A DNA stretch of 64,000 nucleotides from Sphaerochaeta associata. GTDB lineage: Bacteria; Spirochaetota; Spirochaetia; Sphaerochaetales; Sphaerochaetaceae. The stretch is taken from assembly GCF_022869165.1 (NCBI RefSeq), contig NZ_CP094929.1:1984001-2048000 (forward strand). The letters are read 5' to 3'. Both the position numbers and the translations under genes were made by a program. The notes under the pieces were generated by a model that did not search any database, was not told where the DNA came from, and was given only the letters and a program-made list of their open reading frames with translations. Positions 1-64,000 of the stretch are shown piece by piece; the stretch's first letter is position 1; every line of letters begins with the position of its first letter.

Positions 1-1
1 C

Positions 2-2467
2 ATCAGCGCACTGAAGCTCTATGACAGCCAAGGCAACCGGCTTGACGCAACCAGTGAAAACGCCAGCAAAATCGGAGAAGGATGGATCATCCAGAATCCG
101 GACACCCCCATTCTCATCATCACCCCCCGCGGAACCATCAATGTCTACGAAGGGTCCTTGCTGGTCACCGGCAATCTCACCAGCAAACAGTCCGACATCT
201 ATCTCGTCTCAGGAAAGGCAACCTTCAATACGTATGATATGGATAGCGGTATTCTGACCGTTTCCACCCCTGTTTCTCGACACCGCCTGGAAGGTGACGG
301 AGAGATGCTGGTCATCACATCGGAGAACGAGGAGAGTGTCACTGCATTTACCGGAACCGTCTCTTCTTACAACTCATTGACGGGTTTCACCCGCACTATT
401 CGTCCGTTTGACAAATTGTTCATGCAGGAGCAGAGCGCCAGGCCCCAACAGATTGAAATCGGCTACTATCTGACCTACGCAACGTATCCTGATATGATGC
501 TTGCCCGACAGATAGTTCAGGAACTCTCCAAGCCCATCATCGCCCCTACCCCGCTGGCAGCCAAGGCAAAATCCAGTCCATTGGTGATCGAGCAACCGCA
601 AGTTGAGATGCCTGTGGTCGCCCCCTTGGCCGAACCTGTCAGCAGTTTGACTGTCGCCCTGCAAAAGCCGTTTATTCCAGAACAGGTGCAGGTGATATCT
701 GTCGATGTACAGAAAATTCCCGTACCAGAGAAGGTACGAACCATCACTTCCAGCATACTCAAGGCCCCATCTTCAAGAATCGTCGTTACTGTACGACCTA
801 TGGTCCCAGAGATCCCATCCACCGTACAGGCGAGTATCGCCGTCCAGGTCCCTTCCATACCGTCACAGCTTACGGTGGTGTCTGAAAAGGACCAGGTTGT
901 AATTGTCCAGCAAACTTCCGAGACCCAGACACTTGAGGTAGCCATCCCCTTGGATGTACAGCCCGAGCTGACGATCGCCTCGGTAAGTCAGGTCGAGCAG
1001 ATACTGGACACAACGATACCCATCGAGGAAAAACAGAGCGAGGAGCTTGAGGAGGCGATCATTGGAGTCCAGGCATCCGATGAGCAGTATCTGCAGCTCA
1101 CCTATGATGTAAAACAGGAGAATGTCGAGCAAGAGAAACAAGAAGAGCCTGTCATAGAGACGCCGGTCACTACTACAGCTCCTGCTTCCATCACCTCCTC
1201 AAGCCTTATTTCCTCCTCCGATGCAAACCGACTGCAGGGTTCGTTCGGTGTGACAGCCGATTATCGGTTCCAGTTTGATGGAACAAACTCCAATACTCTG
1301 AGCCATCGACTGACCATCAAGCCCTTCTATACCAAAGGGCCCTTCAGCATTTCCCTGCAGTCGTATGTGCAGACAGAGGATTTCACCGCCTTGACCAGCA
1401 ATGCAACCCCGTTTCCTGTCTCAACTCTTGGTCGCATCGGCTATATGTTCTCCTACTTCGACCAACTGAGAATCGGCTACAGTACATCAGGTTTCTATCT
1501 GGCACTTGACCATAATCGAAGCATCGTCAGCGATATGACCAGTTTTACTGCACCCCAATTCGGAGAGAGCAGCAAGTTGGTCCTGCAAAGTCAGATCAAG
1601 ACAGGCCCTTTCACCTTGATCACCGCCTTCGATGATTTATATTTTACAAATCTTCTGGCAAACAGAGCACAATTCGGCTCCTCCATCCTGCAGTACACCT
1701 CCAACGGGTATCCACTTTCCATTGCCGTAGGAGCTCTTGCAAAGGTTGAGAACAATCCGTCCTGGACGGTGAATCTCTATCCCCTGTTGGGTTTCCGCTT
1801 TCCGGTCATCAACACAAGAACCACTCAGTTCAGTGCAATCATGCAGGCTCACGGGTACCTGCCCGTCTACCCTGCCATCGATACCGATCAGTTCATTGAC
1901 ACTTCGCTTGCGACCTTCTTCCCCAACTACTCCCTGGGTGTGGGTTTTGCTGTGAAACGCAACCAGTTCACAGCAAAGATTCTTGCTTCAGTGAACGACG
2001 GGAAAAACCATACTATGTTGGTGAATGATTTTGCCTACACCGCTATGGACACTTCCTACTCCTCAGCGTTTGAAATTCTTACCGATATTCGGTATACAGG
2101 TGCAAAGTTCGAGACAAAGGCCGTCTGGAATGTTCCGTTGACCGGCTCCTTTGCCATTGCAAAGCTGAGCACAGGACACAGCGCCGACTACAGTCAACTC
2201 TCGCTGGGGTTCAAGCTCGACAAGCTTACCTTCGGTTTTGGCCTTGCAAACCTCGGCCTTTTGGAAACACTTCAAGACGTCTTCTCAGGTTCCCTTGCCC
2301 TGACCGATCTTTTCGGCGGGACCTATGCAACCAGCTATCTCTATGCAGGGTATGATTTCGGTACGTTCAACCTTTCAGCAAGAGCCGCTTACCCCGCTTC
2401 ACCTGCGGCGTATACGATACCGATGGTGAGCCTTAGTGCACGAATCAAGCTGAGCAAGGCGTTCTAG
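2..2467 (+). CDS. FecR-domain / beta-barrel-like exported protein, 5' end outside window
   Basis: The frame is already open at base 2, so the true start lies upstream and 821 residues are visible. The first ~120 residues are a run of short beta-strand-like segments (GEGWIIQNPD, FNTYDMDSGILTV, FTGTVSSYNS) that resemble a FecR domain. Residues ~165-400 are low in complexity and rich in Pro, Val, Gln and Glu, like a periplasm-spanning linker. The last ~430 residues alternate aromatic and polar positions, as in an outer-membrane beta-barrel, and end in LSARIKLSKAF with a terminal Phe, common in barrel proteins. A surface-anchored scaffold is an inference; substrate and partner are unknown. It ends 38 bp before mutL. 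Confidence 0.6.
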   Translation: MSALKLYDSQGNRLDATSENASKIGEGWIIQNPDTPILIITPRGTINVYEGSLLVTGNLTSKQSDIYLVSGKATFNTYDMDSGILTVSTPVSRHRLEGDGEMLVITSENEESVTAFTGTVSSYNSLTGFTRTIRPFDKLFMQEQSARPQQIEIGYYLTYATYPDMMLARQIVQELSKPIIAPTPLAAKAKSSPLVIEQPQVEMPVVAPLAEPVSSLTVALQKPFIPEQVQVISVDVQKIPVPEKVRTITSSILKAPSSRIVVTVRPMVPEIPSTVQASIAVQVPSIPSQLTVVSEKDQVVIVQQTSETQTLEVAIPLDVQPELTIASVSQVEQILDTTIPIEEKQSEELEEAIIGVQASDEQYLQLTYDVKQENVEQEKQEEPVIETPVTTTAPASITSSSLISSSDANRLQGSFGVTADYRFQFDGTNSNTLSHRLTIKPFYTKGPFSISLQSYVQTEDFTALTSNATPFPVSTLGRIGYMFSYFDQLRIGYSTSGFYLALDHNRSIVSDMTSFTAPQFGESSKLVLQSQIKTGPFTLITAFDDLYFTNLLANRAQFGSSILQYTSNGYPLSIAVGALAKVENNPSWTVNLYPLLGFRFPVINTRTTQFSAIMQAHGYLPVYPAIDTDQFIDTSLATFFPNYSLGVGFAVKRNQFTAKILASVNDGKNHTMLVNDFAYTAMDTSYSSAFEILTDIRYTGAKFETKAVWNVPLTGSFAIAKLSTGHSADYSQLSLGFKLDKLTFGFGLANLGLLETLQDVFSGSLALTDLFGGTYATSYLYAGYDFGTFNLSARAAYPASPAAYTIPMVSLSARIKLSKAF

Positions 2468-2470
2468 CTT

Positions 2471-2499
2471 TTGCGCTTGTGCTTCTTCTGTGATAGAGT
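2471..2499 (+). promoter_or_regulatory. Predicted mutL promoter, leaderless type
   Basis: TTGCGC (2471-2476), a 17 nt spacer and TAGAGT (2494-2499). The ATG of mutL starts only 6 nt after the -10 box and no Shine-Dalgarno sequence precedes it, so transcription should begin at or beside the start codon. Confidence 0.5.
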
Positions 2500-2505
2500 C
2501 TTGGT

Positions 2506-4281
2506 ATGAAGATACAACTGCTCGACCCCTTGGTAGCCCAACGCATTGCTGCCGGGGAAGTCATAGAACGTCCTGCTTCGGTGATACGCGAACTCTTGGA
2601 CAACGCCCTCGATGCGGGGGCGAAAACCATTGTGGCGAGTGTCACCGATGGAGGATTGGAGGAAATCAAGCTCATCGATGACGGCGAAGGTATAGAACCT
2701 GAGGACCTTCCTCTCTTGTGCGAAAGCCATGCCACCAGCAAGGTCCGTGAGCTTGATGATTTATACCACATCAAGAGCATGGGCTTCCGCGGCGAAGCAC
2801 TGTACAGCATCGCCGCAGTATCCAAAATCACCATAGCAAGCAGCTTCCAAGGCCAAGACCCGTATCAAATCACCGTAGACAACGGGAGAAAGGAGGCGGT
2901 GCTTCCCGGTGGCCCGCGCATCGGCACCATGGTGACCGTCCAGGGCCTGTTCAAGGAACTTCCGGCCAGACGTCAGTTCCTCAAACGCCCTTCCACCGAA
3001 GCTACCATGGCAAGATCTGTTCTTTTGGAAAAAGCCTTGGCTTATCCCGAACGCGCCTTCCGCTTTATCAGCGATCAGACGGTACGTGTCGACTTGGTCC
3101 CAACAACCAGGAAACAACGGGTATTGGATGTTCTTTCCCTCAATCAGAACATTATACCGTCGGAGATGCTGGAGCTCTATGATACGGCGGGGCGGTTCGA
3201 CCTGTATGCGGTCTGCTCTTCACCCGCCCTTTCACGAAGCGACCGTTCTCACATCAAGATTTATGTGAACAATCGACCGATTGATGAGTACTCGTTGGTG
3301 CAGGCAGTCACCTATGGGTATGGGGAGTTGCTTGCCGGTGGATCGTTTCCGTACTGTTATTTGTTCATCAATGTGGATCCAACCTTGGTGGATTTCAACA
3401 TTCACCCGACCAAACGGGAGGTGAAACTGCGCAACAAGGCCGAGATCCATCATCAGGTGGTGAGCATGATCGCCGGTCAGATCAAGCGGAGCATTCCCAG
3501 GTTGGTAAAGCAGGAGATGGAATCAGAAGACGCTCCCTTGCTCGCCCCGCTCTATGAATCAAGGCCGGCAGCCCATCAGAGCCACCACGCAGGCGAGCGT
3601 CCTGGCCGCTATGAGACCCCTTCACAGAAAGCACCGCTTGACAGCGAGTGGTTCCAGAAAGCGAAGGAACTGCTTGAAGGCAACCGCATGCAGGCTTCAA
3701 GAAGCACCGAGACCGATGATGTCTGGGCGCAGCAGGAAGACGAGCAGGAGTTTGTGTATCTGGGTCAAGCATTCAACCTGTTTCTGGTAGCCCAAAAACA
3801 GGACGACCTTTTTTTGGTCGATCAGCATGCGGCGCATGAACGGTTGATCTTTGATGAAGTCAGGCAAAAGAAGCATGTACAGCAGTTGATGATACCCCTC
3901 TCCTTCGAAGTGGAACGGGACGTAGACGCCTATCTGTTGGAAAGTCAGGATGTCTATCTGAACCTAGGCATCAAGCTGGAACGAACGGATGACCTGTTGT
4001 GGCAAATTACTTCGCTTCCCGCCTTGTATCGAAACATCGAGTCTCACGTAATTTCCTTCATCCAAAAAACAACCGGAGATGCCCAGGAAGTTGAAAAAGG
4101 ACTGTATGCTGTTGTGGCTTGTCATGCGGCGATCAAGGCAGGAGACAGTGTCGACAGAATGATGGCCGTCTCTCTCTTGACCAAGGTGTTCGCCCTCGAT
4201 GAACCCACCTGTCCGCACGGAAGAACGTTCGTCGTACGGCTGGGCAAAAACGAACTGATGAAGGCAGTGCAGCGTACCTAG
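2506..4281 (+). CDS. mutL: DNA mismatch repair protein MutL
   Basis: MutL links mismatch recognition by MutS to strand incision. The N-terminal GHKL ATPase is clear: RELLDNALDAG (about 28-38), DDGEGI and GFRGEAL. The C-terminal part carries the endonuclease metal motif as DQHAAHERLIFDE (about 439-451), plus ACHAAIKAGD and CPHGRT near the end. This marks an incising MutL of the kind found in bacteria lacking MutH, although the second acidic position of the DQHA motif is Asp rather than Glu. The length of 591 aa is normal. The stop codon overlaps that of the convergent lipoprotein gene by 2 bp. The start was chosen because the protein begins exactly at the conserved IQLLDPLVAQRIAAGEV. Confidence 0.96.
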   Translation: MKIQLLDPLVAQRIAAGEVIERPASVIRELLDNALDAGAKTIVASVTDGGLEEIKLIDDGEGIEPEDLPLLCESHATSKVRELDDLYHIKSMGFRGEALYSIAAVSKITIASSFQGQDPYQITVDNGRKEAVLPGGPRIGTMVTVQGLFKELPARRQFLKRPSTEATMARSVLLEKALAYPERAFRFISDQTVRVDLVPTTRKQRVLDVLSLNQNIIPSEMLELYDTAGRFDLYAVCSSPALSRSDRSHIKIYVNNRPIDEYSLVQAVTYGYGELLAGGSFPYCYLFINVDPTLVDFNIHPTKREVKLRNKAEIHHQVVSMIAGQIKRSIPRLVKQEMESEDAPLLAPLYESRPAAHQSHHAGERPGRYETPSQKAPLDSEWFQKAKELLEGNRMQASRSTETDDVWAQQEDEQEFVYLGQAFNLFLVAQKQDDLFLVDQHAAHERLIFDEVRQKKHVQQLMIPLSFEVERDVDAYLLESQDVYLNLGIKLERTDDLLWQITSLPALYRNIESHVISFIQKTTGDAQEVEKGLYAVVACHAAIKAGDSVDRMMAVSLLTKVFALDEPTCPHGRTFVVRLGKNELMKAVQRT

Positions 4282-4895
4282 TTGCTGATGATGTACGTTG
4301 TTTCTTGTTGCTCCAAATATACTACGGCTTTTTTGACGGTTTCATCCAAGACATAGGTTGCTTCCGGCTCCAACTGCTGTACCGAAAGCGGCGTGTCCGT
4401 ATCGCCATAGAGAGTGAGCATTGCACTCACATCGTCGAGTGCAATGGTTTTGGTGGCCTTATCATAGGCAACCAAATCTCTCGGTGTCTGATAGCTGACA
4501 ACAAAGGACTCTTTTACCGTCTGTCCGTCTTCGCTGAGGATTGAGAGGTCCCATCGCCCTTGGGGAAGCAGGACGTCCCTGCCCATTGAAAGCGGGCCGA
4601 TGGTATAGCGGCCTTTTTCATCTCCCTGGGCTTTCACCACCCACGTGCTCTTCTGATTGCCGGCAACGATATGAACCTGTTTTTGACTCGGCTCTCCTGT
4701 CAGGGCAAAAGAGAGCGTGAGCAACTGCTCCTTGCTTTCTTGTACAGGCTGCACCTGCATCTCCACCTTGGCTTGCAGATTCAGCATTACAAGCTCCTCC
4801 CTGCTGCAGGAAGCAAGCAGGAGGAGAAACAGCAAGAGAGCCGCTGCCTTATGCCTGGCTTGCAAGAAAGGACCGCACTGGGTTCGCATACGCAT
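4278..4895 (-). CDS. Putative lipoprotein of unknown function
   Basis: A 205 aa protein with a positively charged N-terminus, a Leu-rich hydrophobic stretch and the lipobox LLASC (Cys about 30), so it is predicted to be a lipid-anchored envelope protein. The mature part shows beta-strand-like repeats (TLSFALTGEP, VHIVAGNQKSTWVVKAQG) but no family was recognised. It starts inside the acyltransferase gene (47 bp overlap), so translational coupling is likely. No Shine-Dalgarno sequence decides between ATG 4895, ATG 4889 and a later TTG. Confidence 0.7.
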   Translation of the reverse strand: MRMRTQCGPFLQARHKAAALLLFLLLLASCSREELVMLNLQAKVEMQVQPVQESKEQLLTLSFALTGEPSQKQVHIVAGNQKSTWVVKAQGDEKGRYTIGPLSMGRDVLLPQGRWDLSILSEDGQTVKESFVVSYQTPRDLVAYDKATKTIALDDVSAMLTLYGDTDTPLSVQQLEPEATYVLDETVKKAVVYLEQQETTYIISN

Positions 4896-5982
4896 TCAGT
4901 GCATAGAGTCTGACATCCTCCCGTGCACCCTTGAACCGATACAGGAACGCTTCGCTGTCGAAATCCTGATAGGAGGAGGCAAACGTGTTGGTGCCTTCCA
5001 GATAGTCATACGCAAACAAATTGGTGGGCCAGAGCCGGTAGAGCTGGTGAATTTGCCGGTCCACTTCCTGGGCAACCTGGTCAGAGTTCTCAAATTCACC
5101 TTGGATGGGCTTCCCGAATGCTATATGGACATTGCCCTTGTACCCCTTCATGCCACGCGATATGGAGATAAGGTCCTCGTACCGCTTCTTGGTGTGTTCA
5201 CCGCTTTTGATGCGGGCCACTTCCTCCCCTGCCTTGATCAGGTCGCAGGGATCGTACTCATAACTTACCGCCACCGGGACTATGCGACAGCTGTTGATCA
5301 CTTCACTGAAGCTTCTTCCCTTTGATTTCTGGGAGAGATGGAGCATCTTGATGATCGCCGGGGTGGTGATGTCAAGCCCGTCCTTTGCTCGACCGCTTTT
5401 CTGAGCCACCCAGATAGACTTGTTCTCTTCTGAAATCAACTCAACAAAATAGGAGCTCAGGCGGATAGACTCCAGATACTTCTCGCGCATCGGCAGGGTC
5501 CGCCTGACGGTGACTCCTCCGTTGAGCTTGAAAAGGTCGGTGACGAATTGATTGGTCAACAGGTTGTCCCCGATGGCCATTTCACATGGCATGCGATCCC
5601 CTTTCAACAAAGCCAGGTCGATGAGGGCGCAGTCGAGTACGATATCCCTATGGTTACTCATGAACAGATAGGCCAGATCCTTGCTTGTATGTTCGGTACC
5701 ACTGAACGAGAAGGTGTTTACACTCTTTTGAATGATGATGGGCAGGAATATGCCAGCAGTGATACGCTGTTGGAAATCGTCGTAGGTTTCAACCTTTTCC
5801 AAGATACCTGCAATGTAGGCGGCGCTGTCAGACAGTTTTTTCTGCTGTTCCGCAGTTTCGGCGGGACCAAGGGATGCCAGCATCTTATACATGGCATCCT
5901 TGTTCTCAAGAACGCGCTTTATGGCGTCACGAACATCCTGCCCCCGATAGGGGGCGATATCCTTATACTTTGTTACATCCAT
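4849..5982 (-). CDS. Glycerolipid acyltransferase (PlsB/PlsC superfamily)
   Basis: A 377 aa protein with the acyltransferase motif block I SNHRDIVLD (His and Asp as the catalytic pair of the superfamily) and a downstream substrate-binding block GVTVRR...REKYLES, then IPV-like strands (CRIVPVAVSYEYDP) and HIAFGKPI, the usual fourth block. It should acylate glycerol-3-phosphate or lysophosphatidate at the membrane; which of the two cannot be told. It lacks the long N-terminal part of E. coli PlsB. It lies 3 bp downstream of the DHOD-like gene and overlaps the lipoprotein gene, so the three probably share a transcript. Confidence 0.82.
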   Translation of the reverse strand: MDVTKYKDIAPYRGQDVRDAIKRVLENKDAMYKMLASLGPAETAEQQKKLSDSAAYIAGILEKVETYDDFQQRITAGIFLPIIIQKSVNTFSFSGTEHTSKDLAYLFMSNHRDIVLDCALIDLALLKGDRMPCEMAIGDNLLTNQFVTDLFKLNGGVTVRRTLPMREKYLESIRLSSYFVELISEENKSIWVAQKSGRAKDGLDITTPAIIKMLHLSQKSKGRSFSEVINSCRIVPVAVSYEYDPCDLIKAGEEVARIKSGEHTKKRYEDLISISRGMKGYKGNVHIAFGKPIQGEFENSDQVAQEVDRQIHQLYRLWPTNLFAYDYLEGTNTFASSYQDFDSEAFLYRFKGAREDVRLYALNAYANPVRSFLASQA

Positions 5983-5985
5983 TGC

Positions 5986-6978
5986 TCAACCCTTTTGTGC
6001 GTCCAGGATTGACTTCATGTACTGCACGCGCTCCCATTTCGCTGGATCGGGCATACGCTCCTGTGCGAGTTTTCCATTGAAGTCGGAAATCTTGGAGTAG
6101 GAGTGTGAATCCATCCACTGTGCTAACTCCGATTCTATCTTGGCTACAGAGGAGAGCCCCTGCTTCAGAAGCACGGAGCACAGCTGAACGGCCTTGGCCC
6201 CGGCAAGCAACTGCTTGACTACAGTGCCGCCATTATAAATTCCGGTGGAGGCGCAAATATCGTAGCGAACCTCATCGCTCATCAGAGCGGTCCACCTCAA
6301 GGAAAGTGCATATTCGTCCTTGCTGCTGAGCATCTGCGCAGGCACCAAGGCTAGTTTATCGATGTCGATGTCCGGGCTGTAGAATCTATTGAACAGGACC
6401 ACCCCATCGATGGAAAGCTCGTCGAAGCGACGAAGCATGTTTGCCAGGGATGAAAAGGAGGGTCCCATCTTCAGGCTCAGGGGAAGCTTGATCTGTTTAC
6501 GGGCGGTCTTGACCAAGGAAAGATACTCTTTCTCGATGGCGGTTCCGTCGACCTCAACATCTGCGGCAACCACATAATGGTTGAGCTCGATGGCATCGGC
6601 GCCACAGGCTGCAAAACGATTGGCATACTCGATCCAGCTGCCGCTCTGACGACAGTTGATCGATGCGATGACAGGAATCTCCAATGTACGTTTTGCATCC
6701 TCGAGCAGGGTCAAATACGCATCAATGTGCCGCTCCATGCTTGCACTCTTCACAAAACCGTACGCATCCGCATGGGCAAGGTAATCCTGCGCTCCATCAA
6801 CAACAGAATCGCTGTCCAGGTCAATCTGCTCTTCAAAAATGGATTTCAATACTACAGCAGAAAGACCTGCGTCCTCACAACGCTTGAGGTTGTCCAGTGA
6901 TGCGGTCAGGGGGCTGCTTCCTGCAATAAGGGGGTTCTTCAACTTCAATCCAAGATATGATGTAGACAGGTCTGCCAT
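5986..6978 (-). CDS. Dihydroorotate dehydrogenase-like flavoprotein
   Basis: A 330 aa TIM-barrel protein beginning STSYLGLKLKNPLIAGSSPL, the typical N-terminus of the class 1 DHOD-like family. It continues with IELNHYV, LPLSLKMGPSF and ASTGIYNG near the FMN phosphate site. The conserved core suggests FMN binding and oxidation or reduction of a small ring substrate. No pyrimidine gene is nearby and this subfamily is often annotated only as DHOD-like, so orotate synthesis is not certain. It is the first gene of the minus-strand run with the acyltransferase and lipoprotein. Its ATG follows GAGGAGAGA. Confidence 0.85.
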   Translation of the reverse strand: MADLSTSYLGLKLKNPLIAGSSPLTASLDNLKRCEDAGLSAVVLKSIFEEQIDLDSDSVVDGAQDYLAHADAYGFVKSASMERHIDAYLTLLEDAKRTLEIPVIASINCRQSGSWIEYANRFAACGADAIELNHYVVAADVEVDGTAIEKEYLSLVKTARKQIKLPLSLKMGPSFSSLANMLRRFDELSIDGVVLFNRFYSPDIDIDKLALVPAQMLSSKDEYALSLRWTALMSDEVRYDICASTGIYNGGTVVKQLLAGAKAVQLCSVLLKQGLSSVAKIESELAQWMDSHSYSKISDFNGKLAQERMPDPAKWERVQYMKSILDAQKG

Positions 6979-7089
6979 TCTTCTCTCCTCAACTCATACA
7001 ACTAAGCAGTGCCCTCCGGCACAGTCGAAATCACTATACCATGTTTATTACTCTTTCTCCAGTGAGCTTGCTCATTCTTGACACCAGGG

Positions 7090-7118
7090 CAAACAAAAAG
7101 GGTGCCCGAAGGACACCC
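7090..7118 (-). terminator. Rho-independent terminator after lrp
   Basis: On the minus strand GGGTGTCC, a TTC/UUCG-type loop and GGCACCC form a stem of 7-8 bp, followed by TTTTTGTTT. It lies about 20 bp beyond the stop of the Lrp gene and ends the serA-serC-lrp transcript. Confidence 0.8.
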
Positions 7119-7138
7119 CGCATCCGTAAAACGCACTT

Positions 7139-7594
7139 CTACAGGATATAAGGAATCCTGAAGTTATGGGATTGGTATACAACGAAGGTTTCAACTTCGG
7201 AAATCTCACTAATTTTATCAAGCTCAAACTTGAAAAAATCGAGCAGGCTCAAGCCTTCCTCCTCACTGAGTACCAACTGGACGATAAGATCGTAGCGACC
7301 GGTAACCACAGCAGCGGAGATTACGCCACGTAGTTCAGAAAACTCCTTGGCTTTCCGTTCCAGATCCAGCGTCTTGAGCTTCACACCCATCATCACCACC
7401 TGGAGACCCGGAATGGTTTCAGGGTTGATCAAGCCGGAAATCTGCAATACCCCCTCATCGATCAACTTATTGACTCGGGAGCGAACAGTATTCTCTGTGA
7501 TGCTGAGCTCTTCAGCGATGGCACTGAAAGGCTTGCGTCCATCACACAGTTGTCTGATAATCGCCTTGTTCGTCTCGTCCATCTTAGCTTTCAT
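7139..7594 (-). CDS. Lrp/AsnC family transcriptional regulator
   Basis: A 151 aa protein of typical Lrp size. An AsnC-type winged helix at the N-terminus (MDETNKAIIRQL, AIAEELSITENTVRSRVNKL) is followed by the alpha/beta ligand-sensing RAM domain (GVISAAVVTGRYDLIVQLV). Lrp proteins sense amino acids or other small effectors as dimers or octamers. The gene starts 6 bp after serC and is the last gene of a serA-serC-lrp unit, so control of serine synthesis is a reasonable inference, but the effector is unknown. Confidence 0.9.
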   Translation of the reverse strand: MKAKMDETNKAIIRQLCDGRKPFSAIAEELSITENTVRSRVNKLIDEGVLQISGLINPETIPGLQVVMMGVKLKTLDLERKAKEFSELRGVISAAVVTGRYDLIVQLVLSEEEGLSLLDFFKFELDKISEISEVETFVVYQSHNFRIPYIL

Positions 7595-7600
7595 ATCGTA

Positions 7601-8683
7601 TCACCCATTCTTCCTTTCGAATTCCTTCATGAACTGAGCCAGTGCAACCACATCCTCGACCGGCAGTGCGTTGTACAGGCTTGCACGCAGACCGCCGACG
7701 GACCGGTGGCCTTTCAGTCCAAGCATTCCCTGTTTCTTGGCTTCACCAAGGAATTTCTCCTCAAGCTCTTCGCTGGGAAGACGGAACACAAGGTTCATCT
7801 TCGAGCGGAAGGCGGGATCGACAGGGCTGTGGAAGAAGGAAGAGGAGTCGATGACATCATAGATGAGCTTGCTCTTCTCGATGGCACGCTGTTGCATGCC
7901 CGCAGTCCCGCCGTTGGCCTTGATCCACTCAAGCACGAGCTTAACCGCCCAGATGGAGAAAACCGGTGGAGTGTTGTACAACCCCTTCTCCTTGCTGTGC
8001 AGGCTGTAGTCCATGTAGGCGGTAAGGTTGGAGTTCTGCCTCTCGAGCATGGACTTCTTCATGATGATGAAGGTAGCCCCTGCGGGTCCCAGGTTCTTCT
8101 GCACACCACCGTAGATCATGGAGAACTTGTCAACGGGAACCGGCCGACTGAAAATATCACTGGACATATCGGCAATGAGAGGAACAGAGCCGGTATCCGG
8201 CCAGTCCTGCCATTCGATGCCCCCGATGGTCTCGTTCGAGCAGAGATAGAGATAGCTGGAATCCTTGCTCGGCTTGACGGTCTTCGCATCGGGAAGGGTT
8301 GTATACTTGTTTGCCTTGCCGTCGTAGTAATAGTGTACATTGCCAAGAAGGGCTGCATCATCGGCAGCCTTGTTCGCCCAGGTGCCGCTGCGGATGTAAT
8401 CGGCCACAGTCCCGGGTCGGAGGAAGTTCATCGGAATCATGGTGAACTGCAAGGTGGCACCGCCGCCGAGGAAATAGACATCGTACTCGTCGCTTATGCC
8501 AAGCAGCTCCTTGAAAAGGGCAAGACACTCATCGTACATATCCTCGAACATGCCACCGCGGTGACTTGCTTCAATCATTGACAACCCTTGGCCGTTGTAT
8601 TCAACCATTTGGTCCCGAAGCTTTTCCAACACCTCAACCGGCATTACCGAGGGGCCGGCAAAATAATTCTTTTTACGTTCCAT
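7601..8683 (-). CDS. serC: Phosphoserine aminotransferase
   Basis: SerC is the PLP enzyme that turns 3-phosphohydroxypyruvate and glutamate into phosphoserine. The protein starts with the hallmark NYFAGPSVMPVEVLE, then SMIEASHRG, FLGGGATLQF and the PLP lysine in IYGGVQKNLGPAG; LYNTPPVFSIW follows. At 360 aa it has the full family length. The start codon overlaps the last base of the upstream dehydrogenase stop (TGATG), so the two are translationally coupled and catalyse consecutive steps. No serB-type phosphatase is in the window. Confidence 0.96.
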   Translation of the reverse strand: MERKKNYFAGPSVMPVEVLEKLRDQMVEYNGQGLSMIEASHRGGMFEDMYDECLALFKELLGISDEYDVYFLGGGATLQFTMIPMNFLRPGTVADYIRSGTWANKAADDAALLGNVHYYYDGKANKYTTLPDAKTVKPSKDSSYLYLCSNETIGGIEWQDWPDTGSVPLIADMSSDIFSRPVPVDKFSMIYGGVQKNLGPAGATFIIMKKSMLERQNSNLTAYMDYSLHSKEKGLYNTPPVFSIWAVKLVLEWIKANGGTAGMQQRAIEKSKLIYDVIDSSSFFHSPVDPAFRSKMNLVFRLPSEELEEKFLGEAKKQGMLGLKGHRSVGGLRASLYNALPVEDVVALAQFMKEFERKNG

Positions 8684-9567
8684 CAGATTTTTCCTCCCTT
8701 CTTCAACTCATCCATGATTTCACATACCTCATCGCTGATACGACCGAGGTTCTCTTCGCTATTGGCTCCGGCATGCGGGGTGAGCGTCACCCGCTCGGAC
8801 TTAAGGATCGGATAGTCTTCACTGGGTGGATCGGTGGGATAGACATCGGTGCAGTACCAAGCGACGGTTCCCTTCTCAAGGGCCGCGACCATGTCATCGG
8901 CATCCACACACAGACCGCGGCCGGTGTTGATGACCACCGGTTGCTTTTTACAGTGGGCGATCAGTTTCTCGTTCACCATGCCCCGAGTCTCATCGGTCAA
9001 GGGAAGGTGCAGCGAGATATAATCCGCATCAGCGACTGCTTCCTCGGCAGTGGGGACCATTCGGGCCAAGGGGGAGGAGGAGACATACTTGTCAAACGCC
9101 ACAACGGTCATGCCGAATGCTTTTGCACGTTCGGCAACCTTGGATGCAATATTGCCGATGCCAAAGAGGCACAAGGTCTTTCCATACAACTCGGTGCGTT
9201 TGAGGTTCTTCAGCCATTCGCCGCGTTTCATGCCATTATGATAGGCTACCAGATTATTGGGAGTGCTCAGCATCAGGGCAAAGGCAAGCTCCGCAACGGC
9301 AATCGCCGAGGATTTGGGAGTATTGCGGACAATGATTCCCTTGCTGTCTGCATAAGCCTTGTCGATGTTGTCGATACCGACACCACCGCGGATGATCAAC
9401 TTAAGATTGACGGCTTGGTCGATGTACTCTTTCGTGCACTTGGTCTTGCTGCGCACCAGCACGACATGTGCCTCACCCAGTCGATTCTTGTCCGTAGTAA
9501 CTTCGCCGAACGGTTTGAGCTTCTCAGGCAGTGAAGCATCAAAGGCATCAGAAATCAGAATTAGCAT
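8683..9567 (-). CDS. serA: D-3-phosphoglycerate dehydrogenase, short form
   Basis: A D-2-hydroxyacid dehydrogenase of 294 aa, NAD-dependent: LCLFGIGNIASKVAERA is the Rossmann loop, INTGRGLCVDADDM holds the catalytic Arg region and LTPHAGANSEEN the catalytic His. It lacks the C-terminal ACT domain, so it would not be serine-inhibited in the E. coli way. The gene position directly before serC supports 3-phosphoglycerate oxidation over other hydroxyacids. ATG 9567 was chosen over an upstream ATG because GAGAGGAAAG lies at proper spacing and the protein then begins at LILISDAF, the normal fold start. Confidence 0.88.
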   Translation of the reverse strand: MLILISDAFDASLPEKLKPFGEVTTDKNRLGEAHVVLVRSKTKCTKEYIDQAVNLKLIIRGGVGIDNIDKAYADSKGIIVRNTPKSSAIAVAELAFALMLSTPNNLVAYHNGMKRGEWLKNLKRTELYGKTLCLFGIGNIASKVAERAKAFGMTVVAFDKYVSSSPLARMVPTAEEAVADADYISLHLPLTDETRGMVNEKLIAHCKKQPVVINTGRGLCVDADDMVAALEKGTVAWYCTDVYPTDPPSEDYPILKSERVTLTPHAGANSEENLGRISDEVCEIMDELKKGGKI

Positions 9568-9633
9568 GGCGTTACTTTCCTCTCTTTGCTGTTTACTAAG
9601 GGGCAGGAACCCCTTGAACGTTTGTCTGAGTCG

Positions 9634-9663
9634 ATTGTACACCAAAAATATGCATTTTGTCTA
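9634..9663 (-). promoter_or_regulatory. Predicted promoter of serA-serC-lrp
   Basis: On the minus strand TAGACA, an 18 nt spacer and TACAAT, about 65 nt before the serA start. The leader holds a small hairpin (AAGGGG/CCCCTT, 9598-9615) whose role is unclear. The rest of 9664-9779 is AT-rich and shows no gene. Confidence 0.55.
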
Positions 9664-9779
9664 ATTTATTTTACAAAATCTGACGTATTGATAAAAATTA
9701 AGGGTAAATGTTTCCGGATAGGAAGAATTGCTTGTGTTTCAGAACGCAACCAGACGATGCAGTACCCTCAAAATGAGGA

Positions 9780-9800
9780 AACCGCCGGAGACCGGCGGTT
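9780..9800 (-). terminator. Hairpin terminator after rpsU
   Basis: AACCGCCGG, loop of 3, CCGGCGGTT: a perfect 9 bp stem shortly after the rpsU stop. The following T-tract is weak (TTTCC), so termination efficiency is uncertain. Confidence 0.65.
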
Positions 9801-9810
9801 CACCTAAAGA

Positions 9811-10020
9811 TTAAAAGCCTTTTGAGCCATGGAGCTTTCGCACCTTCTTCATCTGCTTGCGAGCAAGCGCTTTCTTCTTCCTGTTGAGGATGGTGGAGGG
9901 CTTTTCGAAGTACTCCCGCTTTTTCCATTCGCGGATGATACCTTCTTTCTCAACCATGCGCTTAAAACGCTTGATCGACTTTTCAAGAGGTTCATTGTCG
10001 TCTACTTTTACGAATGCCAT
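9811..10020 (-). CDS. rpsU: 30S ribosomal protein S21
   Basis: A 69 aa, strongly basic protein with the S21 pattern: [18 protein letters not shown] at the start, then [17 protein letters not shown] and a Lys/Arg-rich tail. S21 sits on the 30S platform near the anti-Shine-Dalgarno region. A GGGGGGTGATT stretch precedes the ATG. It is transcribed alone between its own promoter and terminator. Confidence 0.96.
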
Positions 10021-10069
10021 ATATTAATCACCCCCCTTCCCGATTACTGGGTTCGTTTTCACCTGCATC

Positions 10070-10099
10070 AGAATGCCCGAAAGACGTTCACCGTGTCAA
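10070..10099 (-). promoter_or_regulatory. Predicted rpsU promoter
   Basis: Minus strand TTGACA, an 18 nt spacer and CATTCT, giving a leader of about 45 nt to the rpsU start. The -35 box is consensus; the -10 box is weak. Confidence 0.45.
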
Positions 10100-10113
10100 G
10101 TACAAGCAGCCCT

Positions 10114-12243
10114 TTATACAGAAGGCTTTAAGTCCAGAACAGTAATTTGCAGCGTTTCCTGGTTCCTGAAGTAATTCCTTCCAAGTCTGAAGACGATATC
10201 CACCGCCGTTCCTACATCGAAATCCCTGCCGATACGGTCGGCGGCATTCCAATACAGGGCAGGCCACTTGTACTGGCCGAAGGCAAGAGTCATCTTCACA
10301 TGCTGCACCGAGCCGTTCTTATTGTTCATAATCTGGATGTTCTCGATCACCGCTCCTTCCATCAACAACACCAAAGGAGGGTTCTTCTCCCCGTACGGTT
10401 CAAAAAATTCGACAACCTTGATGATGTCAGGGGTCATATACGCCTCAGGCAGGGTACAGTCGATGTTGACTTCCTCCACCTCATCAGGCAGGCAGTCCAT
10501 GGTGTCGATCTCATCCATGACCCGCTGTTTGAAACTATGAAGCTGCGAAATATCCATGGAAAAGCCGCCTGCACAGGCATGTCCGCCGAAATCAAGAAAC
10601 AAATCACTGAACCGGCTAAGGAAATCGCGCGCGTTGAATGAGTCTGGACTTCGCATGGATGCGCTGACCCTTCCTTCCGCTACCGTCGCCAACACAAGGG
10701 CGGGAGCGTTGAACTGCTTGAGCAATCGGCTTGCCATCACCCCGGTTATTCCCCGCGAGAGCGTGGAATCCTCAACCACCACCAGCTTGGAACCGGTGGC
10801 CTCGAAACTGTCCTTCGCCATTTTCAACAAGCGATCCCAGGACTCCTCGCCAAGCTTCTGCCGCTCCTTGTTGAGCCGAAGAAGTTGACCGGCCAGCTCC
10901 TCGGTTTGTCCAAGATCGCTGCTGAGCATCATCTCCAAGGCAACCGAAGGCTTGCCCATTCTCCCCGATGCATTGATCACCGGGCTGATCTGCCAGGAGA
11001 TATCACTGGTGGATAGCTGCTTTCCCAACAGGTTCTGCATGGAAAACAACGGCATCAAGGATTCTCTTCTTCCTTGGGCGAGCACCTTCAGACCCCGTTT
11101 GACGAGGATGCGGTTCTCATCCTCCATCGGCATCAGGTCGGCGACGGTACCGATGGCGACCAAGTCGAGAATCGATTCATAATCGCTGTCCAGACTGGGA
11201 TGCTTCTTCATGCAGTAGGCTACAAACAGGGTGTAGAGCACCTGCAGTTCATCCCTGCCGAACGGTGAATACTTGATGGCACGGCTCAGGTTGGAAAGGG
11301 CGAACAAACCCTTGTTCTTCATGACCGGCATAACAGCCTCCATCTGGGGCCTCATCTCCACCAGGTGGATATCGATCTTTTTCCCGAAAGCCTGCTTGAG
11401 CTGCACCAACTCCGCCTGAGCATCGAGAACCAGAATGGGAAGTCCGCAGGAGAGAAAGGAGAGAGCCTTGCTCTGCGACGGGGAGAGCAAGCCGGGATTG
11501 ACTTCCTCGATCACCCGGTCGATGACCAGAAGATTCTGGATTCGCATCGCCTGAATGATTATGGTGTCGTGCCCGGGTTGGGCGTGCAGAAGAATGCACT
11601 CCTCACGGTAGAAATCCGTCTTGCTGAAGCGCAACGCCCATATGACTTTTGCTGCAACACCACATCCGGCCAAATGCTCGAAAGGATACCCTGAACCCGG
11701 CATTTTCGGATCTATGATGGCCAAGGCCGGAGGCAGCGTATCGCCGCTGATGTGATGGTCGAGCACGATGGTATCGATGCCGAGGCTGTGGGCATGAGCG
11801 ATTTCGTCAAAGTTGGATATGCCGCAGTCGACGGTGATCATAAGCGTCACCTTGTCCTCATGCGCCTTCTCGACTCCCTTGATGGTCATGCCGTAGGGAT
11901 CATCGCCCTCGGGAAGCTGGTACGTCACCGACAGGCCCATGTCCCTGAGTTCCTGCACCAACAAGGCGGTGCTGGTGATCCCATCCACATCGCGGTCGCC
12001 GATGACACATACGTTCTCTCCCTCGGCAACCGCTTCATTGATGCGGTCGACCACCTCTTCCATATCATCGAAAAGGAAGGGATTGTGCAGATACGTGAGC
12101 TCCTGCTCCAAAAAAAACTTTACCTGCTCGCTGGAGGTCTGTCCTCTTCTGACCAGAATGGAGGCACTGAGCACATCCAGACCGTACTGTTCATGCAAAC
12201 GCCGTATCTCCTGAGCGGAGACGGGTGATTTTTTCCAAACCAT
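10114..12243 (-). CDS. recJ: Single-stranded-DNA exonuclease RecJ with large insertion
   Basis: RecJ degrades single strands 5' to 3' in recombination and mismatch repair. DHH-family metal motifs are intact: GDRDVDGITSTALL (about 82-95), TVDCGI and LDHHISGD (about 161-168), then AGCGVAAK, GTVADLMPMED and NASGRMGKP in the DHHA1-side core. At 709 aa it is much longer than the usual ~570. About 145 residues (roughly 207-353) are inserted between the DHH domain and the GTVADLMP motif. ATG 12243 was preferred to the ATG at 12330 because AAAGGTTG precedes it and RecJ homology starts there. It lies 31 bp downstream of recO. Confidence 0.93.
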   Translation of the reverse strand: MVWKKSPVSAQEIRRLHEQYGLDVLSASILVRRGQTSSEQVKFFLEQELTYLHNPFLFDDMEEVVDRINEAVAEGENVCVIGDRDVDGITSTALLVQELRDMGLSVTYQLPEGDDPYGMTIKGVEKAHEDKVTLMITVDCGISNFDEIAHAHSLGIDTIVLDHHISGDTLPPALAIIDPKMPGSGYPFEHLAGCGVAAKVIWALRFSKTDFYREECILLHAQPGHDTIIIQAMRIQNLLVIDRVIEEVNPGLLSPSQSKALSFLSCGLPILVLDAQAELVQLKQAFGKKIDIHLVEMRPQMEAVMPVMKNKGLFALSNLSRAIKYSPFGRDELQVLYTLFVAYCMKKHPSLDSDYESILDLVAIGTVADLMPMEDENRILVKRGLKVLAQGRRESLMPLFSMQNLLGKQLSTSDISWQISPVINASGRMGKPSVALEMMLSSDLGQTEELAGQLLRLNKERQKLGEESWDRLLKMAKDSFEATGSKLVVVEDSTLSRGITGVMASRLLKQFNAPALVLATVAEGRVSASMRSPDSFNARDFLSRFSDLFLDFGGHACAGGFSMDISQLHSFKQRVMDEIDTMDCLPDEVEEVNIDCTLPEAYMTPDIIKVVEFFEPYGEKNPPLVLLMEGAVIENIQIMNNKNGSVQHVKMTLAFGQYKWPALYWNAADRIGRDFDVGTAVDIVFRLGRNYFRNQETLQITVLDLKPSV

Positions 12244-12274
12244 GTATATACAACCTTTCTTTTTATTTTGCCGA

Positions 12275-13030
12275 TCATTGGTCTGCCGCTCCTTGCAGGA
12301 TGCCTGCAGACAGGGTCTTGAGTGTTCCACCGGTGATTATCTGGGCGTACCTGAGCAGATAATTCTTGATTCGACTGGTGGCGGTCGGGCTGAGCTCGAC
12401 AAGAACACTCTCTTCATACCCCAGTGAGGAAGTTGCCACCAAGTACCGACGAGCCCCCGGTGGCAGCAACATATTCGATTCAAGGGAAGCGCATTCGCTG
12501 CAACAGGGACAAGAGAGCGCGGAGGAGAAAGAGAGCACCTCCTGCTGACCGTACTCCCGTTCACAGATGGGACAGCTGGACAAATCGGTGCGCAGGCCTA
12601 GCAAGTCAGTCAACCGGTGGATGAACTGGATCAGGATCCGATCGCTGTACAAGGGAGCTTCAGAAAGCAGATCCAAGGCTGTGCTGAGCAGTTGATACTC
12701 CCCTGCACTCTCCCCTCCGTTGGTCTTGAGCACCAGCTCACAGAATAACAGGGCGCAATAGGTACGAACCAAATCGTCGCGAATATCGTCGTGGGTGGCA
12801 ACAACCTCTGCATCCTTGAGCGTATAGTCCTTTTTCACCGGATTATAATAGAGGAAAAACTGAGCATCGGTGAACACCTCGGCTTTCACCGACTTCAAAG
12901 ATTTACGCGCCCCATAGCTGATGACATCGATGATGCCATAGTCCACACTCAACAACTTCAGGCGCCGATTCAGCTGACCGTACCGCTGACTGTGCAAAAC
13001 AATTGCCAAAGACGATACGTTGCGCTCCAT
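12275..13030 (-). CDS. recO: DNA repair protein RecO
   Basis: RecO works with RecR to load RecA at gaps. The 251 aa protein starts with an OB-fold (SSLAIVLHSQRYGQLNRRLKLLS) followed by the helical domain and a four-Cys zinc finger (CPICEREYG ... CPCCSEC). It ends in a helical tail as in other RecO proteins. ATG 13030 was chosen because GGAGGG stands 4 nt ahead; longer versions would run into the divergent gene. It pairs with recJ in one unit, which fits a shared gap-repair role. Confidence 0.85.
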   Translation of the reverse strand: MERNVSSLAIVLHSQRYGQLNRRLKLLSVDYGIIDVISYGARKSLKSVKAEVFTDAQFFLYYNPVKKDYTLKDAEVVATHDDIRDDLVRTYCALLFCELVLKTNGGESAGEYQLLSTALDLLSEAPLYSDRILIQFIHRLTDLLGLRTDLSSCPICEREYGQQEVLSFSSALSCPCCSECASLESNMLLPPGARRYLVATSSLGYEESVLVELSPTATSRIKNYLLRYAQIITGGTLKTLSAGILQGAADQ

Positions 13031-13079
13031 GGACCCTCCACCGTCTAGAGTAGAAGGAAGAGGGCAAAAAATCAACTGG

Positions 13080-13108
13080 TTGGAAGTGGTGCAGCTCTGT
13101 GATATGCT
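13080..13108 (+). promoter_or_regulatory. Predicted leaderless promoter of the DUF4105 gene
   Basis: TTGGAA (13080-13085), 17 nt spacer, TATGCT (13103-13108), then 7 nt to the ATG at 13116, with no Shine-Dalgarno sequence. Confidence 0.5.
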
Positions 13109-13115
13109 GTCGACA

Positions 13116-14390
13116 ATGAAACGGACAATCCTCAGTCTATGGTTGTTGCTTTGCATGGTTATGCTGTCTGCGTACAGCATACGGCCTCAACAGGTGGAGC
13201 AGCCCTTCGACAGCACCAAAGAACTTTCCAAGGTTGATTTTTCAAAACCCCTGGCAGCCAATCAGGCGGATTGGGTCGACCGCACATCGGTATCGCTGCT
13301 GACGGTGGGACCGGGAGACCCTCTGTATGCCTGGTTCGGCCACTCCGCCTTGATCGTCAAGCAACCGTCGGGCACCCAAATTATGTATGACTGGGGAATA
13401 TTCGATTATGAACAGGAACACTTCTATCTGAATTTCGCCCGGGGCAGGATGTATTACTATGTCGTGGCAAGCGAAGCGACCTGGCGCATCCAGGAAGCAA
13501 TCGATGAAGAGCGCGATGTCCGACTGGTTGAGCTCAATCTCACCGATGAAGCAAAGTTCGCCCTCATCACGTTCCTGCAAAAACACATCAAAACCGAGTA
13601 CAGCACCTATCTCTATCATTTTTATTCTGACAATTGTGCGACAAGAATCAGGGACATCATCGACTTTGCAACCGAAGGTGCGTTCAGAGCATGGGCCGAG
13701 AACGAGCCCGGCCAAGGCAGCTACCGTCAGTTGACTGCGAGGAACATGATCCACAGCCCCGCCCTCTTTTGGGTGCTTGACACCCTGCAAAGCAGAATCA
13801 TCGATACACGCCTGGACCGCTATGAAGAGTTGTTCCTGCCTGAGAAACTTCACCAGGCGGTTGTGGATTTCACCTACCCGGACGGAACCAGGCTCGTCGA
13901 CGAGGTGCAGGTGCTGCAGGACAGGCGAGACAGCGGCATCCGCTTCACGGTTTCGGATGATTTGGTCAACTACGATTGGGCGTACGCGCTGTTCGGCATC
14001 GCTTCCACCCTGCTTCTGCTCCTCCTTGGAAGCAGACTTCCTGTGCTGAGAAGAATCGTATCGGGCTTGCTGTTCCTTGCCTTGGGAGTGCTGGGGTCGT
14101 TGCTGCTCTTCATGATGCTTTTCTCCGACATGGACATGACCTACTTCAATGAAAACATCCTCTTTCTGAATCCGCTGCTCTTTGCAAGCGCTTATGCCTT
14201 GCTCATACAAAAAAAGCAGGGCTCCAGGCTCGCCGCCTATTGCTCTGCCATCATGCTCGTACTGCTTGTCCTTAAGTTCCTGGTGCCGGCCTTTGCTCAG
14301 CAGGACAACATCCGGACCATCGCGGTACTGCTTCCTCTCTACCTGTCAGGGTCGTCCTTTCAAGGCCGCAGAAAACGCAAAAAGCGGTAG
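13116..14390 (+). CDS. DUF4105-type membrane protein (Lnb N-terminal domain)
   Basis: A signal or anchor helix comes first (LSLWLLLCMVMLSAYS), then an extracytoplasmic domain with SLLTVGPGDPLYAWFGHSAL, YDWGIFDYE, FYLNFARGRMYYYV and YSDNCATRIRD. This is the DUF4105/Lnb-N pattern with a conserved Cys and His of papain-like proteins. Four or five hydrophobic segments fill the last ~150 residues. A membrane-tethered amidase or peptidase role is an inference from the Cys/His pattern. ATG 13116 is preferred because it starts at a signal sequence right after a promoter; upstream ATGs would overlap recO. The 3' end overlaps the convergent LemA-like gene by 45 bp. Confidence 0.75.
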   Translation: MKRTILSLWLLLCMVMLSAYSIRPQQVEQPFDSTKELSKVDFSKPLAANQADWVDRTSVSLLTVGPGDPLYAWFGHSALIVKQPSGTQIMYDWGIFDYEQEHFYLNFARGRMYYYVVASEATWRIQEAIDEERDVRLVELNLTDEAKFALITFLQKHIKTEYSTYLYHFYSDNCATRIRDIIDFATEGAFRAWAENEPGQGSYRQLTARNMIHSPALFWVLDTLQSRIIDTRLDRYEELFLPEKLHQAVVDFTYPDGTRLVDEVQVLQDRRDSGIRFTVSDDLVNYDWAYALFGIASTLLLLLLGSRLPVLRRIVSGLLFLALGVLGSLLLFMMLFSDMDMTYFNENILFLNPLLFASAYALLIQKKQGSRLAAYCSAIMLVLLVLKFLVPAFAQQDNIRTIAVLLPLYLSGSSFQGRRKRKKR

Positions 14391-14939
14391 GTCCTTCATT
14401 TCCATCCGGTTGGCTGTCAATACAGCGGGAAAGGCGTGCTTCTGACGATTGTAGTAGTCGGCTTTCGCATGATAGGAGAGCAACACCTCGGTTAGCAGCA
14501 GCTCCTCTTCATACATTTTCTCAAAGTACGGTGCATAGGTACGATAGGCTGCATCGGCAAAGAGTTCCTTCTGCAACAAGGCGAGTACGGCATCCATTGC
14601 CAGATAGGTTTCACTTATCTCACCAGCCGACCGAGCTTGTCCGGCAAGGGCAACCAAAGAGGCCAGCTTCGATGCATTCTCTCCCTGCCCAAGCAGCGAG
14701 GAGAGCGTTGTTGCGTACCCAAGCCGAAGAGACAGGTGTGCTTCGACCTTCTGCAATTCGGCAAGAGCGCTCTTGTGATAGCCTCCCAATCGGTTGACGT
14801 TGTTTCGATCGATAGCAAACACAGCGAAGGTGAGCAGAAGAGCAACCACCGCAATGCTGATTACTGCACTGCGGAGGTTGGGGAACATCTTTTGTTTAGC
14901 GGACAATCTTCGTTCCTTTTCCTTCGTAAAGAGCTCCAT
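14346..14939 (-). CDS. LemA-like single-pass membrane protein
   Basis: A 197 aa protein with one N-terminal membrane helix (about 23-43) and a helical remainder. It shows the loose LemA pattern: an early segment NVNRLGGYHKSALAELQKVEAHL and near the end ADYYNRQKHAFPAVLTANRM, which corresponds to the LemA 'YN..r..fP..l.a' motif. The function of LemA proteins is not settled. ATG 14939 overlaps carbamate kinase by 44 bp; an internal ATG at 14888 lies 7 bp beyond the arcC stop. Neither has a clear ribosome binding site. Confidence 0.55.
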   Translation of the reverse strand: MELFTKEKERRLSAKQKMFPNLRSAVISIAVVALLLTFAVFAIDRNNVNRLGGYHKSALAELQKVEAHLSLRLGYATTLSSLLGQGENASKLASLVALAGQARSAGEISETYLAMDAVLALLQKELFADAAYRTYAPYFEKMYEEELLLTEVLLSYHAKADYYNRQKHAFPAVLTANRMEMKDLPLFAFSAALKGRP

Positions 14940-15840
14940 AGAGATTGGCAGGGTCTGTGATCAATCCGACATTGCCGGTGGAGCGAACGAAATCGACGAT
15001 GGCCTGAACCTTGGGCAACATGCTGCCGGGGGCGAAATGCCCTTCAGCAATATACTGCTGGGCCTCTTCGGTGGTGATGGTATCCAAGGTCTTCTGATTG
15101 GGCTTGCCGTAATTCAGGCACACTTTCTCAACAGCAGTGGAGATGACGAACAAATCGGCGTTGAGCTGTTTCGCCATCAAGGCGGCAGCCAGGTCCTTAT
15201 CGATGACAGCCTCCCGTCCGCTGAGCATGCCCGCCTCATCACGCACTACGGGAATCCCACCGCCGCCGCCTGCGATTACGATGACCTTGTTGCCCAAAAG
15301 CGTGCGGATTGTCTCAATCTCGACGATGGCCTTCGGCTTGGGGCTGGCAACCACCCTGCGATAGCCGCGGCCGGCATCCTCGACGCAGACCCAACCATCA
15401 TGCTGGCTGTGGTAGTCGGCATCGTCCTTGGTCATGAAGGAGCCGATAGGTTTGGTCGGCTTGCCGAAGGATGGGTCGTTGTCGCTGACTTCCACCTGGG
15501 TCACCACCGTCGCAACCTCGGGGTTCATGCCGATTTTTGTAAACTCATTCTTCAATGCCATCTGCAGCTGATACCCGATTGCGCCCTGGGTATCGGCAAC
15601 ACAACTGTCCAGGGGAACGGAGTGCAGAATGGAGCGTGAGAATTCCGCCCTGAGGAGAATGAAGCCGACCTGCGGACCGTTTCCATGGGCGATGACCACC
15701 CTGTGGCCGGCTTGCACCAGTTTGGCGATATGGGCTGCGGTCTTGCGTGCAGCTTCGTACTGGGCTTCGACGGTGACGTGCTTGGGGTCCTCGATCAACG
15801 AGTTCCCACCGATGGCGATTACAATAAGTTTGCTATCCAT
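14896..15840 (-). CDS. arcC: Carbamate kinase
   Basis: It converts carbamoyl phosphate and ADP into ATP, carbamate decomposing to ammonia and CO2. The amino-acid-kinase fold is visible: IVIAIGGNSLI, VVIAHGNGPQVG, VVASPKPKAIVEI, VIVIAGGGGGIPVV, and DKDLAAALMAKQLNADLFVI. At 314 aa from ATG 15840 (AAGGAA ahead) it has the family length. No arginine deiminase or ornithine transcarbamylase is adjacent, so the carbamoyl phosphate source (arginine, agmatine, or purine/allantoin-type catabolism) is open. Confidence 0.95.
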   Translation of the reverse strand: MDSKLIVIAIGGNSLIEDPKHVTVEAQYEAARKTAAHIAKLVQAGHRVVIAHGNGPQVGFILLRAEFSRSILHSVPLDSCVADTQGAIGYQLQMALKNEFTKIGMNPEVATVVTQVEVSDNDPSFGKPTKPIGSFMTKDDADYHSQHDGWVCVEDAGRGYRRVVASPKPKAIVEIETIRTLLGNKVIVIAGGGGGIPVVRDEAGMLSGREAVIDKDLAAALMAKQLNADLFVISTAVEKVCLNYGKPNQKTLDTITTEEAQQYIAEGHFAPGSMLPKVQAIVDFVRSTGNVGLITDPANLYGALYEGKGTKIVR

Positions 15841-15885
15841 AAAGGTTCCTTCCTTACTCTCTGAAGACATGGAGTCTACGCATCA

Positions 15886-15913
15886 ATCATAGCACGACTG
15901 CAACAAAATGCAA
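15886..15913 (-). promoter_or_regulatory. Predicted arcC promoter
   Basis: Minus strand TTGCAT, 16 nt spacer, TATGAT, about 45 nt before the arcC start. Confidence 0.5.
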
Positions 15914-15959
15914 CAGATTTGTGTTGGCACTTCACGTTTTCCTTTTCGCAAAAAACTTC

Positions 15960-15987
15960 TTGACAGCGTGCATATCCATGGTATTCT
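15960..15987 (+). promoter_or_regulatory. Predicted gntR promoter
   Basis: TTGACA (15960-15965), 16 nt spacer, TATTCT (15982-15987), about 35 nt before the regulator ATG and directly followed by the GTGGTATACCAC palindrome. Confidence 0.65.
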
Positions 15988-15988
15988 T

Positions 15989-16000
15989 GTGGTATACCAC
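15989..16000. promoter_or_regulatory. GntR/FCD-type operator palindrome
   Basis: GTGGTATACCAC is a perfect 12 bp palindrome with a GGTATACC core, the operator core known for FCD-subfamily GntR regulators such as UxuR and relatives. It lies just past the -10 box, where a bound repressor would block its own transcription. No second copy of the GGTATACC core was seen before dctP. Confidence 0.7.
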
Positions 16001-16022
16001 TGGGATACTACGAGGAGGGACC

Positions 16023-16676
16023 ATGACCAAAGCTGAAGTTTTACTCGATTTACAGCAACGCATCATCTCCGAGGAGTTCCTCCCCGGCTCTTGGCTGGTT
16101 GAACGCGATCTCAGCAGTGAATACGGTCTTTCAAGGACTCCCATCCGGGAAATCCTGAACAAGCTGGTCATACTCGGCTTGATTTCAGTCCAAAAAAACC
16201 GCGGGTATCAGGTTCGTCAGTTTTCGTTCCAGGATGTGGTGGAAATTTTTAATGCAAGAAGAGCAATAGAAGGGGCCTGTGCCCGGTATGCCTGTTTCTC
16301 CAAAAGTCCTGATATGGATGCGAGAATCAAGGAGCTGAGGGAAAAACTTGAAAACCTTGACATCGAGAAAGACGGGGGAAGCAAGGCGATTGCCGTCGGC
16401 AATGAAGTGCATGACTACCTGATCGAGCTTGCAGGCAATCGCTACCTCAAGGAGTTCACCTTCAAGCTTTCATCGTTGATGAAACTCACCAGAAACCTCA
16501 CCAAAAACCGTGCGTCAATCGAGGAGAATTCGCGTCAAGATCACTTGAAAATATTGGATGCCCTGGAAAAACGTGATGCAGATTTGTGCGAACAACTGAT
16601 GGACCAGCACCTGAACAATACGGTAAAGGCATTGGCTGGCACCTATCTTACATCACTCACCTCCTTTTACGCCTGA
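16023..16676 (+). CDS. GntR-family regulator, FCD subfamily
   Basis: A 217 aa regulator with a winged helix at the N-terminus (RIISEEFLPGSWLVERDLSS, GLSRTPIREILNKLVILGLI, NRGYQVRQFS) and an all-helical FCD ligand domain (ARRAIEGACARYA ... EVHDYLIELAGN ... HLKILDALEKRD). FCD regulators usually bind organic acids or sugar acids. ATG 16023 follows GAGGAGGGA. Placed directly ahead of the TRAP operon it probably controls uptake and breakdown of that substrate and, through the palindrome at its promoter, itself. Confidence 0.9.
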   Translation: MTKAEVLLDLQQRIISEEFLPGSWLVERDLSSEYGLSRTPIREILNKLVILGLISVQKNRGYQVRQFSFQDVVEIFNARRAIEGACARYACFSKSPDMDARIKELREKLENLDIEKDGGSKAIAVGNEVHDYLIELAGNRYLKEFTFKLSSLMKLTRNLTKNRASIEENSRQDHLKILDALEKRDADLCEQLMDQHLNNTVKALAGTYLTSLTSFYA

Positions 16677-16731
16677 GATTCTGCTTCAAGGGTCATTATA
16701 TGGCCCTAACAATACATCGTGGAGGATTATT

Positions 16732-17733
16732 ATGAAGAAAAGTATCCTGATCATGGCACTTGCAGCCCTGCTGCTGATGCCGCTGTTCGCTCAAGGAACG
16801 GTCGAAGCCAAGGCCGACCAAGAGTATGTGCTGAGATTTGGTCATGTTCTCACCCCGGAGGACACGTTCAACAAGCAGTATCTGCAGTGGTCCAAAGCTG
16901 TTGCAGAGAGAACCAACGGCAAGCTCAAGATTGAAGTCTACCCCAGCGCCCAACTCGGTGTCGAGGAAGACGTTCTTGAACAGATCCGCCTCGGCTCAAA
17001 CGTTGGCTGGCAGACCGACCCCGCCCGTCTTGGCAACTATGTCAAGGAATGGGGCATCTTGTACATGCCGTTCTTCCTTTCAGGGATCGAGGATGTAGAG
17101 AAGTTGCTCGAATCCAAGGTTGTGCAGGGTTGGGTCGACCAGCTCGAGAAGCAGCACCAGATTAAAGTCGTTTCCTACGCATGGGTCCAGGGATTCCGCA
17201 ACGTGTTCACCAACAAGCCTGGAAAGAGCCCCGCAGAGCTGCGCAACAGCTTGATCAGAACTGCAAATGCCCCGGCTTGGCTTGCAACCGTCAACTCCCT
17301 TGGAAGCAAGGCTGTCGCCCTTGCATACGGCGAGCTGTACAACGGCATCCAGACCAAGGTTGTCGATGGCTGCGAACTCCCCTATGCCGCTGCAAAGCAG
17401 CTGAAGGTCTACGAAGTCGCCAAGTACATTGTTGAGACCCAGCACATCTTCCAGCTGAACGTCATGGTCGTCAGTGCCGCTTGGTTCAACAAGCTTCCCG
17501 CCGAATATCAGCAGATCCTGATCGAAGAGTGCAACAAGGCCGGTTTGGTTGCTTCCAACATCCTGCTCAAGAATGCTGAAGCCGACCGCCAGTTCATGAT
17601 CGACCAGGGCATGACCTACATCCCGCACAGCGCTCTTGATGTTGCCGCTTTCAAGGCTTCCGGCGAAGCTGCCTACAAGGCACTGGGCTTGGATGCTGCA
17701 AAGGCCGCAGTCTACGCTGAACTGGGCAAATAA
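16732..17733 (+). CDS. dctP: TRAP transporter solute-binding protein (DctP family)
   Basis: A 333 aa periplasmic binding protein with a signal peptide (ILIMALAALLLMPLFAQG) and the DctP sequence pattern: RFGHVLTPEDTFNKQYLQW, GKLKIEVYPSAQLGVEEDVLEQ, and NSLIRTANAPAWLATVNSLG around the carboxylate-binding Arg. PYAAAKQLKVYEVAKYI follows. Members bind organic acids through that Arg. The RBS is GGAGGATTATT. The gene heads dctQ-dctM-AKR-lyase, so the ligand is probably the sugar acid or keto acid degraded by the last genes. Confidence 0.93.
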   Translation: MKKSILIMALAALLLMPLFAQGTVEAKADQEYVLRFGHVLTPEDTFNKQYLQWSKAVAERTNGKLKIEVYPSAQLGVEEDVLEQIRLGSNVGWQTDPARLGNYVKEWGILYMPFFLSGIEDVEKLLESKVVQGWVDQLEKQHQIKVVSYAWVQGFRNVFTNKPGKSPAELRNSLIRTANAPAWLATVNSLGSKAVALAYGELYNGIQTKVVDGCELPYAAAKQLKVYEVAKYIVETQHIFQLNVMVVSAAWFNKLPAEYQQILIEECNKAGLVASNILLKNAEADRQFMIDQGMTYIPHSALDVAAFKASGEAAYKALGLDAAKAAVYAELGK

Positions 17734-17748
17734 GCTCCAATAGTCTTC

Positions 17749-17777
17749 TTGGCCTGCAATCGAAGGTTGCAGGCCAA
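17749..17777 (+). terminator. Intercistronic hairpin between dctP and dctQ
   Basis: TTGGCCTGCAA, a 7 nt loop and TTGCAGGCCAA make a perfect 11 bp stem followed by a short T-run (CATCTTTT). This looks like an attenuator or mRNA-stabilising stem that keeps the binding protein in excess over the permeases. Confidence 0.75.
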
Positions 17778-17804
17778 TGTCATCTTTTCCCAACGAGGTC
17801 AATC

Positions 17805-18305
17805 ATGAACCGCTTAGCAAAAGCCTATAAGAAGTTCTGCGATATCGAACTTGCCGTAGGAGCCGTCCTGCTCATCTCTACGGTCTTCATCCTTACCTTT
17901 GCAGCAATCCTCAGGACGATCGGCTTTCCGATCAACTGGGGGCTCGATCTTGCTTTGCTCATGTTTACCTGGTCTGTCTATGTAGGAGCCGACACCGCCC
18001 TCAGGGACGACAAAATGGTAAACGTCGAGATTTTCCAACAGTTCCTCAAACCCAAAACCAAGAAAATCCTGCAATTGTTCATTTATATACTCATCCTCAT
18101 CTTCCTGCTGCTGATGGTCTACTATGGGTTTTACCTTGCCTACTCATCCCGGTTCCGGACATTCCAAGGCATTCCCTTTCTCAGCTACACCTGGGCGACC
18201 TTGAGCATGCCCATCCCCTCGGTTTTCATGATTATCACCACCAGCTTGAAAATTCGCGATCTTTTGAAAAAAGACAGTGCCTCCGGCTCTGCAGAAGTGA
18301 GGTAA
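17805..18305 (+). CDS. dctQ: TRAP transporter small permease (DctQ)
   Basis: A 166 aa membrane protein with four hydrophobic helices (VGAVLLISTVFILTFAAIL, LDLALLMFTWSVYVG, LFIYILILIFLLLMVYYGF, WATLSMPIPSVFMIITTSL). The DctQ hallmark W-x-x-Y-x-G-A region is present as WSVYVGADTALRDDKMVNVE. It pairs with DctM in Na+-driven uptake. It ends 3 bp before dctM. Confidence 0.9.
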   Translation: MNRLAKAYKKFCDIELAVGAVLLISTVFILTFAAILRTIGFPINWGLDLALLMFTWSVYVGADTALRDDKMVNVEIFQQFLKPKTKKILQLFIYILILIFLLLMVYYGFYLAYSSRFRTFQGIPFLSYTWATLSMPIPSVFMIITTSLKIRDLLKKDSASGSAEVR

Positions 18306-18308
18306 CCC

Positions 18309-19598
18309 GTGATAGTAGTTTTACTCATATTCCTGTTCCTGCTCTTCATCGGAGTCCCTGTCGGATTTTCCCTGGGCATCTCCGGAGTATTCTATTTCCT
18401 CCAGCATATGGAGCTTCCGTTGGCTACCATTGTTCAACTGCCGATCAGCCAAACCCAGAGTGTGACGCTGCTGGCAGTGCCCCTGTTCATCTTCGCAGGA
18501 AGCTTGATGAACAGCTCGGGTATCACCAGCCGCCTGATCAAGCTTTCCATGCAGGTAGCCGGACACATGAGAGGCGGCATGGCGCAAGTCAGCGTCGTAC
18601 TGTCCACATTCATGGGCGGCTGCTCAGGCTCCTCCAATGCCGACGCCGCCATGGAAGCCCGAATCCTGGGACCTGAGATGCTCAAGCAGAACTATCCCAA
18701 GGGCTATACTGCCGTTGTCATCGGCTTCACCAGCCTCATCACCTCCACCATTCCTCCGGGAGTCGGTATGATCCTGTACGGCACCGTAGGCGAGGTCTCC
18801 ATCGGACGACTCTTCTCGGCAGGCATTATGAGCGGCCTGATCATGATGGCAGCCTTCATGCTCACCGTCGCCATTACCGCCCGCATCCGCAAGTTCCCCA
18901 GGGCCCGAGAGCATCGTGCATCCTTGAGGGAGATCGCCGGCTCGCTGAAAGAGACAATCTGGGCTCTGATATTTCCGATTGTGCTGATCGGAAGCCTGAG
19001 ACTGGGCCTCTTCACCCCCTCGGAGGTTGGAGCCTTCGCGTGTGTGTATGCCATCATTATCGGTTTCTTCGTCTACAAGGAAATGACAATCAAGAGCCTG
19101 ATCATCACCCTCAAGGAAGCCATCAGGGATATCGGAGGCATCATGTTCATGATAAGCATGAGTGCAATTTTCGCCTACGGCATTCCCATGGACCAGATTC
19201 CCCAGAAGCTGACCACCTTGATCACCGGCTTCACCAACAGCCAATTCGTGGTCATGGCCATCATATTCCTTCTGTATGTCATCTTCGGCATGTTCATGGA
19301 CGGCTCGATCGTCATCCTGTTGCTGACCCCGATCCTCATGCCGATCGTCCGAACCGTCGGCATCGACCCTGTCCTGTTCGGTGTGGTCACCAGCATCATC
19401 GTCACCATGGGCATTCTCACTCCCCCGGTAGGAATAGCCATGTACATTGTAAACGGCATTCTAGGGGTAAAGATGTCCGAGTACCTCAAGGAGAGCATTC
19501 CGTTCTTTGTCGTCGTCATTCTCGTGGGTATCCTGCTGCTGGCTATCCCCGATGTCATTCTCTTCTTGCCAAACCTGGTGTATGGCGTAGCCAGCTAA
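18309..19598 (+). CDS. dctM: TRAP transporter large permease (DctM)
   Basis: A 429 aa, 11-12 helix transporter of the DctM family: LFIGVPVGFSLGISGV, LLAVPLFIFAGSLMN, GGCSGSSNADAAMEARILGP and FGMFMDGSIVILLLTPILMP. ILTPPVGIAMYIVNG near the end is the strongly conserved second half-site. It carries the solute and Na+ across the inner membrane. The start is GTG at 18309, 3 bp after dctQ, with TGAGGTAA ahead. Confidence 0.94.
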   Translation: MIVVLLIFLFLLFIGVPVGFSLGISGVFYFLQHMELPLATIVQLPISQTQSVTLLAVPLFIFAGSLMNSSGITSRLIKLSMQVAGHMRGGMAQVSVVLSTFMGGCSGSSNADAAMEARILGPEMLKQNYPKGYTAVVIGFTSLITSTIPPGVGMILYGTVGEVSIGRLFSAGIMSGLIMMAAFMLTVAITARIRKFPRAREHRASLREIAGSLKETIWALIFPIVLIGSLRLGLFTPSEVGAFACVYAIIIGFFVYKEMTIKSLIITLKEAIRDIGGIMFMISMSAIFAYGIPMDQIPQKLTTLITGFTNSQFVVMAIIFLLYVIFGMFMDGSIVILLLTPILMPIVRTVGIDPVLFGVVTSIIVTMGILTPPVGIAMYIVNGILGVKMSEYLKESIPFFVVVILVGILLLAIPDVILFLPNLVYGVAS

Positions 19599-19608
19599 GG
19601 AGTAAACC

Positions 19609-20562
19609 ATGAAATATAAACCACTTGGAAAATGCGGCATCGACGTTTCCATGATCAGCATGGGAGGTCATGAGTATCTGCCCAACCATAAGTCCAGAGG
19701 ATTCAACGAGGATTTCGAAAAGGCCATCACCCCCGGTTACATCTTCCCCGGATTCGGGGGAGAGAACAGAAAGAACATCCTCAAGGCCTCTTACGACTTG
19801 GGCATCAATCTCTACGACGTCACCCACGACTCGGAAAAGGATGCATTGGGACGCAATTTCCTTGAACTGCCCCCTCCCTACCCTGTCTACATCCAGACCC
19901 GTCCGGAAGGGTTTGTCTACACCTACGACGAGCACAACAAGAAGATGGCCGACTACCAGACGCTGAAGGCCGAGGCGGTAAGAATCCTCAAGCTGCTCAG
20001 ACGCGAGAGCATCGACTTCTTCAACCTTGCGTTCATGAAAAGCGCACTTGAGAACGATCCTGAATACCTGGCGAAAATCTCCTGTAACATCGACCATCTG
20101 AAGAAGGAAGGTCTCATCCGCTGGGCATGCGCCGACACCTTCAGCGGGGAGAGCACCTACCTCAAGCAGATCTCCACCGGCAGTTTCGATGTGGTTTACA
20201 TCAACTTCAACGCAGCCGACCATCAAGGTTCCCGGCGTGTTCTCAAGGAAGCGGCGAAGAACGGTATGGGAGTGATCGCCCGTGAGGCTTTCATGAAAGG
20301 AGCCCTCTTCGAAATGGCCAAGGAAGCAGGAATTGAAAACAAAACACTGCTTGCCCATGCTGCCATGAAGTGGGTTTTCTCCTTCAATGAGGTATCCACC
20401 ATCGTCTATGGAACGGGAAAAGCGGAGCATTTGTATGATTCAGCCTCCATTCTCGATGACCTGCAGATGAGCGAAGAAGAACAGAACCTCATTGAGGCCA
20501 TCAAGAGAACCGATCTGTTTAAAACCTATGAAATAAAGAAGAACGAAGAGTTCTTGCAATAG
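19609..20562 (+). CDS. Aldo/keto reductase-family protein lacking the usual Tyr
   Basis: A 317 aa TIM-barrel protein with AKR features: PLGKCGIDVSMISMGGHEYL at the start, YDLGINLYDVT for strand beta-2, IYGTG-like VYGTGKAEHL near the nucleotide site. The usual D-x-x-x-x-Y catalytic pair reads YDVTHDSEKDALG: the Asp is there but the Tyr is not. It may be an altered reductase or a non-redox member. It is cotranscribed with the TRAP genes (10 bp gap) and its stop adjoins the lyase gene, so it acts on the same substrate pathway. Confidence 0.8.
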   Translation: MKYKPLGKCGIDVSMISMGGHEYLPNHKSRGFNEDFEKAITPGYIFPGFGGENRKNILKASYDLGINLYDVTHDSEKDALGRNFLELPPPYPVYIQTRPEGFVYTYDEHNKKMADYQTLKAEAVRILKLLRRESIDFFNLAFMKSALENDPEYLAKISCNIDHLKKEGLIRWACADTFSGESTYLKQISTGSFDVVYINFNAADHQGSRRVLKEAAKNGMGVIAREAFMKGALFEMAKEAGIENKTLLAHAAMKWVFSFNEVSTIVYGTGKAEHLYDSASILDDLQMSEEEQNLIEAIKRTDLFKTYEIKKNEEFLQ

Positions 20563-20582
20563 TGAAGGAGTACCATACACCT

Positions 20583-21479
20583 ATGAATTTCGAGGCAAAA
20601 GGAATTATCACTGCAATGGTGACCCCGTTGACAGCCGACTATAAGATACATGAGAAAGGTCTGCGCAAGCTGGTCAACTATATGATCGATGGAGGGGTGC
20701 ACGGACTGTTCGTCGTCGGTACCTCGGGGGAATTTTACGGATTTTCTCCCGAACAGCGCCGCGACGCCTTCCAAATCTGCATCGACGAGGCGAAGGGACG
20801 GGTCCCCGTCTATGCAGGGGTGAACGGTATCACAACCGCCGAGGCGATCGGGTATGCACAGATGGCCGAGGAAGCGGGGGCCGATGCAATCAGTGTGCTG
20901 ACGCCCATGTTCATCAGTGTCACCCAGGCCGAACTCTATCAGCACTACGCCGATATTGCCGCTTCCACCAAACTGCCGATGCTGCTCTACAACAACGTAG
21001 GCAAGACCAATGTGAACATCGGTGTGGATACTGCTGTAAAGCTCTCCAAGATCAAGAATATCGTGGGAGTCAAGGACAGCAGCGGAGACTTCACCCTGAC
21101 CAGCGAATACATCCGTAATACCTATCAGGGCGGAAAACCTTTTTATGTGCTCAGCGGCCGCGACACCTTGATCCACGCCTGTCTGTGTTACGGAGGGCAT
21201 GGGGCCATCACGGCATGCGCCAACATCGCCCCGCGCCTCATGGCTGATATATACGACAAGTATGTTGCCGGGGATGTGGCTGGATCACTTGAGGCGCAGT
21301 ATAAAATCGCCCCGGTGAGAATGGCCTTCAACCTGGGTTCCTACCCCACCATCCTCAAGGAGAGCCTGGAGCTGCTCGGAATCGACGCCGGTCCTTGTTT
21401 TGCACCGGTCGGCCCGATGAGCGTCGAGAGCAAGGAGCTTTTGAAAAAGGCCTTGATCCAGGCGGGAGTTTTGGCCTAG
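20583..21479 (+). CDS. DapA/NAL-family aldolase or dehydratase
   Basis: A 298 aa class I aldolase-fold protein: GIITAMVTPLTADYKI, VVGTSGEFYGFSPEQR (carboxylate loop), MLLYNNVG (Tyr of the catalytic relay) and NIVGVKDSSGDF with the Schiff-base Lys. The loop GTSGEF differs from the GTTGES of lysine-pathway DapA. The TRAP and reductase neighbours argue for a catabolic lyase of a keto-sugar acid, sialic acid or hydroxyproline-type compound. ATG 20583 was chosen for AAGGAG, although spaced by 12 nt; a GTG at 20562 overlapping the previous stop is an alternative. Confidence 0.82.
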   Translation: MNFEAKGIITAMVTPLTADYKIHEKGLRKLVNYMIDGGVHGLFVVGTSGEFYGFSPEQRRDAFQICIDEAKGRVPVYAGVNGITTAEAIGYAQMAEEAGADAISVLTPMFISVTQAELYQHYADIAASTKLPMLLYNNVGKTNVNIGVDTAVKLSKIKNIVGVKDSSGDFTLTSEYIRNTYQGGKPFYVLSGRDTLIHACLCYGGHGAITACANIAPRLMADIYDKYVAGDVAGSLEAQYKIAPVRMAFNLGSYPTILKESLELLGIDAGPCFAPVGPMSVESKELLKKALIQAGVLA

Positions 21480-21583
21480 AACATTGAACTGTTGTCTTTG
21501 GTTCCACCCCCAACCTCGCAAGCTGAGCATAAGAGGGTACATCAAGAGGGAAAGGGTGGGACTGAAGACATTTTCGTTGCAAG

Positions 21584-21616
21584 GGGCATACCGGTTGGTG
21601 TGCCCGCTTTTTTTTT
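21584..21616 (+). terminator. Rho-independent terminator of the TRAP operon
   Basis: GGGCATACC, GGTT loop, GGTGTGCCC, then GC and nine T residues. The T-run touches the stop codon of the convergent SDR gene, so the operon ends exactly here. Confidence 0.92.
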
Positions 21617-22356
21617 CAGTCCATCAAGTATCCGCCATTGATATTGATGGTCTCCCCGGTTATGAACAGGGCCTCGTCGCTTGCCAAAAAAAGTGCTGTA
21701 TTGGCCACTTCCTCAACCCTACCCATTCTACCCAATGGAATGGCACTGACAACCTGTTTCCGTTTCTCATCCGACCACTGTGCACTCATTTCCGTGACAA
21801 TGGCATGGGGGGCTATGGCGTTGACGCGCACGTTGTACGGTGCAAGCTGGCGTGCGAGCGAGCGGGTCAAGGTGGTCAGGGCTCCTTTGGATGTCCCGTA
21901 GGCCGGGGCTGCGGTGATATCACCGCACTTTGCCGCGACGGAAGAAATGTTCAAAATTGTACCGCTTTTCTGTTCACTCAAATATCCAATTACCGCTTTA
22001 CTGCAGTAAAAGGCAGCATTGACGTTTACATTCATCACATGATGCCACGCCTTCAAGGTCATTTCCAAGACCCCTTCGCGTGAGATGACCGCCGCATTGT
22101 TGACCAGGATGTCCAGTCCTCCCCACAATTGAACGACCGAATCAACAGCCTGCTTGACTTGTTCGTAATCGGTGATATCCGTCTTGATTGCCAGCACGGT
22201 ACAGCCTTTGTCAGTAAGCTCTTGGATGAAAGGTGAAACATCGCTTCGTACCAGAAGCGCAATCTTTGCACCCTCGGCGGCAAACAGCTCGGTTATGGCT
22301 CTGCCTATACCCCGGTTTCCTCCGGTGATGATCACACGCTTGTTCGCTAATCTCAT
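21616..22356 (-). CDS. Short-chain dehydrogenase/reductase
   Basis: A classical SDR of 246 aa: ITGGNRGIGRAI for NAD(P) binding, NNAAVISREG, NISSVAAKCG with the catalytic Ser, and YGTSKGALTTLTRSLA with the Tyr/Lys pair. It ends GETININGGYLMD as FabG-like proteins do. Substrate cannot be told. It converges on the TRAP operon, separated only by that operon's terminator, and could belong to the same pathway, but its different strand makes this weak. Confidence 0.9.
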   Translation of the reverse strand: MRLANKRVIITGGNRGIGRAITELFAAEGAKIALLVRSDVSPFIQELTDKGCTVLAIKTDITDYEQVKQAVDSVVQLWGGLDILVNNAAVISREGVLEMTLKAWHHVMNVNVNAAFYCSKAVIGYLSEQKSGTILNISSVAAKCGDITAAPAYGTSKGALTTLTRSLARQLAPYNVRVNAIAPHAIVTEMSAQWSDEKRKQVVSAIPLGRMGRVEEVANTALFLASDEALFITGETININGGYLMD

Positions 22357-22421
22357 GTCCGACTCCTCAGGCTCTCAGTGTACTAAAAAACTGAGAAAAA
22401 AGCTTCCTTTCATGTCCCTAT

Positions 22422-22450
22422 TTGACCCTGTTCCTCCTTTCTGCTACACT
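22422..22450 (+). promoter_or_regulatory. Predicted promoter of the queuosine-precursor transporter gene
   Basis: TTGACC, 17 nt spacer, TACACT. Only about 13 nt separate the expected start site from the RBS region, so there is no room for a preQ1 riboswitch. Confidence 0.6.
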
Positions 22451-22469
22451 TGCGCCAAGTGAGGACAGC

Positions 22470-23111
22470 ATGGATAGTCAGACATCAGCAATGGATAAAA
22501 AGGAGCTCTTACTCTTCGCTCTTAACATAACGGGCATGGTACTGGTCAACACTGTTGGAAGTAAAATCATAAGCTTGTTCGGGGTGAGAGTCTCGGTGGG
22601 AATTTTTTTCATGCCGGTCCTCTTTCTGATTACAGACATAGTCGGCGAGGTGAAGGGACACAGCCATGCTACCTTGTTCGTCAACTACTCCATCATCATG
22701 CTGGTGGTTCTTTTTGCCTCGACGGCACTGTTTGTGCAGATACAGCCACACCCCAGTTGGGAGCTGCAGGACGAATACCGTCAGATATTCGGCATGAGCA
22801 TGCGCATGAGCCTGGCTTCACTGATCAGCTTTTCCATCAGTCAAACAGTCGATGTCAATATTTTTCTGCTGTTCAAGAAACTGAGCAAGGGAAAGCGGCT
22901 CTGGCTGAGAAACAACCTGAGTACCATAACGAGCCAATTCATTGACACCGTGATATTTATGTTTATTGCATTTTATCAGACAACTCCGAAATTCACCGCC
23001 GCATTTGTCTTCAGCTTGATCATTCCCTATTGGCTGTTCAAGGTTCTCTTCGCCCTTCTGGACACCCCGTTCTGTTATCTTGGGGTGAAATGGCTTTCCA
23101 AAGAGAAGTAG
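22470..23111 (+). CDS. yhhQ: Queuosine precursor transporter (YhhQ/VUT family)
   Basis: A 213 aa protein with about six membrane helices. VLVNTVGSKIISLFG, MPVLFLITDIVGEVKG and SISQTVDVNIFLLFKK are the conserved VUT-family segments (the acidic D-x-x-x-E in TDIVGEVKG is typical). YhhQ imports preQ0/preQ1 for tRNA modification, so this organism probably salvages queuosine precursors. ATG 22470 follows GAGGACA; the upstream ATG at 22422 lies inside the promoter. Confidence 0.85.
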   Translation: MDSQTSAMDKKELLLFALNITGMVLVNTVGSKIISLFGVRVSVGIFFMPVLFLITDIVGEVKGHSHATLFVNYSIIMLVVLFASTALFVQIQPHPSWELQDEYRQIFGMSMRMSLASLISFSISQTVDVNIFLLFKKLSKGKRLWLRNNLSTITSQFIDTVIFMFIAFYQTTPKFTAAFVFSLIIPYWLFKVLFALLDTPFCYLGVKWLSKEK

Positions 23112-23147
23112 AGACTTTCCTTTGGGAAGAAGTTTGATTACCTTTAG

Positions 23148-23174
23148 TTCGGGCGGGTGGCTTTCCTGCCCGAA
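23148..23174 (+). other. Inverted repeat in the lon leader
   Basis: TTCGGGCGGG, 7 nt loop, CCTGCCCGAA (10 bp with one G-U pair) lies between yhhQ and the lon RBS. No T-run follows. It could end the yhhQ transcript or shape the lon leader; no CIRCE heat-shock element is visible. Confidence 0.45.
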
Positions 23175-23197
23175 TGTATTTGTCATATGGAGGCGCT

Positions 23198-25669
23198 ATG
23201 TCTGAACAGGAACTGATGCCGATCGAGCAACTGCTTCCCAATAATTTGTTTATTCTCCCGGTAACGGGAAACCCTGTGTTTCCCGGACTGTTTACCCCGT
23301 TGATGATAACCGACAACCAGGATGTGGAAATCGTCAACCAGGCCATCAAACACGGTGGCTTTTTGGGCTTGCTCCTCGTCAAGGAAGAGAACGAGAACGA
23401 AGAGTACTCCCATGAGAATCTCTACACGGTGGGAACCGTTGCCAAGATCGTCAAGAAAATCAAGCTCCCCGACGGGGGCATCAGCATATTCATCTCGACG
23501 CTCAAGCGTTTTGAGACCAAGCAGTATTATCCCAGCGGACCGTATCTCGTAGCCGAGGTGCAATACCTTGAGGACATCGAGGATGAACCGGAGGAACTGC
23601 GCGCTTGGACCAGGCTTCTGCTTTCCGAGATGAAAATGCTTACCAAGAACAACCAGATCTTCAGCGAGGAGATGCGGCTGAACATGGTCAATATCGACCA
23701 TCCGGGCAAGCTTGCCGATTTCATTGCAAGCATCCTGAACGTCGAACGCAAGCAACAGCAGGCGATCCTGGAAACCTTGGTGGTACGCAGGCGCATCGAG
23801 AAGGTACTGGTATTCATCAAGAACGAACAGAACATCGCCCAGGTGCAGGCCAAGATCCAAGCCAGGGTGAACCAGAAGATTGAGAAGAACCAGCGTGACT
23901 ACTTCTTGCGCGAGGAACTGAAGTCCATTCAGCAGGAGCTTGGTTTATCGACCAACCCCAAGGTTGAGTTGATCAACCGTCTCAAGGCGAAATTCAAGGG
24001 ACTTCCCCTCTCAGCCGAAGCACAGGAGACTGTCGACCGCGAGATGAGCAGGCTCGAGGCAATGGACCCGTCCAGCCCCGAATACTCCATCAGCCGCACC
24101 TACCTGGAGATCATCAGCGACCTTCCCTGGAAGGAGCCGAAGCCGGAGAACTTCAGCATCGACAGCGCCCGGAAAATCCTCGAACGGGACCACTACGGCA
24201 TGAAGGACGTCAAGGACCGAATTCTGGAATTCTTGGCGGTTCGCAAGAAGAAGCAGGATACCAAGGGTTCCATCATCTGTCTGGTGGGTCCTCCGGGAGT
24301 CGGAAAAACCAGCGTAGGTATATCCATCGCCCGCTCATTGAAGAAACAATACTTCCGCTTCTCAGTCGGCGGCATGAATGACGAGAGCGAGATCAAGGGC
24401 CACAGAAGGACCTATATCGGGGCGATGCCGGGCAAGATCATCCAAGGCCTGAGAATCACCAAGGCGAAGAATCCTGTCTTCCTCATCGATGAGATCGACA
24501 AGATGGGAGTCTCCTATCAGGGAGACCCTGCAAGTGCCTTGCTCGAAGTCCTCGATCCCGAGCAGAACTCGACCTTCCGCGATACCTATCTGGACATCCC
24601 CTTCGATGTGAGCGAGGTGCTGTTCATCTGTACGGCCAACACGCTGGACACCATTCCCCGCCCCTTGCTTGACCGTATGGAAATCATCCAGCTTTCGGGC
24701 TACACCAGTGAGGAGAAGCTTGCCATCGGCAAGAAGTACCTGGTGCCCAAGTCGATGGAGAAGCACGGCCTGACCAAGGAGGAGATCAAATACACACCGG
24801 CCATCCTCAGAAAGATTGCCGATGAGTATGCCAGGGAGGCAGGGGTGAGAAACTTCGAGAAGTCGCTGCACAAGATCAACCGCAAGGTAGCCCTGCGCCT
24901 GATCGAAAACAAGCCCGAGGTCCTGCCGATCGTCATCGACGATACGCTGCTTCACGAGTTCCTCGGTCAGCCCGTGTTCGTCGAGGATGAGATCCTGAAG
25001 GCCGACCGCCCCGGTATGGCCATCGGCCTTGCATGGACCAGCATGGGCGGGGACACCCTGATCATCGAAGCGCAGAACACTCCGGGCAAGGGAGAGATCA
25101 AACTCACCGGCCAGCTTGGGGAAGTGATGCAGGAGTCGGTAAGCATTGCCTACACCTATCTGAAGGCCCATGCCACCGAGCATAAGATCGACCCATCCTG
25201 GTTCGAGCACAATGCCATCCACCTGCACGTACCCGAAGGCGCGACACCCAAGGACGGACCGTCTGCCGGAGTTACGATGACGGTCGCGCTCTACAGCCTG
25301 GTCACCGGCCAGGTGATGGCTCCCAATCTTGCCATGACAGGGGAACTGAGCCTTAAAGGCAAGGTCATGCCCATCGGTGGGCTGAAAGAGAAAGTGCTTG
25401 CAGCAAGAAGGAACAAGATCGATACGATCATCATCCCCCAATTCAACAAGCGCGATCTTGACAAGCTTGACGAGAACCTGAAGAAAGGTATTACCTTCCA
25501 TTTGGTGGGCTCAGTGGAAGAGGTGCTCGCACTCGCCTTCCCCGAGGATGGGAAACGCGAGCCCATGCAGAGCATCGGCGCACTCGCTGCCCAACCCAAC
25601 ACCGGTGAAATCGCAGCCATCAGCGCAGCGGTTGCACAAGCTGTCAGGGAGGCGTTGCGTGAGCGTTGA
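23198..25669 (+). CDS. lon: ATP-dependent protease Lon
   Basis: An 823 aa Lon with all domains: N-terminal substrate domain (LLPNNLFILPVTGNPVFPG), coiled linker (KNQRDYFLREELKSIQQELG), AAA+ module with GPPGVGKTS (about 363-371), VFLIDEIDK and sensor loops, and the protease domain with the catalytic Ser in TPKDGPSAGVT (about 688) and Lys in GGLKEKVLAA. It degrades misfolded and regulatory proteins in the cytoplasm. ATG 23198 has GGAGG at good spacing. The last 11 bp overlap the U32 gene. Confidence 0.97.
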   Translation: MSEQELMPIEQLLPNNLFILPVTGNPVFPGLFTPLMITDNQDVEIVNQAIKHGGFLGLLLVKEENENEEYSHENLYTVGTVAKIVKKIKLPDGGISIFISTLKRFETKQYYPSGPYLVAEVQYLEDIEDEPEELRAWTRLLLSEMKMLTKNNQIFSEEMRLNMVNIDHPGKLADFIASILNVERKQQQAILETLVVRRRIEKVLVFIKNEQNIAQVQAKIQARVNQKIEKNQRDYFLREELKSIQQELGLSTNPKVELINRLKAKFKGLPLSAEAQETVDREMSRLEAMDPSSPEYSISRTYLEIISDLPWKEPKPENFSIDSARKILERDHYGMKDVKDRILEFLAVRKKKQDTKGSIICLVGPPGVGKTSVGISIARSLKKQYFRFSVGGMNDESEIKGHRRTYIGAMPGKIIQGLRITKAKNPVFLIDEIDKMGVSYQGDPASALLEVLDPEQNSTFRDTYLDIPFDVSEVLFICTANTLDTIPRPLLDRMEIIQLSGYTSEEKLAIGKKYLVPKSMEKHGLTKEEIKYTPAILRKIADEYAREAGVRNFEKSLHKINRKVALRLIENKPEVLPIVIDDTLLHEFLGQPVFVEDEILKADRPGMAIGLAWTSMGGDTLIIEAQNTPGKGEIKLTGQLGEVMQESVSIAYTYLKAHATEHKIDPSWFEHNAIHLHVPEGATPKDGPSAGVTMTVALYSLVTGQVMAPNLAMTGELSLKGKVMPIGGLKEKVLAARRNKIDTIIIPQFNKRDLDKLDENLKKGITFHLVGSVEEVLALAFPEDGKREPMQSIGALAAQPNTGEIAAISAAVAQAVREALRER

Positions 25670-26915
25670 GTTGCTCAGTCCGGCTGGAAATCTCGAGAAG
25701 CTGCGTCTTGCCCTTGCTTATGGGGCGGATGCAGCTTACCTCGGCCTTTCCGACTTTTCCCTTCGCTCGAATGCGAAGAACTTCACTGCTGACGACCTGA
25801 CGCAGGTAAGAAACCTTAAGGCTGAAACCGGCAAGCGTCTTTACTGTACGATGAACATGCTCTTCGACGAGGCAAATCTTGCCCTGCTCAAGGAGCAGCT
25901 TCCCCTGATCAAGACCTGGCCGTTCGATGCTTTCATCATCAGCGATATCGGTCTGGTGCCGATCTTGCGTGATGCACTGGGCTCATCGGTTGAACTGCAT
26001 CTCTCAACCCAAGCAAGCTGCACGAACTCCAGCAGTGCTTCGATGTACCACAAGCTGGGATTTCGCCGAGTCATTCTGGGCAGGGAGACCCCGCTTGATG
26101 ATATCAAACGCATAAAGGATGCCAACCCCGACCTTGAACTCGAGGTGTTTGTTCATGGTGCGATGTGCATGGCGTATTCAGGGCGCTGTCTGCTCTCCAG
26201 CCATCTGGCGGGCCGCAGCGCCAACCATGGTGATTGCAGCCATACATGCAGATGGAATTATCAGCTGTTGAGAAGCGGGGAGCTCGCACTAGAAGAGGAG
26301 CAGCGCAAGGGTGTGTACTACCCCGTCATTGAAGAGGATGGATATACCACCATTCTTTCCTCCAAGGACCTGTGCATGATCGACCATCTCAAGGAGCTGG
26401 TTGATGCAGGAGTCGACTCACTGAAAATCGAAGGCAGGATGAAGAGCAGCTACTACGTTGCTGTGGTGACACGGGCCTACCGCAAGGCCCTTGACGCCCT
26501 GAAAACCGGCGATGAGCGTTGGAAAATGTTCCGTCAGGATCTGTTCGACATCAGCCACCGCGAATACTCCACCGGCTTTTTCTTTGGTCATGGCCCTGTT
26601 GATCCAACCATGGGGCAGGGAATCGACAAGAGTACCGAACAAGGATACCTGAGGGACTACCTCTTTTGCGGATTCATCGGAGAGCAGGTCGAGCCCGGAG
26701 TATTTGCCCTCGAGCTGAAAAACCAGATACGGACAGGAATGACCATCGAATACATTGCAAGCGATGTCTATCGCATTGAAGACGATGCATTCTGTTTACT
26801 GGATGAGAATTTCCAATCGATTGATCAAGCCGACCATGGAAAGATGCAGTATTTGAAAACCGACAAGGCAATCGAGAAAGGCTATATCATCCGTCGGGAA
26901 ACTGTGGTTAAATAG
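25659..26915 (+). CDS. U32-family tRNA uridine hydroxylation protein (TrhP-like)
   Basis: A 418 aa peptidase-U32-fold protein: ELLSPAGNLEKLRLALAYGA at the start, CTMNMLFDE, HLSTQASCTN and the family signature FVHGAMCMAYSGRCLLSSHL with Cys residues of the iron-sulfur site, then SHTCRWNY and SLKIEGRMKS. It resembles E. coli YegQ/TrhP, which makes 5-hydroxyuridine in tRNA with prephenate, more than YdcP/RlhA. A GTG at 25659 behind AGGGAGG was chosen; it overlaps lon by 11 bp, so the two are coupled. Confidence 0.85.
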   Translation: MSVELLSPAGNLEKLRLALAYGADAAYLGLSDFSLRSNAKNFTADDLTQVRNLKAETGKRLYCTMNMLFDEANLALLKEQLPLIKTWPFDAFIISDIGLVPILRDALGSSVELHLSTQASCTNSSSASMYHKLGFRRVILGRETPLDDIKRIKDANPDLELEVFVHGAMCMAYSGRCLLSSHLAGRSANHGDCSHTCRWNYQLLRSGELALEEEQRKGVYYPVIEEDGYTTILSSKDLCMIDHLKELVDAGVDSLKIEGRMKSSYYVAVVTRAYRKALDALKTGDERWKMFRQDLFDISHREYSTGFFFGHGPVDPTMGQGIDKSTEQGYLRDYLFCGFIGEQVEPGVFALELKNQIRTGMTIEYIASDVYRIEDDAFCLLDENFQSIDQADHGKMQYLKTDKAIEKGYIIRRETVVK

Positions 26916-26920
26916 CACAT

Positions 26921-27667
26921 ATGAAGCGAACCTTGCTTTCTCTGGTAGTGTGCTTTTGTATGCTCAGCCCGCTTGCAAGCGGGGCACTGGTCGACGAATT
27001 TTCCTTCCTCAAGGATCTCCCCGCCTTTGTGCAGTATGTCGATGTGGTGCGCAATGAAGGTGATTATCGCAAAGCAGAGGAGCTTCGAACGGGCCTGCCG
27101 GGAATCGGACTCGAAAAGGAGAAACAGACGGTGCTGGATATCCGTGCGGCCACCCTGCTTTCCCGCCTGTACACTGAAGTGGAACCCAAGGATCTGAATC
27201 GCTCCGAAGAGCTGCTCAAGGAGGCTGAGCAATTACTGACGGCATTGGAAAAAAACTCGTTTTTCGGCCTCATCCTTGAGGCGGAAATCGATTCAATCCA
27301 TTATCTCATCAACCCGAGGAACCTGGGAAAGGGCATCAGCAGCAACTCCAAGATCAACAAGGCATACAAGCAGCATCCCGACCAGGTTTATGCCCGTCTG
27401 ATGAAGGCCAGCAGTCTGCTCTATGCCCCCTCGATCGCAGGAGGAGACGTGAACAAGGCTCTGCAAATCTATCTGGAACTCCTTCGTGATGGAGTGTCGA
27501 TTCTCTCACGATGGGATACGGCAAGCCTGTACAGCAATATCGGTGTGGTCAGCATGAAGCGTGGAGAGTGGAGTACTGCAAAGGGATACCTGGATGCAGC
27601 GAAAGCACTCTACCGATTCGACCCCACTCTCGACGCATATCTGAAAGAGGTGCAAGCAAAGCTATGA
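26921..27667 (+). CDS. Exported TPR-like helical protein
   Basis: A 248 aa protein with a signal peptide (LLSLVVCFCMLSPLASG) and helical repeats with TPR spacing: NEGDYRKAEELR, KDLNRSEELLKEAEQLL, GDVNKALQIYLELLRDG, SLYSNIGVVSMKRGEWSTAKGYLDAAKALY. It is probably a periplasmic scaffold. It follows the U32 gene by 5 bp and overlaps the glycosyltransferase by 4 bp (ATGA), so all are on one transcript. Partner unknown. Confidence 0.7.
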   Translation: MKRTLLSLVVCFCMLSPLASGALVDEFSFLKDLPAFVQYVDVVRNEGDYRKAEELRTGLPGIGLEKEKQTVLDIRAATLLSRLYTEVEPKDLNRSEELLKEAEQLLTALEKNSFFGLILEAEIDSIHYLINPRNLGKGISSNSKINKAYKQHPDQVYARLMKASSLLYAPSIAGGDVNKALQIYLELLRDGVSILSRWDTASLYSNIGVVSMKRGEWSTAKGYLDAAKALYRFDPTLDAYLKEVQAKL

Positions 27668-28815
27668 ATGTACTGCTCTCGACCATCATCCTCATCGTAG
27701 GGCTCTGGTCGTTTCTACTCTATACAAGCAATCGACGGTATTTCGATCGGATTACCAAAGGCATGCAAGCGTTTGACTGTGAAGCATTGGTAACCGTTGC
27801 CATCCCTGCCCGCAATGAGGAACTGCATATCCAGGAGTGCGTACAATCCTTGTTGAAACAAAAGCACCGAAATCTGGAGATTTTGGTTTTGGATGACAAC
27901 TCCACCGATGCAACGGCCTCTCTGGTGCTTGCCATGCAACAGAAGGACAGCCGCATCCGCCTCATCAGCGGCAAACCCTTGGAGGAAGGATGGCGTGGAA
28001 AGCTTTTTGCCATGCAACAGCTGTATGAGGCAAGCAAGGGTTCCTACATCCTCTTCAGCGATGCCGACACACGCCACACCCCCGACTCAATCTCCTACGG
28101 CCTTGCCCTGCTCGACTCCCAGAAGGGAGCGATGATAAGCGGCTATCCCAAGCAGATCGCAAGGAACTTGAGTATAGAAGTGTTGGTCAGCGTGATGCTC
28201 TTCAATCCTGCGCTCTTTGTTCCTTTCCGCTTCCAGGCAACGCTGCAGTGGCCGTTTTTTTCCATGGCCATCGGGCAGTATCTGCTGATCAAGCGCGAAA
28301 CACTTGCTTCATTGGGAGGATTTGAATTGATCAAAGGCCAGATCTGCGACGATGTAGCGCTTGCCCGCTTATGTGCCAAGCGGGGGCACAGGCAACTGTT
28401 CGCCCCGATGCAGCGTGCCCTGCAGTGTGAAATGTTCACCTCCTTTTCCCAGGGCTGGAAGAGTCTTGAACGTTCCATCAACGGAGTGGTCAAGCAAGGG
28501 CTGCTTGGCTTTTTATTGATTCTCCTTATCGTACTTGTATTGCTTCTCCTCTCATTCGCCCCGATTCTCGGTGTGGTGTATGGTGTGCTTGCATGTTCGG
28601 ACCAGGCATTTCTGTATCCCTTTCTTGGTTCGACGGTTGGCTGTTTACTGCTGTTCACCACCTGGAAACGATGTGCAACATACTTCGGCTTCTCCTCTCA
28701 GGCGGGCCGTTTCGGTCCTGTGACGATTCTGCTGGTAGTTCTGATGTACCTCAATGGTCTGGTTCTTCGCCTCAGTGGCAAGGGTTTTATATGGAAAGGA
28801 CGTATTATTTCCTAA
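27664..28815 (+). CDS. Membrane-bound family 2 glycosyltransferase
   Basis: A 383 aa protein: N-terminal membrane helix, GT-A domain VTVAIPARNEELHIQECVQS, VLDDNSTDAT, LFSDADTRHTP (the DxD nucleotide-sugar/metal site), ICDDVALARL (acceptor-side acidic residues) and a QGWKSLERS motif, then two or three C-terminal helices. This arrangement resembles the HpnB/CrtQ-type glycosyltransferases that modify lipids, so a glycolipid product in the inner membrane is likely. ATG 27664 overlaps the previous stop (ATGA). Confidence 0.85.
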   Translation: MNVLLSTIILIVGLWSFLLYTSNRRYFDRITKGMQAFDCEALVTVAIPARNEELHIQECVQSLLKQKHRNLEILVLDDNSTDATASLVLAMQQKDSRIRLISGKPLEEGWRGKLFAMQQLYEASKGSYILFSDADTRHTPDSISYGLALLDSQKGAMISGYPKQIARNLSIEVLVSVMLFNPALFVPFRFQATLQWPFFSMAIGQYLLIKRETLASLGGFELIKGQICDDVALARLCAKRGHRQLFAPMQRALQCEMFTSFSQGWKSLERSINGVVKQGLLGFLLILLIVLVLLLLSFAPILGVVYGVLACSDQAFLYPFLGSTVGCLLLFTTWKRCATYFGFSSQAGRFGPVTILLVVLMYLNGLVLRLSGKGFIWKGRIIS

Positions 28816-28854
28816 AAAAACCCTAAATTAACGCGTTATATGCAGGTTTTTCCC

Positions 28855-28882
28855 TTGCACACGCTTAAAAGCGTGATAGAAT
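28855..28882 (+). promoter_or_regulatory. Predicted promoter of the H1-like gene
   Basis: TTGCAC, 16 nt spacer, TAGAAT, about 28 nt before the ATG. The spacer holds an ACGCTTAAAAGCGT palindrome (28861-28874), which may be an operator. Confidence 0.55.
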
Positions 28883-28910
28883 TAGGTAACCTAGACACAT
28901 GGAGGAATCA

Positions 28911-29084
28911 ATGACTATTCACGAACAGATTGTCATGCAGTATGAAACGTACCTCGCAGAGAACCAAAAGTTCACTGAGAAAGGAGTAAAGGTCTCGGCA
29001 GCAAGAGCAAGAAAGGCTCTCGCAGAAATTGCCAAACTTTGCAAAGATCGCAGAAAAGAGATTCAGGAAGAGAAAGGCGAATAA
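28911..29084 (+). CDS. Small basic protein resembling histone H1-like Hc1
   Basis: A 57 aa helical protein with alternating Lys/Arg and Glu. The core KGVKVSAARARKALAEIAKL matches the pattern of bacterial Hc1 proteins (G-N-K-x-A-x-x-R-x-R-K-x-x-x-x-x-x-K), seen in Chlamydia and Bacteroidetes, where they bind DNA and compact the nucleoid. ATG 28911 has GGAGG ahead; an ATG at 28899 would place the RBS inside the gene. It stands alone between promoter and terminator. Without an alignment the family call is moderate. Confidence 0.6.
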   Translation: MTIHEQIVMQYETYLAENQKFTEKGVKVSAARARKALAEIAKLCKDRRKEIQEEKGE

Positions 29085-29099
29085 ACCGCTCTCTTTTGT

Positions 29100-29129
29100 A
29101 TGGCGTCCTTTGCTGGGCGCCATTTTTTC
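29100..29129 (+). terminator. Rho-independent terminator after the H1-like gene
   Basis: ATGGCGTCC, 6 nt loop, GGGCGCCAT and six T residues, 16 bp past the stop. On the other strand the same stem follows the nitroreductase remnant. Confidence 0.88.
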
Positions 29130-29323
29130 TACCACCTATTCCAATGTACTCTCTCTTCCAAGGAGTACTTGTTCTGTTTCACAACAGTTGCATCACATAC
29201 TGCTTGGAAACAGCATCCCGACAACAGGCCTGTTGGACTTGGGCTTCTTCATTCCAATCACGCATGTACCTGCATAAAGTCGCGTATCGTTCGTCTTTTC
29301 GCAACAACAGCATGAAATTCCAT
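29129..29323 (-). pseudogene. Nitroreductase-family gene remnant
   Basis: A good RBS (AAGGAGG) and ATG at 29323 begin MEFHAVVAKRRTIRDF, the standard N-terminus of nitroreductases. Two in-frame TGA stops follow after 21 codons. In the same frame the region ends VVKQNKYSLEERVHWNRW and then TAG at 29129; the closing 'LEE.VHW.RW' pattern is typical of nitroreductase C-termini. Only 65 codons remain of a protein that normally has 170-220, so the middle appears deleted and the rest decayed. Both ends in one frame make chance unlikely. The rest of 29085-29378 holds only the flanking terminators. Confidence 0.6.
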
Positions 29324-29340
29324 GGCAACCTCCTTGCCAG

Positions 29341-29372
29341 GAAAGAAAATCGGTGCCCCCGAAGGAGCACCG
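29341..29372 (-). terminator. Rho-independent terminator after valS
   Basis: Minus strand CGGTGCTCC, TTCG loop, GGGGCACCG, then ATTTTCTTTC, 6 bp beyond the valS stop. Confidence 0.82.
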
Positions 29373-29378
29373 GATGTA

Positions 29379-32027
29379 TTACAGGAATGTTTTGAGCAAT
29401 GCCAGGTGCTTTTCACCCTTCTCCATCTTCTCTTCGAACTCAGCCTTCTTGCCTTGTTCCTTTTCAATCGCCTCCGGCTTTGCGTTGGAGATGAACTTCT
29501 CGTTGGAAAGTTTTGCCAGAACGGCTTCCAGGCTCCTGCGGTTCTTCTCGATGTCTGCACTCAGCTTGGCCACCTCTTTCTCAACATCAATGGCCTCACG
29601 AACAAATACAAACATCTCATATCCGGTACCAGCGACAGGAAAAGCCTTATCGGTATCGGCCTGTGCATCCACTTCCAGCGAAGAGGCACCGACAAAGCCT
29701 GCCATCAGGCTTTTCTGCTCCTCGAAGAAGGAGGCTGCGAAGAAGGATGGGTCACACTTGACGACCACCCGGATCTTCCGATCGACCGCGATGCCCAGGT
29801 CGGAGCGCAATGCCCGGAGGGAAGTGACCGCTTCCTGCAGCCTTGCAACCTTCATTGCATCCTCACCATGGACACGATCGGCACTGTAGGAAGGATAGGT
29901 GCTGTTGATCAACCGGTCTTCCACATTGGGCAGCTTTTGGTAGATTTCCTCACTGATGAAGGAGGCAAAGGGGTGCATCAACCGCATCGACTCGGCCAGA
30001 AGGTCCAGAAGCAAGGCAACCTGACGCTGCTTCACCTCTGCATCTTCGCTGTACAAGCCACGTTTGGCGCTCTCAACATACCAATCGCAGAAATCATTCC
30101 AGAAGAAATCGTAGACAGCCTGCGCACCATCGCTGAACTTGTAACTCTCCAATGCGACCTGCACCTTCCGGGCAGCCTCGTTGAGCTGGTGATAGATCCA
30201 GTTATCCATGGTGGAAAGCTGTACCGATGAGACATCGACCAATGCAACACCCTCGAGGTTCATCAACAGGAAGCGGGCTGCATTCCACACCTTGTTCGCA
30301 AAGCGGGAACCCAGCTTGAAGGAGTCCATGTCGATGAGAATATCCTGGCCCTGGGTAGCCATGTAGCAGAGGGTGAACTTCATCGCATCGGCTCCGTACT
30401 GGTCGACGACTTCCAGCGGATCAATGCCATTGCCAAGGCTCTTGCTCATCTTCCTGCCCTGCTTGTCGCGCACCAAACCGGTGATGTAGATATCGCGGAA
30501 CGGGACATCCCCCATCAACTCCAAGGAGGCCATGATCATTCTGGAGACCCAGAAGAAGATGATGTCATAGGCCGTGACCAAGGTGGTGGTTGGGAAATAG
30601 GTTGCAAGGTCGTCGGTCTTCTGCGGCCAGCCCAAGGTACTGAACGGCCAGAGCCAAGAACTGAACCAAGTATCCAGGACGTCTGTTTCCTGAACCAGCC
30701 TGATGCTGTGACACTTGGGACACTCGGTCGGGTCCTGTCTGGCTGCAATAACCTCGTGACACTCCTGACACTCCCATACGGGAATGCGGTGGCCCCACCA
30801 AAGCTGGCGGCTTATGCACCAGTCATGAATGTTCTCGAGCCAGTGGCTGTAGGTGTTCTCCCAACGCTTGGGGTAGAAAACAATTTTCTCATCCTTCCAC
30901 GCCTGGAGGGCCTTGTCGGCCATACCCTTCATGCTGACAAACCACTGATTGGACAGATACGGCTCTATAACCGTACTGCAACGATAGCAATGGCCTACAT
31001 CGTGGTCGTGGGCCGTTTCCTTGACTAAAAAGCCTTGGGCCTTCAAGTCCTCAACAACCAAAGAGCGGGCCTCGTTTGCATTGATGTTGCGGTACTTGTA
31101 CGGGCAGTTCTCGTTGAGTGTCCCATCGGGGTTCAGAACATTCACCTTCTCCAGGTTATGCCGCTTTCCACACAACCAGTCGTTGGGGTCGTGGGCGGGG
31201 GTGATCTTGACCATACCGGTGCCGAAGACCTTGTCGACGAAACTGTCGGCGATGATAGGAATCTTACGGTCTGTCAAGGGGAGATCGAGCAGCTTGCCCA
31301 CCAAATGGGTGTAACGTTCATCTTCGGGATTGACCGCGACGGCGACGTCTCCGAACATCGTCTCGGGTCTGGTGGTGGCGACGGTGATGAACCCGCTTCC
31401 ATCGCTGAAGGGATATCGTACATCGTAGAGGAATGCGTTGACCGGCTGGTATTCGACTTCATCGTCGGCCAGGGCTGTTCCGCACTTGGGACAGTAATTT
31501 ACCAGATACTCGCCTTTATAGATGAGACCGCGTTCGTAGAGGGTGACGAAGCACTCGCGCACCGCCTGGCTGAGTCCTTCATCCATGGTGAACCGCTCAT
31601 GCTCCCAGTCACAGCTGCAGCCGATTTTCTGCAGCTGCTGCTTGATGATGCCGTGATGCTTCTCTTTCACCTGCCAGGTACGTTCAAGGAACCGGTCGCG
31701 TCCAAGGTCCTGTCTTCGAAGGCCCTCCTTGGCAAGCTGGCGCTCCACCACGTGCTGGGTGGCGATGCCTGCATGGTCGGTGCCCGGCACCCACAGGGTA
31801 GGTCTGCCGGTCATGCGGTAGTAACGGGTGAGGATGTCCTGCAGGGAGTTGTTCAGCGCATGTCCCATATGCAGGATGCCGGTTACGTTGGGGGGAGGCA
31901 TTACCACGGTGAACGGCGTCTGCTGCCCTGCTACGGGCTTGAACATACCCATCTCCATCCATGCTTGATATATCCGATCCTCAAACGATTTGGGATCATA
32001 GGCTTTGGACAATTCAACTGCCTTCAC
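29379..32027 (-). CDS. valS: Valyl-tRNA synthetase
   Basis: A class I aminoacyl-tRNA synthetase of 882 aa. PPPNVTGILHMGHALN carries the HIGH motif and GRKMSKSLGN the KMSKS motif; TTRPETMFGDVAVAVNP is the editing-domain signature; the C-terminal coiled coil (EVAKLSADIEKNRRSLEAVL) is typical of ValRS. A GTG at 32027 with AGGAGG six bases ahead starts the protein at KAVELSKAYDPK; the longer ATG version would add an unrelated leader. Confidence 0.97.
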   Translation of the reverse strand: MKAVELSKAYDPKSFEDRIYQAWMEMGMFKPVAGQQTPFTVVMPPPNVTGILHMGHALNNSLQDILTRYYRMTGRPTLWVPGTDHAGIATQHVVERQLAKEGLRRQDLGRDRFLERTWQVKEKHHGIIKQQLQKIGCSCDWEHERFTMDEGLSQAVRECFVTLYERGLIYKGEYLVNYCPKCGTALADDEVEYQPVNAFLYDVRYPFSDGSGFITVATTRPETMFGDVAVAVNPEDERYTHLVGKLLDLPLTDRKIPIIADSFVDKVFGTGMVKITPAHDPNDWLCGKRHNLEKVNVLNPDGTLNENCPYKYRNINANEARSLVVEDLKAQGFLVKETAHDHDVGHCYRCSTVIEPYLSNQWFVSMKGMADKALQAWKDEKIVFYPKRWENTYSHWLENIHDWCISRQLWWGHRIPVWECQECHEVIAARQDPTECPKCHSIRLVQETDVLDTWFSSWLWPFSTLGWPQKTDDLATYFPTTTLVTAYDIIFFWVSRMIMASLELMGDVPFRDIYITGLVRDKQGRKMSKSLGNGIDPLEVVDQYGADAMKFTLCYMATQGQDILIDMDSFKLGSRFANKVWNAARFLLMNLEGVALVDVSSVQLSTMDNWIYHQLNEAARKVQVALESYKFSDGAQAVYDFFWNDFCDWYVESAKRGLYSEDAEVKQRQVALLLDLLAESMRLMHPFASFISEEIYQKLPNVEDRLINSTYPSYSADRVHGEDAMKVARLQEAVTSLRALRSDLGIAVDRKIRVVVKCDPSFFAASFFEEQKSLMAGFVGASSLEVDAQADTDKAFPVAGTGYEMFVFVREAIDVEKEVAKLSADIEKNRRSLEAVLAKLSNEKFISNAKPEAIEKEQGKKAEFEEKMEKGEKHLALLKTFL

Positions 32028-32076
32028 ACACTGCCTCCTGCTCGAAAAAAGAGTCTGTTCATAGTAGCAAAATAGG

Positions 32077-32106
32077 GAAGGCTCTACAAGTGAATGTAGA
32101 GCCTTC
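32077..32106 (-). terminator. Hairpin terminator after the anti-sigma gene
   Basis: GAAGGCTCTACA, 6 nt loop, TGTAGAGCCTTC: a perfect 12 bp stem, then CCCTATTTT on the minus strand. It separates the sigma/anti-sigma genes from valS. Confidence 0.75.
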
Positions 32107-32133
32107 AAACATGAGAGCGAGAGGATTTATCTC

Positions 32134-32670
32134 TTATTCGAGAGGAGTCACCGCCTTCAATTCCAACTTGACAGCATACCCCATTGCGTCAAGATGTTGA
32201 ACAATCTGCTCCAGACTGAATGAATCGAGCGAAGGTTTCTGAACATCGGTCACCTGCCGAATGTGAGCACTATCTATCGGCTGTACAACCCCAGGAAGGA
32301 TTTCCTGTCCCATCTGGGGCTGTGTGCCGAACAACATGAAAGCACCAATGAACACCACCACGAACGCAGCAGCGCTTGTAATCAGAGCCGGAACCAATTT
32401 GATTTGAATCTTTTTCCGAAAAATGTGCATTTTCTTATTCGTGGACGGAAACCGCGTCTTCTCAAAGTAGGCCAGCACCCGATCCTGGCGAGCCTGGATG
32501 TCACTATCACGCAATCTGGCATCATAGATTTTCTGATGCAATGAGCGCAGCTGCTCCAAGCGTTGGCGACAGGCATTGCAGTAGGAAAGATGTTCCTGAA
32601 CCTGGGTTTTCCAAGGCTCCTGCAACTCATCGTCAAGATAGGTATTCAACAGTTCGTCATCCACACACAT
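32134..32670 (-). CDS. Zinc-finger anti-sigma factor
   Basis: A 178 aa protein with the ZAS/zf-HC2 motif HLSYCNAC (His 27, Cys 31, Cys 34) in DELLNTYLDDELQEPW context, one membrane helix (about 92-114) and a periplasmic tail. Such proteins hold an ECF sigma factor inactive until a signal arrives at the membrane. It begins 3 bp after the sigma gene, so it should be that sigma's partner. The periplasmic part shows no recognised sensor. Confidence 0.88.
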   Translation of the reverse strand: MCVDDELLNTYLDDELQEPWKTQVQEHLSYCNACRQRLEQLRSLHQKIYDARLRDSDIQARQDRVLAYFEKTRFPSTNKKMHIFRKKIQIKLVPALITSAAAFVVVFIGAFMLFGTQPQMGQEILPGVVQPIDSAHIRQVTDVQKPSLDSFSLEQIVQHLDAMGYAVKLELKAVTPLE

Positions 32671-32673
32671 ACT

Positions 32674-33192
32674 CTACTCCTGGCTGAGAATCGACTCGAG
32701 CATTTTACGTGCCCGATAGACTCGTACCTTCACGTTGCTTTCAGAAATGTGGAGCACGCTCGCGATTTGCTTGTAATCCATATCGGTATACTCTTTCATC
32801 ACGATGACAAGCCGGAACTTCTCAGGAAGCTGGTCTATTGCCTCCTGTACGAGTTTGCGGGTCTCCTTTTCCACCAATACCTGGGCGCCATCGGAAGTAT
32901 TGGCATGTATGGTGGGGAACTTTTTCAGTTTTTCCACCATCCCCATCTCCCGGGCTTTCCGTTTCACTTGGTTGATGGCAAGGTTTTTCGACACCCTGAT
33001 CAACCAATACTTGGCATCATCAAGTGTGGCAAACTCCATCCCCTTGTCAAAGAACCTGATGAAAGCTTCCTGGCAAATCTCTTCAGCAAGGTCCTGATTA
33101 TTGGTGACATGGTAGACCACGCGCATCAATATCGGGAACACCTCTACATAGACCTGCTTGAACGCTCGCTCATCGTTGCTCTGTATTTCCAT
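32674..33192 (-). CDS. ECF-type RNA polymerase sigma factor
   Basis: A 172 aa sigma-70 family protein with region 2 (VYHVTNNQDLAEEICQEAFIRF, YWLIRVSKNLAINQVKRKAR) and region 4 (LPEKFRLVIVMKEYTDMDYKQIASVLHISESNVKVRVYRARKML), without regions 1 and 3. With the downstream zf-HC2 anti-sigma it forms a membrane-signalled regulatory pair. The subgroup and the target promoters are not known. Confidence 0.93.
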   Translation of the reverse strand: MEIQSNDERAFKQVYVEVFPILMRVVYHVTNNQDLAEEICQEAFIRFFDKGMEFATLDDAKYWLIRVSKNLAINQVKRKAREMGMVEKLKKFPTIHANTSDGAQVLVEKETRKLVQEAIDQLPEKFRLVIVMKEYTDMDYKQIASVLHISESNVKVRVYRARKMLESILSQE

Positions 33193-33219
33193 AACGTTAA
33201 CAACTCACCAGTAACCAAG

Positions 33220-34635
33220 TTACATCTTTTTTTCCAAAGAGCTTCCCGAAGGTGTATCTTTGACAACATAGCCCATTGCATCCAATTCTGAACGCAAGGA
33301 GTCCGCCAGAGCCCAATTCTTTTCCTTCTTCGCCTCAAGGCGCTGTTGCAACAATGCCATAGCCTCGGGAGGGAAGGTTTGTTCCTCGGCTTTGGTGATG
33401 GAGTCGAACTTCAAGCCAAAGACTTGGTCGAAGAACAGGCAAAGCGTGTATTTCTCATCTATGGACAGCCCATCGTCCTTGAGAACCCCCCAAAGGTCGG
33501 CAAGGGCGCGGGGAGTATTCAAATCACTTTGGATGTGCTCAAGAAATGCCGATCGGTATGCCAAGGCCTCATCGCGCTCCAGCGTAATCCGTCTGGATCC
33601 CTGATTCAAGAGACTTTGGATCCGATCATAGACGTTGCGGCGGGCCGTACGAGCGGTCGACAGCGATTCGAAGCTGAACTTCAACTGGCTGCGGTAGTGG
33701 CCGCCGAGACAGAAATACCGGTAGTCCATAGGCTCGAAGCCCTTGCTCTTGAGCAGACTCAGGGTAAGGAAATCCCCCTTGCTCTTGCTCATCTTACCCG
33801 TTTCATCAAGCAGGAATTCGCCATGCAACCAGTAATTGACCCACCCCTTGCCGGTAGCCGCCTCGCTTTGGGCGATCTCATTGGTATGGTGCACAGGAAT
33901 GGCATCGATGCCTCCGCAGTGGATGTCAAACGACTCACCCAGATAGTACATGCTCATCGCTGAACACTCGATATGCCAGCCGGGAAAGCCCCTGCCCCAA
34001 GGAGAGTCCCACATCATCGCCTGCTCCCCGTGCTTGCTCTTGGTGAACCACAAGACGAAGTCCTTGCTGTTCTTCTTGTTCCCGTCCACCTCCACATCGT
34101 CACGAACAGCAGTCCGGAGTGCGTCCAGGTCCAGGCGTGCGAGCTTTCCGTAATCAGGGATGGAGTCGATGCTGAAGTACACATTGCCTCCGCTGATGTA
34201 GGTGTGCCCGCCCTCTTCCAGCCGCTTGATCAGATCAATCATCTGGCTTACATGGTCGGTGGCCTTGCAGACGGTGCCTGGTCTGATCATGTTCAGTTCA
34301 TCATAGTCCTTGAAGAATGCTTCGGTGTAGAAAGCGGCGATTTCCCATACCGTCCGGTTGGTCTTATGTGCCATTTTTTCCAGCTTGTCTTCACCATCGT
34401 CCCCATCGCCGGTCAAGTGCCCGACGTCGGTGATGTTCATCACATGGTTCACATTGAAACCCGAGACGAGAAGCATACGCTTGAGCAGGTCTTCGAACAG
34501 AAATGTTCGTAAATTTCCAATATGTGCAAAGTTATATACGGTCGGGCCGCAGGAATAGAGTCCTACTTCAGACTCCTTGATAGGCTGGAATGGTTCCAGC
34601 TGCCGGCTCATCGTATTGTAGAGAAGGACAGACAT
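33220..34635 (-). CDS. cysS: Cysteinyl-tRNA synthetase
   Basis: A 471 aa class I synthetase. YSCGPTVYNFAHIGNLRTF carries the first zinc Cys and the HIGH-like motif; GWHIECSAMSMYYLG, IHCGGIDAIPVHHTNE complete the zinc site; TGKMSKSKGDFLT is the KMSKS loop. ATG 34635 has AAAGGAG at good spacing and begins SVLLYNTMSRQLEPF as CysRS proteins do. An open frame upstream is antisense to murB and not part of the gene. Confidence 0.96.
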   Translation of the reverse strand: MSVLLYNTMSRQLEPFQPIKESEVGLYSCGPTVYNFAHIGNLRTFLFEDLLKRMLLVSGFNVNHVMNITDVGHLTGDGDDGEDKLEKMAHKTNRTVWEIAAFYTEAFFKDYDELNMIRPGTVCKATDHVSQMIDLIKRLEEGGHTYISGGNVYFSIDSIPDYGKLARLDLDALRTAVRDDVEVDGNKKNSKDFVLWFTKSKHGEQAMMWDSPWGRGFPGWHIECSAMSMYYLGESFDIHCGGIDAIPVHHTNEIAQSEAATGKGWVNYWLHGEFLLDETGKMSKSKGDFLTLSLLKSKGFEPMDYRYFCLGGHYRSQLKFSFESLSTARTARRNVYDRIQSLLNQGSRRITLERDEALAYRSAFLEHIQSDLNTPRALADLWGVLKDDGLSIDEKYTLCLFFDQVFGLKFDSITKAEEQTFPPEAMALLQQRLEAKKEKNWALADSLRSELDAMGYVVKDTPSGSSLEKKM

Positions 34636-34686
34636 GCAGAGCTCCTTTAGGTTGCCCACCCCTGAAAAAGGGGGTAAGATGACTCC

Positions 34687-35622
34687 ATGCATACCAATGT
34701 ACGCAATAGCGATGAAAAAATCAACCTTGACCACCTGCTCATCGAGCAGGTTGAACTGGCCGCTCATTCCGGCATCCATACCGGAGGCAAGGCCGATTTG
34801 GCCGCCTACCCTTCTGATTTCGAGGAACTCAGGGCTCTGCTCGACCATGCAAGGAAATACTCCATCCCGATCACCATACTCGGCGGTGCAACGAACAGCC
34901 TGATAAGCGACGACGGCATCGAAGGTCTTACCATCATCACCTCCCACCTCAGGCGCCGACACGTTCAAGGCGAGATGTTCTGTGTGCGCAGCGGCCTTCT
35001 GCTCGACCGGGCCATCGACTTGGCCATCGAGGACGGCCTGGGCGGTCTGGAGTTGCTCGGCGGGCTGCCTGGTACGGTCGGTGGGGCGATCGCCGGTAAC
35101 AGCGGGGCACACGGCATGCACATCTCGGATGTATTGTACTATGTCGATTACATGACATTCGATGGGAAGCTGCACCGAAAACAGATTCACCGCGATGATT
35201 TCTCCTACCGCAATACTCCCTTTTCCAACCGAAAAGACATCATCATCTATGAAGCGGGTTTCCGGCTTACCCCGATCACGCAGACCAGCGAAGCCAGAAA
35301 ACGCAAGGATGAGGTGAAAGCAAAGCGAAAGCAGAACGGCCAGTACGAACATCCCAGCATCGGTTGCATTTTTAAAAACCCGGAAGGAATGCATGCAGGC
35401 CAGCTCATCGATGAGTGCGGCCTCAAGGGCTTGGGCATCGGGGGGGCAAAAGTATCATCCCGGCATGCAAACTTCATCATCAACCCCAACAAACAGGCCA
35501 CAAGCACCGATGTACGAGCGCTCATCGAGCATGTAAGACAAGAGGTTTTCGAGAAACACCATGTCAGGCTGGAGGAGGAGATTCACTACGTCGGTCGATG
35601 GCAAGACGCAAGGCATACGTGA
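34687..35622 (+). CDS. murB: UDP-N-acetylenolpyruvoylglucosamine reductase
   Basis: MurB reduces UDP-GlcNAc-enolpyruvate to UDP-MurNAc for peptidoglycan. FAD-binding motifs ITILGGATNSLISDDGIEGL and LELLGGLPGTVGGAIAGNSGAHG are clear, then SYRNTPF with the catalytic region, PSIGCIFKNP (type I/II Ser position) and SSRHANFIINP. At 311 aa it is normal. It is divergent from cysS, the two RBSs sharing a 51 bp gap, and its end overlaps the next minus-strand gene by 59 bp. Confidence 0.95.
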   Translation: MHTNVRNSDEKINLDHLLIEQVELAAHSGIHTGGKADLAAYPSDFEELRALLDHARKYSIPITILGGATNSLISDDGIEGLTIITSHLRRRHVQGEMFCVRSGLLLDRAIDLAIEDGLGGLELLGGLPGTVGGAIAGNSGAHGMHISDVLYYVDYMTFDGKLHRKQIHRDDFSYRNTPFSNRKDIIIYEAGFRLTPITQTSEARKRKDEVKAKRKQNGQYEHPSIGCIFKNPEGMHAGQLIDECGLKGLGIGGAKVSSRHANFIINPNKQATSTDVRALIEHVRQEVFEKHHVRLEEEIHYVGRWQDARHT

Positions 35623-36628
35623 TCGACAACCCTTTTCGGGGATCAAAACGAAGCGTGACTGAACCGGATCTGCGCTGAAAGACAAACACAGCAGAGAGGT
35701 TGGAAGATTGGTACGAAAGTCGGGACTGGGAACTGTCCAGAAGCATTTTGGATTCGACATCGGAAGAGAAAACCAGGCCGATCTGCATCGCCGATCCTTT
35801 GAAGAACAGGGACAACTCTCTTTCTTTCTCACGCTTTCCCATCTCATCAACCCAAAAAATTTGTTCATACCCCATACCAAGACACAGATATTGTGCTTCT
35901 GTTGACAAGACAGTATGCATGGTTTGCGAGTGTCCGCTGTGGATGGGCATAAGCCCAAGCTGTGAAGACAAAGTATGACGCAAGACAAAGCCCGGCTTCT
36001 TGACCTGAATGCCCGCACCAAGCTTTCGCAGAAAAGAAAAACTGTTGAAACTGCATTCCAACTGCACAGGTCCCACATTGAGAGCCATGGACGTAAAGAG
36101 AGTGAAGCTGCGATACTCCCCCCAAAGCCCTTCAATCAAGCAGGATGCTGCTTCCGACTCAAAACAATACTGCACCAGGAGATTTCGTCCTAGCAAATGC
36201 CTGTCCCACACCAAGGCAAAATCATCGAGGTGCAATGCATCCGGCCCATCGAGATAGAGAGTGGTAAAAGAGCCTGCCTTGATGCGGACCGCTTGCTGCG
36301 CATCACCGTCGCTCATCAGTGAAACAGAGATATTCGGCCTGTCATACGCAAAGCTTCTCCACTCCTGCCCGGGCAGGAAATGATACCCGTCGAGGCTGCG
36401 ACTTTCGGTGTAGGAGAATCCTTGGTACGAGACCTGGGCAACTCTCGCTTCAAAGCGATCCTTTTTCAGGTCAGCTTTGAGTTCACTCTCCCAGTAAAGA
36501 CCGTTTGCCTGATAGGCATACACGCTTTTATAGTATCCAGACTGTGGAGTGAACGTCAGATCGAGCGTCTGCCGGCCAAAAATGCTCGAAATCGGTAAAA
36601 CCAACAGACAAAGCAGAGCTACCTTCAT
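35564..36628 (-). CDS. Exported beta-rich protein, possible outer-membrane protein
   Basis: A 354 aa protein with a signal peptide (ALLCLLVLPISSIFG) and many short amphipathic strands separated by turns (LDLTFTPQSGYY, NISVSLMSDGD, LLVQYCFESEA, VQLECSFNSF, SGSVTLRFDPRKGLSITYAL). It resembles outer-membrane barrels of spirochaetes in style, but no family was recognised. The last 59 bp overlap the convergent murB gene. No clear RBS is seen at ATG 36628. Confidence 0.6.
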   Translation of the reverse strand: MKVALLCLLVLPISSIFGRQTLDLTFTPQSGYYKSVYAYQANGLYWESELKADLKKDRFEARVAQVSYQGFSYTESRSLDGYHFLPGQEWRSFAYDRPNISVSLMSDGDAQQAVRIKAGSFTTLYLDGPDALHLDDFALVWDRHLLGRNLLVQYCFESEAASCLIEGLWGEYRSFTLFTSMALNVGPVQLECSFNSFSFLRKLGAGIQVKKPGFVLRHTLSSQLGLMPIHSGHSQTMHTVLSTEAQYLCLGMGYEQIFWVDEMGKREKERELSLFFKGSAMQIGLVFSSDVESKMLLDSSQSRLSYQSSNLSAVFVFQRRSGSVTLRFDPRKGLSITYALRLAIDRRSESPPPA

Positions 36629-36758
36629 GATAGGAAAAGAACTAGCACTTCCTGTTTTGCTTCAGGTTGATTATTCTCCGTAATAGTGATTTATTTACGT
36701 GGAACTAATCAACATTCCAATACATACAGGTAAACCATACGAACAATAGGAGTCTTTC

Positions 36759-38096
36759 ATGGTAATTCTGACCCTGAACTGCGGCAGCTCGTCTGCCAAG
36801 TACCAAGTCTACGACTGGGCAAACAAGGATATTCTTGCTGTAGGCGTCGTAGAGCGAATCGGACTGGAGTATTCCACTATTGAGCATAAAGCCAACGGAA
36901 AGGAAGAGTACCACGCTGAATTTTCCTCCCCCACCCACAAGGAAGCCATCGAGTTGATCATCCGCATGTTGCTCGATGACGAGTACGGCGTCATCCAGGA
37001 CCTGAAGGAGATTGGAGCCGTAGGTCACAGGGTGCTCCATGGTGGTGAGGTATTCAAACAGTCCGCACTGGTAACAGACGAGGTAATCGAGCAACTGAAG
37101 AAGGTCATCCCCCTCGGTCCGTTGCACATGCCTGCCAACATCATGGGTATTGAGGCGGCCCGCAAGGCCATGCCCAATGTTCCCCAGGCCATTGTCCTGG
37201 ATACAGCCTGGCACCAGACCATGCCCGATGAAGCCTTCATGTATGCAGTTCCCTACGAGTGGTACACAAAGTACAACGTACGCCGCTACGGATTCCATGG
37301 AACCAGCCATCTCTATTGTGCAAAGCGTGCAGCCGTAGTCTTGGGCAAGGAGAACAAGGATACCAACGTCATTATCTGCCATATCGGCAACGGAGCTTCC
37401 GTCTGTGCGGTGAAGAACGGCGTATGTGTGGACACCTCCATGGGACTGACGCCGCTTGAAGGCCTGGTGATGGGCTCGCGCAGCGGTGACATCGACCCGG
37501 CCATCATTCCTTATATGATGGAGAACACCGGAATGAGCGCCAAGGAGATGGATACCGCACTGAATAAGAAGAGCGGTTTGATCGGCTTGTGCGGCAAGAG
37601 CGACAGACGTGATGTATTGAAGGCCAGCCAGGAAGGAGACCTTCGTGCAAAGCTTGCCATCGACATGGAATGCCGCAGGCTGAAGAAGTACATCGGCGGC
37701 TACGCGACCCTGCTTGAAGGCAAGCTCGACGCCATCGTTTTCACCGCCGGTGTTGGAGAGATGGCCCGCCATATCCGCCTTGGCTCCTGCAAGGGACTCG
37801 AGGCCATCGGGGCAAAGCTCGATGAACACAAGAATGAGGTCTGTTTCAGCCGAAACGGTGAGTTTGTCATCAGCACCGATGATTCACCGGTAAAGATTCT
37901 GGTCATTCCCACCGATGAGGAGCTGGTCATGACCGAGGACGCTTATGCCTTGATGAATGGGACCTACGATGTGCACACCAACTTCCACTATACCTTCGAA
38001 GAGAAGGACTATGTGAACAAGGGCCGTGAACGGGACTTGGAGAAGAACATTGAGAAGAATCCCGAGTTGGCCACCATTTTGGCCATCCCGCGCTAA
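36759..38096 (+). CDS. ackA: Acetate kinase
   Basis: It makes ATP from acetyl phosphate. Motifs: LTLNCGSSSAKYQVYD (phosphate 1 loop), GHRVLHGGE, FHGTSH (RRYGFHGTSHLYCAKRA), HIGNGASVCAV, MGLTPLEGLVMGSRSGDIDP and FTAGVGE. At 445 aa it is somewhat longer than the usual ~400 through a C-terminal tail (FEEKDYVNKGRERDLEKNI). AGGAG precedes ATG. No pta gene is nearby. A single-gene unit with its own terminator. Confidence 0.97.
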   Translation: MVILTLNCGSSSAKYQVYDWANKDILAVGVVERIGLEYSTIEHKANGKEEYHAEFSSPTHKEAIELIIRMLLDDEYGVIQDLKEIGAVGHRVLHGGEVFKQSALVTDEVIEQLKKVIPLGPLHMPANIMGIEAARKAMPNVPQAIVLDTAWHQTMPDEAFMYAVPYEWYTKYNVRRYGFHGTSHLYCAKRAAVVLGKENKDTNVIICHIGNGASVCAVKNGVCVDTSMGLTPLEGLVMGSRSGDIDPAIIPYMMENTGMSAKEMDTALNKKSGLIGLCGKSDRRDVLKASQEGDLRAKLAIDMECRRLKKYIGGYATLLEGKLDAIVFTAGVGEMARHIRLGSCKGLEAIGAKLDEHKNEVCFSRNGEFVISTDDSPVKILVIPTDEELVMTEDAYALMNGTYDVHTNFHYTFEEKDYVNKGRERDLEKNIEKNPELATILAIPR

Positions 38097-38118
38097 AGCA
38101 AAGCATATAGTTTCGAGA

Positions 38119-38144
38119 CAGGACGCTTTCGGGCGTCCTGTTTT
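38119..38144 (+). terminator. Rho-independent terminator after ackA
   Basis: CAGGACGC, 6 nt loop, GCGTCCTG, TTTT. It directly precedes the 11-nt repeat array of the phoB promoter. Confidence 0.85.
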
Positions 38145-38148
38145 CATA

Positions 38149-38181
38149 TATGAATAATCTATGAAAATTGCATGTCAGTCT
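38149..38181. promoter_or_regulatory. Candidate Pho box at phoB: three 11-nt repeats
   Basis: TATGAATAATC, TATGAAAATTG and CATGTCAGTCT stand head to tail with exactly 11 nt period. On the minus strand they read CTGACATGCAA, TTTTCATAGAT, TATTCATATAT, close to the PhoB half-site CTGTCATAWAW. A possible -10 (TACTAC, 38202-38207) lies about 20 bp further on, 9 nt before the phoB ATG. The repeats point opposite to phoB transcription. Confidence 0.6.
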
Positions 38182-38216
38182 TGCCTTCCCGAAGCGTTGT
38201 GTACTACCGTTGCTGT

Positions 38217-38891
38217 ATGAACACAATCCTGGTAGTGGAAGACGACCTTGATATTCGAGAGCTTGAACGCTACACCCTTGAGAACAACGGCTACGCGGTG
38301 CTTCAGGCCGAACACGGAAAGCAGGCCTTGGAGGTTCTCTCCTCGGAGAGTGTTGATTTGATCATCCTCGATATGATGATGCCGGTCATGGACGGCTTGT
38401 CGTTGATCAAGACGCTTCGTTTCGTTATGAACGACACCACCCCCATCATCGTTGTATCGGCAAAAGGTGATGAGAGCGACATCATCACCGCGCTGGAACT
38501 TGGAGCCGATGACTATGTGACAAAACCCTTCAGCATGAATGTCCTGAACAGTAAAATAAGAGCGGTCCTCAGGCGTTCGGACCAGGTGCAAAGCCCCTCG
38601 GTCGTACACCATGCCGGTCTGGTCATGGACCAAAGCCGGCACTTGTGTCTGGTGGACAATGAGGAGGTCGAACTTACCGCCACTGAATTCTCATTGCTGT
38701 ACCTGCTGGCCGGCAACGCTGAGCAAGTCTTTACCCGCAACCAGATGATCACCCGGATCAAAGGCAGCGACTACCCGGTAACCGACCGATCCATCGACGT
38801 CCAGGTTGCAACCATACGAAGAAAACTGGGAGCCTACGGCAGCAGGATCAAGACCATATGGGGCATCGGGTATTCCTATAAGGAAAATTAA
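38217..38891 (+). CDS. phoB: OmpR/PhoB-family response regulator, probable PhoB
   Basis: A 224 aa regulator: receiver with LVVEDDLDIRELE, phospho-Asp in LIILDMMMPVMDG, Thr/Ser in PIIVVSAKGDE and Lys in DYVTKPFS; C-terminal winged helix (EVELTATEFSLLYLLAGN, RSIDVQVATIRRKLG). The only sensor kinase in the window is PhoR-like and lies 7 kb away beside pst; the 11-nt repeats at its own, the phoR and the pstS promoters support PhoB identity. ATG 38217 was chosen because the ATG at 38172 lies inside the repeat array. There is no clear RBS. Confidence 0.82.
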   Translation: MNTILVVEDDLDIRELERYTLENNGYAVLQAEHGKQALEVLSSESVDLIILDMMMPVMDGLSLIKTLRFVMNDTTPIIVVSAKGDESDIITALELGADDYVTKPFSMNVLNSKIRAVLRRSDQVQSPSVVHHAGLVMDQSRHLCLVDNEEVELTATEFSLLYLLAGNAEQVFTRNQMITRIKGSDYPVTDRSIDVQVATIRRKLGAYGSRIKTIWGIGYSYKEN

Positions 38892-38892
38892 T

Positions 38893-39531
38893 TCATTGCA
38901 GATTCTCAAGCTCTCGATACAGTTTTGCAAGAAAGCTGGAGTCTCCATCTGCAAACGGCGAAGATGCATGCTCCTTTTGGATTTCTGCCTTGATAACCGG
39001 GTCCTGACGGCTCTTCACCTCATTGCCCAATGCCTTGGCATAGGTTTTTCCATCCGTTTTTCCCGACAGCACATCCTGTATGATTGTCTGACTGGTTTCT
39101 ACCACCGAAAGCAGACCTGCAAGTTCTGCGTCCTGTAAAAGCATGAGTTGTTGTCGTTGCTTGTCGTTGATCGAATCGGATGGATGACGATTCCTGTACA
39201 ACAGCAGCGCTGCAAAACGTGCCATGCGCTCGCCCCGCTCTATTCCCGCATCAGCCCACACAGCATAGTGTTCGTCCTCATCCTTGACCACCAGTTGCGA
39301 TTCTTTCAGCAGTTTCATTGCCAGCACTGCAAGACTTGAGGAAGGCATGATCACATCCCTGCCACCGACCTTGCTGAAAAAATTCGCCTGCCCGAGGGGT
39401 GTGTCCACCCTTCCACGGTAATAGCGGGGGTCCATGCCCCGGCTGTCCAGGATGCACATCACATACCGAGTATCCACGATATCGACACCAACGGTCTCTC
39501 TTGGTTCTGTTTCCATGCCACAAGCATACAA
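38893..39531 (-). CDS. Hypothetical protein, RNase H/actin-like N-terminus suspected
   Basis: A 212 aa protein not recognised. The N-terminus TVGVDIVDTRYVMCILDSRG looks like the first two strands of an RNase H or ASKHA fold. The middle has KLLKESQLVVKDEDEHYAVWADAG, and the C-terminal third is helical and charged. No catalytic acidic set or zinc motif is apparent. It converges with phoB (1 bp apart) and lies back to back with yqeC. ATG 39516 is an alternative start; neither has a clear RBS. Confidence 0.5.
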   Translation of the reverse strand: MYACGMETEPRETVGVDIVDTRYVMCILDSRGMDPRYYRGRVDTPLGQANFFSKVGGRDVIMPSSSLAVLAMKLLKESQLVVKDEDEHYAVWADAGIERGERMARFAALLLYRNRHPSDSINDKQRQQLMLLQDAELAGLLSVVETSQTIIQDVLSGKTDGKTYAKALGNEVKSRQDPVIKAEIQKEHASSPFADGDSSFLAKLYRELENLQ

Positions 39532-39573
39532 CGATACCGAAATTCGAATAGTGATGAAAGAAATCCTCTTTTA

Positions 39574-39602
39574 TTGCAACTATAGGCCGACAGTGTTACA
39601 GT
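39574..39602 (+). promoter_or_regulatory. Predicted leaderless promoter of the yqeC cluster
   Basis: TTGCAA, 17 nt spacer, TACAGT, then 7 nt to the yqeC ATG at 39610 with no Shine-Dalgarno sequence. Confidence 0.55.
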
Positions 39603-39609
39603 TTTTGCC

Positions 39610-40314
39610 ATGGCTACACTTCTTGGCGCCCTATGCGCCTACATCGATGATGCATACCGGTGCATCAGCATCACAGGCAGCGGAGGAAAGACCACCGCCC
39701 TGATAGAGCTCGCCGGATATTACGCACGTCAAGGCAAGCGGGTCCTGGTCTCCACAACCACCAAGCTCGAGCTTCCAGCCCATCGCGCCTACGGTTGCGA
39801 CACCTATTTCACCGATGACCGAATTCTCGGCTATAGAGCGGAGCGTGCAGAGCGCGTCTTCTATGCAGGCGTTCAAGCAGAGAAAGCCATTGCCCCACCG
39901 CTTGCCCATCTCAGAGCACTCATGAAGACCTACGATGTCCTCCTGCTTGAGGCCGATGGAGCCCGCCGCAAGCCCTTGAAGCTTCACACCGACTTCGACC
40001 CGGTCGTTGTCGACTTCACCACAACAACCCTGATAGTGGTGGGCATGTCCGGTTGGGGACAAGCACTTGGCGAGTGCTGTTTCGGTTGGAATCGTGACGA
40101 ACAGGGGGTAGCCGACGATGAGGCTTACCTGACATTGCTGCACCACGAGAGAGGATTCCTCAAAGGGGCGGTTGGAAAAACCCTGATTCTCTGCAACCAA
40201 GCCGAAAACACATCGGAAAAGACGATGCATACCCTTTCAGGGTCACTGAATACCATCCCCATGTTCTTCGGATCGCTACAAACCAATACCCTGTTCTTTA
40301 GGAAGGCACCATGA
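39610..40314 (+). CDS. yqeC: Selenium-dependent hydroxylase accessory protein YqeC
   Basis: A 234 aa P-loop protein: SITGSGGKTTALIELAGYYA (Walker A), VLVSTTTKLELP, and YDVLLLEADGARRKPLKLH, which is the YqeC signature. The family co-occurs with selenium-dependent molybdenum hydroxylases and is thought to help make or insert their labile selenium cofactor; the exact reaction is not known. Its stop overlaps the next gene start (ATGA), so the two are coupled. It opens a four-gene cluster. Confidence 0.85.
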   Translation: MATLLGALCAYIDDAYRCISITGSGGKTTALIELAGYYARQGKRVLVSTTTKLELPAHRAYGCDTYFTDDRILGYRAERAERVFYAGVQAEKAIAPPLAHLRALMKTYDVLLLEADGARRKPLKLHTDFDPVVVDFTTTTLIVVGMSGWGQALGECCFGWNRDEQGVADDEAYLTLLHHERGFLKGAVGKTLILCNQAENTSEKTMHTLSGSLNTIPMFFGSLQTNTLFFRKAP

Positions 40315-42113
40315 ATACTACCGTCCTGCAACAAGCAGCATATTTGAGTGAACACAATCAAGTGTTTGTGTTTGTCATCATCCTGAAAACCGAAGGATCG
40401 GCAAGCAGAAGCCAAGGCACGATGGTGGTCGACCGGGAGGGTGCCATCACCGGTACAATCGGTGGAGGCGAAACGGAAGCCTACGCACAACGTCAGGCAC
40501 TGATTCTCCTGTCCACGCAGGAGCGGTCGCGCCATCTCATGTTCACCGTCCAACAGGGCGAGATTCAGGATGCAGGTACGGTGCATCTGCTGCTCCTTGC
40601 CTGCACGAGTGAGAGCCTTCAGAAGGCTTTCATCCAGTTCCGCTCGTGGGAAGAGCATCAACTTCACCATGTGATGGGCATCCAGCTTCACCCCTCACTT
40701 TCCCTCATGGGGCTGTGTGAAGGAGGAGCAACCATCGGAGAGGTGCACCCCAATTTCTTGGAGCAGGCAAAGAAGGCCCTTGAGGATGAAAGCCCCCGCT
40801 ATATCGAGACCCCTTCGTGGACATGTCATCTGAGCATACCCGTCAAAGCACACAACCTGTTGCTCATCGGAGGAGGCCATGTCAATCAGGCGGTTGCCCA
40901 TCTTGCACACACAGTGGGCTTGCCGACGCAGGTGGTGGAAACGCGCTGTGCGTTTGCCACTGAAGAGCTCTTCCCCTTTGCAAAGAGCCGAATCGTTGCA
41001 CCGACGCTGAAGGAGGCGCTGAGTGAGATGCATATCAATCGGCACACAGCCTGCGTCATCGCCAGTCATGCCTTCGATGAGGAGTCTGCAAGACTGTTGC
41101 TCGAGCGGGACATCACCTATTTGGGCGTACTTGGCTCACGCCATAAGGCCAAAAAACTTGCAGCCTCGTTCGCAGGACACCCCGAAGCCCTGCACAAGCT
41201 TCATTGCCCCATCGGTCTTGATATTGGAAGTGAAACACCCCAGGAAATCGCTGTTTCAGTCATCGCCGAAATCATGAAGGTATTCCACCAAAAGACAGGA
41301 AGCAGCCTGAGAAACCTGGGCAGGAAAGTGGTACTGGTACGAGGCGGCGGTGATCTGGCGACCGGTGTAATTCTCAGGCTCCATCGAAGCGGCTATCGTG
41401 TAATCGTCCTGGAAACCGAGCAACCCTCGGTCATCCGCACGACCGTCAGCCTCGCCCAGGCCATGTATGCGGGAACAGTCGTGGTTGAAGGCATCCAGGG
41501 CAGACGGTGTGCAAACATCAAGGAGGCCTTCAATCTACTTGAAGTCAACACGATTCCCATCCTCGCCGACCCGACCATGGAATGTCTGCAGGAAATTCAG
41601 CCCGTTTGCCTGGTGGATGCAATCATGGCAAAACGGAATCTGGGAACCAGCATCGGTGATGCCCCGCTGGTGATCGCTTTAGGCCCTGGATTCGAGGCCG
41701 GAGTCGATGCGGATGTAGTCATCGAAACCAAACGAGGGCACAGTCTTGGTCGCATCATCAGAGCCGGTAGTGCAATTCCCAATACAGGAATCCCAGGCCT
41801 TGTGGACGGCTTTGGCAAGGAGCGAGTGCTGCATTCACCGAAAGCGGGCATCTTCAATTCCAATCTGACCATCGGAGAGTTGGTGCATGCAGGCCAGGTG
41901 ATCGCAACCGTGGATACAGAGCCTATCACGGCACCCATCGACGGCAAACTCAGGGGTCTGCTCAATTCAGGGCTGTACGTAAGCGAACATTTCAAGGTTG
42001 CCGACATTGATCCACGCGGGGCTGAGGCCGACCATACCACCGTCAGTGAGAAGGCGTATGCCATAGCAGGAGCTGTGCTTGAAGTGCTTGACGGGTTCCT
42101 GAACCGGGCATAA
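40311..42113 (+). CDS. XdhC-YqeB fusion, molybdenum hydroxylase maturation protein
   Basis: A 600 aa two-part protein. Residues 1-~325 are XdhC-like: a CoxI/XdhC domain (ASRSQGTMVVDREGAITG, TIGGGETEAYAQRQ) and a Rossmann domain (NLLLIGGGHVNQAVAHLA, YLGVLGSRHKAKKL, PIGLDIGSETPQEIAVSV). Residues ~335-600 match the YqeB/EF2563 family: VVLVRGGGDLATGVILRLHR, LADPTMECLQEI, VDAIMAKRN, VIALGPGFEAGVDADVVIET. XdhC binds Moco and helps its sulfuration; YqeB is linked to selenium-dependent hydroxylases. The two are often separate genes. The fusion suggests they act on the same cofactor. Confidence 0.85.
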   Translation: MNTTVLQQAAYLSEHNQVFVFVIILKTEGSASRSQGTMVVDREGAITGTIGGGETEAYAQRQALILLSTQERSRHLMFTVQQGEIQDAGTVHLLLLACTSESLQKAFIQFRSWEEHQLHHVMGIQLHPSLSLMGLCEGGATIGEVHPNFLEQAKKALEDESPRYIETPSWTCHLSIPVKAHNLLLIGGGHVNQAVAHLAHTVGLPTQVVETRCAFATEELFPFAKSRIVAPTLKEALSEMHINRHTACVIASHAFDEESARLLLERDITYLGVLGSRHKAKKLAASFAGHPEALHKLHCPIGLDIGSETPQEIAVSVIAEIMKVFHQKTGSSLRNLGRKVVLVRGGGDLATGVILRLHRSGYRVIVLETEQPSVIRTTVSLAQAMYAGTVVVEGIQGRRCANIKEAFNLLEVNTIPILADPTMECLQEIQPVCLVDAIMAKRNLGTSIGDAPLVIALGPGFEAGVDADVVIETKRGHSLGRIIRAGSAIPNTGIPGLVDGFGKERVLHSPKAGIFNSNLTIGELVHAGQVIATVDTEPITAPIDGKLRGLLNSGLYVSEHFKVADIDPRGAEADHTTVSEKAYAIAGAVLEVLDGFLNRA

Positions 42114-42160
42114 TCCATTAATTTTTTAAAACTTCAATGGATTTATTCGCCGCATTGGGA

Positions 42161-42166
42161 TACACT
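42161..42166 (+). promoter_or_regulatory. Possible -10 box of the csd-like gene
   Basis: TACACT stands 6 nt before the ATG at 42173, the same layout as at yqeC. The matching -35 (TGGATT, 42138-42143) is weak. It supports start 42173 over the ATG at 42137. Confidence 0.35.
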
Positions 42167-42172
42167 GCCCCT

Positions 42173-43300
42173 ATGCGACGCATATACTTGGACAACGCAT
42201 CCACCTCGTTTCCCAAAGCCCCCGGCGTTCTTGAAGCGATGAGTTCCTACCTTTCTCAGAACGCTTCAAATCCAGGAAGGGGCAGTTACAACCATGCCTT
42301 GCAAGCGATGGAATTGGTCATCGCTTGCCGAAGCAAGCTCTCTACCCTCTTTGGATGCACCGACAGCAGAAATGTGGTGTTCTCATTGAATGTCACCACT
42401 GCGTTGAACACCTTGATGGCAGGATTGCTCACCCGGGAAGACCATGTTCTGGTCAGTGGGGTGGAGCATAATGCTGTGATGCGCGCTCTTGTGTTGCATC
42501 GCATCCCTTACTCGGTCATCCCCTGTGACAAGGATGGCCGTATCATCGTCGAAGCGATGCCTGAGCTGGTGGGTGCCCGAACCAAGGCACTATTTCTTAC
42601 CAGCGCCTCCAATGTGACAGGAACCATCCAGCCCATCAGGGAGGCGGGGGAAGCCGCCCATCGGCTGGGCCTCTGGACCTGCATCGACACCGCCCAGGGG
42701 ACGCCAACCGTCGATTGCCGCCTTGAAGAAGGGGTCATCGATGCGATTGCGTTCACCGGTCACAAGGGACTTGCAGGACCTCAGGGAGTCGGCGGCTTGG
42801 TTCTTTCATCCAATCTTGCAAATTGCGTTACTCCCTCGGTTGGAGGAGGAACGGGCAGCAGAAGTGAAAGCTTTGCCATGCCCGACCTGCTGCCGGACAG
42901 GCTTGAGGCGGGGACGCAGAACATTGTCGGCATAGCAGGCCTCTCTGCAGCATTGGATTTCTTGAATACGCAGGGCATGATGGACAGAACCAGTTGCAGT
43001 CAGCTGCTCTCCTATTTTCTATCCGACAGCCGTATTACGGTCATCGGGCCGGCAACCATGGAAGAGCGCACCAGCGTGATCAGCATCACCGTCGAGGATT
43101 TCGACCTGGCCGAACTCGCTTACCGCCTCGATGCAGAGTACGGCATACAAACCCGCTACGGCCTGCATTGTGCACCCCTTGCCCATACAACATTGGGAAC
43201 ACTGCAGACAGGAACGATACGTTTCAGCTGCGGCTATGCCACTACCACCGAAGAGATTGAATATACCATCCAAGCCATGAAGGAGCTGTTGTACCGATGA
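42173..43300 (+). CDS. Cysteine desulfurase-like PLP enzyme
   Basis: A 375 aa class V aminotransferase-fold protein: IYLDNASTSFPKAPGV at the start, NVTTALNTLMAGLL, GVEHNAVMRAL, CIDTAQGTPTVD, FTGHKGLAGPQGVGGL with the PLP Lys, and RYGLHCAPLAHTTLGT with the reactive Cys near the C-terminus. It would draw S or Se from Cys or selenocysteine. Between two XdhC-type genes it probably supplies the sulfur or selenium put on the molybdenum cofactor. The next gene begins before its stop (4 bp overlap). Confidence 0.85.
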   Translation: MRRIYLDNASTSFPKAPGVLEAMSSYLSQNASNPGRGSYNHALQAMELVIACRSKLSTLFGCTDSRNVVFSLNVTTALNTLMAGLLTREDHVLVSGVEHNAVMRALVLHRIPYSVIPCDKDGRIIVEAMPELVGARTKALFLTSASNVTGTIQPIREAGEAAHRLGLWTCIDTAQGTPTVDCRLEEGVIDAIAFTGHKGLAGPQGVGGLVLSSNLANCVTPSVGGGTGSRSESFAMPDLLPDRLEAGTQNIVGIAGLSAALDFLNTQGMMDRTSCSQLLSYFLSDSRITVIGPATMEERTSVISITVEDFDLAELAYRLDAEYGIQTRYGLHCAPLAHTTLGTLQTGTIRFSCGYATTTEEIEYTIQAMKELLYR

Positions 43301-44241
43301 ATTCCGATACTTACTTTTCCTTGTTGCTCCAAGCCCTGAAAAACGGGGATGTCAAGCGCAAAACATTGATCAGCGGTCCCCATGTGGGCAGTGAAGCACT
43401 CTACAGCGGCTTTCGATTGCTTGCCGGCGACTGCAGAGAAGAGAGCGGAGAAATCCTTGAGGAAATGCTGCAGACCGATGTTGAGCTGGTTGTCTGCGGT
43501 GGAGGTCATATCGCCTTGGAACTGGTGGCATTCGCCTCACGGCTGGGCTACAGGGTTACCGTCATCGATGAGAGGGAGCAGTACTGCAATCCAAAACGAT
43601 TTCCCTCGGCTACCTGCCTGTGCCTCCCTTTTGAACAAGCATTGGAGGCGGAACACGGTTGGATTCGACCCTACTTCGTCATAGCAACGCGCGGACACAG
43701 CTTCGACCAACTCTGTCTGGAGAAAATTCTATCTTTGAATCATCGCTATGTCGGGATGATCGGCAGCAAGGCGAAGGTGGCGACAACCCTTGGCAACCTC
43801 AAAGCGAGGGGTTTCTCCCAAGCACAGCTTGACAGCGTCCATACTCCGATAGGTCTTTCCATCAACGCAGTAACCGCCGGGGAAATCGCCGTCTCCATCC
43901 TCGCCCAAATCATTCAAACAGCACGTACGGGGGCTTCAGTAGTGCACTTGGATCGAAATCTGCTCGTACACCTGGCGAAAACCACACAAAAGTTCTGTCT
44001 GGTCCGCGTCATCGCAAAGCGAGGCTCGGCCCCGTGCGAAGTTGGCTTTCAGCTTGCGGTATTCGAGGACGGGACGGTGGAGGGCACCGTCGGAGGCGGA
44101 GCTGTTGAAGCGAAGGCGATCGAGGACGCTGAAACGATCAGCTCGAATACGGTAATCGAGTACGACCTGTCCAATTCGAAAGCCTCTGAGCTGGGCATGA
44201 TCTGCGGGGGATCCGTTCGCCTGCTCTTTCAGCTCTGGTGA
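43297..44241 (+). CDS. XdhC-family protein with swapped domain order
   Basis: A 314 aa protein with both XdhC parts in reverse order. Residues ~55-205 are the Rossmann part (ELVVCGGGHIALELVAFASR, YVGMIGSKAKVATTLGNL, TPIGLSINAVTAGEIAVSI). Residues ~225-314 are the CoxI-like part (FCLVRVIAKRGSAPCEVGFQ, GTVEGTVGGGAVEAKAIED, MICGGSVRLLFQLW). In standard XdhC the CoxI domain comes first. It is the last gene of the cluster and overlaps the convergent femX-like gene by 13 bp. Likely a second Moco chaperone. Confidence 0.82.
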   Translation: MNSDTYFSLLLQALKNGDVKRKTLISGPHVGSEALYSGFRLLAGDCREESGEILEEMLQTDVELVVCGGGHIALELVAFASRLGYRVTVIDEREQYCNPKRFPSATCLCLPFEQALEAEHGWIRPYFVIATRGHSFDQLCLEKILSLNHRYVGMIGSKAKVATTLGNLKARGFSQAQLDSVHTPIGLSINAVTAGEIAVSILAQIIQTARTGASVVHLDRNLLVHLAKTTQKFCLVRVIAKRGSAPCEVGFQLAVFEDGTVEGTVGGGAVEAKAIEDAETISSNTVIEYDLSNSKASELGMICGGSVRLLFQLW

Positions 44242-45302
44242 TATCCCTCGCCCACCATCTCATAGGCGAAGAGATTCTGGGCGTCCTCGGCGTTGTAGGC
44301 AAAATCCCAACAACCCATGCGATGCAGCAGACTCCCCCCGAAGCCTTTCTTGAAGGAGTAGAGTCCGCTCATCAGATGGTCACGGTCCTCTGACGGTGAT
44401 ACTCCGAACAAATCGTACTCGCTGCACTTCCAGCTCTTTGCCAGGGTGATGGCACCCCACTGCAGCGCATAGGTACTCATGGTGTTGCGCATCTGCGAAG
44501 AGGAGGCGCCGTAGAGATAGGTCGCCCGATTCTTTGAACGGCTGAGGAACATCGCACTGAGCGGCACTCCATCATGGAAGGCCATCAGCAGGACGACTCC
44601 TGCACTCTCATCGGTCGGCCCATACAAGGATTCGAAGAAGGAGCGGTCATGCAGATTGATGCGGTTGCGTTCACACGTCTCGCGGTACAAGTCGTAGAAG
44701 GTGTCGAGGTGATCGTGTCCGACTTGACGTACCTCAACCCCTTTTCGTAGGGCCAGGTTGATATTGTACCGAGTTTTATGGTGCATCCTTGCAAGAATTT
44801 CCTCTTCACGGGGCCTGAGGTCGATGAGCATGGTATCGCTTGGCAGCAGATTGGAGACAGACTTGTGCAGACTTCGCCGACTGGTTCCCCAGTTCAACCT
44901 GAGGTTCTGCAATGGCAAACTCAAGTCCTCATCCTCCCAGATGGTCCGCCAGGGAAGGTCATAGCGCAAAAGAATGCAATGACCGGGCAGCTTCTCCTGC
45001 AGATTCATCGACAACTCCTCCAAAAAGAGGCCCATCCGATCCTCTTGGGGACTGAGAACCGGACCATACGGCACATACCCGATGGTCTGCTCCCTGTTGA
45101 CCGGCACCAGCTGCACCAGGACATCGTCCAATACGTACGCTGAGGCGGGAGACCCTTGCAAGTCTTCCGAACGGACTTTTATATCAAAAGCCCTCGTTTC
45201 AAAACCCTGTTTTTGTTTTACTTGTGACCAAAAGGATGATTGATGCAAAAGCGGAGTATCATAGAGGTACGCAGGTTCTTTTTCCTGCACACTGACGTTC
45301 AT
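44229..45302 (-). CDS. FemAB/FemX-family aminoacyltransferase
   Basis: A 357 aa double-GNAT protein: TPLLHQSSFWSQVKQKQGF, IGYVPYGPVLSP, MLIDLRPREEEILARMHHKTRYNINLALRKGVEV (Fem signature), FYDLYRETCERN, LSAMFLSRSKNRATYLYGASS and YDLFGVSPSEDRDHLMSGLYSFKKGFGG. Fem proteins use aminoacyl-tRNA to add amino acids to the peptidoglycan stem, so it may set the cross-bridge here. A candidate Pho box lies about 60 nt upstream, in the orientation expected for this gene. Confidence 0.88.
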   Translation of the reverse strand: MNVSVQEKEPAYLYDTPLLHQSSFWSQVKQKQGFETRAFDIKVRSEDLQGSPASAYVLDDVLVQLVPVNREQTIGYVPYGPVLSPQEDRMGLFLEELSMNLQEKLPGHCILLRYDLPWRTIWEDEDLSLPLQNLRLNWGTSRRSLHKSVSNLLPSDTMLIDLRPREEEILARMHHKTRYNINLALRKGVEVRQVGHDHLDTFYDLYRETCERNRINLHDRSFFESLYGPTDESAGVVLLMAFHDGVPLSAMFLSRSKNRATYLYGASSSQMRNTMSTYALQWGAITLAKSWKCSEYDLFGVSPSEDRDHLMSGLYSFKKGFGGSLLHRMGCWDFAYNAEDAQNLFAYEMVGEGYHQS

Positions 45303-45361
45303 CGCATGCTCCTGGAATTATTGTCAGAAAACCATAGCATGAAACAAGAAAAGAAGGAAGG

Positions 45362-45394
45362 TGTGTGTAGGATATGAGAAAACTGTGAATTACG
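45362..45394. promoter_or_regulatory. Candidate Pho box between femX-like and phoR genes
   Basis: TGTGTGTAGGA, TATGAGAAAAC and TGTGAATTACG at exactly 11 nt period. Reversed they read CGTAATTCACA, GTTTTCTCATA, TCCTACACACA. The array ends 10 bp before the phoR -35 box and also faces the femX-like gene. Confidence 0.55.
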
Positions 45395-45404
45395 GCTTTG
45401 CTTC

Positions 45405-45434
45405 TTGTTTACCCCTGTACATCCTTGCTACAGT
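45405..45434 (+). promoter_or_regulatory. Predicted phoR promoter
   Basis: TTGTTT, 18 nt spacer, TACAGT, giving a leader of about 35 nt with AGGGAG before the ATG. Confidence 0.45.
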
Positions 45435-45475
45435 ATTTTCATGCAGTATCCTTACGTTGCCAGGGAGTTGGTACC

Positions 45476-47305
45476 ATGAAATTCTCAAGCATCCGTTCTA
45501 ATTTGCTTGTCTCTTCCCTTCTCATCCTCACCTTAAGCCTCGCCCTCAGCTACAGTCTCTCCAACCGTGCTTTCAGTGCAGCCCTTCATGAATCCACCTA
45601 TGCAGAGCTGGAGGAAAATGCCGAATATCTATCCAATTTGACAGCACAATACACAAAACCATGGTTAGAAGGCCACTTCGATGCATATGCGCAGTCCACG
45701 GCAACCAGAATCACCTTGATCGCAAAGGACGGACATGTACTATTCGATTCGGAGTACGAAATCGCAGAGCTGGACAACCACCTCTGGAGAAAGGAAGTGC
45801 AACAGGCGCTGACGGCGGGAAGTGCATACAGTGAGCGTTCGAGCACCACCGAAAATCTTCCAGTCCTCTATTATGCACGTTCAATACAAGACCATCCCTC
45901 CATCGCCGTTCTGAGGGTTTCCAAAACACTGAACCAGCTTGGCGGATATAGAAAAACGTATCAGCGTATGTTTTTAGGGAATCTGGCGGTTCTTGTTTTA
46001 CTTCTGCTCTGCATAACCACCATATCGATCATGCTGCTGACCAAACCACTGAAGAAAATTCAAGCCCTGGCCAAGCAGTACGCCCAAGGCAGTTTGAACG
46101 AACGTCTTTCGATCCAACGCCCAAGGGAGATGGCCGACCTGGCTTCATCACTGCAGCACATGGCCTCCTTGCTTCAGACCAATCGTGAACGCCTTGAAAC
46201 CTCTCACAACCGTCTTCAAACCATTATGGACAACCTGCACGAGGGAATACTCCTGCTCGACCCAACCCTCACTATTGAAGTGGCGAACATGGAGGCGGCC
46301 AAGCTCCTTGGAGGCGACCCGACGGGGTACAGGCTTGGTGAAGTGGTGGCATCCTCGGCGGTGCTTGCAGCCTGCAACGCGTGCAAGGACGAGGGAACCA
46401 CCACCTCGCTGACCGTCTCCCAGTTCAAGCATCTCTATGGGGAAAGTGCCGTCCTGGTTGGCAGACGCAAAGCAAAAACACTCAGATTCCTCTGTACGCC
46501 GCTTTCAACCGCCCGTACTACAACCAGATCGTTGGTGGTTTCAATCCAGGATATGACTGAACTGACACGGCTGGAGCAGATACGCAAGGATTTTGTGGCG
46601 AATGTCTCCCATGAACTGAAAACACCCATCACCTCGATAACCGGTTTCTCCGAAGCCCTGCTGCAGGCAAAGACGGATCAGGAGTACCAACGCTTCGCCC
46701 AGGTAATCCACAGGCAGGCAGGCAATATGAAACGCATCGTCGACGACCTGCTGCTGCTCTCCAGCCTCGAACAGGCCAATGCCCATCCCACTATGGCTTG
46801 GACCAGAATAGAACAAATCATCGAAGAGACGGTACAGAGCTGCAACTACCGGTTCGAAGAGAAGCATAGCACCCTTTCAACACAGATTGACAACCCCTTG
46901 GGCTATGAGCTTTTGTGCAGCGGCATGCTCCTTACCCAGGCATTGACGAACCTCGTCATCAATGCGTTGACGTACTCACCCGAGCACTCCCATGTCCTGC
47001 TCGCCTGCCAAGTGGATGATATGTCAGCCACCTTCTCCGTCAAGGATGAAGGCATCGGGATTCCTCTTGAAGACCAAGAGCGTATTTTTGAGCGTTTTTA
47101 CCGTGTGGATACTGCCAGAAGCCGTAGCCAGGGAGGCACCGGTCTTGGTCTTTCCATCGTCAAGCACATCACCGCTTTACACCATGGCAACATCGAGGTT
47201 CACAGTGAAACGGGAAAAGGCAGCCTCTTCATCATGAGGCTGCCCCGCAGCGGCTCCGAGCTCCCCCGGTTGGAGGAGCGCAGCGAATCGTTGTATCGCA
47301 AATAG
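45476..47305 (+). CDS. phoR: Membrane histidine kinase, probable PhoR
   Basis: A 609 aa sensor kinase: membrane helix near 12-32, periplasmic sensor (~33-165), second helix (LAVLVLLLLCITTISIMLL), HAMP (LTKPLKKIQALAKQY), PAS-like segment (LQTIMDNLHEGILLLD), His box NVSHELKTPITSITGFSE, N box LVINALTYSP, DEGIGIP, FERFYRVD and GGTGLGLSIV. HAMP-PAS-HK layout and convergence with pst-phoU support PhoR. ATG 45476 has AGGGAG. Its regulator phoB lies 7 kb away, an unusual split. Confidence 0.85.
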   Translation: MKFSSIRSNLLVSSLLILTLSLALSYSLSNRAFSAALHESTYAELEENAEYLSNLTAQYTKPWLEGHFDAYAQSTATRITLIAKDGHVLFDSEYEIAELDNHLWRKEVQQALTAGSAYSERSSTTENLPVLYYARSIQDHPSIAVLRVSKTLNQLGGYRKTYQRMFLGNLAVLVLLLLCITTISIMLLTKPLKKIQALAKQYAQGSLNERLSIQRPREMADLASSLQHMASLLQTNRERLETSHNRLQTIMDNLHEGILLLDPTLTIEVANMEAAKLLGGDPTGYRLGEVVASSAVLAACNACKDEGTTTSLTVSQFKHLYGESAVLVGRRKAKTLRFLCTPLSTARTTTRSLVVSIQDMTELTRLEQIRKDFVANVSHELKTPITSITGFSEALLQAKTDQEYQRFAQVIHRQAGNMKRIVDDLLLLSSLEQANAHPTMAWTRIEQIIEETVQSCNYRFEEKHSTLSTQIDNPLGYELLCSGMLLTQALTNLVINALTYSPEHSHVLLACQVDDMSATFSVKDEGIGIPLEDQERIFERFYRVDTARSRSQGGTGLGLSIVKHITALHHGNIEVHSETGKGSLFIMRLPRSGSELPRLEERSESLYRK

Positions 47306-47309
47306 CCCG

Positions 47310-48008
47310 TCAGACTCGAGGAATGGCTGGATTCTGCAACTTCGGTCCGTTGAGCTTGGGCCGTTGGCCTTTCTCCATATACACTATCCAACGGCAGATG
47401 GTCGTCACATGATCGCCTAGGCGCTCCATCTCCTTGGTCAGGTAGTGGAGGTTGAGAATGCGTTCCATCTCCTGCTCTGTTTCCGGCTTCAATGCATACA
47501 GGTCGCGATTCAACTCATCGCGCAATCGATCCATCTGGTCGTCCATCGCAGCAACCTCAATGGCTTTCTCCGCCTTGACGTCGATGAAGGCTTCCACTGC
47601 ACGACGGGTCATTGTTGCTCCCAGCAGGGCCATTTCGCTGATCCGTTGGACAAACGGGGCGAATCTGGGAAAATCTTCTCCACGTGTCATTTTTGCCATG
47701 TGTGCGGCATGGTCTCCCATTCGCTCCAGACTGGACACAATCTTCATACCGGCGATGATATGGCGCATGTAATGCCCGTAGGGAGCCTCGCTGATAAGCA
47801 GGCGCACCCCGTCGTTTTCCACCATCTCCTGCAGCTGGTCGATGAACCAGTCGTTGGCGATGACCTTCTTGGCCAACTCCTCGTCATGGTTGCTGAATGC
47901 CGCATGAGCCAAAAGGATCGACTCCTCAACCCTATTGACCATCTGAATCAACAGCTCCTGGAAAAACCGCATTTTCTCATCAAGCATGCTGGTATGTTTC
48001 TCATCCAT
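47310..48008 (-). CDS. phoU: Phosphate transport regulator PhoU
   Basis: A 232 aa protein with two three-helix PhoU repeats, each carrying the metal-site motif: SLERMGDHAAHMAK and EMERLGDHVTTICRWIVYMEKG. PhoU links the Pst transporter to PhoR and shuts off the Pho response when phosphate is ample. ATG 48008 has AGGAGG ahead. It is the last gene of pstSCAB-phoU and ends 4 bp from the convergent phoR stop. Confidence 0.95.
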   Translation of the reverse strand: MDEKHTSMLDEKMRFFQELLIQMVNRVEESILLAHAAFSNHDEELAKKVIANDWFIDQLQEMVENDGVRLLISEAPYGHYMRHIIAGMKIVSSLERMGDHAAHMAKMTRGEDFPRFAPFVQRISEMALLGATMTRRAVEAFIDVKAEKAIEVAAMDDQMDRLRDELNRDLYALKPETEQEMERILNLHYLTKEMERLGDHVTTICRWIVYMEKGQRPKLNGPKLQNPAIPRV

Positions 48009-48024
48009 TTCAAACCTCCTACGA

Positions 48025-48855
48025 TCAACCGAATTTACCCGATATATACTCTTCCGTCTTTTTGTGCACCGGATTGAGGAACAGCTGCTCGGTCTGTTCA
48101 TACTCCTCTAGATACCCTGTCCTGTTCGCATCCACCATGAAGAAAGCGGTGTAGTCGGAGACCCGGCTGGCTTGCCCCATGTTATGGGTGACGATGACAA
48201 TCGTATAGGCTTGCTTCAACTCCAGGATGAGTTCCTCAATCCTGGAAGTGGCGATCGGGTCCAATGCCGAAGCCGGTTCATCCATCAGTATCACCTGTGG
48301 TTGCACTGCAATGGTCCGCGCAATGCAGAGCCGCTGCTGCTGACCTCCGCTCAGGCGCAGGGCATTCTGCTTGAGCTTGTCCTTCACCTCATCCCATAAG
48401 GCTGCAGAACGAAGACTGGTCTCCACCAGCTCATCGTAATCTCCCTTGTACCCATTCACCCGAGCCCCCCAGGCGATGTTCTCATAGATGGATTTGGGGA
48501 AAGGGTTTGGTTTTTGGAACACCATGCCGATGCGTCGCCTGATCAGTACAGGGTCAACATCCTTGCTGTACAGGTCCTCGTTATTGAAGAGCACCTTTCC
48601 TTCAAGGGTTGCACCGCGGATGAGATCGTTCATACGATTGATGCTCCTGAGCACCGTACTCTTGCCGCATCCCGAAGGCCCTATGAAGGCTGTAACCTTA
48701 TGTTCGTAGATATCCATGCTCGCATCCTTCACTGCATGGAAGGTTCCGTAACGGATGTTGACATCCTGCAACCGTATGATTGTTCTGGCAGGTTCCGCGA
48801 TGCTCTGCGTGGGGAATGCCGTCAGCAGGTTCTCTGCCAAGTTGGTAGTATTCAT
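48025..48855 (-). CDS. pstB: Phosphate ABC transporter ATPase PstB
   Basis: A 276 aa ATP-binding subunit: [23 protein letters not shown] (Walker A; spaced over 23 residues in the family), [18 protein letters not shown] (Q loop, PstB-specific), [16 protein letters not shown] signature, [16 protein letters not shown] Walker B and [13 protein letters not shown]. It powers phosphate import with PstC and PstA. ATG 48855 overlaps the pstA stop by 4 bp. Confidence 0.97.
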
Positions 48856-50120
48856 GCTTCCATCCTTTTCTTTTTGGATAGTCTGTCTCGTATGATTATT
48901 GCGCTGCTGTTGAGAATCATCAGCAGGATCATGAGGGCGATGATTGCAGCGCCCGCCACATTGCGATACGCCCCTTGTGGTCGGGCCGACCATTGGTAGA
49001 TCTGTATTGGCAGGGTCGTAAATTTTGAGAAAATGCCCGATGGATCGACACTGATGAAGGTCGAGGCACCGATTACCACTAAGGGAGCGGTCTCTCCAAG
49101 CGCCCTGGAGAGTGCAAGAATCGTCCCGGTGAGAATCCTGTCGATGGACACCGGCAATACCTGGCCCCAGGTGGTCTGCCACTTGGTCGCCCCGATGCCG
49201 TAGCTGGACATTCGCAGCGAGTCGGGTACCGCCTTGAGGGCTTCCTGAGTGTTTATGATGATGATGGGAAGCACCAAAAGTCCCAACGTCAAGCCGCCGC
49301 TGAGGATGGTTCTTCCATTGGCGGTCGTATCGACGGTTGTTGAAAACACCGAACCGCTGGTCAGCCCTTCCATGGCCCGCACAAAGACCGCCAAACCCAG
49401 AAGACCGTAAATGATCGAGGGTACGGCACTGAGATTGAAGATATTGAGTTGCAACAGCCTGGAGAGCCTGTTGGGCTTGGCGTACTCCTGCAGGTAGATT
49501 GCCGAACCCACTCCGATTGGAAAGGCAAACAGGAAGGTGATGAGTATAATCCACAGCGAGCCCAACAGTGCAGTTCGAATACCTGCATAGAGCGGGTTCG
49601 CACTCTGATCGGCGAACAAAAAGTCGAATGTGAGCCAATTCTTGAACGTTAAAACGGCCTGATCCTGCTCCTGCAGGTACATCTCTATTTCGTCTTGGTT
49701 CGTCAAGGACTCCCAAAGGCCCCAGGTCCTGAGCACACTAGGCTTGACAACATACTGCTCGAGAAGTGCAGTGAGATCCTTATCACTACGATCGGCGATG
49801 GGCTTTTCATACTCCACCCTTCTGAGGATTCCGCTTGAAAGCCGACTTCTTGCTGTCTCCTCCAACTGAAGGCGGGAAAACTCTGAAAGATGCTGCCTGC
49901 CCTCCACAAGCGATGAAGGTTCAACCTCGTATGCAAGGGCGGCATATCCGAAGGTTGAATCGATGATTGAAAACAACAAGAGAACCAGGAAGAGGATTGC
50001 CAGGGAGGTGGCCAGCAAAAACACCGCCTGCCAAATCAATGAAACCTTCCTTCGTTTCTCCATCAAGGAGAGGACGTTCTCTTCACTGCCGAATGCCAGG
50101 GAACTTTGCATATTATTCAT
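48852..50120 (-). CDS. pstA: Phosphate ABC permease PstA with long N-terminal insertion
   Basis: A 422 aa permease; the usual length is ~290. One helix near 29-52 is followed by ~120 mostly hydrophilic residues ([20 protein letters not shown] ... [16 protein letters not shown]) before the second helix. The core has [58 protein letters not shown] and [15 protein letters not shown] (EAA-type loop). The insertion should sit outside the inner membrane. It overlaps pstC by 8 bp and pstB by 4 bp. Confidence 0.93.
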
Positions 50121-51027
50121 ACTCCTGATGAAAGATGGTGGAAACCTTTCTCGATACCAGATTCAAGGTGAAGGTGATGAGAAAGAGCACCAATCCAAGC
50201 GCAAAAATACTGTTGTAATCAACAGAATTGTAACTTACATCCCCTCCGCTGATTCGCACGATGTAGCCGGTGATAGTCTCGGCGGCCTTGAAGGGATTGG
50301 CTGTCAGCTTCGGCCCGGCACCGGCAGCAAGAGCCACTACCATCGTCTCTCCGATGGCACGTGAAAGAGCCAGCAAAAAGGTTGCAGAGAGCCCGCTGAG
50401 CGCCGCCGGGATGACCACCTTGAAGGTGGTTTCTATCTTTGTACCACCCAGGGCGTAGGCCGCCAGGCGAAGCTCCTTGGGCACCGAGCTGATTGCATCC
50501 TCGGCCATGGTGGCGATCATGGGAAGGACAAGAATGCCGATGACCAGGCCAGCCGACGCTGTATTGTAGATTTCCACCCGGCTTTGGCCGAACAGCGACC
50601 GTAAAAGGGGTGTCATGAAGGTCAGGGCGAAGTAGCCGTATACAATGGTCGGGATGCCTGCGAGAACTTCCAGGGTAGGCTTGAGGATTCCACGCATGCG
50701 GTCGTTTGCATATTCGGCCAGATAAATAGCGACAAACAAGCCGACGGGAATGCCGAGCAGCATTGCGATGATGCTGGTGGTGAACGTTGCGTTGAGCAAA
50801 GGGAGAAAGCCGAATTGATCGATCATCGGCTGCCAATCCCTGCCGGTCAAAAATCCGACCAGGTTGACCTTCGGGTCGGAAAAGAACAGAAAGGATTCCC
50901 TGGTTAAAATTACAACGATGCCCACGGTGATGAGCATGGAAAACAGGGCGAAGAGAAACATGACCGATTCAATGATCCGTTCATGCAATCGATGTTTCTT
51001 TCCAAATTGAGGAGTATCTATCAGCAT
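50113..51027 (-). CDS. pstC: Phosphate ABC permease PstC
   Basis: A 304 aa permease with six helices: LFALFSMLITVGIVVILTRE, GIPVGLFVAIYLAEYANDRM, LEVLAGIPTIVYGYFALTF, LPMIATMAEDAISSVPKELR and SRAIGETMVVALAAGAGP, the EAA-type coupling loop. It pairs with PstA. It follows pstS by 70 bp with a hairpin between them. Confidence 0.95.
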   Translation of the reverse strand: MLIDTPQFGKKHRLHERIIESVMFLFALFSMLITVGIVVILTRESFLFFSDPKVNLVGFLTGRDWQPMIDQFGFLPLLNATFTTSIIAMLLGIPVGLFVAIYLAEYANDRMRGILKPTLEVLAGIPTIVYGYFALTFMTPLLRSLFGQSRVEIYNTASAGLVIGILVLPMIATMAEDAISSVPKELRLAAYALGGTKIETTFKVVIPAALSGLSATFLLALSRAIGETMVVALAAGAGPKLTANPFKAAETITGYIVRISGGDVSYNSVDYNSIFALGLVLFLITFTLNLVSRKVSTIFHQEYE

Positions 51028-51048
51028 AGGTGCAACATCCTTTTAAAG

Positions 51049-51076
51049 AAGGCCGCAGGCCGCTTGAGGCGGCCTT
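51049..51076 (-). terminator. Intercistronic hairpin between pstS and pstC
   Basis: AAGGCCGC ... GCGGCCTT (or the inner AGGCCGC/GCGGCCT with a 5 nt loop) followed by CTTCTTT on the minus strand. Like the dctP-dctQ stem it probably lets the binding protein exceed the permeases. Confidence 0.65.
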
Positions 51077-51097
51077 GGACCTAGTGGGAATAATCGC

Positions 51098-52099
51098 TCA
51101 GTACGTACCGTTCATCGCCTTAAGCCATGCCTGGCGGCCTTTCTCAAGTTCGTCTTCGTTGGCGGGGAAGTACCCCACCCCGATGACCTCTTCATTCACA
51201 TAACTGAGGTAGAAGTCGATGAAAGCGGCAACCTGGGGTTTGGTTCTCATGATCTGCTCGTCACTGTAGATGTACAGCGGCCTTGCCAAGGGGTAGGTTC
51301 CGTTGTCCACGTTGGCCTTGCTTGCTTCCACTCCATTGATGGAGAGGATGGTAAGGCTGTCTGCATTCTCAGCGTAGTAGGCATATCCGAAGAATCCGAC
51401 TGCATAGGGAGATCCCTTGATGCCCTGGACCAGAATGTTGTCATCCTCGCTGAGCTGCAGATTCTGCGCTGAAAGCATCGGCTGGGGATTGTTCTTGAAA
51501 ACTTCTTCGCTGAAGTAGTCGAACGTACCACTGTCGGTGCCGGGGATGAAACGCTGGATTTTCTCTTTCGGCCAGGCGGGATTGATTTCAGACCAAGTGG
51601 AAGCCGTGCTGAACAGCTTTGCAAGCTCGTCCTTGGTCAGATTCTTTGCAAACGTATTTTGGTTGCTCACGACCACTGCAAGAGCATCGGTGCCAACGCG
51701 GAACTCGATGGGATTACGGCCTATTTGCTTGGCCGCCTCGATTTCCTTGGCCTTTATGGCACGGCTGGCATTGGCTATATCGGTCTCTCCTGCAACAGTG
51801 AACCGTTCAAAACCTGCACCGCTGCCGATCGAGTCGATGGTGATTACTCCACTGTATCCTTCCTGCTTGAAACGCTCGGCCATCCGTTCCGACAACGGAT
51901 ATACGGTGGAACTTCCGGCGGTGATGATATTTCCGCTGACCTTCAGCGGGTTGACACCAGGCAGACCTGCGACGCCCCCGTCCTCAACCCATGAGAAAGT
52001 GTTTTTCTGCACCGGCTCAGGTTCTTTTGCTCCTCCTGCAAAAACAGGAAGCGTCATCATAACAAACGATGCGAGTATTGCTGCAAGTAATTTCTTCAT
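51098..52099 (-). CDS. pstS: Phosphate-binding protein PstS
   Basis: A 333 aa periplasmic binding protein with a signal peptide (LLAAILASFVMMTLPVFAGG). ITAGSSTVYPLSERMAERF is the phosphate-binding Ser/Thr loop, IDSIGSGAGFERF and ANASRAIKAKE follow, and FIPGTDSGTFDYF provides the second binding site. ATG 52099 with TGGAGGAAAC ahead was chosen; the longer frame would cover the promoter and Pho box. Confidence 0.95.
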   Translation of the reverse strand: MKKLLAAILASFVMMTLPVFAGGAKEPEPVQKNTFSWVEDGGVAGLPGVNPLKVSGNIITAGSSTVYPLSERMAERFKQEGYSGVITIDSIGSGAGFERFTVAGETDIANASRAIKAKEIEAAKQIGRNPIEFRVGTDALAVVVSNQNTFAKNLTKDELAKLFSTASTWSEINPAWPKEKIQRFIPGTDSGTFDYFSEEVFKNNPQPMLSAQNLQLSEDDNILVQGIKGSPYAVGFFGYAYYAENADSLTILSINGVEASKANVDNGTYPLARPLYIYSDEQIMRTKPQVAAFIDFYLSYVNEEVIGVGYFPANEDELEKGRQAWLKAMNGTY

Positions 52100-52147
52100 T
52101 GTTTCCTCCATATTAGGAACTGTGATGGCTACAGCGTAGGGACCAAA

Positions 52148-52180
52148 TATGAGAAAAGTATGCAAAGGGTATGAAGAAAG
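52148..52180. promoter_or_regulatory. Candidate Pho box at pstS: three 11-nt repeats
   Basis: On the minus (coding) strand CTTTCTTCATA, CCCTTTGCATA and CTTTTCTCATA: three CATA cores at exactly 11 nt period, about 50 nt before the pstS ATG and in the orientation known for PhoB half-sites. Confidence 0.7.
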
Positions 52181-52243
52181 CATTGAATGTGAAAAACAGC
52201 TCACCCCCTTTTCTCTTTCGCCCAACCTCAGTACCTTATAGGC

Positions 52244-52621
52244 ATGGCAAAGAAACTTCTTTTTTATCGCTGTCCTGTTTGTCACTCAATGGTGGAGCTC
52301 ATCGATAACGGTGGGCACTCGCTGACCTGTTGCGCTCAAAGCATGCAACTTCTTACGGCAAAAACGGAAGATCAAGCCGACGAGTATCACCTGCCAGTCA
52401 TTACACGTCGGGACGGTCTCTTGTATGTCGAGGTGGGTAAAAAACCCCATCCGCAGAGTGAGGACCATCAAATCACCTGCATCGTCCTGGTAACAAAGCA
52501 AACGGTCAGGAGAAGCGACATCAAGAGCAATCGAGCGGCTGCTACGGTATTCACCGATAAGGATCATGGAGATGTATATGCCTACTGCAATGTCCACGGA
52601 CTCTTCAAAGTCTCATTCTGA
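52244..52621 (+). CDS. dfx: Desulfoferrodoxin (superoxide reductase)
   Basis: A 125 aa protein with an N-terminal desulforedoxin-type Cys set (YRCPVCHSMVEL, LTCCAQSMQLL) and the catalytic iron site: EYHLPVI, KPHPQSEDHQI and YCNVHGLFK supply four His and one Cys, with Glu two residues before the first His as in active enzymes. It reduces superoxide to peroxide without making O2, suiting an anaerobe. It is divergent from pstS. No RBS is visible; a weak -10 (TACCTT) lies 6 nt before the ATG. Confidence 0.93.
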   Translation: MAKKLLFYRCPVCHSMVELIDNGGHSLTCCAQSMQLLTAKTEDQADEYHLPVITRRDGLLYVEVGKKPHPQSEDHQITCIVLVTKQTVRRSDIKSNRAAATVFTDKDHGDVYAYCNVHGLFKVSF

Positions 52622-53129
52622 TTCTCTGCTTGTCATCATCGACATGCAACAGGATTTCGTCACCGGCAGCCTCGGCAGCAAGGAAGCGCAGTTGGTTGTC
52701 GACAGAATCGCGGCCAAGATCCAGAGCCATCAAGGTCCGCTCGCCTACACCTTGGATACCCATCAAAGCGACTACCTTGCAACCAACGAGGGCCGGCATC
52801 TGCCGGTCGAGCACTGCATAAAGGGAGAAGAGGGACACCATTTGGTGCCCGCACTCAAGCCGTTGCTCGAACATGCCCGTTGTTTTGAGAAACCAACCTT
52901 TGGGTCAGTCGAACTTGCCGGCTGGATTGCCTCGCAATCAAACCTCGACCGGGTTGAATTGGCCGGTGTCTGCACCGACATCTGCGTTGTTTCCAATGCC
53001 TTGCTGATTAAGGCTTTCCAACCCGAGCTGACGGTGCTGGTGGATGGGGCGTGCTGCGCCGGAACCAGTATACAGGCTCATAAGGCTGCACTTGAGACGA
53101 TGAGGTCCTGCCAAATAGAAGTATTTTAG
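52566..53129 (+). CDS. Isochorismatase-family hydrolase (nicotinamidase-like)
   Basis: A 187 aa cysteine hydrolase: LLVIIDMQQDFVTG with the catalytic Asp, FEKPTFGS with the Lys, and ELAGVCTDICVVSNALLIKA with the nucleophile Cys. TLDTHQSDY and EHCIKG match the metal-site region of nicotinamidases, so PncA-like deamidation is possible but unproven. Several in-frame ATGs (52566, 52572, 52578, 52590) lie inside the dfx gene; the first has AAGG ahead. Homology begins only after ~20 residues, so the start is uncertain. Confidence 0.82.
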   Translation: MEMYMPTAMSTDSSKSHSDSLLVIIDMQQDFVTGSLGSKEAQLVVDRIAAKIQSHQGPLAYTLDTHQSDYLATNEGRHLPVEHCIKGEEGHHLVPALKPLLEHARCFEKPTFGSVELAGWIASQSNLDRVELAGVCTDICVVSNALLIKAFQPELTVLVDGACCAGTSIQAHKAALETMRSCQIEVF

Positions 53130-53213
53130 TCCCTTTTCCCATAACCCGATGGACAAAACCACCACCGGCCTTGTAGGATACGACGTACAGACATCCATAG
53201 AAGGAGGCTGCTC

Positions 53214-54416
53214 ATGGAACAGTCCTTATCGTATGTTCTGGTGACACCCTACACGGTAGCGAAAAGTAGAACCGGCGGGGTACTCTCCAGACTCCTCTCC
53301 CGCATTTCCCTGGAACTCGTTGGGGCCCAGATGGTCGCAATGGATCAACACATCGCCGGAGCGTTTGCATCAATCATCAAGAATAGAAAGAAAGTTGAAG
53401 GTTTCAAGATATCCGATCTACTCTCTGACTATATCCAGCAGAGCATGGGTCCATCACTTGGTGTACGTCACCGCTCGCTGCTTTTGTTGTTCCGTGGTGA
53501 GAATCCTTGCGAACAACTTGCGACGGTAGTCGGATCCTTTCAGAAAGAGACCGGAAGTGTTGAGACGGTCATCGGTGAATCAATCCGCGATACCTATGCC
53601 GACCTGATTTTCACCGACGAAAGCCAGGAGAAAATCAGATACTTCGAACCTGCCGTCATCACCGCCCAGACTCAGGGTGAAGCGGATGAAACCCTTGCCC
53701 TTTTCATGCCTTGGCTTGCAAAAGAGAGCAATATCGTGATCAACAGACCACCGGAGTACTATGCCGATGTCCAGCGTACACTGGTCATCATCAAACCGGA
53801 CAACTGGAAGTATGCGTCGAGCAGACCGGGAATGATCATCGACATGTTCAGTCGCAGCGGCTTGAGAATCGTCGGCATCAAGGTCCTCAAAATGTCTGTT
53901 TCACAGGCACTGCAGTTCTACGGCCCCACAAAAGAAGGTCTGAAGGCCAAGCTTGCCCCGATTTACGGCATGCAGGCGCGGGAATTGCTTGAGCATGAGT
54001 TCAATGTACACCTTGATGTCCAGATGCAGGATATGCTGACCACCAGCTTCGGAGACAAGTACTCCGAGGAGCAGTTCGAACGCATTGTCGAGTTCATGGC
54101 GGGCCTGAAGCCCAGCGATTGCAAAGCCGAGGATCTCGAAAAGCCCGGTTTGGTCAAGTGCATGGTTCTCGTCTATGAAGGCAAGGACGCTGTACAGAAG
54201 ATTCGTACAATCCTGGGTGCAACCGATCCGAACAAGGCTGCAGCAGGCACGATCAGGCGCGAGTTCGGCTCCAACATCCGTGTCAATGCCGCTCATGCCA
54301 GCGATTCACCGGAAAATGCCATTCGCGAAATGGGTGTGCTCAAGGCACAAGAGAACACCTGTTGCACACTGCTCGCCGAATATTTCGATTCTAAAGCAAC
54401 CGCTTCTCGCCGCTAA
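53214..54416 (+). CDS. Double-domain nucleoside diphosphate kinase-like protein
   Basis: A 400 aa protein with two NDPK-like halves. The C-terminal half has RTLVIIKPDNWKYASSRPG, GLRIVGIKVLKMS, GTIRREFGSNIRVNAAHASD with the catalytic His, and insertions that include a ~60 residue stretch before CMVLVYEG. The N-terminal half (SYVLVTPYTVAKSRTGGVLS, LLLLFRGENPCEQLATVVGS) keeps the fold pattern but has no NxxHxSD motif, so it is probably not a kinase. Normal NDPK is ~140 aa. It stands alone, with GGAGG as RBS. Confidence 0.8.
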   Translation: MEQSLSYVLVTPYTVAKSRTGGVLSRLLSRISLELVGAQMVAMDQHIAGAFASIIKNRKKVEGFKISDLLSDYIQQSMGPSLGVRHRSLLLLFRGENPCEQLATVVGSFQKETGSVETVIGESIRDTYADLIFTDESQEKIRYFEPAVITAQTQGEADETLALFMPWLAKESNIVINRPPEYYADVQRTLVIIKPDNWKYASSRPGMIIDMFSRSGLRIVGIKVLKMSVSQALQFYGPTKEGLKAKLAPIYGMQARELLEHEFNVHLDVQMQDMLTTSFGDKYSEEQFERIVEFMAGLKPSDCKAEDLEKPGLVKCMVLVYEGKDAVQKIRTILGATDPNKAAAGTIRREFGSNIRVNAAHASDSPENAIREMGVLKAQENTCCTLLAEYFDSKATASRR

Positions 54417-55491
54417 GAGACCTGAGATGTGTTGCATCCTGGGTAACTTCCATACACCCCAGGTACCGACCATCAGTACTACGCACTGCGTAGTACTGGA
54501 TGTGGATGAACTTCCCTCTCATCATCAAATAAAATTCAGCCGAATCCTCCCTTCCTTCCTTGAAGGAGTCGAGGATGGCTTGGACGGTGCCCACACTCTT
54601 GGGAGGGTGGCAGTTTTGTACAAGGCGCCCGATGACTTCTGGAGTACGTACAAAAATGCGATGGGGAGGGTCTGAATAGAACTTCAGACGGTCATCGCTG
54701 CCGATGAAAGCGATATCAAACGGCAAAACCGAGAAAATGCGTTCCAATTCTTGTTGCGACAAGGAACCGGTCCTGCTTACAAAATTGTTGAGTTGCAGAG
54801 ACTCTTTTGGGGCATCTTTCTGTGTGGCAAGAGCCCGGTATGCGACTGGAAGCAGTATATACTGTTCCCGATAACTCAATACTCCTACCTGTACATAAAA
54901 CTGCCCGAAGACCTTCCAAAGCTTGCCAAGGTCCTTTCCATCGTAGGCAAGCACCTCTTTCTGCAACCCAAGGGCCGTGTCCTGGATGGACCACATCAAC
55001 TTGACACAGCTGTGCTCGGTGCTCGCCTTCTCAAAGAGCGGGAACAGTTCATTCTGCTTCCGTTCATAATGATCTTGAATCTGGGTGAAAGAGGCTGTGC
55101 GTTCAAGCAGAGGCGAAAGGTCGGTGCTCTTTTTACTCTGCAGATCCTTTGCGAGAAGCTGCAACGCCTCCATGGAATGCACAATCAACTGGTTTTCCTC
55201 ATCCAAAGCAGCGAACAACGAGTCCTTTGGATAAACCTCAAGCTTCTGGCTTTCCAAACCTTTGCCGATGGAACGAATGAAACGAGCGACTGCGACTGTG
55301 TGCACCGTTACATCGGAGGCTTGGGAAAGTACCGATTCCAATGCACTGTTGGCCTCGAAAGCAGTGGCGCTCTCCAACACCGGCGCATACTTCAGATATG
55401 TTTGCTTATCCGTTGTGCCGGTACAAAGAAGTCCCAAATACTGTTTCAGTTGTTCAAGTCGTCCATCGCTGTTGTGTATCAGTTCCATCAT
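54391..55491 (-). CDS. DUF438/hemerythrin-like protein with C-terminal PAS domain
   Basis: A 366 aa protein: N-terminal DUF438-like helix region (MMELIHNSDGRLEQLKQYLG), a hemerythrin-like helical part (DHYERKQNELFPLFEKA, CVKLMWSIQDTALGLQ), and a PAS domain near the end (LPFDIAFIGSDDRLKFYSDP, RIFVRTPEVIGRLVQNCHPP, GRYLGCMEVTQD). The usual His in the 'W.vHD' position appears as Gln (MWSIQDT). It may sense redox or gases in the cytoplasm. ATG 55491 has CAGGAGAG. The end overlaps the NDPK-like gene by 26 bp. Confidence 0.75.
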   Translation of the reverse strand: MMELIHNSDGRLEQLKQYLGLLCTGTTDKQTYLKYAPVLESATAFEANSALESVLSQASDVTVHTVAVARFIRSIGKGLESQKLEVYPKDSLFAALDEENQLIVHSMEALQLLAKDLQSKKSTDLSPLLERTASFTQIQDHYERKQNELFPLFEKASTEHSCVKLMWSIQDTALGLQKEVLAYDGKDLGKLWKVFGQFYVQVGVLSYREQYILLPVAYRALATQKDAPKESLQLNNFVSRTGSLSQQELERIFSVLPFDIAFIGSDDRLKFYSDPPHRIFVRTPEVIGRLVQNCHPPKSVGTVQAILDSFKEGREDSAEFYLMMRGKFIHIQYYAVRSTDGRYLGCMEVTQDATHLRSLSGEKRLL

Positions 55492-55687
55492 TTCTCTCCT
55501 GGGACAAGTGTGATGCAAACCGACCTTTCTATCAAGGACAATTGTTGAAATTGCGCAGTTGCCACTCTTTCGGATTTGGAATTTGCAGAGTATGCTGATA
55601 CCGTCAGTAGCAATTGTCGGGGTTTGGTACAAAAAGTCCCTGCATCGTGAATTGTGCTATGCCCTGCATCAACGTAAGGGGGTAGGA

Positions 55688-56521
55688 ATGAAAACATGTG
55701 CATTGAGGGTGATGAGCATTCTTTTGCTCATCGGTCTGTTCATCGGCTGTACGTCCGGAGGGTTTGAAATCGGTCCGGGAGGACCAAATCTGCATTTGGA
55801 ATTTTCCAAGGAGGCGAGCCAAGATGAGCCCGAGATGGTTGAAGAGGAGGAAGAAGCCTCTCCAACGCAAACGGTCAAGGGCGAACGGCCTTCACTGGCA
55901 GCCTGGGATCAGAACCCGGAAGCCTTCACCCATATCATCGGGGACCGGGTTACGCTTGAACTTCCCCCCAACGGATTCGAAGGCAGCATCTGGGGATTGG
56001 GAGAATACACCACCGACAGCAGCATCGGCACCGCAGCAGTACACATGGGCTTGATCACATTCCAAAAAGGTGGTGCGGTAACCATAGAAATCACCGATGG
56101 GCGTACCCATTACGGCGGTTTGCTTCGCAACGGAGTGGTATCGAGCAGCTATGAGTCGTGGCCTTTGAGCTTTGTGTTTGTTGATGAGCAGGGTCGTCAC
56201 ATCACCTTGGAGGCAACCGGTGGAGTTTCGATAGAGTGGTCCACTTCCATCCGAGAGCTCGGACTGGAAACCGCTGAACGAATGAAAGTCACCCTTCCTG
56301 CCGGCGGAATCGAGAAAGAAGTCTGGGGCTCCGATCCCTATACCGGGGATACACCGATTGGAAGCGCCGCAGTCCATAAGGGCCTGCTGACCTTTGCAGG
56401 GGGAGGCACTGTCACCGTGGAGATGCTGCCGATGCGCTCATTCTTTGGCGGGTCCGAGAGAAACGGCATTGCCTCACAAGAGTATGATGCTCCCAACGAT
56501 GCCTTCACGTTCGTTCGCTGA
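55688..56521 (+). CDS. Lipoprotein with two LCCL domains
   Basis: A 277 aa lipoprotein: lipobox in LLLIGLFIGC, an acidic linker (PEMVEEEEEASP), then two similar ~90 residue domains. Each reads 'G..vWG...YT.Ds.IGtAAVH.Gl..f..GG.vt.e', e.g. IWGLGEYTTDSSIGTAAVHM and VWGSDPYTGDTPIGSAAVHK, followed by GGLLRNGV or GGSERNGI. This is the LCCL fold, found in eukaryotic secreted proteins and some bacteria. Ligand unknown. ATG 55688 has GGTAGGA. It precedes the CPBP gene by 94 bp. Confidence 0.8.
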   Translation: MKTCALRVMSILLLIGLFIGCTSGGFEIGPGGPNLHLEFSKEASQDEPEMVEEEEEASPTQTVKGERPSLAAWDQNPEAFTHIIGDRVTLELPPNGFEGSIWGLGEYTTDSSIGTAAVHMGLITFQKGGAVTIEITDGRTHYGGLLRNGVVSSSYESWPLSFVFVDEQGRHITLEATGGVSIEWSTSIRELGLETAERMKVTLPAGGIEKEVWGSDPYTGDTPIGSAAVHKGLLTFAGGGTVTVEMLPMRSFFGGSERNGIASQEYDAPNDAFTFVR

Positions 56522-56615
56522 TCATCCAAAATCATAGAGAGGGGGACTGCACTGCAGTCCTCTTCTCTTGCCATCGAAGGGAAGCTGGGATACAGTCAGA
56601 GCCAAGGAGAATGTC

Positions 56616-57365
56616 ATGAAAATTCACACGAAAGCCCTGCATTTTGGATTGAAACTGCTGCCAGTCGGTGTGGTATGCAGCATCTATCTCGCCATGACGA
56701 ATATCAACGCCATGCGAGTTGCCGGCGTACAAGCACCGACGGCACTCCTTATCTTTGCTTCCATCATCCAAATAGCCTTGATCTATACCTTGGTTCTTTC
56801 CTATCTGGGATACCTGCTTGCCGAGAAAACCGGACTGCTCAAGAGTTTTACCTTCAAGCGAAAAGAGAGCCTGTACACCATTCTGGTCGGCTTCGGCTGC
56901 GCCTTGGTGATGATCAGCGACTACTACATCTTTGCACCGAGAATAGCGCAGGTACAGGCGGCCTATGCCAAGGAATCCTTCACCCTCGTATCCCTGCTCT
57001 TCTCCATGCTGTATGGCGGCATCATCGAGGAGATCATGCTGAGATTCTTCTTCCTTTCGCTGCTGGTGTTCATGCTGGACTTGTTGGGAGGAAGAACCAG
57101 AGCACAGAAGCCGATTCCTGCTTGGTTCTACCTGATTGCCAACCTCATCGCCGCCTTGCTTTTCGCTCTCGGTCACCTTCCTGCAACCAAAATGGCTTTT
57201 GGCGAGATTACCTCCCTTTTGCTGATGCGCACCTTGTTGCTCAATGGGGTGTTGGGGTTTGTCTTCGGTCTCTTGTACTGGAAGAAGGGATTGCAATACG
57301 CGATGCTCGCTCATGCCCTCACCCATCTTTTCAACCAAGCGTTGCTGCGCTTCTTCATCCTCTGA
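56616..57365 (+). CDS. CPBP-family intramembrane protease
   Basis: A 249 aa protein with about seven membrane helices and the CPBP motifs: GGIIEEIMLRFFFLSLL (EExxxR), FALGHLPA (first His) and LAHALTHLFNQA (second His region). CPBP proteins are glutamate-type intramembrane proteases like Rce1. ATG 56616 has AAGGAG. It begins a three-gene run with the esterase (3 bp gap) and the small lipoprotein. Confidence 0.88.
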   Translation: MKIHTKALHFGLKLLPVGVVCSIYLAMTNINAMRVAGVQAPTALLIFASIIQIALIYTLVLSYLGYLLAEKTGLLKSFTFKRKESLYTILVGFGCALVMISDYYIFAPRIAQVQAAYAKESFTLVSLLFSMLYGGIIEEIMLRFFFLSLLVFMLDLLGGRTRAQKPIPAWFYLIANLIAALLFALGHLPATKMAFGEITSLLLMRTLLLNGVLGFVFGLLYWKKGLQYAMLAHALTHLFNQALLRFFIL

Positions 57366-57368
57366 CCT

Positions 57369-58316
57369 ATGGATATCCGCTCTCTCTTGCTGTTCCTTGG
57401 AATTCTGACAGCCTTTTCCATTGCTGTGAGAGTAAGGGAGAAGCGAAGTGCTTCCAGCTTCATGAGCGAGCAACTGCTCTATTTGAGAGTCCGTCAAAGC
57501 CTGGTTCCTGTCCATAAAAGTCTTGAAGAACTGGCACAAATCAGTCGCCAAAGCTATACCCTTCCCCTTGGATTGAGCCTGCTTGTCAGCGTTGAGGAGT
57601 TTACCTTCGAACATATGCAGGTCTTCAGTCTCGGCAGTGCTCAAGCTGCAAATCTTGTGTTCTTCCTGCATGGCGGCGCATATGTTGAGCAACCTACCTT
57701 TGCACACTGGATTTTTCTGGAAAGGCTGATACGCCTCTCTGGTTGTCGCATGATCGTCCCCATCTATCCCAAGGCTCCAGACCATCATGTCGATGAGGTT
57801 CTTCCCTCCCTGCTTCGTCTCTTCCTGATGCAGGAGAGTGAGCACATCACACTCATGGGCGATTCGGCGGGCGGAGGACTTGCCCTCGCTCTCGCCCAGA
57901 GTATGGATGAAAAACAAAAAAGAAGCCTCGAACACCTCATTCTCATCTCACCTTGGCTGGATATCGAGCTTACCAATCCCTCCACGTCATTCCTTCAAAA
58001 GCAAGATCCCATGCTCAGCAAAGAAGAACTGCTGCGTTATGGAAAGGCTTGGAGAGGCGACACCGATGCCAAGGATTGGCGGGTGAGTCCGCTCTTCGGC
58101 TCTCTTGCCGATCTGCCGCCGACGACCCTCTTCATCGGAACGCATGAGCTTTTCCTTGCCGATGCCCGCTCTTTCTGGAGGAAGGCAAAAGAGGAGGCGA
58201 CCATGCTCGAATACCACGAGGGGAAACGCATGAATCATGACTACCCGCTCTTCCCCATCCCTGAAGCACGCCGTGCACAAAAAAGAATCGCTGCCATCAT
58301 AGGAGGTCGGCCATGA
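57369..58316 (+). CDS. Alpha/beta hydrolase, HSL-type esterase
   Basis: A 315 aa hydrolase: NLVFFLHGGAYVEQP is the HGG oxyanion motif, ITLMGDSAGGGLALALAQ holds the nucleophile Ser, SPLFGSLADLPPTTLFIGTHELFLADA the acidic residue and MNHDYPLFP the catalytic His. The HSL group acts on small acyl esters. The N-terminus carries a short hydrophobic stretch (LLLFLGILTAFSIAV), so it is probably membrane-tethered. The last 4 bp overlap the small gene (ATGA). Confidence 0.88.
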   Translation: MDIRSLLLFLGILTAFSIAVRVREKRSASSFMSEQLLYLRVRQSLVPVHKSLEELAQISRQSYTLPLGLSLLVSVEEFTFEHMQVFSLGSAQAANLVFFLHGGAYVEQPTFAHWIFLERLIRLSGCRMIVPIYPKAPDHHVDEVLPSLLRLFLMQESEHITLMGDSAGGGLALALAQSMDEKQKRSLEHLILISPWLDIELTNPSTSFLQKQDPMLSKEELLRYGKAWRGDTDAKDWRVSPLFGSLADLPPTTLFIGTHELFLADARSFWRKAKEEATMLEYHEGKRMNHDYPLFPIPEARRAQKRIAAIIGGRP

Positions 58317-58606
58317 AGAAATCACTGTTGGTAATTGTTCTTGTTCTTGGATTGGTTGTACTGCTTTCAGGATGTCTTGCCACTGAGACAATGACTCCCA
58401 CCAGTAAGGCAGCCGGTTTCTTTCTAGGCGTCTGGCATGGTTGGATGGCTCCGATAGCACTCATTGTCCGCCTATTCAATCCCGCCGTACGCATGTTTGC
58501 CGCAAACAATGCCGGATGGTGGTATGAGTTCGGGTATTATGCGGCAATCGTAGGTGGATTCGGAACCCTCTCCTTGTTCAGGAGGAAGGGAGACGGTCAT
58601 CGATAA
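58313..58606 (+). CDS. Small conserved membrane lipoprotein
   Basis: A 97 aa protein with a lipoprotein-like signal (IVLVLGLVVLLSGC) and a core AGFFLGVWHGWMAPIALIVR then NAGWWYEFGYYAAIVGGFG. I have seen this W-H-G...P...NaGWWY pattern in small proteins of several phyla, but it has no named function known to me. Coupled to the esterase by ATGA. The 3' end overlaps the EAL-domain gene by 29 bp. Confidence 0.65.
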   Translation: MKKSLLVIVLVLGLVVLLSGCLATETMTPTSKAAGFFLGVWHGWMAPIALIVRLFNPAVRMFAANNAGWWYEFGYYAAIVGGFGTLSLFRRKGDGHR

Positions 58607-60722
58607 GCAACGCCTCATATTCTGATATCTCCAAAGGATGGCTGAAGAAGTACCCTTGCACCACATCACAGCCCAGCAGCTGGAGCATCTGTGCCTGTTC
58701 ACTTGTTTCGACACCCTCGGCGACGGTTGTGATGCCCAGCTGCTTTGCCATGGCGATGACGTGTTGTACGACCACCTTCCCCCGATGGTGCTCATCGGTC
58801 CCCTTGAGAAAGCCCTGGTCAAGCTTGATCACATCGATGCCCACATCCTTGAGCATGGTAAGCGATGAGTACCCGCTGCCGAAATCATCTATGGAAACCA
58901 GGAAGGAGTGGCTGCGCAGAGAGGCCAATACCAGCGACAAGTGCTTCACATCGTTGAGGAACAGACTCTCGGTCAGCTCGAATTCGATGAGTTGGTGGGA
59001 AACTCCATAGCGGTCGATCAAATCGACCAACGTACGCTCATAATGGGTATTGAAGAGGTAGGAACGCGATTGATTGACCGAGATCGGGAAAATCGGCAGT
59101 CCTTTGTTCTGCCACCCCTTGATCAGGGTGCACACCTGTTCCAGGACGAACATATCCAAGGTCACCAAGAGATTATGTTTCTCCAAAAGCGGGATGAATT
59201 GAGAGGGAGCCAAACGTCCTTTGCCTGGATGGTCCCATCGAACCAAGGCCTCGCAGCCTACCAGCCGGCGGGTTTGCAGCGAGTACTTGGGCTGGAGCAC
59301 CACATAGAACTCACCGTCCTTGATTGCTTTGGCAAAGACCTTCTCAAGCTCGCTCTCCTCAAGCAGCTCTGAACGCAATACTTCATCGTAGTAAAGGCTC
59401 CCGCTCGTCTGACGCTCCTTCAAGGCTGAAAGCGCGAAGAGAGCCCTATCGATTGCTGCATTGATAGGAACCGCATTGCCTTCAATCAGGGAAATCCCGA
59501 TTAAAATATCCAGTTGGAAGGGCGAAGAGCCGGGAAATGAAAAGCGCTTGAGTTCTTCGGTTATCACGCTGATTCTCCGTTCCAAGGTCTCCTTCTCCCG
59601 GTAACTGCACAAAAGAATGAACTTGTCTCCGCTCAGTCGAGCACAAACACCGTCCTTGGTGGTATAACGGGGCAGGACTTTGGAAAAATGCAGCAACATG
59701 GAATCCCCGAAGGCGTATCCGAAATGGTCGTTGATCAGTTTGAACTTGCCGATGTCAAGGATAATGACGGCGTACGGACTACGTGCCCGCCCAAGCAGCT
59801 GCGCCGCTTCTTGGACGAAATGGTTCTTGTTGGGCAGTCCGGTCAGCTCATCCTCAAACGCAAGATGCATAAGCGATTGCTCGTATACATAGTCCTTGTA
59901 GAGCAGATAGAACAGCAGTGAGAGCAACAGTAGAGAAACAAGGACGGCCATGGAGAGCGAGGCCTGCAGAATGGTCAGATAGGCCATTTCCAGCAAGCGG
60001 TCTTGGCTCTCCAGGACAAAGTACCCATTTCCATCTCCCAGCGGGATAATGGCGACAAACGATGAATCGGTTTTCATCAGCAAACTCTGCGTCATCCCTT
60101 CCGACCAAGCGGGAAACAAAGTCGCCAACGTCTTGTCCTCAAACAGCTGCTCTTCTGACTTGGACTGCCAGATAATTTCGCCGCGCTCGTTCGCCCAGAT
60201 CATACGGGAAGCTTTTGCATGTTCCGGGCACTCGAGTATCGCTTGGTAGAGAATCGGGTCGAGCTTGAGTTGCAGAAGTGCCTGGTTTCCATCGGACGAT
60301 AGGAATGCGAAGCGGTGAACGACGGAAAGCGCATCAACGGCGAAAGGCATCACTTCCGATGGAATATTCTCGGTGATAAGGGTGAGAGCTGCATTGTCCA
60401 AGCCTTCCACAATCTCGAGGCTTTGCTGGATCGTGAGATTTGAGAGCGAATGGGCAAGTGATGCCAGCCTGTTTTGGTCGGACGATATCTGGTAGGTGAT
60501 GAGGTTTGCACACTGGCGGGCACGGCTCTCATATTGGGTCTGTTTCTCTGCATCCAGCAGGGAATACAGACGTGTATAGAAGAGAAAAAATGCCAGGATG
60601 ATAATCAAGACGATAGGAAGACCCAAGAGCATGAGCCGCAAGGCAACATGAATTTTACGTTGCGTATGCACACCTTTGTTCGGCAGTGCCTTCCACGTGC
60701 TATATGAGCGGGTGCTTCGCAT
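58578..60722 (-). CDS. Membrane GGDEF-EAL protein, probable c-di-GMP phosphodiesterase
   Basis: A 714 aa protein: helix ~31-50, extracytoplasmic sensor to ~240, second helix (MAVLVSLLLLSLLFYLLY), degenerate GGDEF domain (signature ARLSGDKFILL in place of GGDEF) and a complete EAL domain: CEALVRW, FPISVNQSRS, IEFELTES, SIDDFGSGYSSL, VIKLDQGFLKG and VAEGVETSEQ. The GGDEF half should be unable to make c-di-GMP, the EAL half able to cleave it. ATG 60722 has AAGGAG. No flagellar or adhesion gene is adjacent. Confidence 0.9.
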   Translation of the reverse strand: MRSTRSYSTWKALPNKGVHTQRKIHVALRLMLLGLPIVLIIILAFFLFYTRLYSLLDAEKQTQYESRARQCANLITYQISSDQNRLASLAHSLSNLTIQQSLEIVEGLDNAALTLITENIPSEVMPFAVDALSVVHRFAFLSSDGNQALLQLKLDPILYQAILECPEHAKASRMIWANERGEIIWQSKSEEQLFEDKTLATLFPAWSEGMTQSLLMKTDSSFVAIIPLGDGNGYFVLESQDRLLEMAYLTILQASLSMAVLVSLLLLSLLFYLLYKDYVYEQSLMHLAFEDELTGLPNKNHFVQEAAQLLGRARSPYAVIILDIGKFKLINDHFGYAFGDSMLLHFSKVLPRYTTKDGVCARLSGDKFILLCSYREKETLERRISVITEELKRFSFPGSSPFQLDILIGISLIEGNAVPINAAIDRALFALSALKERQTSGSLYYDEVLRSELLEESELEKVFAKAIKDGEFYVVLQPKYSLQTRRLVGCEALVRWDHPGKGRLAPSQFIPLLEKHNLLVTLDMFVLEQVCTLIKGWQNKGLPIFPISVNQSRSYLFNTHYERTLVDLIDRYGVSHQLIEFELTESLFLNDVKHLSLVLASLRSHSFLVSIDDFGSGYSSLTMLKDVGIDVIKLDQGFLKGTDEHHRGKVVVQHVIAMAKQLGITTVAEGVETSEQAQMLQLLGCDVVQGYFFSHPLEISEYEALLIDDRLPSS

Positions 60723-60889
60723 GATGCTCCTTACACCATCGGTGTGGGTTCAGTATATCCGAAGAGAACCGAGAATCAAGAAACCATTGAGTATGTGCAT
60801 GCATTTTTTATGAGAAATCACCCTTTCGCCCTGAAAACACGCAGTAGAAACATCGGCGATTCCCATTTCTGTGAAGAGACTAAAAGAGC

Positions 60890-60918
60890 TTGCAAGCTTG
60901 TGCCCTTTCTCCTATAGT
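60890..60918 (+). promoter_or_regulatory. Predicted leaderless promoter of the AEC gene
   Basis: TTGCAA, 17 nt spacer, TATAGT, 7 nt, ATG 60926, with no Shine-Dalgarno sequence. The 203 bp before this gene otherwise hold no feature I can support. Confidence 0.6.
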
Positions 60919-60925
60919 TGCTCCC

Positions 60926-61807
60926 ATGATAGCCGAATCGTTTCTTCAGATGCTCCCTATACTTTTGGTCGTTCTGGGTGGATATCTTGTCAGCGGACTG
61001 TACTCCATCAAGGTGCAGGATTTAGTGAAGGTAGTCTCCGACTTCTTTCTGCCGGCGCTCATCTTCATCTCCCTGACAGAGAGCAACCTCAGCGGACAAG
61101 CGATCGCCGACATGGCAAAAGCCTCCGCAGTGGTATGCATTCTCCTGTTTGCCGCTGCGTTCCTTTGGGCCAAGCTCGCCAAAGAGGACATCCGAAGTGC
61201 AGTCCCCCCCCTGGTATTCATGAACTCGGGCTTTCTAGGCATCCCGCTGATGAAGCTCTGGGGAGGCCTGGAAGCCATGAATCTCATTCTTATCTACGAT
61301 CAGGTGCAGGGGATGTTCATGTTCACCCTGGGCATCATGGTCATAACCGGAGGCTTCAGTAAAAAGAGCTTCCTCTCGATGCTCCACTCCCCCATCCTCT
61401 GGTCTGTGGCATTGGGTTTTCTCTTTCGCTTGACACCGCTTTCCATGCCGCAAAGTTTGGTGAACACCTTCACCTTCGCAGGGGAAGCGGCCTCACCTCT
61501 GGCCGCTTTCGCCCTTGGCGTCTCAATAAGAACCATACAATATACGTTCTCATGGAATCTCATCGGAGCACTTCTGCTGCGCTTTGTCGGAGGGTACCTC
61601 ATCGGCTATGTTGCAGTCCTGGCTTTCGGTCTGACCGGTTTGGCAAGGACCGTGGTGCTGGTCTCAACCGCCCTGCCCTCGGCCATGTTCACCAGCATCC
61701 TGCCGCTTCGCTACGGGCTGCCCAACCAGTTCGCCAGTACCATGGTGCTGACATCCACACTGTTGGGCGTCCTGACCATCCCCCTCTCATTTGCCTTGGC
61801 AGGCTAA
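60926..61807 (+). CDS. AEC-family (auxin efflux carrier-like) permease
   Basis: A 293 aa protein with ten hydrophobic helices. MLPILLVVLGGYLVSGLYS at the start, FFLPALIFISLTESNLSG, FMNSGFLGIPLMKLWGG (the N-x-x-x-x-G-x-P half-site) and TALPSAMFTSILPLRYG near the end are AEC features. Bacterial members move malate or other organic acids; substrate here unknown. Its stop overlaps that of the convergent polyferredoxin gene by 4 bp. Confidence 0.88.
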   Translation: MIAESFLQMLPILLVVLGGYLVSGLYSIKVQDLVKVVSDFFLPALIFISLTESNLSGQAIADMAKASAVVCILLFAAAFLWAKLAKEDIRSAVPPLVFMNSGFLGIPLMKLWGGLEAMNLILIYDQVQGMFMFTLGIMVITGGFSKKSFLSMLHSPILWSVALGFLFRLTPLSMPQSLVNTFTFAGEAASPLAAFALGVSIRTIQYTFSWNLIGALLLRFVGGYLIGYVAVLAFGLTGLARTVVLVSTALPSAMFTSILPLRYGLPNQFASTMVLTSTLLGVLTIPLSFALAG

Positions 61808-63336
61808 AGCTCCAGAATTTTTGCTTTAACTTCTGAGAAACTCAACCCTTGTCCTTCTGCAATCGCCTTGATGGCATCAGTCTTCTTCATCGGACCCAGA
61901 ATGGCCTCAATGTCCTCCTGTTGATAGCCTGCAATAAGAAGATCCCCGAGGGTCGTCTTGCCGGTAAAGGTAATGGCAGCACCCTGATCCTCGGTCTTGG
62001 CGGCAGCCGGCTGGGTTGAGAGTCCTGCAGGAAGGGCTACGGCATCACGGGTGTATCGCTCGAAGTTCGGATCGGTATTCCTGCCTTCGCTGATCAACAC
62101 CTCGATGGCGCTCTTGGGCAGCAATGTCGTCTCTTCCGCTTCATAGGGTATTCCTGTATAGAGAGAGACGAAGAGTCTGATTGAATCGGTTCCGACCTCC
62201 TTTCCCTCGGGAATCACCGAAGCCCACAGCGTTTCCAAATTTCCCAACCGTTCGTCCAGTGATGAGCTTTGGAACGCCTGCAAAATGACTGATTCGGGAA
62301 TCGTAAAGCTTTTGAGCACATCGCGATAGGTATACGATCCTCGGATGTCGGCAGGATTTGCAAGGCCTGCAAATTCACCGCTCTTTATCAGTGCCGGCTG
62401 CTTGCTTGATGTCGTATTCCAAAAGCCCAATGCAACAGACAAGAGAATGCCTGCCACCAAGATTCCTGCAGTCAGCAATCCGATCTTGTTTGTCGACACC
62501 ATAGCCTTGTCGGACTTCAACCCGGTCATCACCGTTTCAGGAACCGGACACGCACGGTCGCTGGTGCACTCCATGCAGGAAATGCACTGCGCCGAACGCA
62601 CAACCGAGCCGCCTTGTACATCGATGTTCATCGGACAGGCGTGGTTGCACTTGGAGCAGCTGATGCAAGTCGGCTCGTTGCGTCTGATTTTGAAGACTCT
62701 GATTTTATTGAAAAGCCCCAAGAAGGCTCCGTAAGGGCACGCATACTTGCAGAACGGACGTTCCACAAAGAGAGAAAGCAGCACCACGATGCCCAATATA
62801 ATGGTTCCTGTAAGCGAGAATTCACTGCGTAAAAAGGAGAAAAGTGCGTAATAAGGGTCATATGCCTGAAACACCAAGGTTGCCGAAACACTGGTCATCA
62901 CCAGCACCCAAACCAGCACAACATAACGAAGCAATCGCAAAATCCGGTCTACCTTGTAAGGAATGAACGTATTGTAGCGACGCTTGAAAAGTTTCTTCCC
63001 GATGCGCCCCACCCACTCCTGAAAGGTTCCAAAAGGACAAATCCATCCACAGATGACCGGACCGAACAGGAGGGCAAGCAGGATGCCCAATACCCCCAGA
63101 ACGACGGATGAGTCATGAATTTTCCTGACCAAAGTACCTTCGGTGATCAAATTCCATGCGCTCACCACTCCACCGAATGGACAGATTGCATGCAAAGAAG
63201 CAGTACTTGGGGTGAATGGAAGCGAAACTCCTCGTTCTGCCGCCGTTCCAAGGGAAATCACCACTACCACCCAGACAAAGAACACCAACTGCACAATCGC
63301 CCGAATCCGAACACGCTTTTTCTTCAGAGTTTTCAC
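61804..63336 (-). CDS. Membrane polyferredoxin (NapH/RdxA-like) with C-terminal extension
   Basis: A 510 aa protein: five or so helices, paired cysteine motifs facing the membrane (GWICPFGTFQEW and CKYACPYGAFLG), and two 4Fe-4S sites (CISCSKCNHACP, CISCMECTSDRACP), then a further helix and a ~175 residue tail ending TDAIKAIAEGQGLSFSEVKA. The front 330 residues match NapH/NosR-type electron transfer proteins. The tail is not recognised. It may feed electrons to a periplasmic reductase. TAAAACGTG precedes the ATG; no strong RBS is seen. Confidence 0.85.
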   Translation of the reverse strand: MKTLKKKRVRIRAIVQLVFFVWVVVVISLGTAAERGVSLPFTPSTASLHAICPFGGVVSAWNLITEGTLVRKIHDSSVVLGVLGILLALLFGPVICGWICPFGTFQEWVGRIGKKLFKRRYNTFIPYKVDRILRLLRYVVLVWVLVMTSVSATLVFQAYDPYYALFSFLRSEFSLTGTIILGIVVLLSLFVERPFCKYACPYGAFLGLFNKIRVFKIRRNEPTCISCSKCNHACPMNIDVQGGSVVRSAQCISCMECTSDRACPVPETVMTGLKSDKAMVSTNKIGLLTAGILVAGILLSVALGFWNTTSSKQPALIKSGEFAGLANPADIRGSYTYRDVLKSFTIPESVILQAFQSSSLDERLGNLETLWASVIPEGKEVGTDSIRLFVSLYTGIPYEAEETTLLPKSAIEVLISEGRNTDPNFERYTRDAVALPAGLSTQPAAAKTEDQGAAITFTGKTTLGDLLIAGYQQEDIEAILGPMKKTDAIKAIAEGQGLSFSEVKAKILEL

Positions 63337-63456
63337 GTTTTACCCGCTCCTGTAGTTTGAGACTATGGCGCAAGTGTGTGAATTCTATGGAGCGTTGCTT
63401 CAGTCTCGGTAAATCATGCAGAGTATGCTACACTTTGTCTCAAACAGGAGGGCCAT

Positions 63457-64000
63457 ATGCGCACGTGCACCCTAAGTCTTCTACTGCTTCTCATCGGTTT
63501 TTCCGCGATTGCCATGCCGTTGCAGGAAGAACAAGGAACCACCCTATCGGGTGAGCAACAGACTGCATTGTTTACACAATCGGTTCAAGCATTCTCCGAC
63601 AAACTCTTTTTCGCTGCCGACGTTGCCGGCCGGAATCGAATGATTTCCCCCTTGTCGGTACTGCTCGCCCTCGGCATGACCGCCAATGGATCGGTTGGAG
63701 CCACCCAACAGGAAATGCTCGCAGTCCTCACCGATTCCTCACTCACTGTCGAGGATTTGAATCAGGCGAGCCTTTCCTATCTGAAGTCGGCGGGAAAGGA
63801 GCTGAGCATCGCCAACAGCCTATGGCTCAACGACAGGATGGATCTCTCTTCGCGTTTTCTCTCCCGTGTACGGAAAAACTACCAAGCTGAAGCAAGAAAT
63901 CTTGATTTTCATACACAGAAGAGCACAAAAGTCATCAACGACTGGGTCAGCGACGCAACAAGGGGAGCCATCGACGGCATTATCGATCAGGTTCAACCCG
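63457..64000 (+). CDS. Serpin-family protease inhibitor, 3' end outside window
   Basis: ATG 63457 follows AGGAGGG. A signal peptide (LSLLLLLIGFSAIAM) is followed by the serpin fold: FSDKLFFAADVAGRNRMISP, LSVLLALGMTANGSVGATQQ, IANSLWLND, FLSRVRKNYQAEARNLDF and VINDWVSDATRGAIDGII, each a classical serpin segment. 181 codons are visible of an expected ~400; the reactive loop lies beyond the window, so the target protease class cannot be read. Bacterial serpins are uncommon and usually protect against host or own proteases. Confidence 0.93.
   Translation, partial: MRTCTLSLLLLLIGFSAIAMPLQEEQGTTLSGEQQTALFTQSVQAFSDKLFFAADVAGRNRMISPLSVLLALGMTANGSVGATQQEMLAVLTDSSLTVEDLNQASLSYLKSAGKELSIANSLWLNDRMDLSSRFLSRVRKNYQAEARNLDFHTQKSTKVINDWVSDATRGAIDGIIDQVQP

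Follow-up and report, generated by a model that had tools for sequence, protein, structure and literature searches.

Upstream of three phosphate genes of Sphaerochaeta associata, phoB, phoR and pstS, short TATG-like words recur every 11 nt. This raises the question of whether the arrays are binding sites for PhoB and, if so, what it means that they run against the direction of transcription at phoB. The window, that is, the whole 64-kb stretch of DNA analyzed, corresponds to bases 1984001-2048000 of a single 3.55-Mb contig, and its relevant features are the following (positions within the window):

36759-38096, plus strand: ackA, 5' of phoB and co-directional with it
38149, 38160, 38171: TATG, TATG and CATG, 5' of phoB (letters checked)
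38149..38170, minus strand: predicted reversed two-repeat PhoB box of phoB; the plus strand reads TATGAATAATC TATGAAAATTG; the genome's third-best box, conserved in the genus
38181..38210, plus strand: predicted phoB core promoter, with -35 TTGCCT (38181-38186), an 18-nt spacer and -10 TACCGT (38205-38210)
38217..38891, plus strand: phoB, a response regulator with an OmpR/PhoB-type DNA-binding domain; its ATG lies 6 nt past the -10
44229-45302, minus strand: FemAB-like gene, divergent from phoR
45362, 45373, 45384: TGTG, TATG and TGTG, 5' of phoR (reverse complements CACA, CATA and CACA)
45373..45394, minus strand: predicted reversed two-repeat PhoB box of phoR; the plus strand reads TATGAGAAAAC TGTGAATTACG; the genome's second-best box
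45405..45434, plus strand: predicted phoR core promoter, with -35 TTGTTT (45405-45410), an 18-nt spacer and -10 TACAGT (45429-45434)
45476..47305, plus strand: phoR, a PhoR/PnpS-like sensor kinase
47310-52099, minus strand: phoU-pstB-pstA-pstC-pstS
51098..52099, minus strand: pstS, first gene of pstSCAB-phoU
52133..52138, minus strand: predicted pstS -10, TACGCT, 9 nt past the last TCATA; without a -35, the box standing in its place
52145..52177, minus strand: predicted forward three-repeat PhoB array of pstS; the gene strand reads TCATA, GCATA and TCATA; the genome's best box
52148, 52159, 52170: TATG at each position, 5' of pstS (letters checked)
52244, plus strand: desulfoferrodoxin

A direct check bore out the letters that the sequence-only reading had given for phoB and the positions that it had given for all three promoters. 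At phoR, the words are not all TATG, two of the three being TGTG, of the same class. The third phoB repeat, CATG at 38171, had to be given up: the register containing it scores 9.2 bits and is missing from most relatives, and the repeats conserved at orthologous phoB promoters are those at 38149 and 38160 only. The weak third repeat of phoR (TGTG at 45362) shows only partial conservation. The ATG within CATG (38172) was considered as the PhoB start and rejected, the start codon being at 38217. Convergent with phoB lies a 212-aa open reading frame (38893-39531, minus strand) with no Pfam or NCBIfam match.

Simple pattern counts leave room for the idea that the three arrays are chance resemblances of AT-rich triplets. 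The loose [TC][AG]TG triplet occurs four times in the window and is, by itself, little proof, while TCATA-N6-TCATA-N6-TCATA, with at most three mismatches, has 85 matches in the genome versus 89 for a reversed-pattern control. As the loose triplet is no commoner than its control genome-wide, orthologous promoters were used for testing. With a matrix built from the orthologous promoters of other genomes, this genome being left out, the three window sites score 28.4, 28.0 and 23.9 bits and the next window site 12.8 bits; over 300 simulated 64-kb windows, the matrix maximum was 22.3 bits and the mean 11.2 bits. A two-repeat box profile, trained on other species only, was then scanned over the whole 3.55-Mb genome, a search of the kind that the sequence-only reading had proposed. 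Its top three sites are those of pstS (20.1 bits), phoR (18.7 bits) and phoB (16.2 bits), the next reaches 13.1 bits, and no equally good site was found elsewhere. None of the seven weaker genome sites lies beside a recognisable phosphate gene, in a search that pre-filters candidates and may miss a few weak sites. A profile of the whole reversed-box promoter returned phoR (E 8.5e-10) and phoB (E 4e-9) from the whole genome, followed by a match at E 0.06. Chance resemblance, already refuted by the cross-species scan, is further opposed by conservation and by the genome ranking with an independent profile, and its probability is negligible.

Some other matches were examined and discarded. A CstA-like gene lies about 280 nt downstream of four TCATA-like repeats with one mismatch (889937-889974 of G000:C1, outside the window), which are probably due to chance and score only 12.0 bits in the box profile. 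When the reversed-box promoter profile was run on 248 genomes of the class, nothing credible appeared outside the genus; the two weak matches beyond it both lie within unrelated genes of a single genome. Apparent reversed boxes of Enterococcus pnpR were matches to the ATGAAAAAA gene start and, therefore, chance.

The arrays are conserved at orthologous promoters, the comparison by which the sequence-only reading had proposed that they be judged. Searches of 26 congeneric genomes recovered PhoB from 15, PstS from 17 and PhoR from 18. Four apparent absences of phoB were discounted: G020 carries a frameshifted copy, the copy of G023 is cut by a contig end, and G024 and G025 both end before the syntenic position. 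The conserved unit consists of two 11-nt repeats (box-strand consensus TTTTCAYACTTTTCTCAYA), present as two repeats at phoB and phoR and as three at pstS. At 28 phoB and phoR promoters of the genus, the box is reversed, with a gap of 15 nt between TATGAA and TTGYYT and with 37-38 nt between the end of the box and the -10; this latter distance grows to 48 nt, one helical turn more, in the divergent congener G021 and in three genomes of a second genus, g16. The phoB core-promoter spacing is kept in all orthologues. Column conservation is 0.85 in the box and 0.84 in the -35, versus 0.52 in the gap and 0.54 in the spacer. Genus g13 keeps weaker versions of the box, and G003, which has no close PstS orthologue, carries a degenerate one (16.1 bits). 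The arrays thus have what is required of Pho boxes in sequence: two or more direct repeats of 11 nt that share a conserved 7-nt core, a position 5' of genes of the Pho regulon, and conservation among orthologues. The presence, conservation, orientation, fixed spacing and genome-wide uniqueness of these boxes are directly observed, and the three arrays are real, conserved boxes of the PhoB type, that is, predicted binding sites.

The repeats of phoB do run against transcription, as had been pointed out from the sequence, and this is not confined to phoB. The box is reversed at phoR too; pstS alone has a forward one. Wherever an orthologue has a clear box, that of phoB or phoR is reversed and lies upstream of an intact -35, so that neither gene has the class-II layout known from E. 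coli, in which a forward box replaces the -35. The pstS promoter does have it (TCATA-9-TACGCT), its last repeat being as far from the -10 as in phoA of E. coli K-12 (TCACG-9-TATAGT).

One way of accounting for the reversal is that the boxes serve transcripts of the opposite strand, namely the FemAB-like gene (45302, minus strand) at phoR and an antisense RNA at phoB. The phoR box indeed faces this divergent gene, 36 nt from TATGGT, a possible -10. Upstream of phoB, however, ackA is co-directional and there is no divergent gene, and in genomes where phoB and phoR are adjacent (G016, G007, G021 and g16), the single upstream box is also reversed; the orientation, therefore, belongs to the phoB and phoR promoters. 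Spacing is likewise fixed relative to these promoters, whereas the box lies 34 to 36 nt from the FemAB TATGGT, depending on the genome. Service of the opposite strand is, thus, quite improbable, though the phoR box may be shared by both genes. Independently of this, TATGGT in the likely FemAB promoter is conserved in several relatives, within the intergenic region that also holds the phoR box, and the FemAB-like gene could therefore share phosphate control.

The boxes resemble those of E. coli (phoA, pstS, phoB) in having at least two 11-nt direct repeats, a TCAYA core and a PhoB-PhoR-Pst neighbourhood, with a consensus of TTCAYA instead of TGTCATA. The box of E. coli phoB is forward and activating, whereas the phoB and phoR boxes described here are reversed and upstream of an intact -35. 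A closer parallel is offered by PhoP of Salmonella, a member of the OmpR/PhoB family, whose reversed boxes activate at 27, 37 and 48 nt from the -10, while direct boxes act at 12, 23 and 33 nt, with little activity in between because orientation decides the DNA face on which the protein sits (PMC3335776). As in architecture V of this series, a reversed direct-repeat box lies upstream of the -35, 37 or 48 nt from the -10; the corresponding distance here is 37-38 nt, rising to 48 nt for G021 and g16, a match that depends on the half-site alignment of the two proteins and is uncertain by 1-2 nt. The Salmonella regulator governs a different regulon (Mg2+), and in its natural promoters of this class a further box is present that often represses. 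The promoters described here belong to the regulator genes themselves and have a single box.

Autorepression is the chief rival to activation from these boxes. It supposes that phosphorylated PhoB (PhoB~P), bound to the reversed phoB and phoR boxes, keeps its own synthesis in check and that activation is left to the forward pstS box. E. coli provides a precedent, as a second PhoB site in its phoB promoter, reversed on the antisense strand, represses the promoter (PMC6194859). That site, however, overlaps the -10 and stands beside a forward activating box, whereas the box here is the sole one, reversed, and ends 37-48 nt upstream with the -35 left free. Moreover, the distances match the series in which reversed Salmonella PhoP boxes activate, and the core promoters are weak (-10 TACCGT and TACAGT), as expected of activated ones. 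Autorepression is, therefore, unlikely, though it is a more serious contender than the other alternatives.

At the tag genes of B. subtilis, PhoP sites occur in the opposite orientation, although the literature searched contained no report of them. Nor did it contain a report of reversed Pho boxes, or of Pho boxes in spirochaetes (few subscription papers were covered), or a precedent for a reversed box as the sole site at phoB itself. Gram-positive PhoP boxes (B. subtilis, Streptomyces) also consist of 11-nt repeats at phosphate genes (PMC4415409), with a Streptomyces consensus, GTTCACC, that differs from the boxes described here. A precedent for reversed boxes exists in the sister regulator PhoP of Salmonella, and the present ones are solidly conserved and mechanistically suggestive.

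The protein most likely to bind them is encoded at 38217. No other protein of the genome matches E. coli PhoB as well (4e-44, the next being 3e-37); the two are 38% identical, and its gene lies near pstSCAB-phoU-phoR, both the rank and the location being as expected of a PhoB orthologue. It falls short, however, of the curated PhoB cut-offs (208.7 of 270 bits for NF053854 and 195.5 of 296.2 for TIGR02154). Its recognition helix departs at several positions from the one in E. coli PhoB and hardly differs from those of the phoR-adjacent PhoB proteins in G016 and g16. Another OmpR/PhoB-type regulator might occupy the boxes instead, given that 39 candidate response regulators are encoded in the genome and that the trees of the 38217 regulator and of the 45476 kinase, its putative partner, conflict. 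Against this, the boxes are found at Pho-circuit genes only, and the 38217 protein is the best match not only to E. coli PhoB but also to the phoR-adjacent PhoB of G016, which makes a different regulator very improbable indeed.

As to the conflict between the trees, the PhoB sequences fall into two deep clades (100/100), one for each type. The regulator of this clade sides with its counterpart in G003, where PhoB of the same type lies near ackA and is followed by a different kinase (about 36% identity). In the kinase tree, by contrast, this clade is placed with G016 and G007, of the phoBR-operon type, and apart from g16 (95/97). No better PhoB of the other type was found elsewhere in this genome. 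PhoB and PhoR of this clade are possibly a re-paired two-component system; on the simplest reading of the sequences, the ackA-linked regulator would now work with the pst-linked kinase, following loss of the phoB of the old operon. Accelerated divergence is an alternative to re-pairing, and the trees have some long branches.

Control of all three promoters by PhoB, as first proposed from the arrays, is supported by the sequence comparisons. In the preferred reading, to which a probability of about 0.7 is given, the phosphorylated 38217-38891 regulator binds all the arrays, acting as a class-II activator at pstS and through class-I positive feedback at phoB and phoR; these classes we infer by analogy with the systems above. 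At pstS, dimers of PhoB~P on the three forward repeats would stand in for the -35 and, as is known from E. coli, bring in RNA polymerase by way of sigma. The phoB and phoR promoters have one reversed two-repeat box, whose end lies 38 nt from the -10, with the intact -35 downstream of it; there, PhoB~P would most likely act as a class-I activator via the C-terminal domain of the alpha subunit, so that phosphate starvation would set up positive feedback on both regulator genes. Binding by the 38217 PhoB, activation rather than repression, and contact with polymerase are all predicted features of this scheme. With this layout, PhoB would seem to activate its own genes through a contact with RNA polymerase other than that used in E. 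coli.

The transcripts of the two regulator genes have features of their own. In every clear orthologue, g16 included, exactly 6 nt separate the end of the phoB -10 from the ATG, and the phoB mRNA is therefore predicted to be leaderless. Near gene starts in the window, TANNNT is enriched at offsets of 6 or 7 nt from an in-frame ATG (10 cases among 82 ATGs, other offsets averaging about one each), and leaderless transcripts, which have been reported for Leptospira (PMC5243855), may be common in this genome. A 12-codon open reading frame (45441-45479; MQYPYVARELVP) stands at the start of the predicted phoR transcript, and its stop overlaps the phoR ATG (ATGA). G001 and G011 keep it with altered residues, and translational coupling of this reading frame with phoR is possible.

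For the family as a whole, the odds are about even that Pho feedback in the Sphaerochaetaceae operates wholly through reversed class-I boxes and the transporter through forward class-II ones, with orientation separating autoregulation from output, and that in this clade the loop links two partners of differing descent, regulator and kinase, each with its own copy of the reversed-box promoter. A spirochaete family gains a defined Pho-box consensus and a very small regulon of strong boxes. It also offers a natural, cross-species case of one OmpR/PhoB-family regulator with forward and reversed sites at different promoters, and with a box spacing that shifts by one turn of DNA, like the Salmonella PhoP constructs. 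The role of orientation in splitting autoregulation from output, thereby, becomes directly testable.
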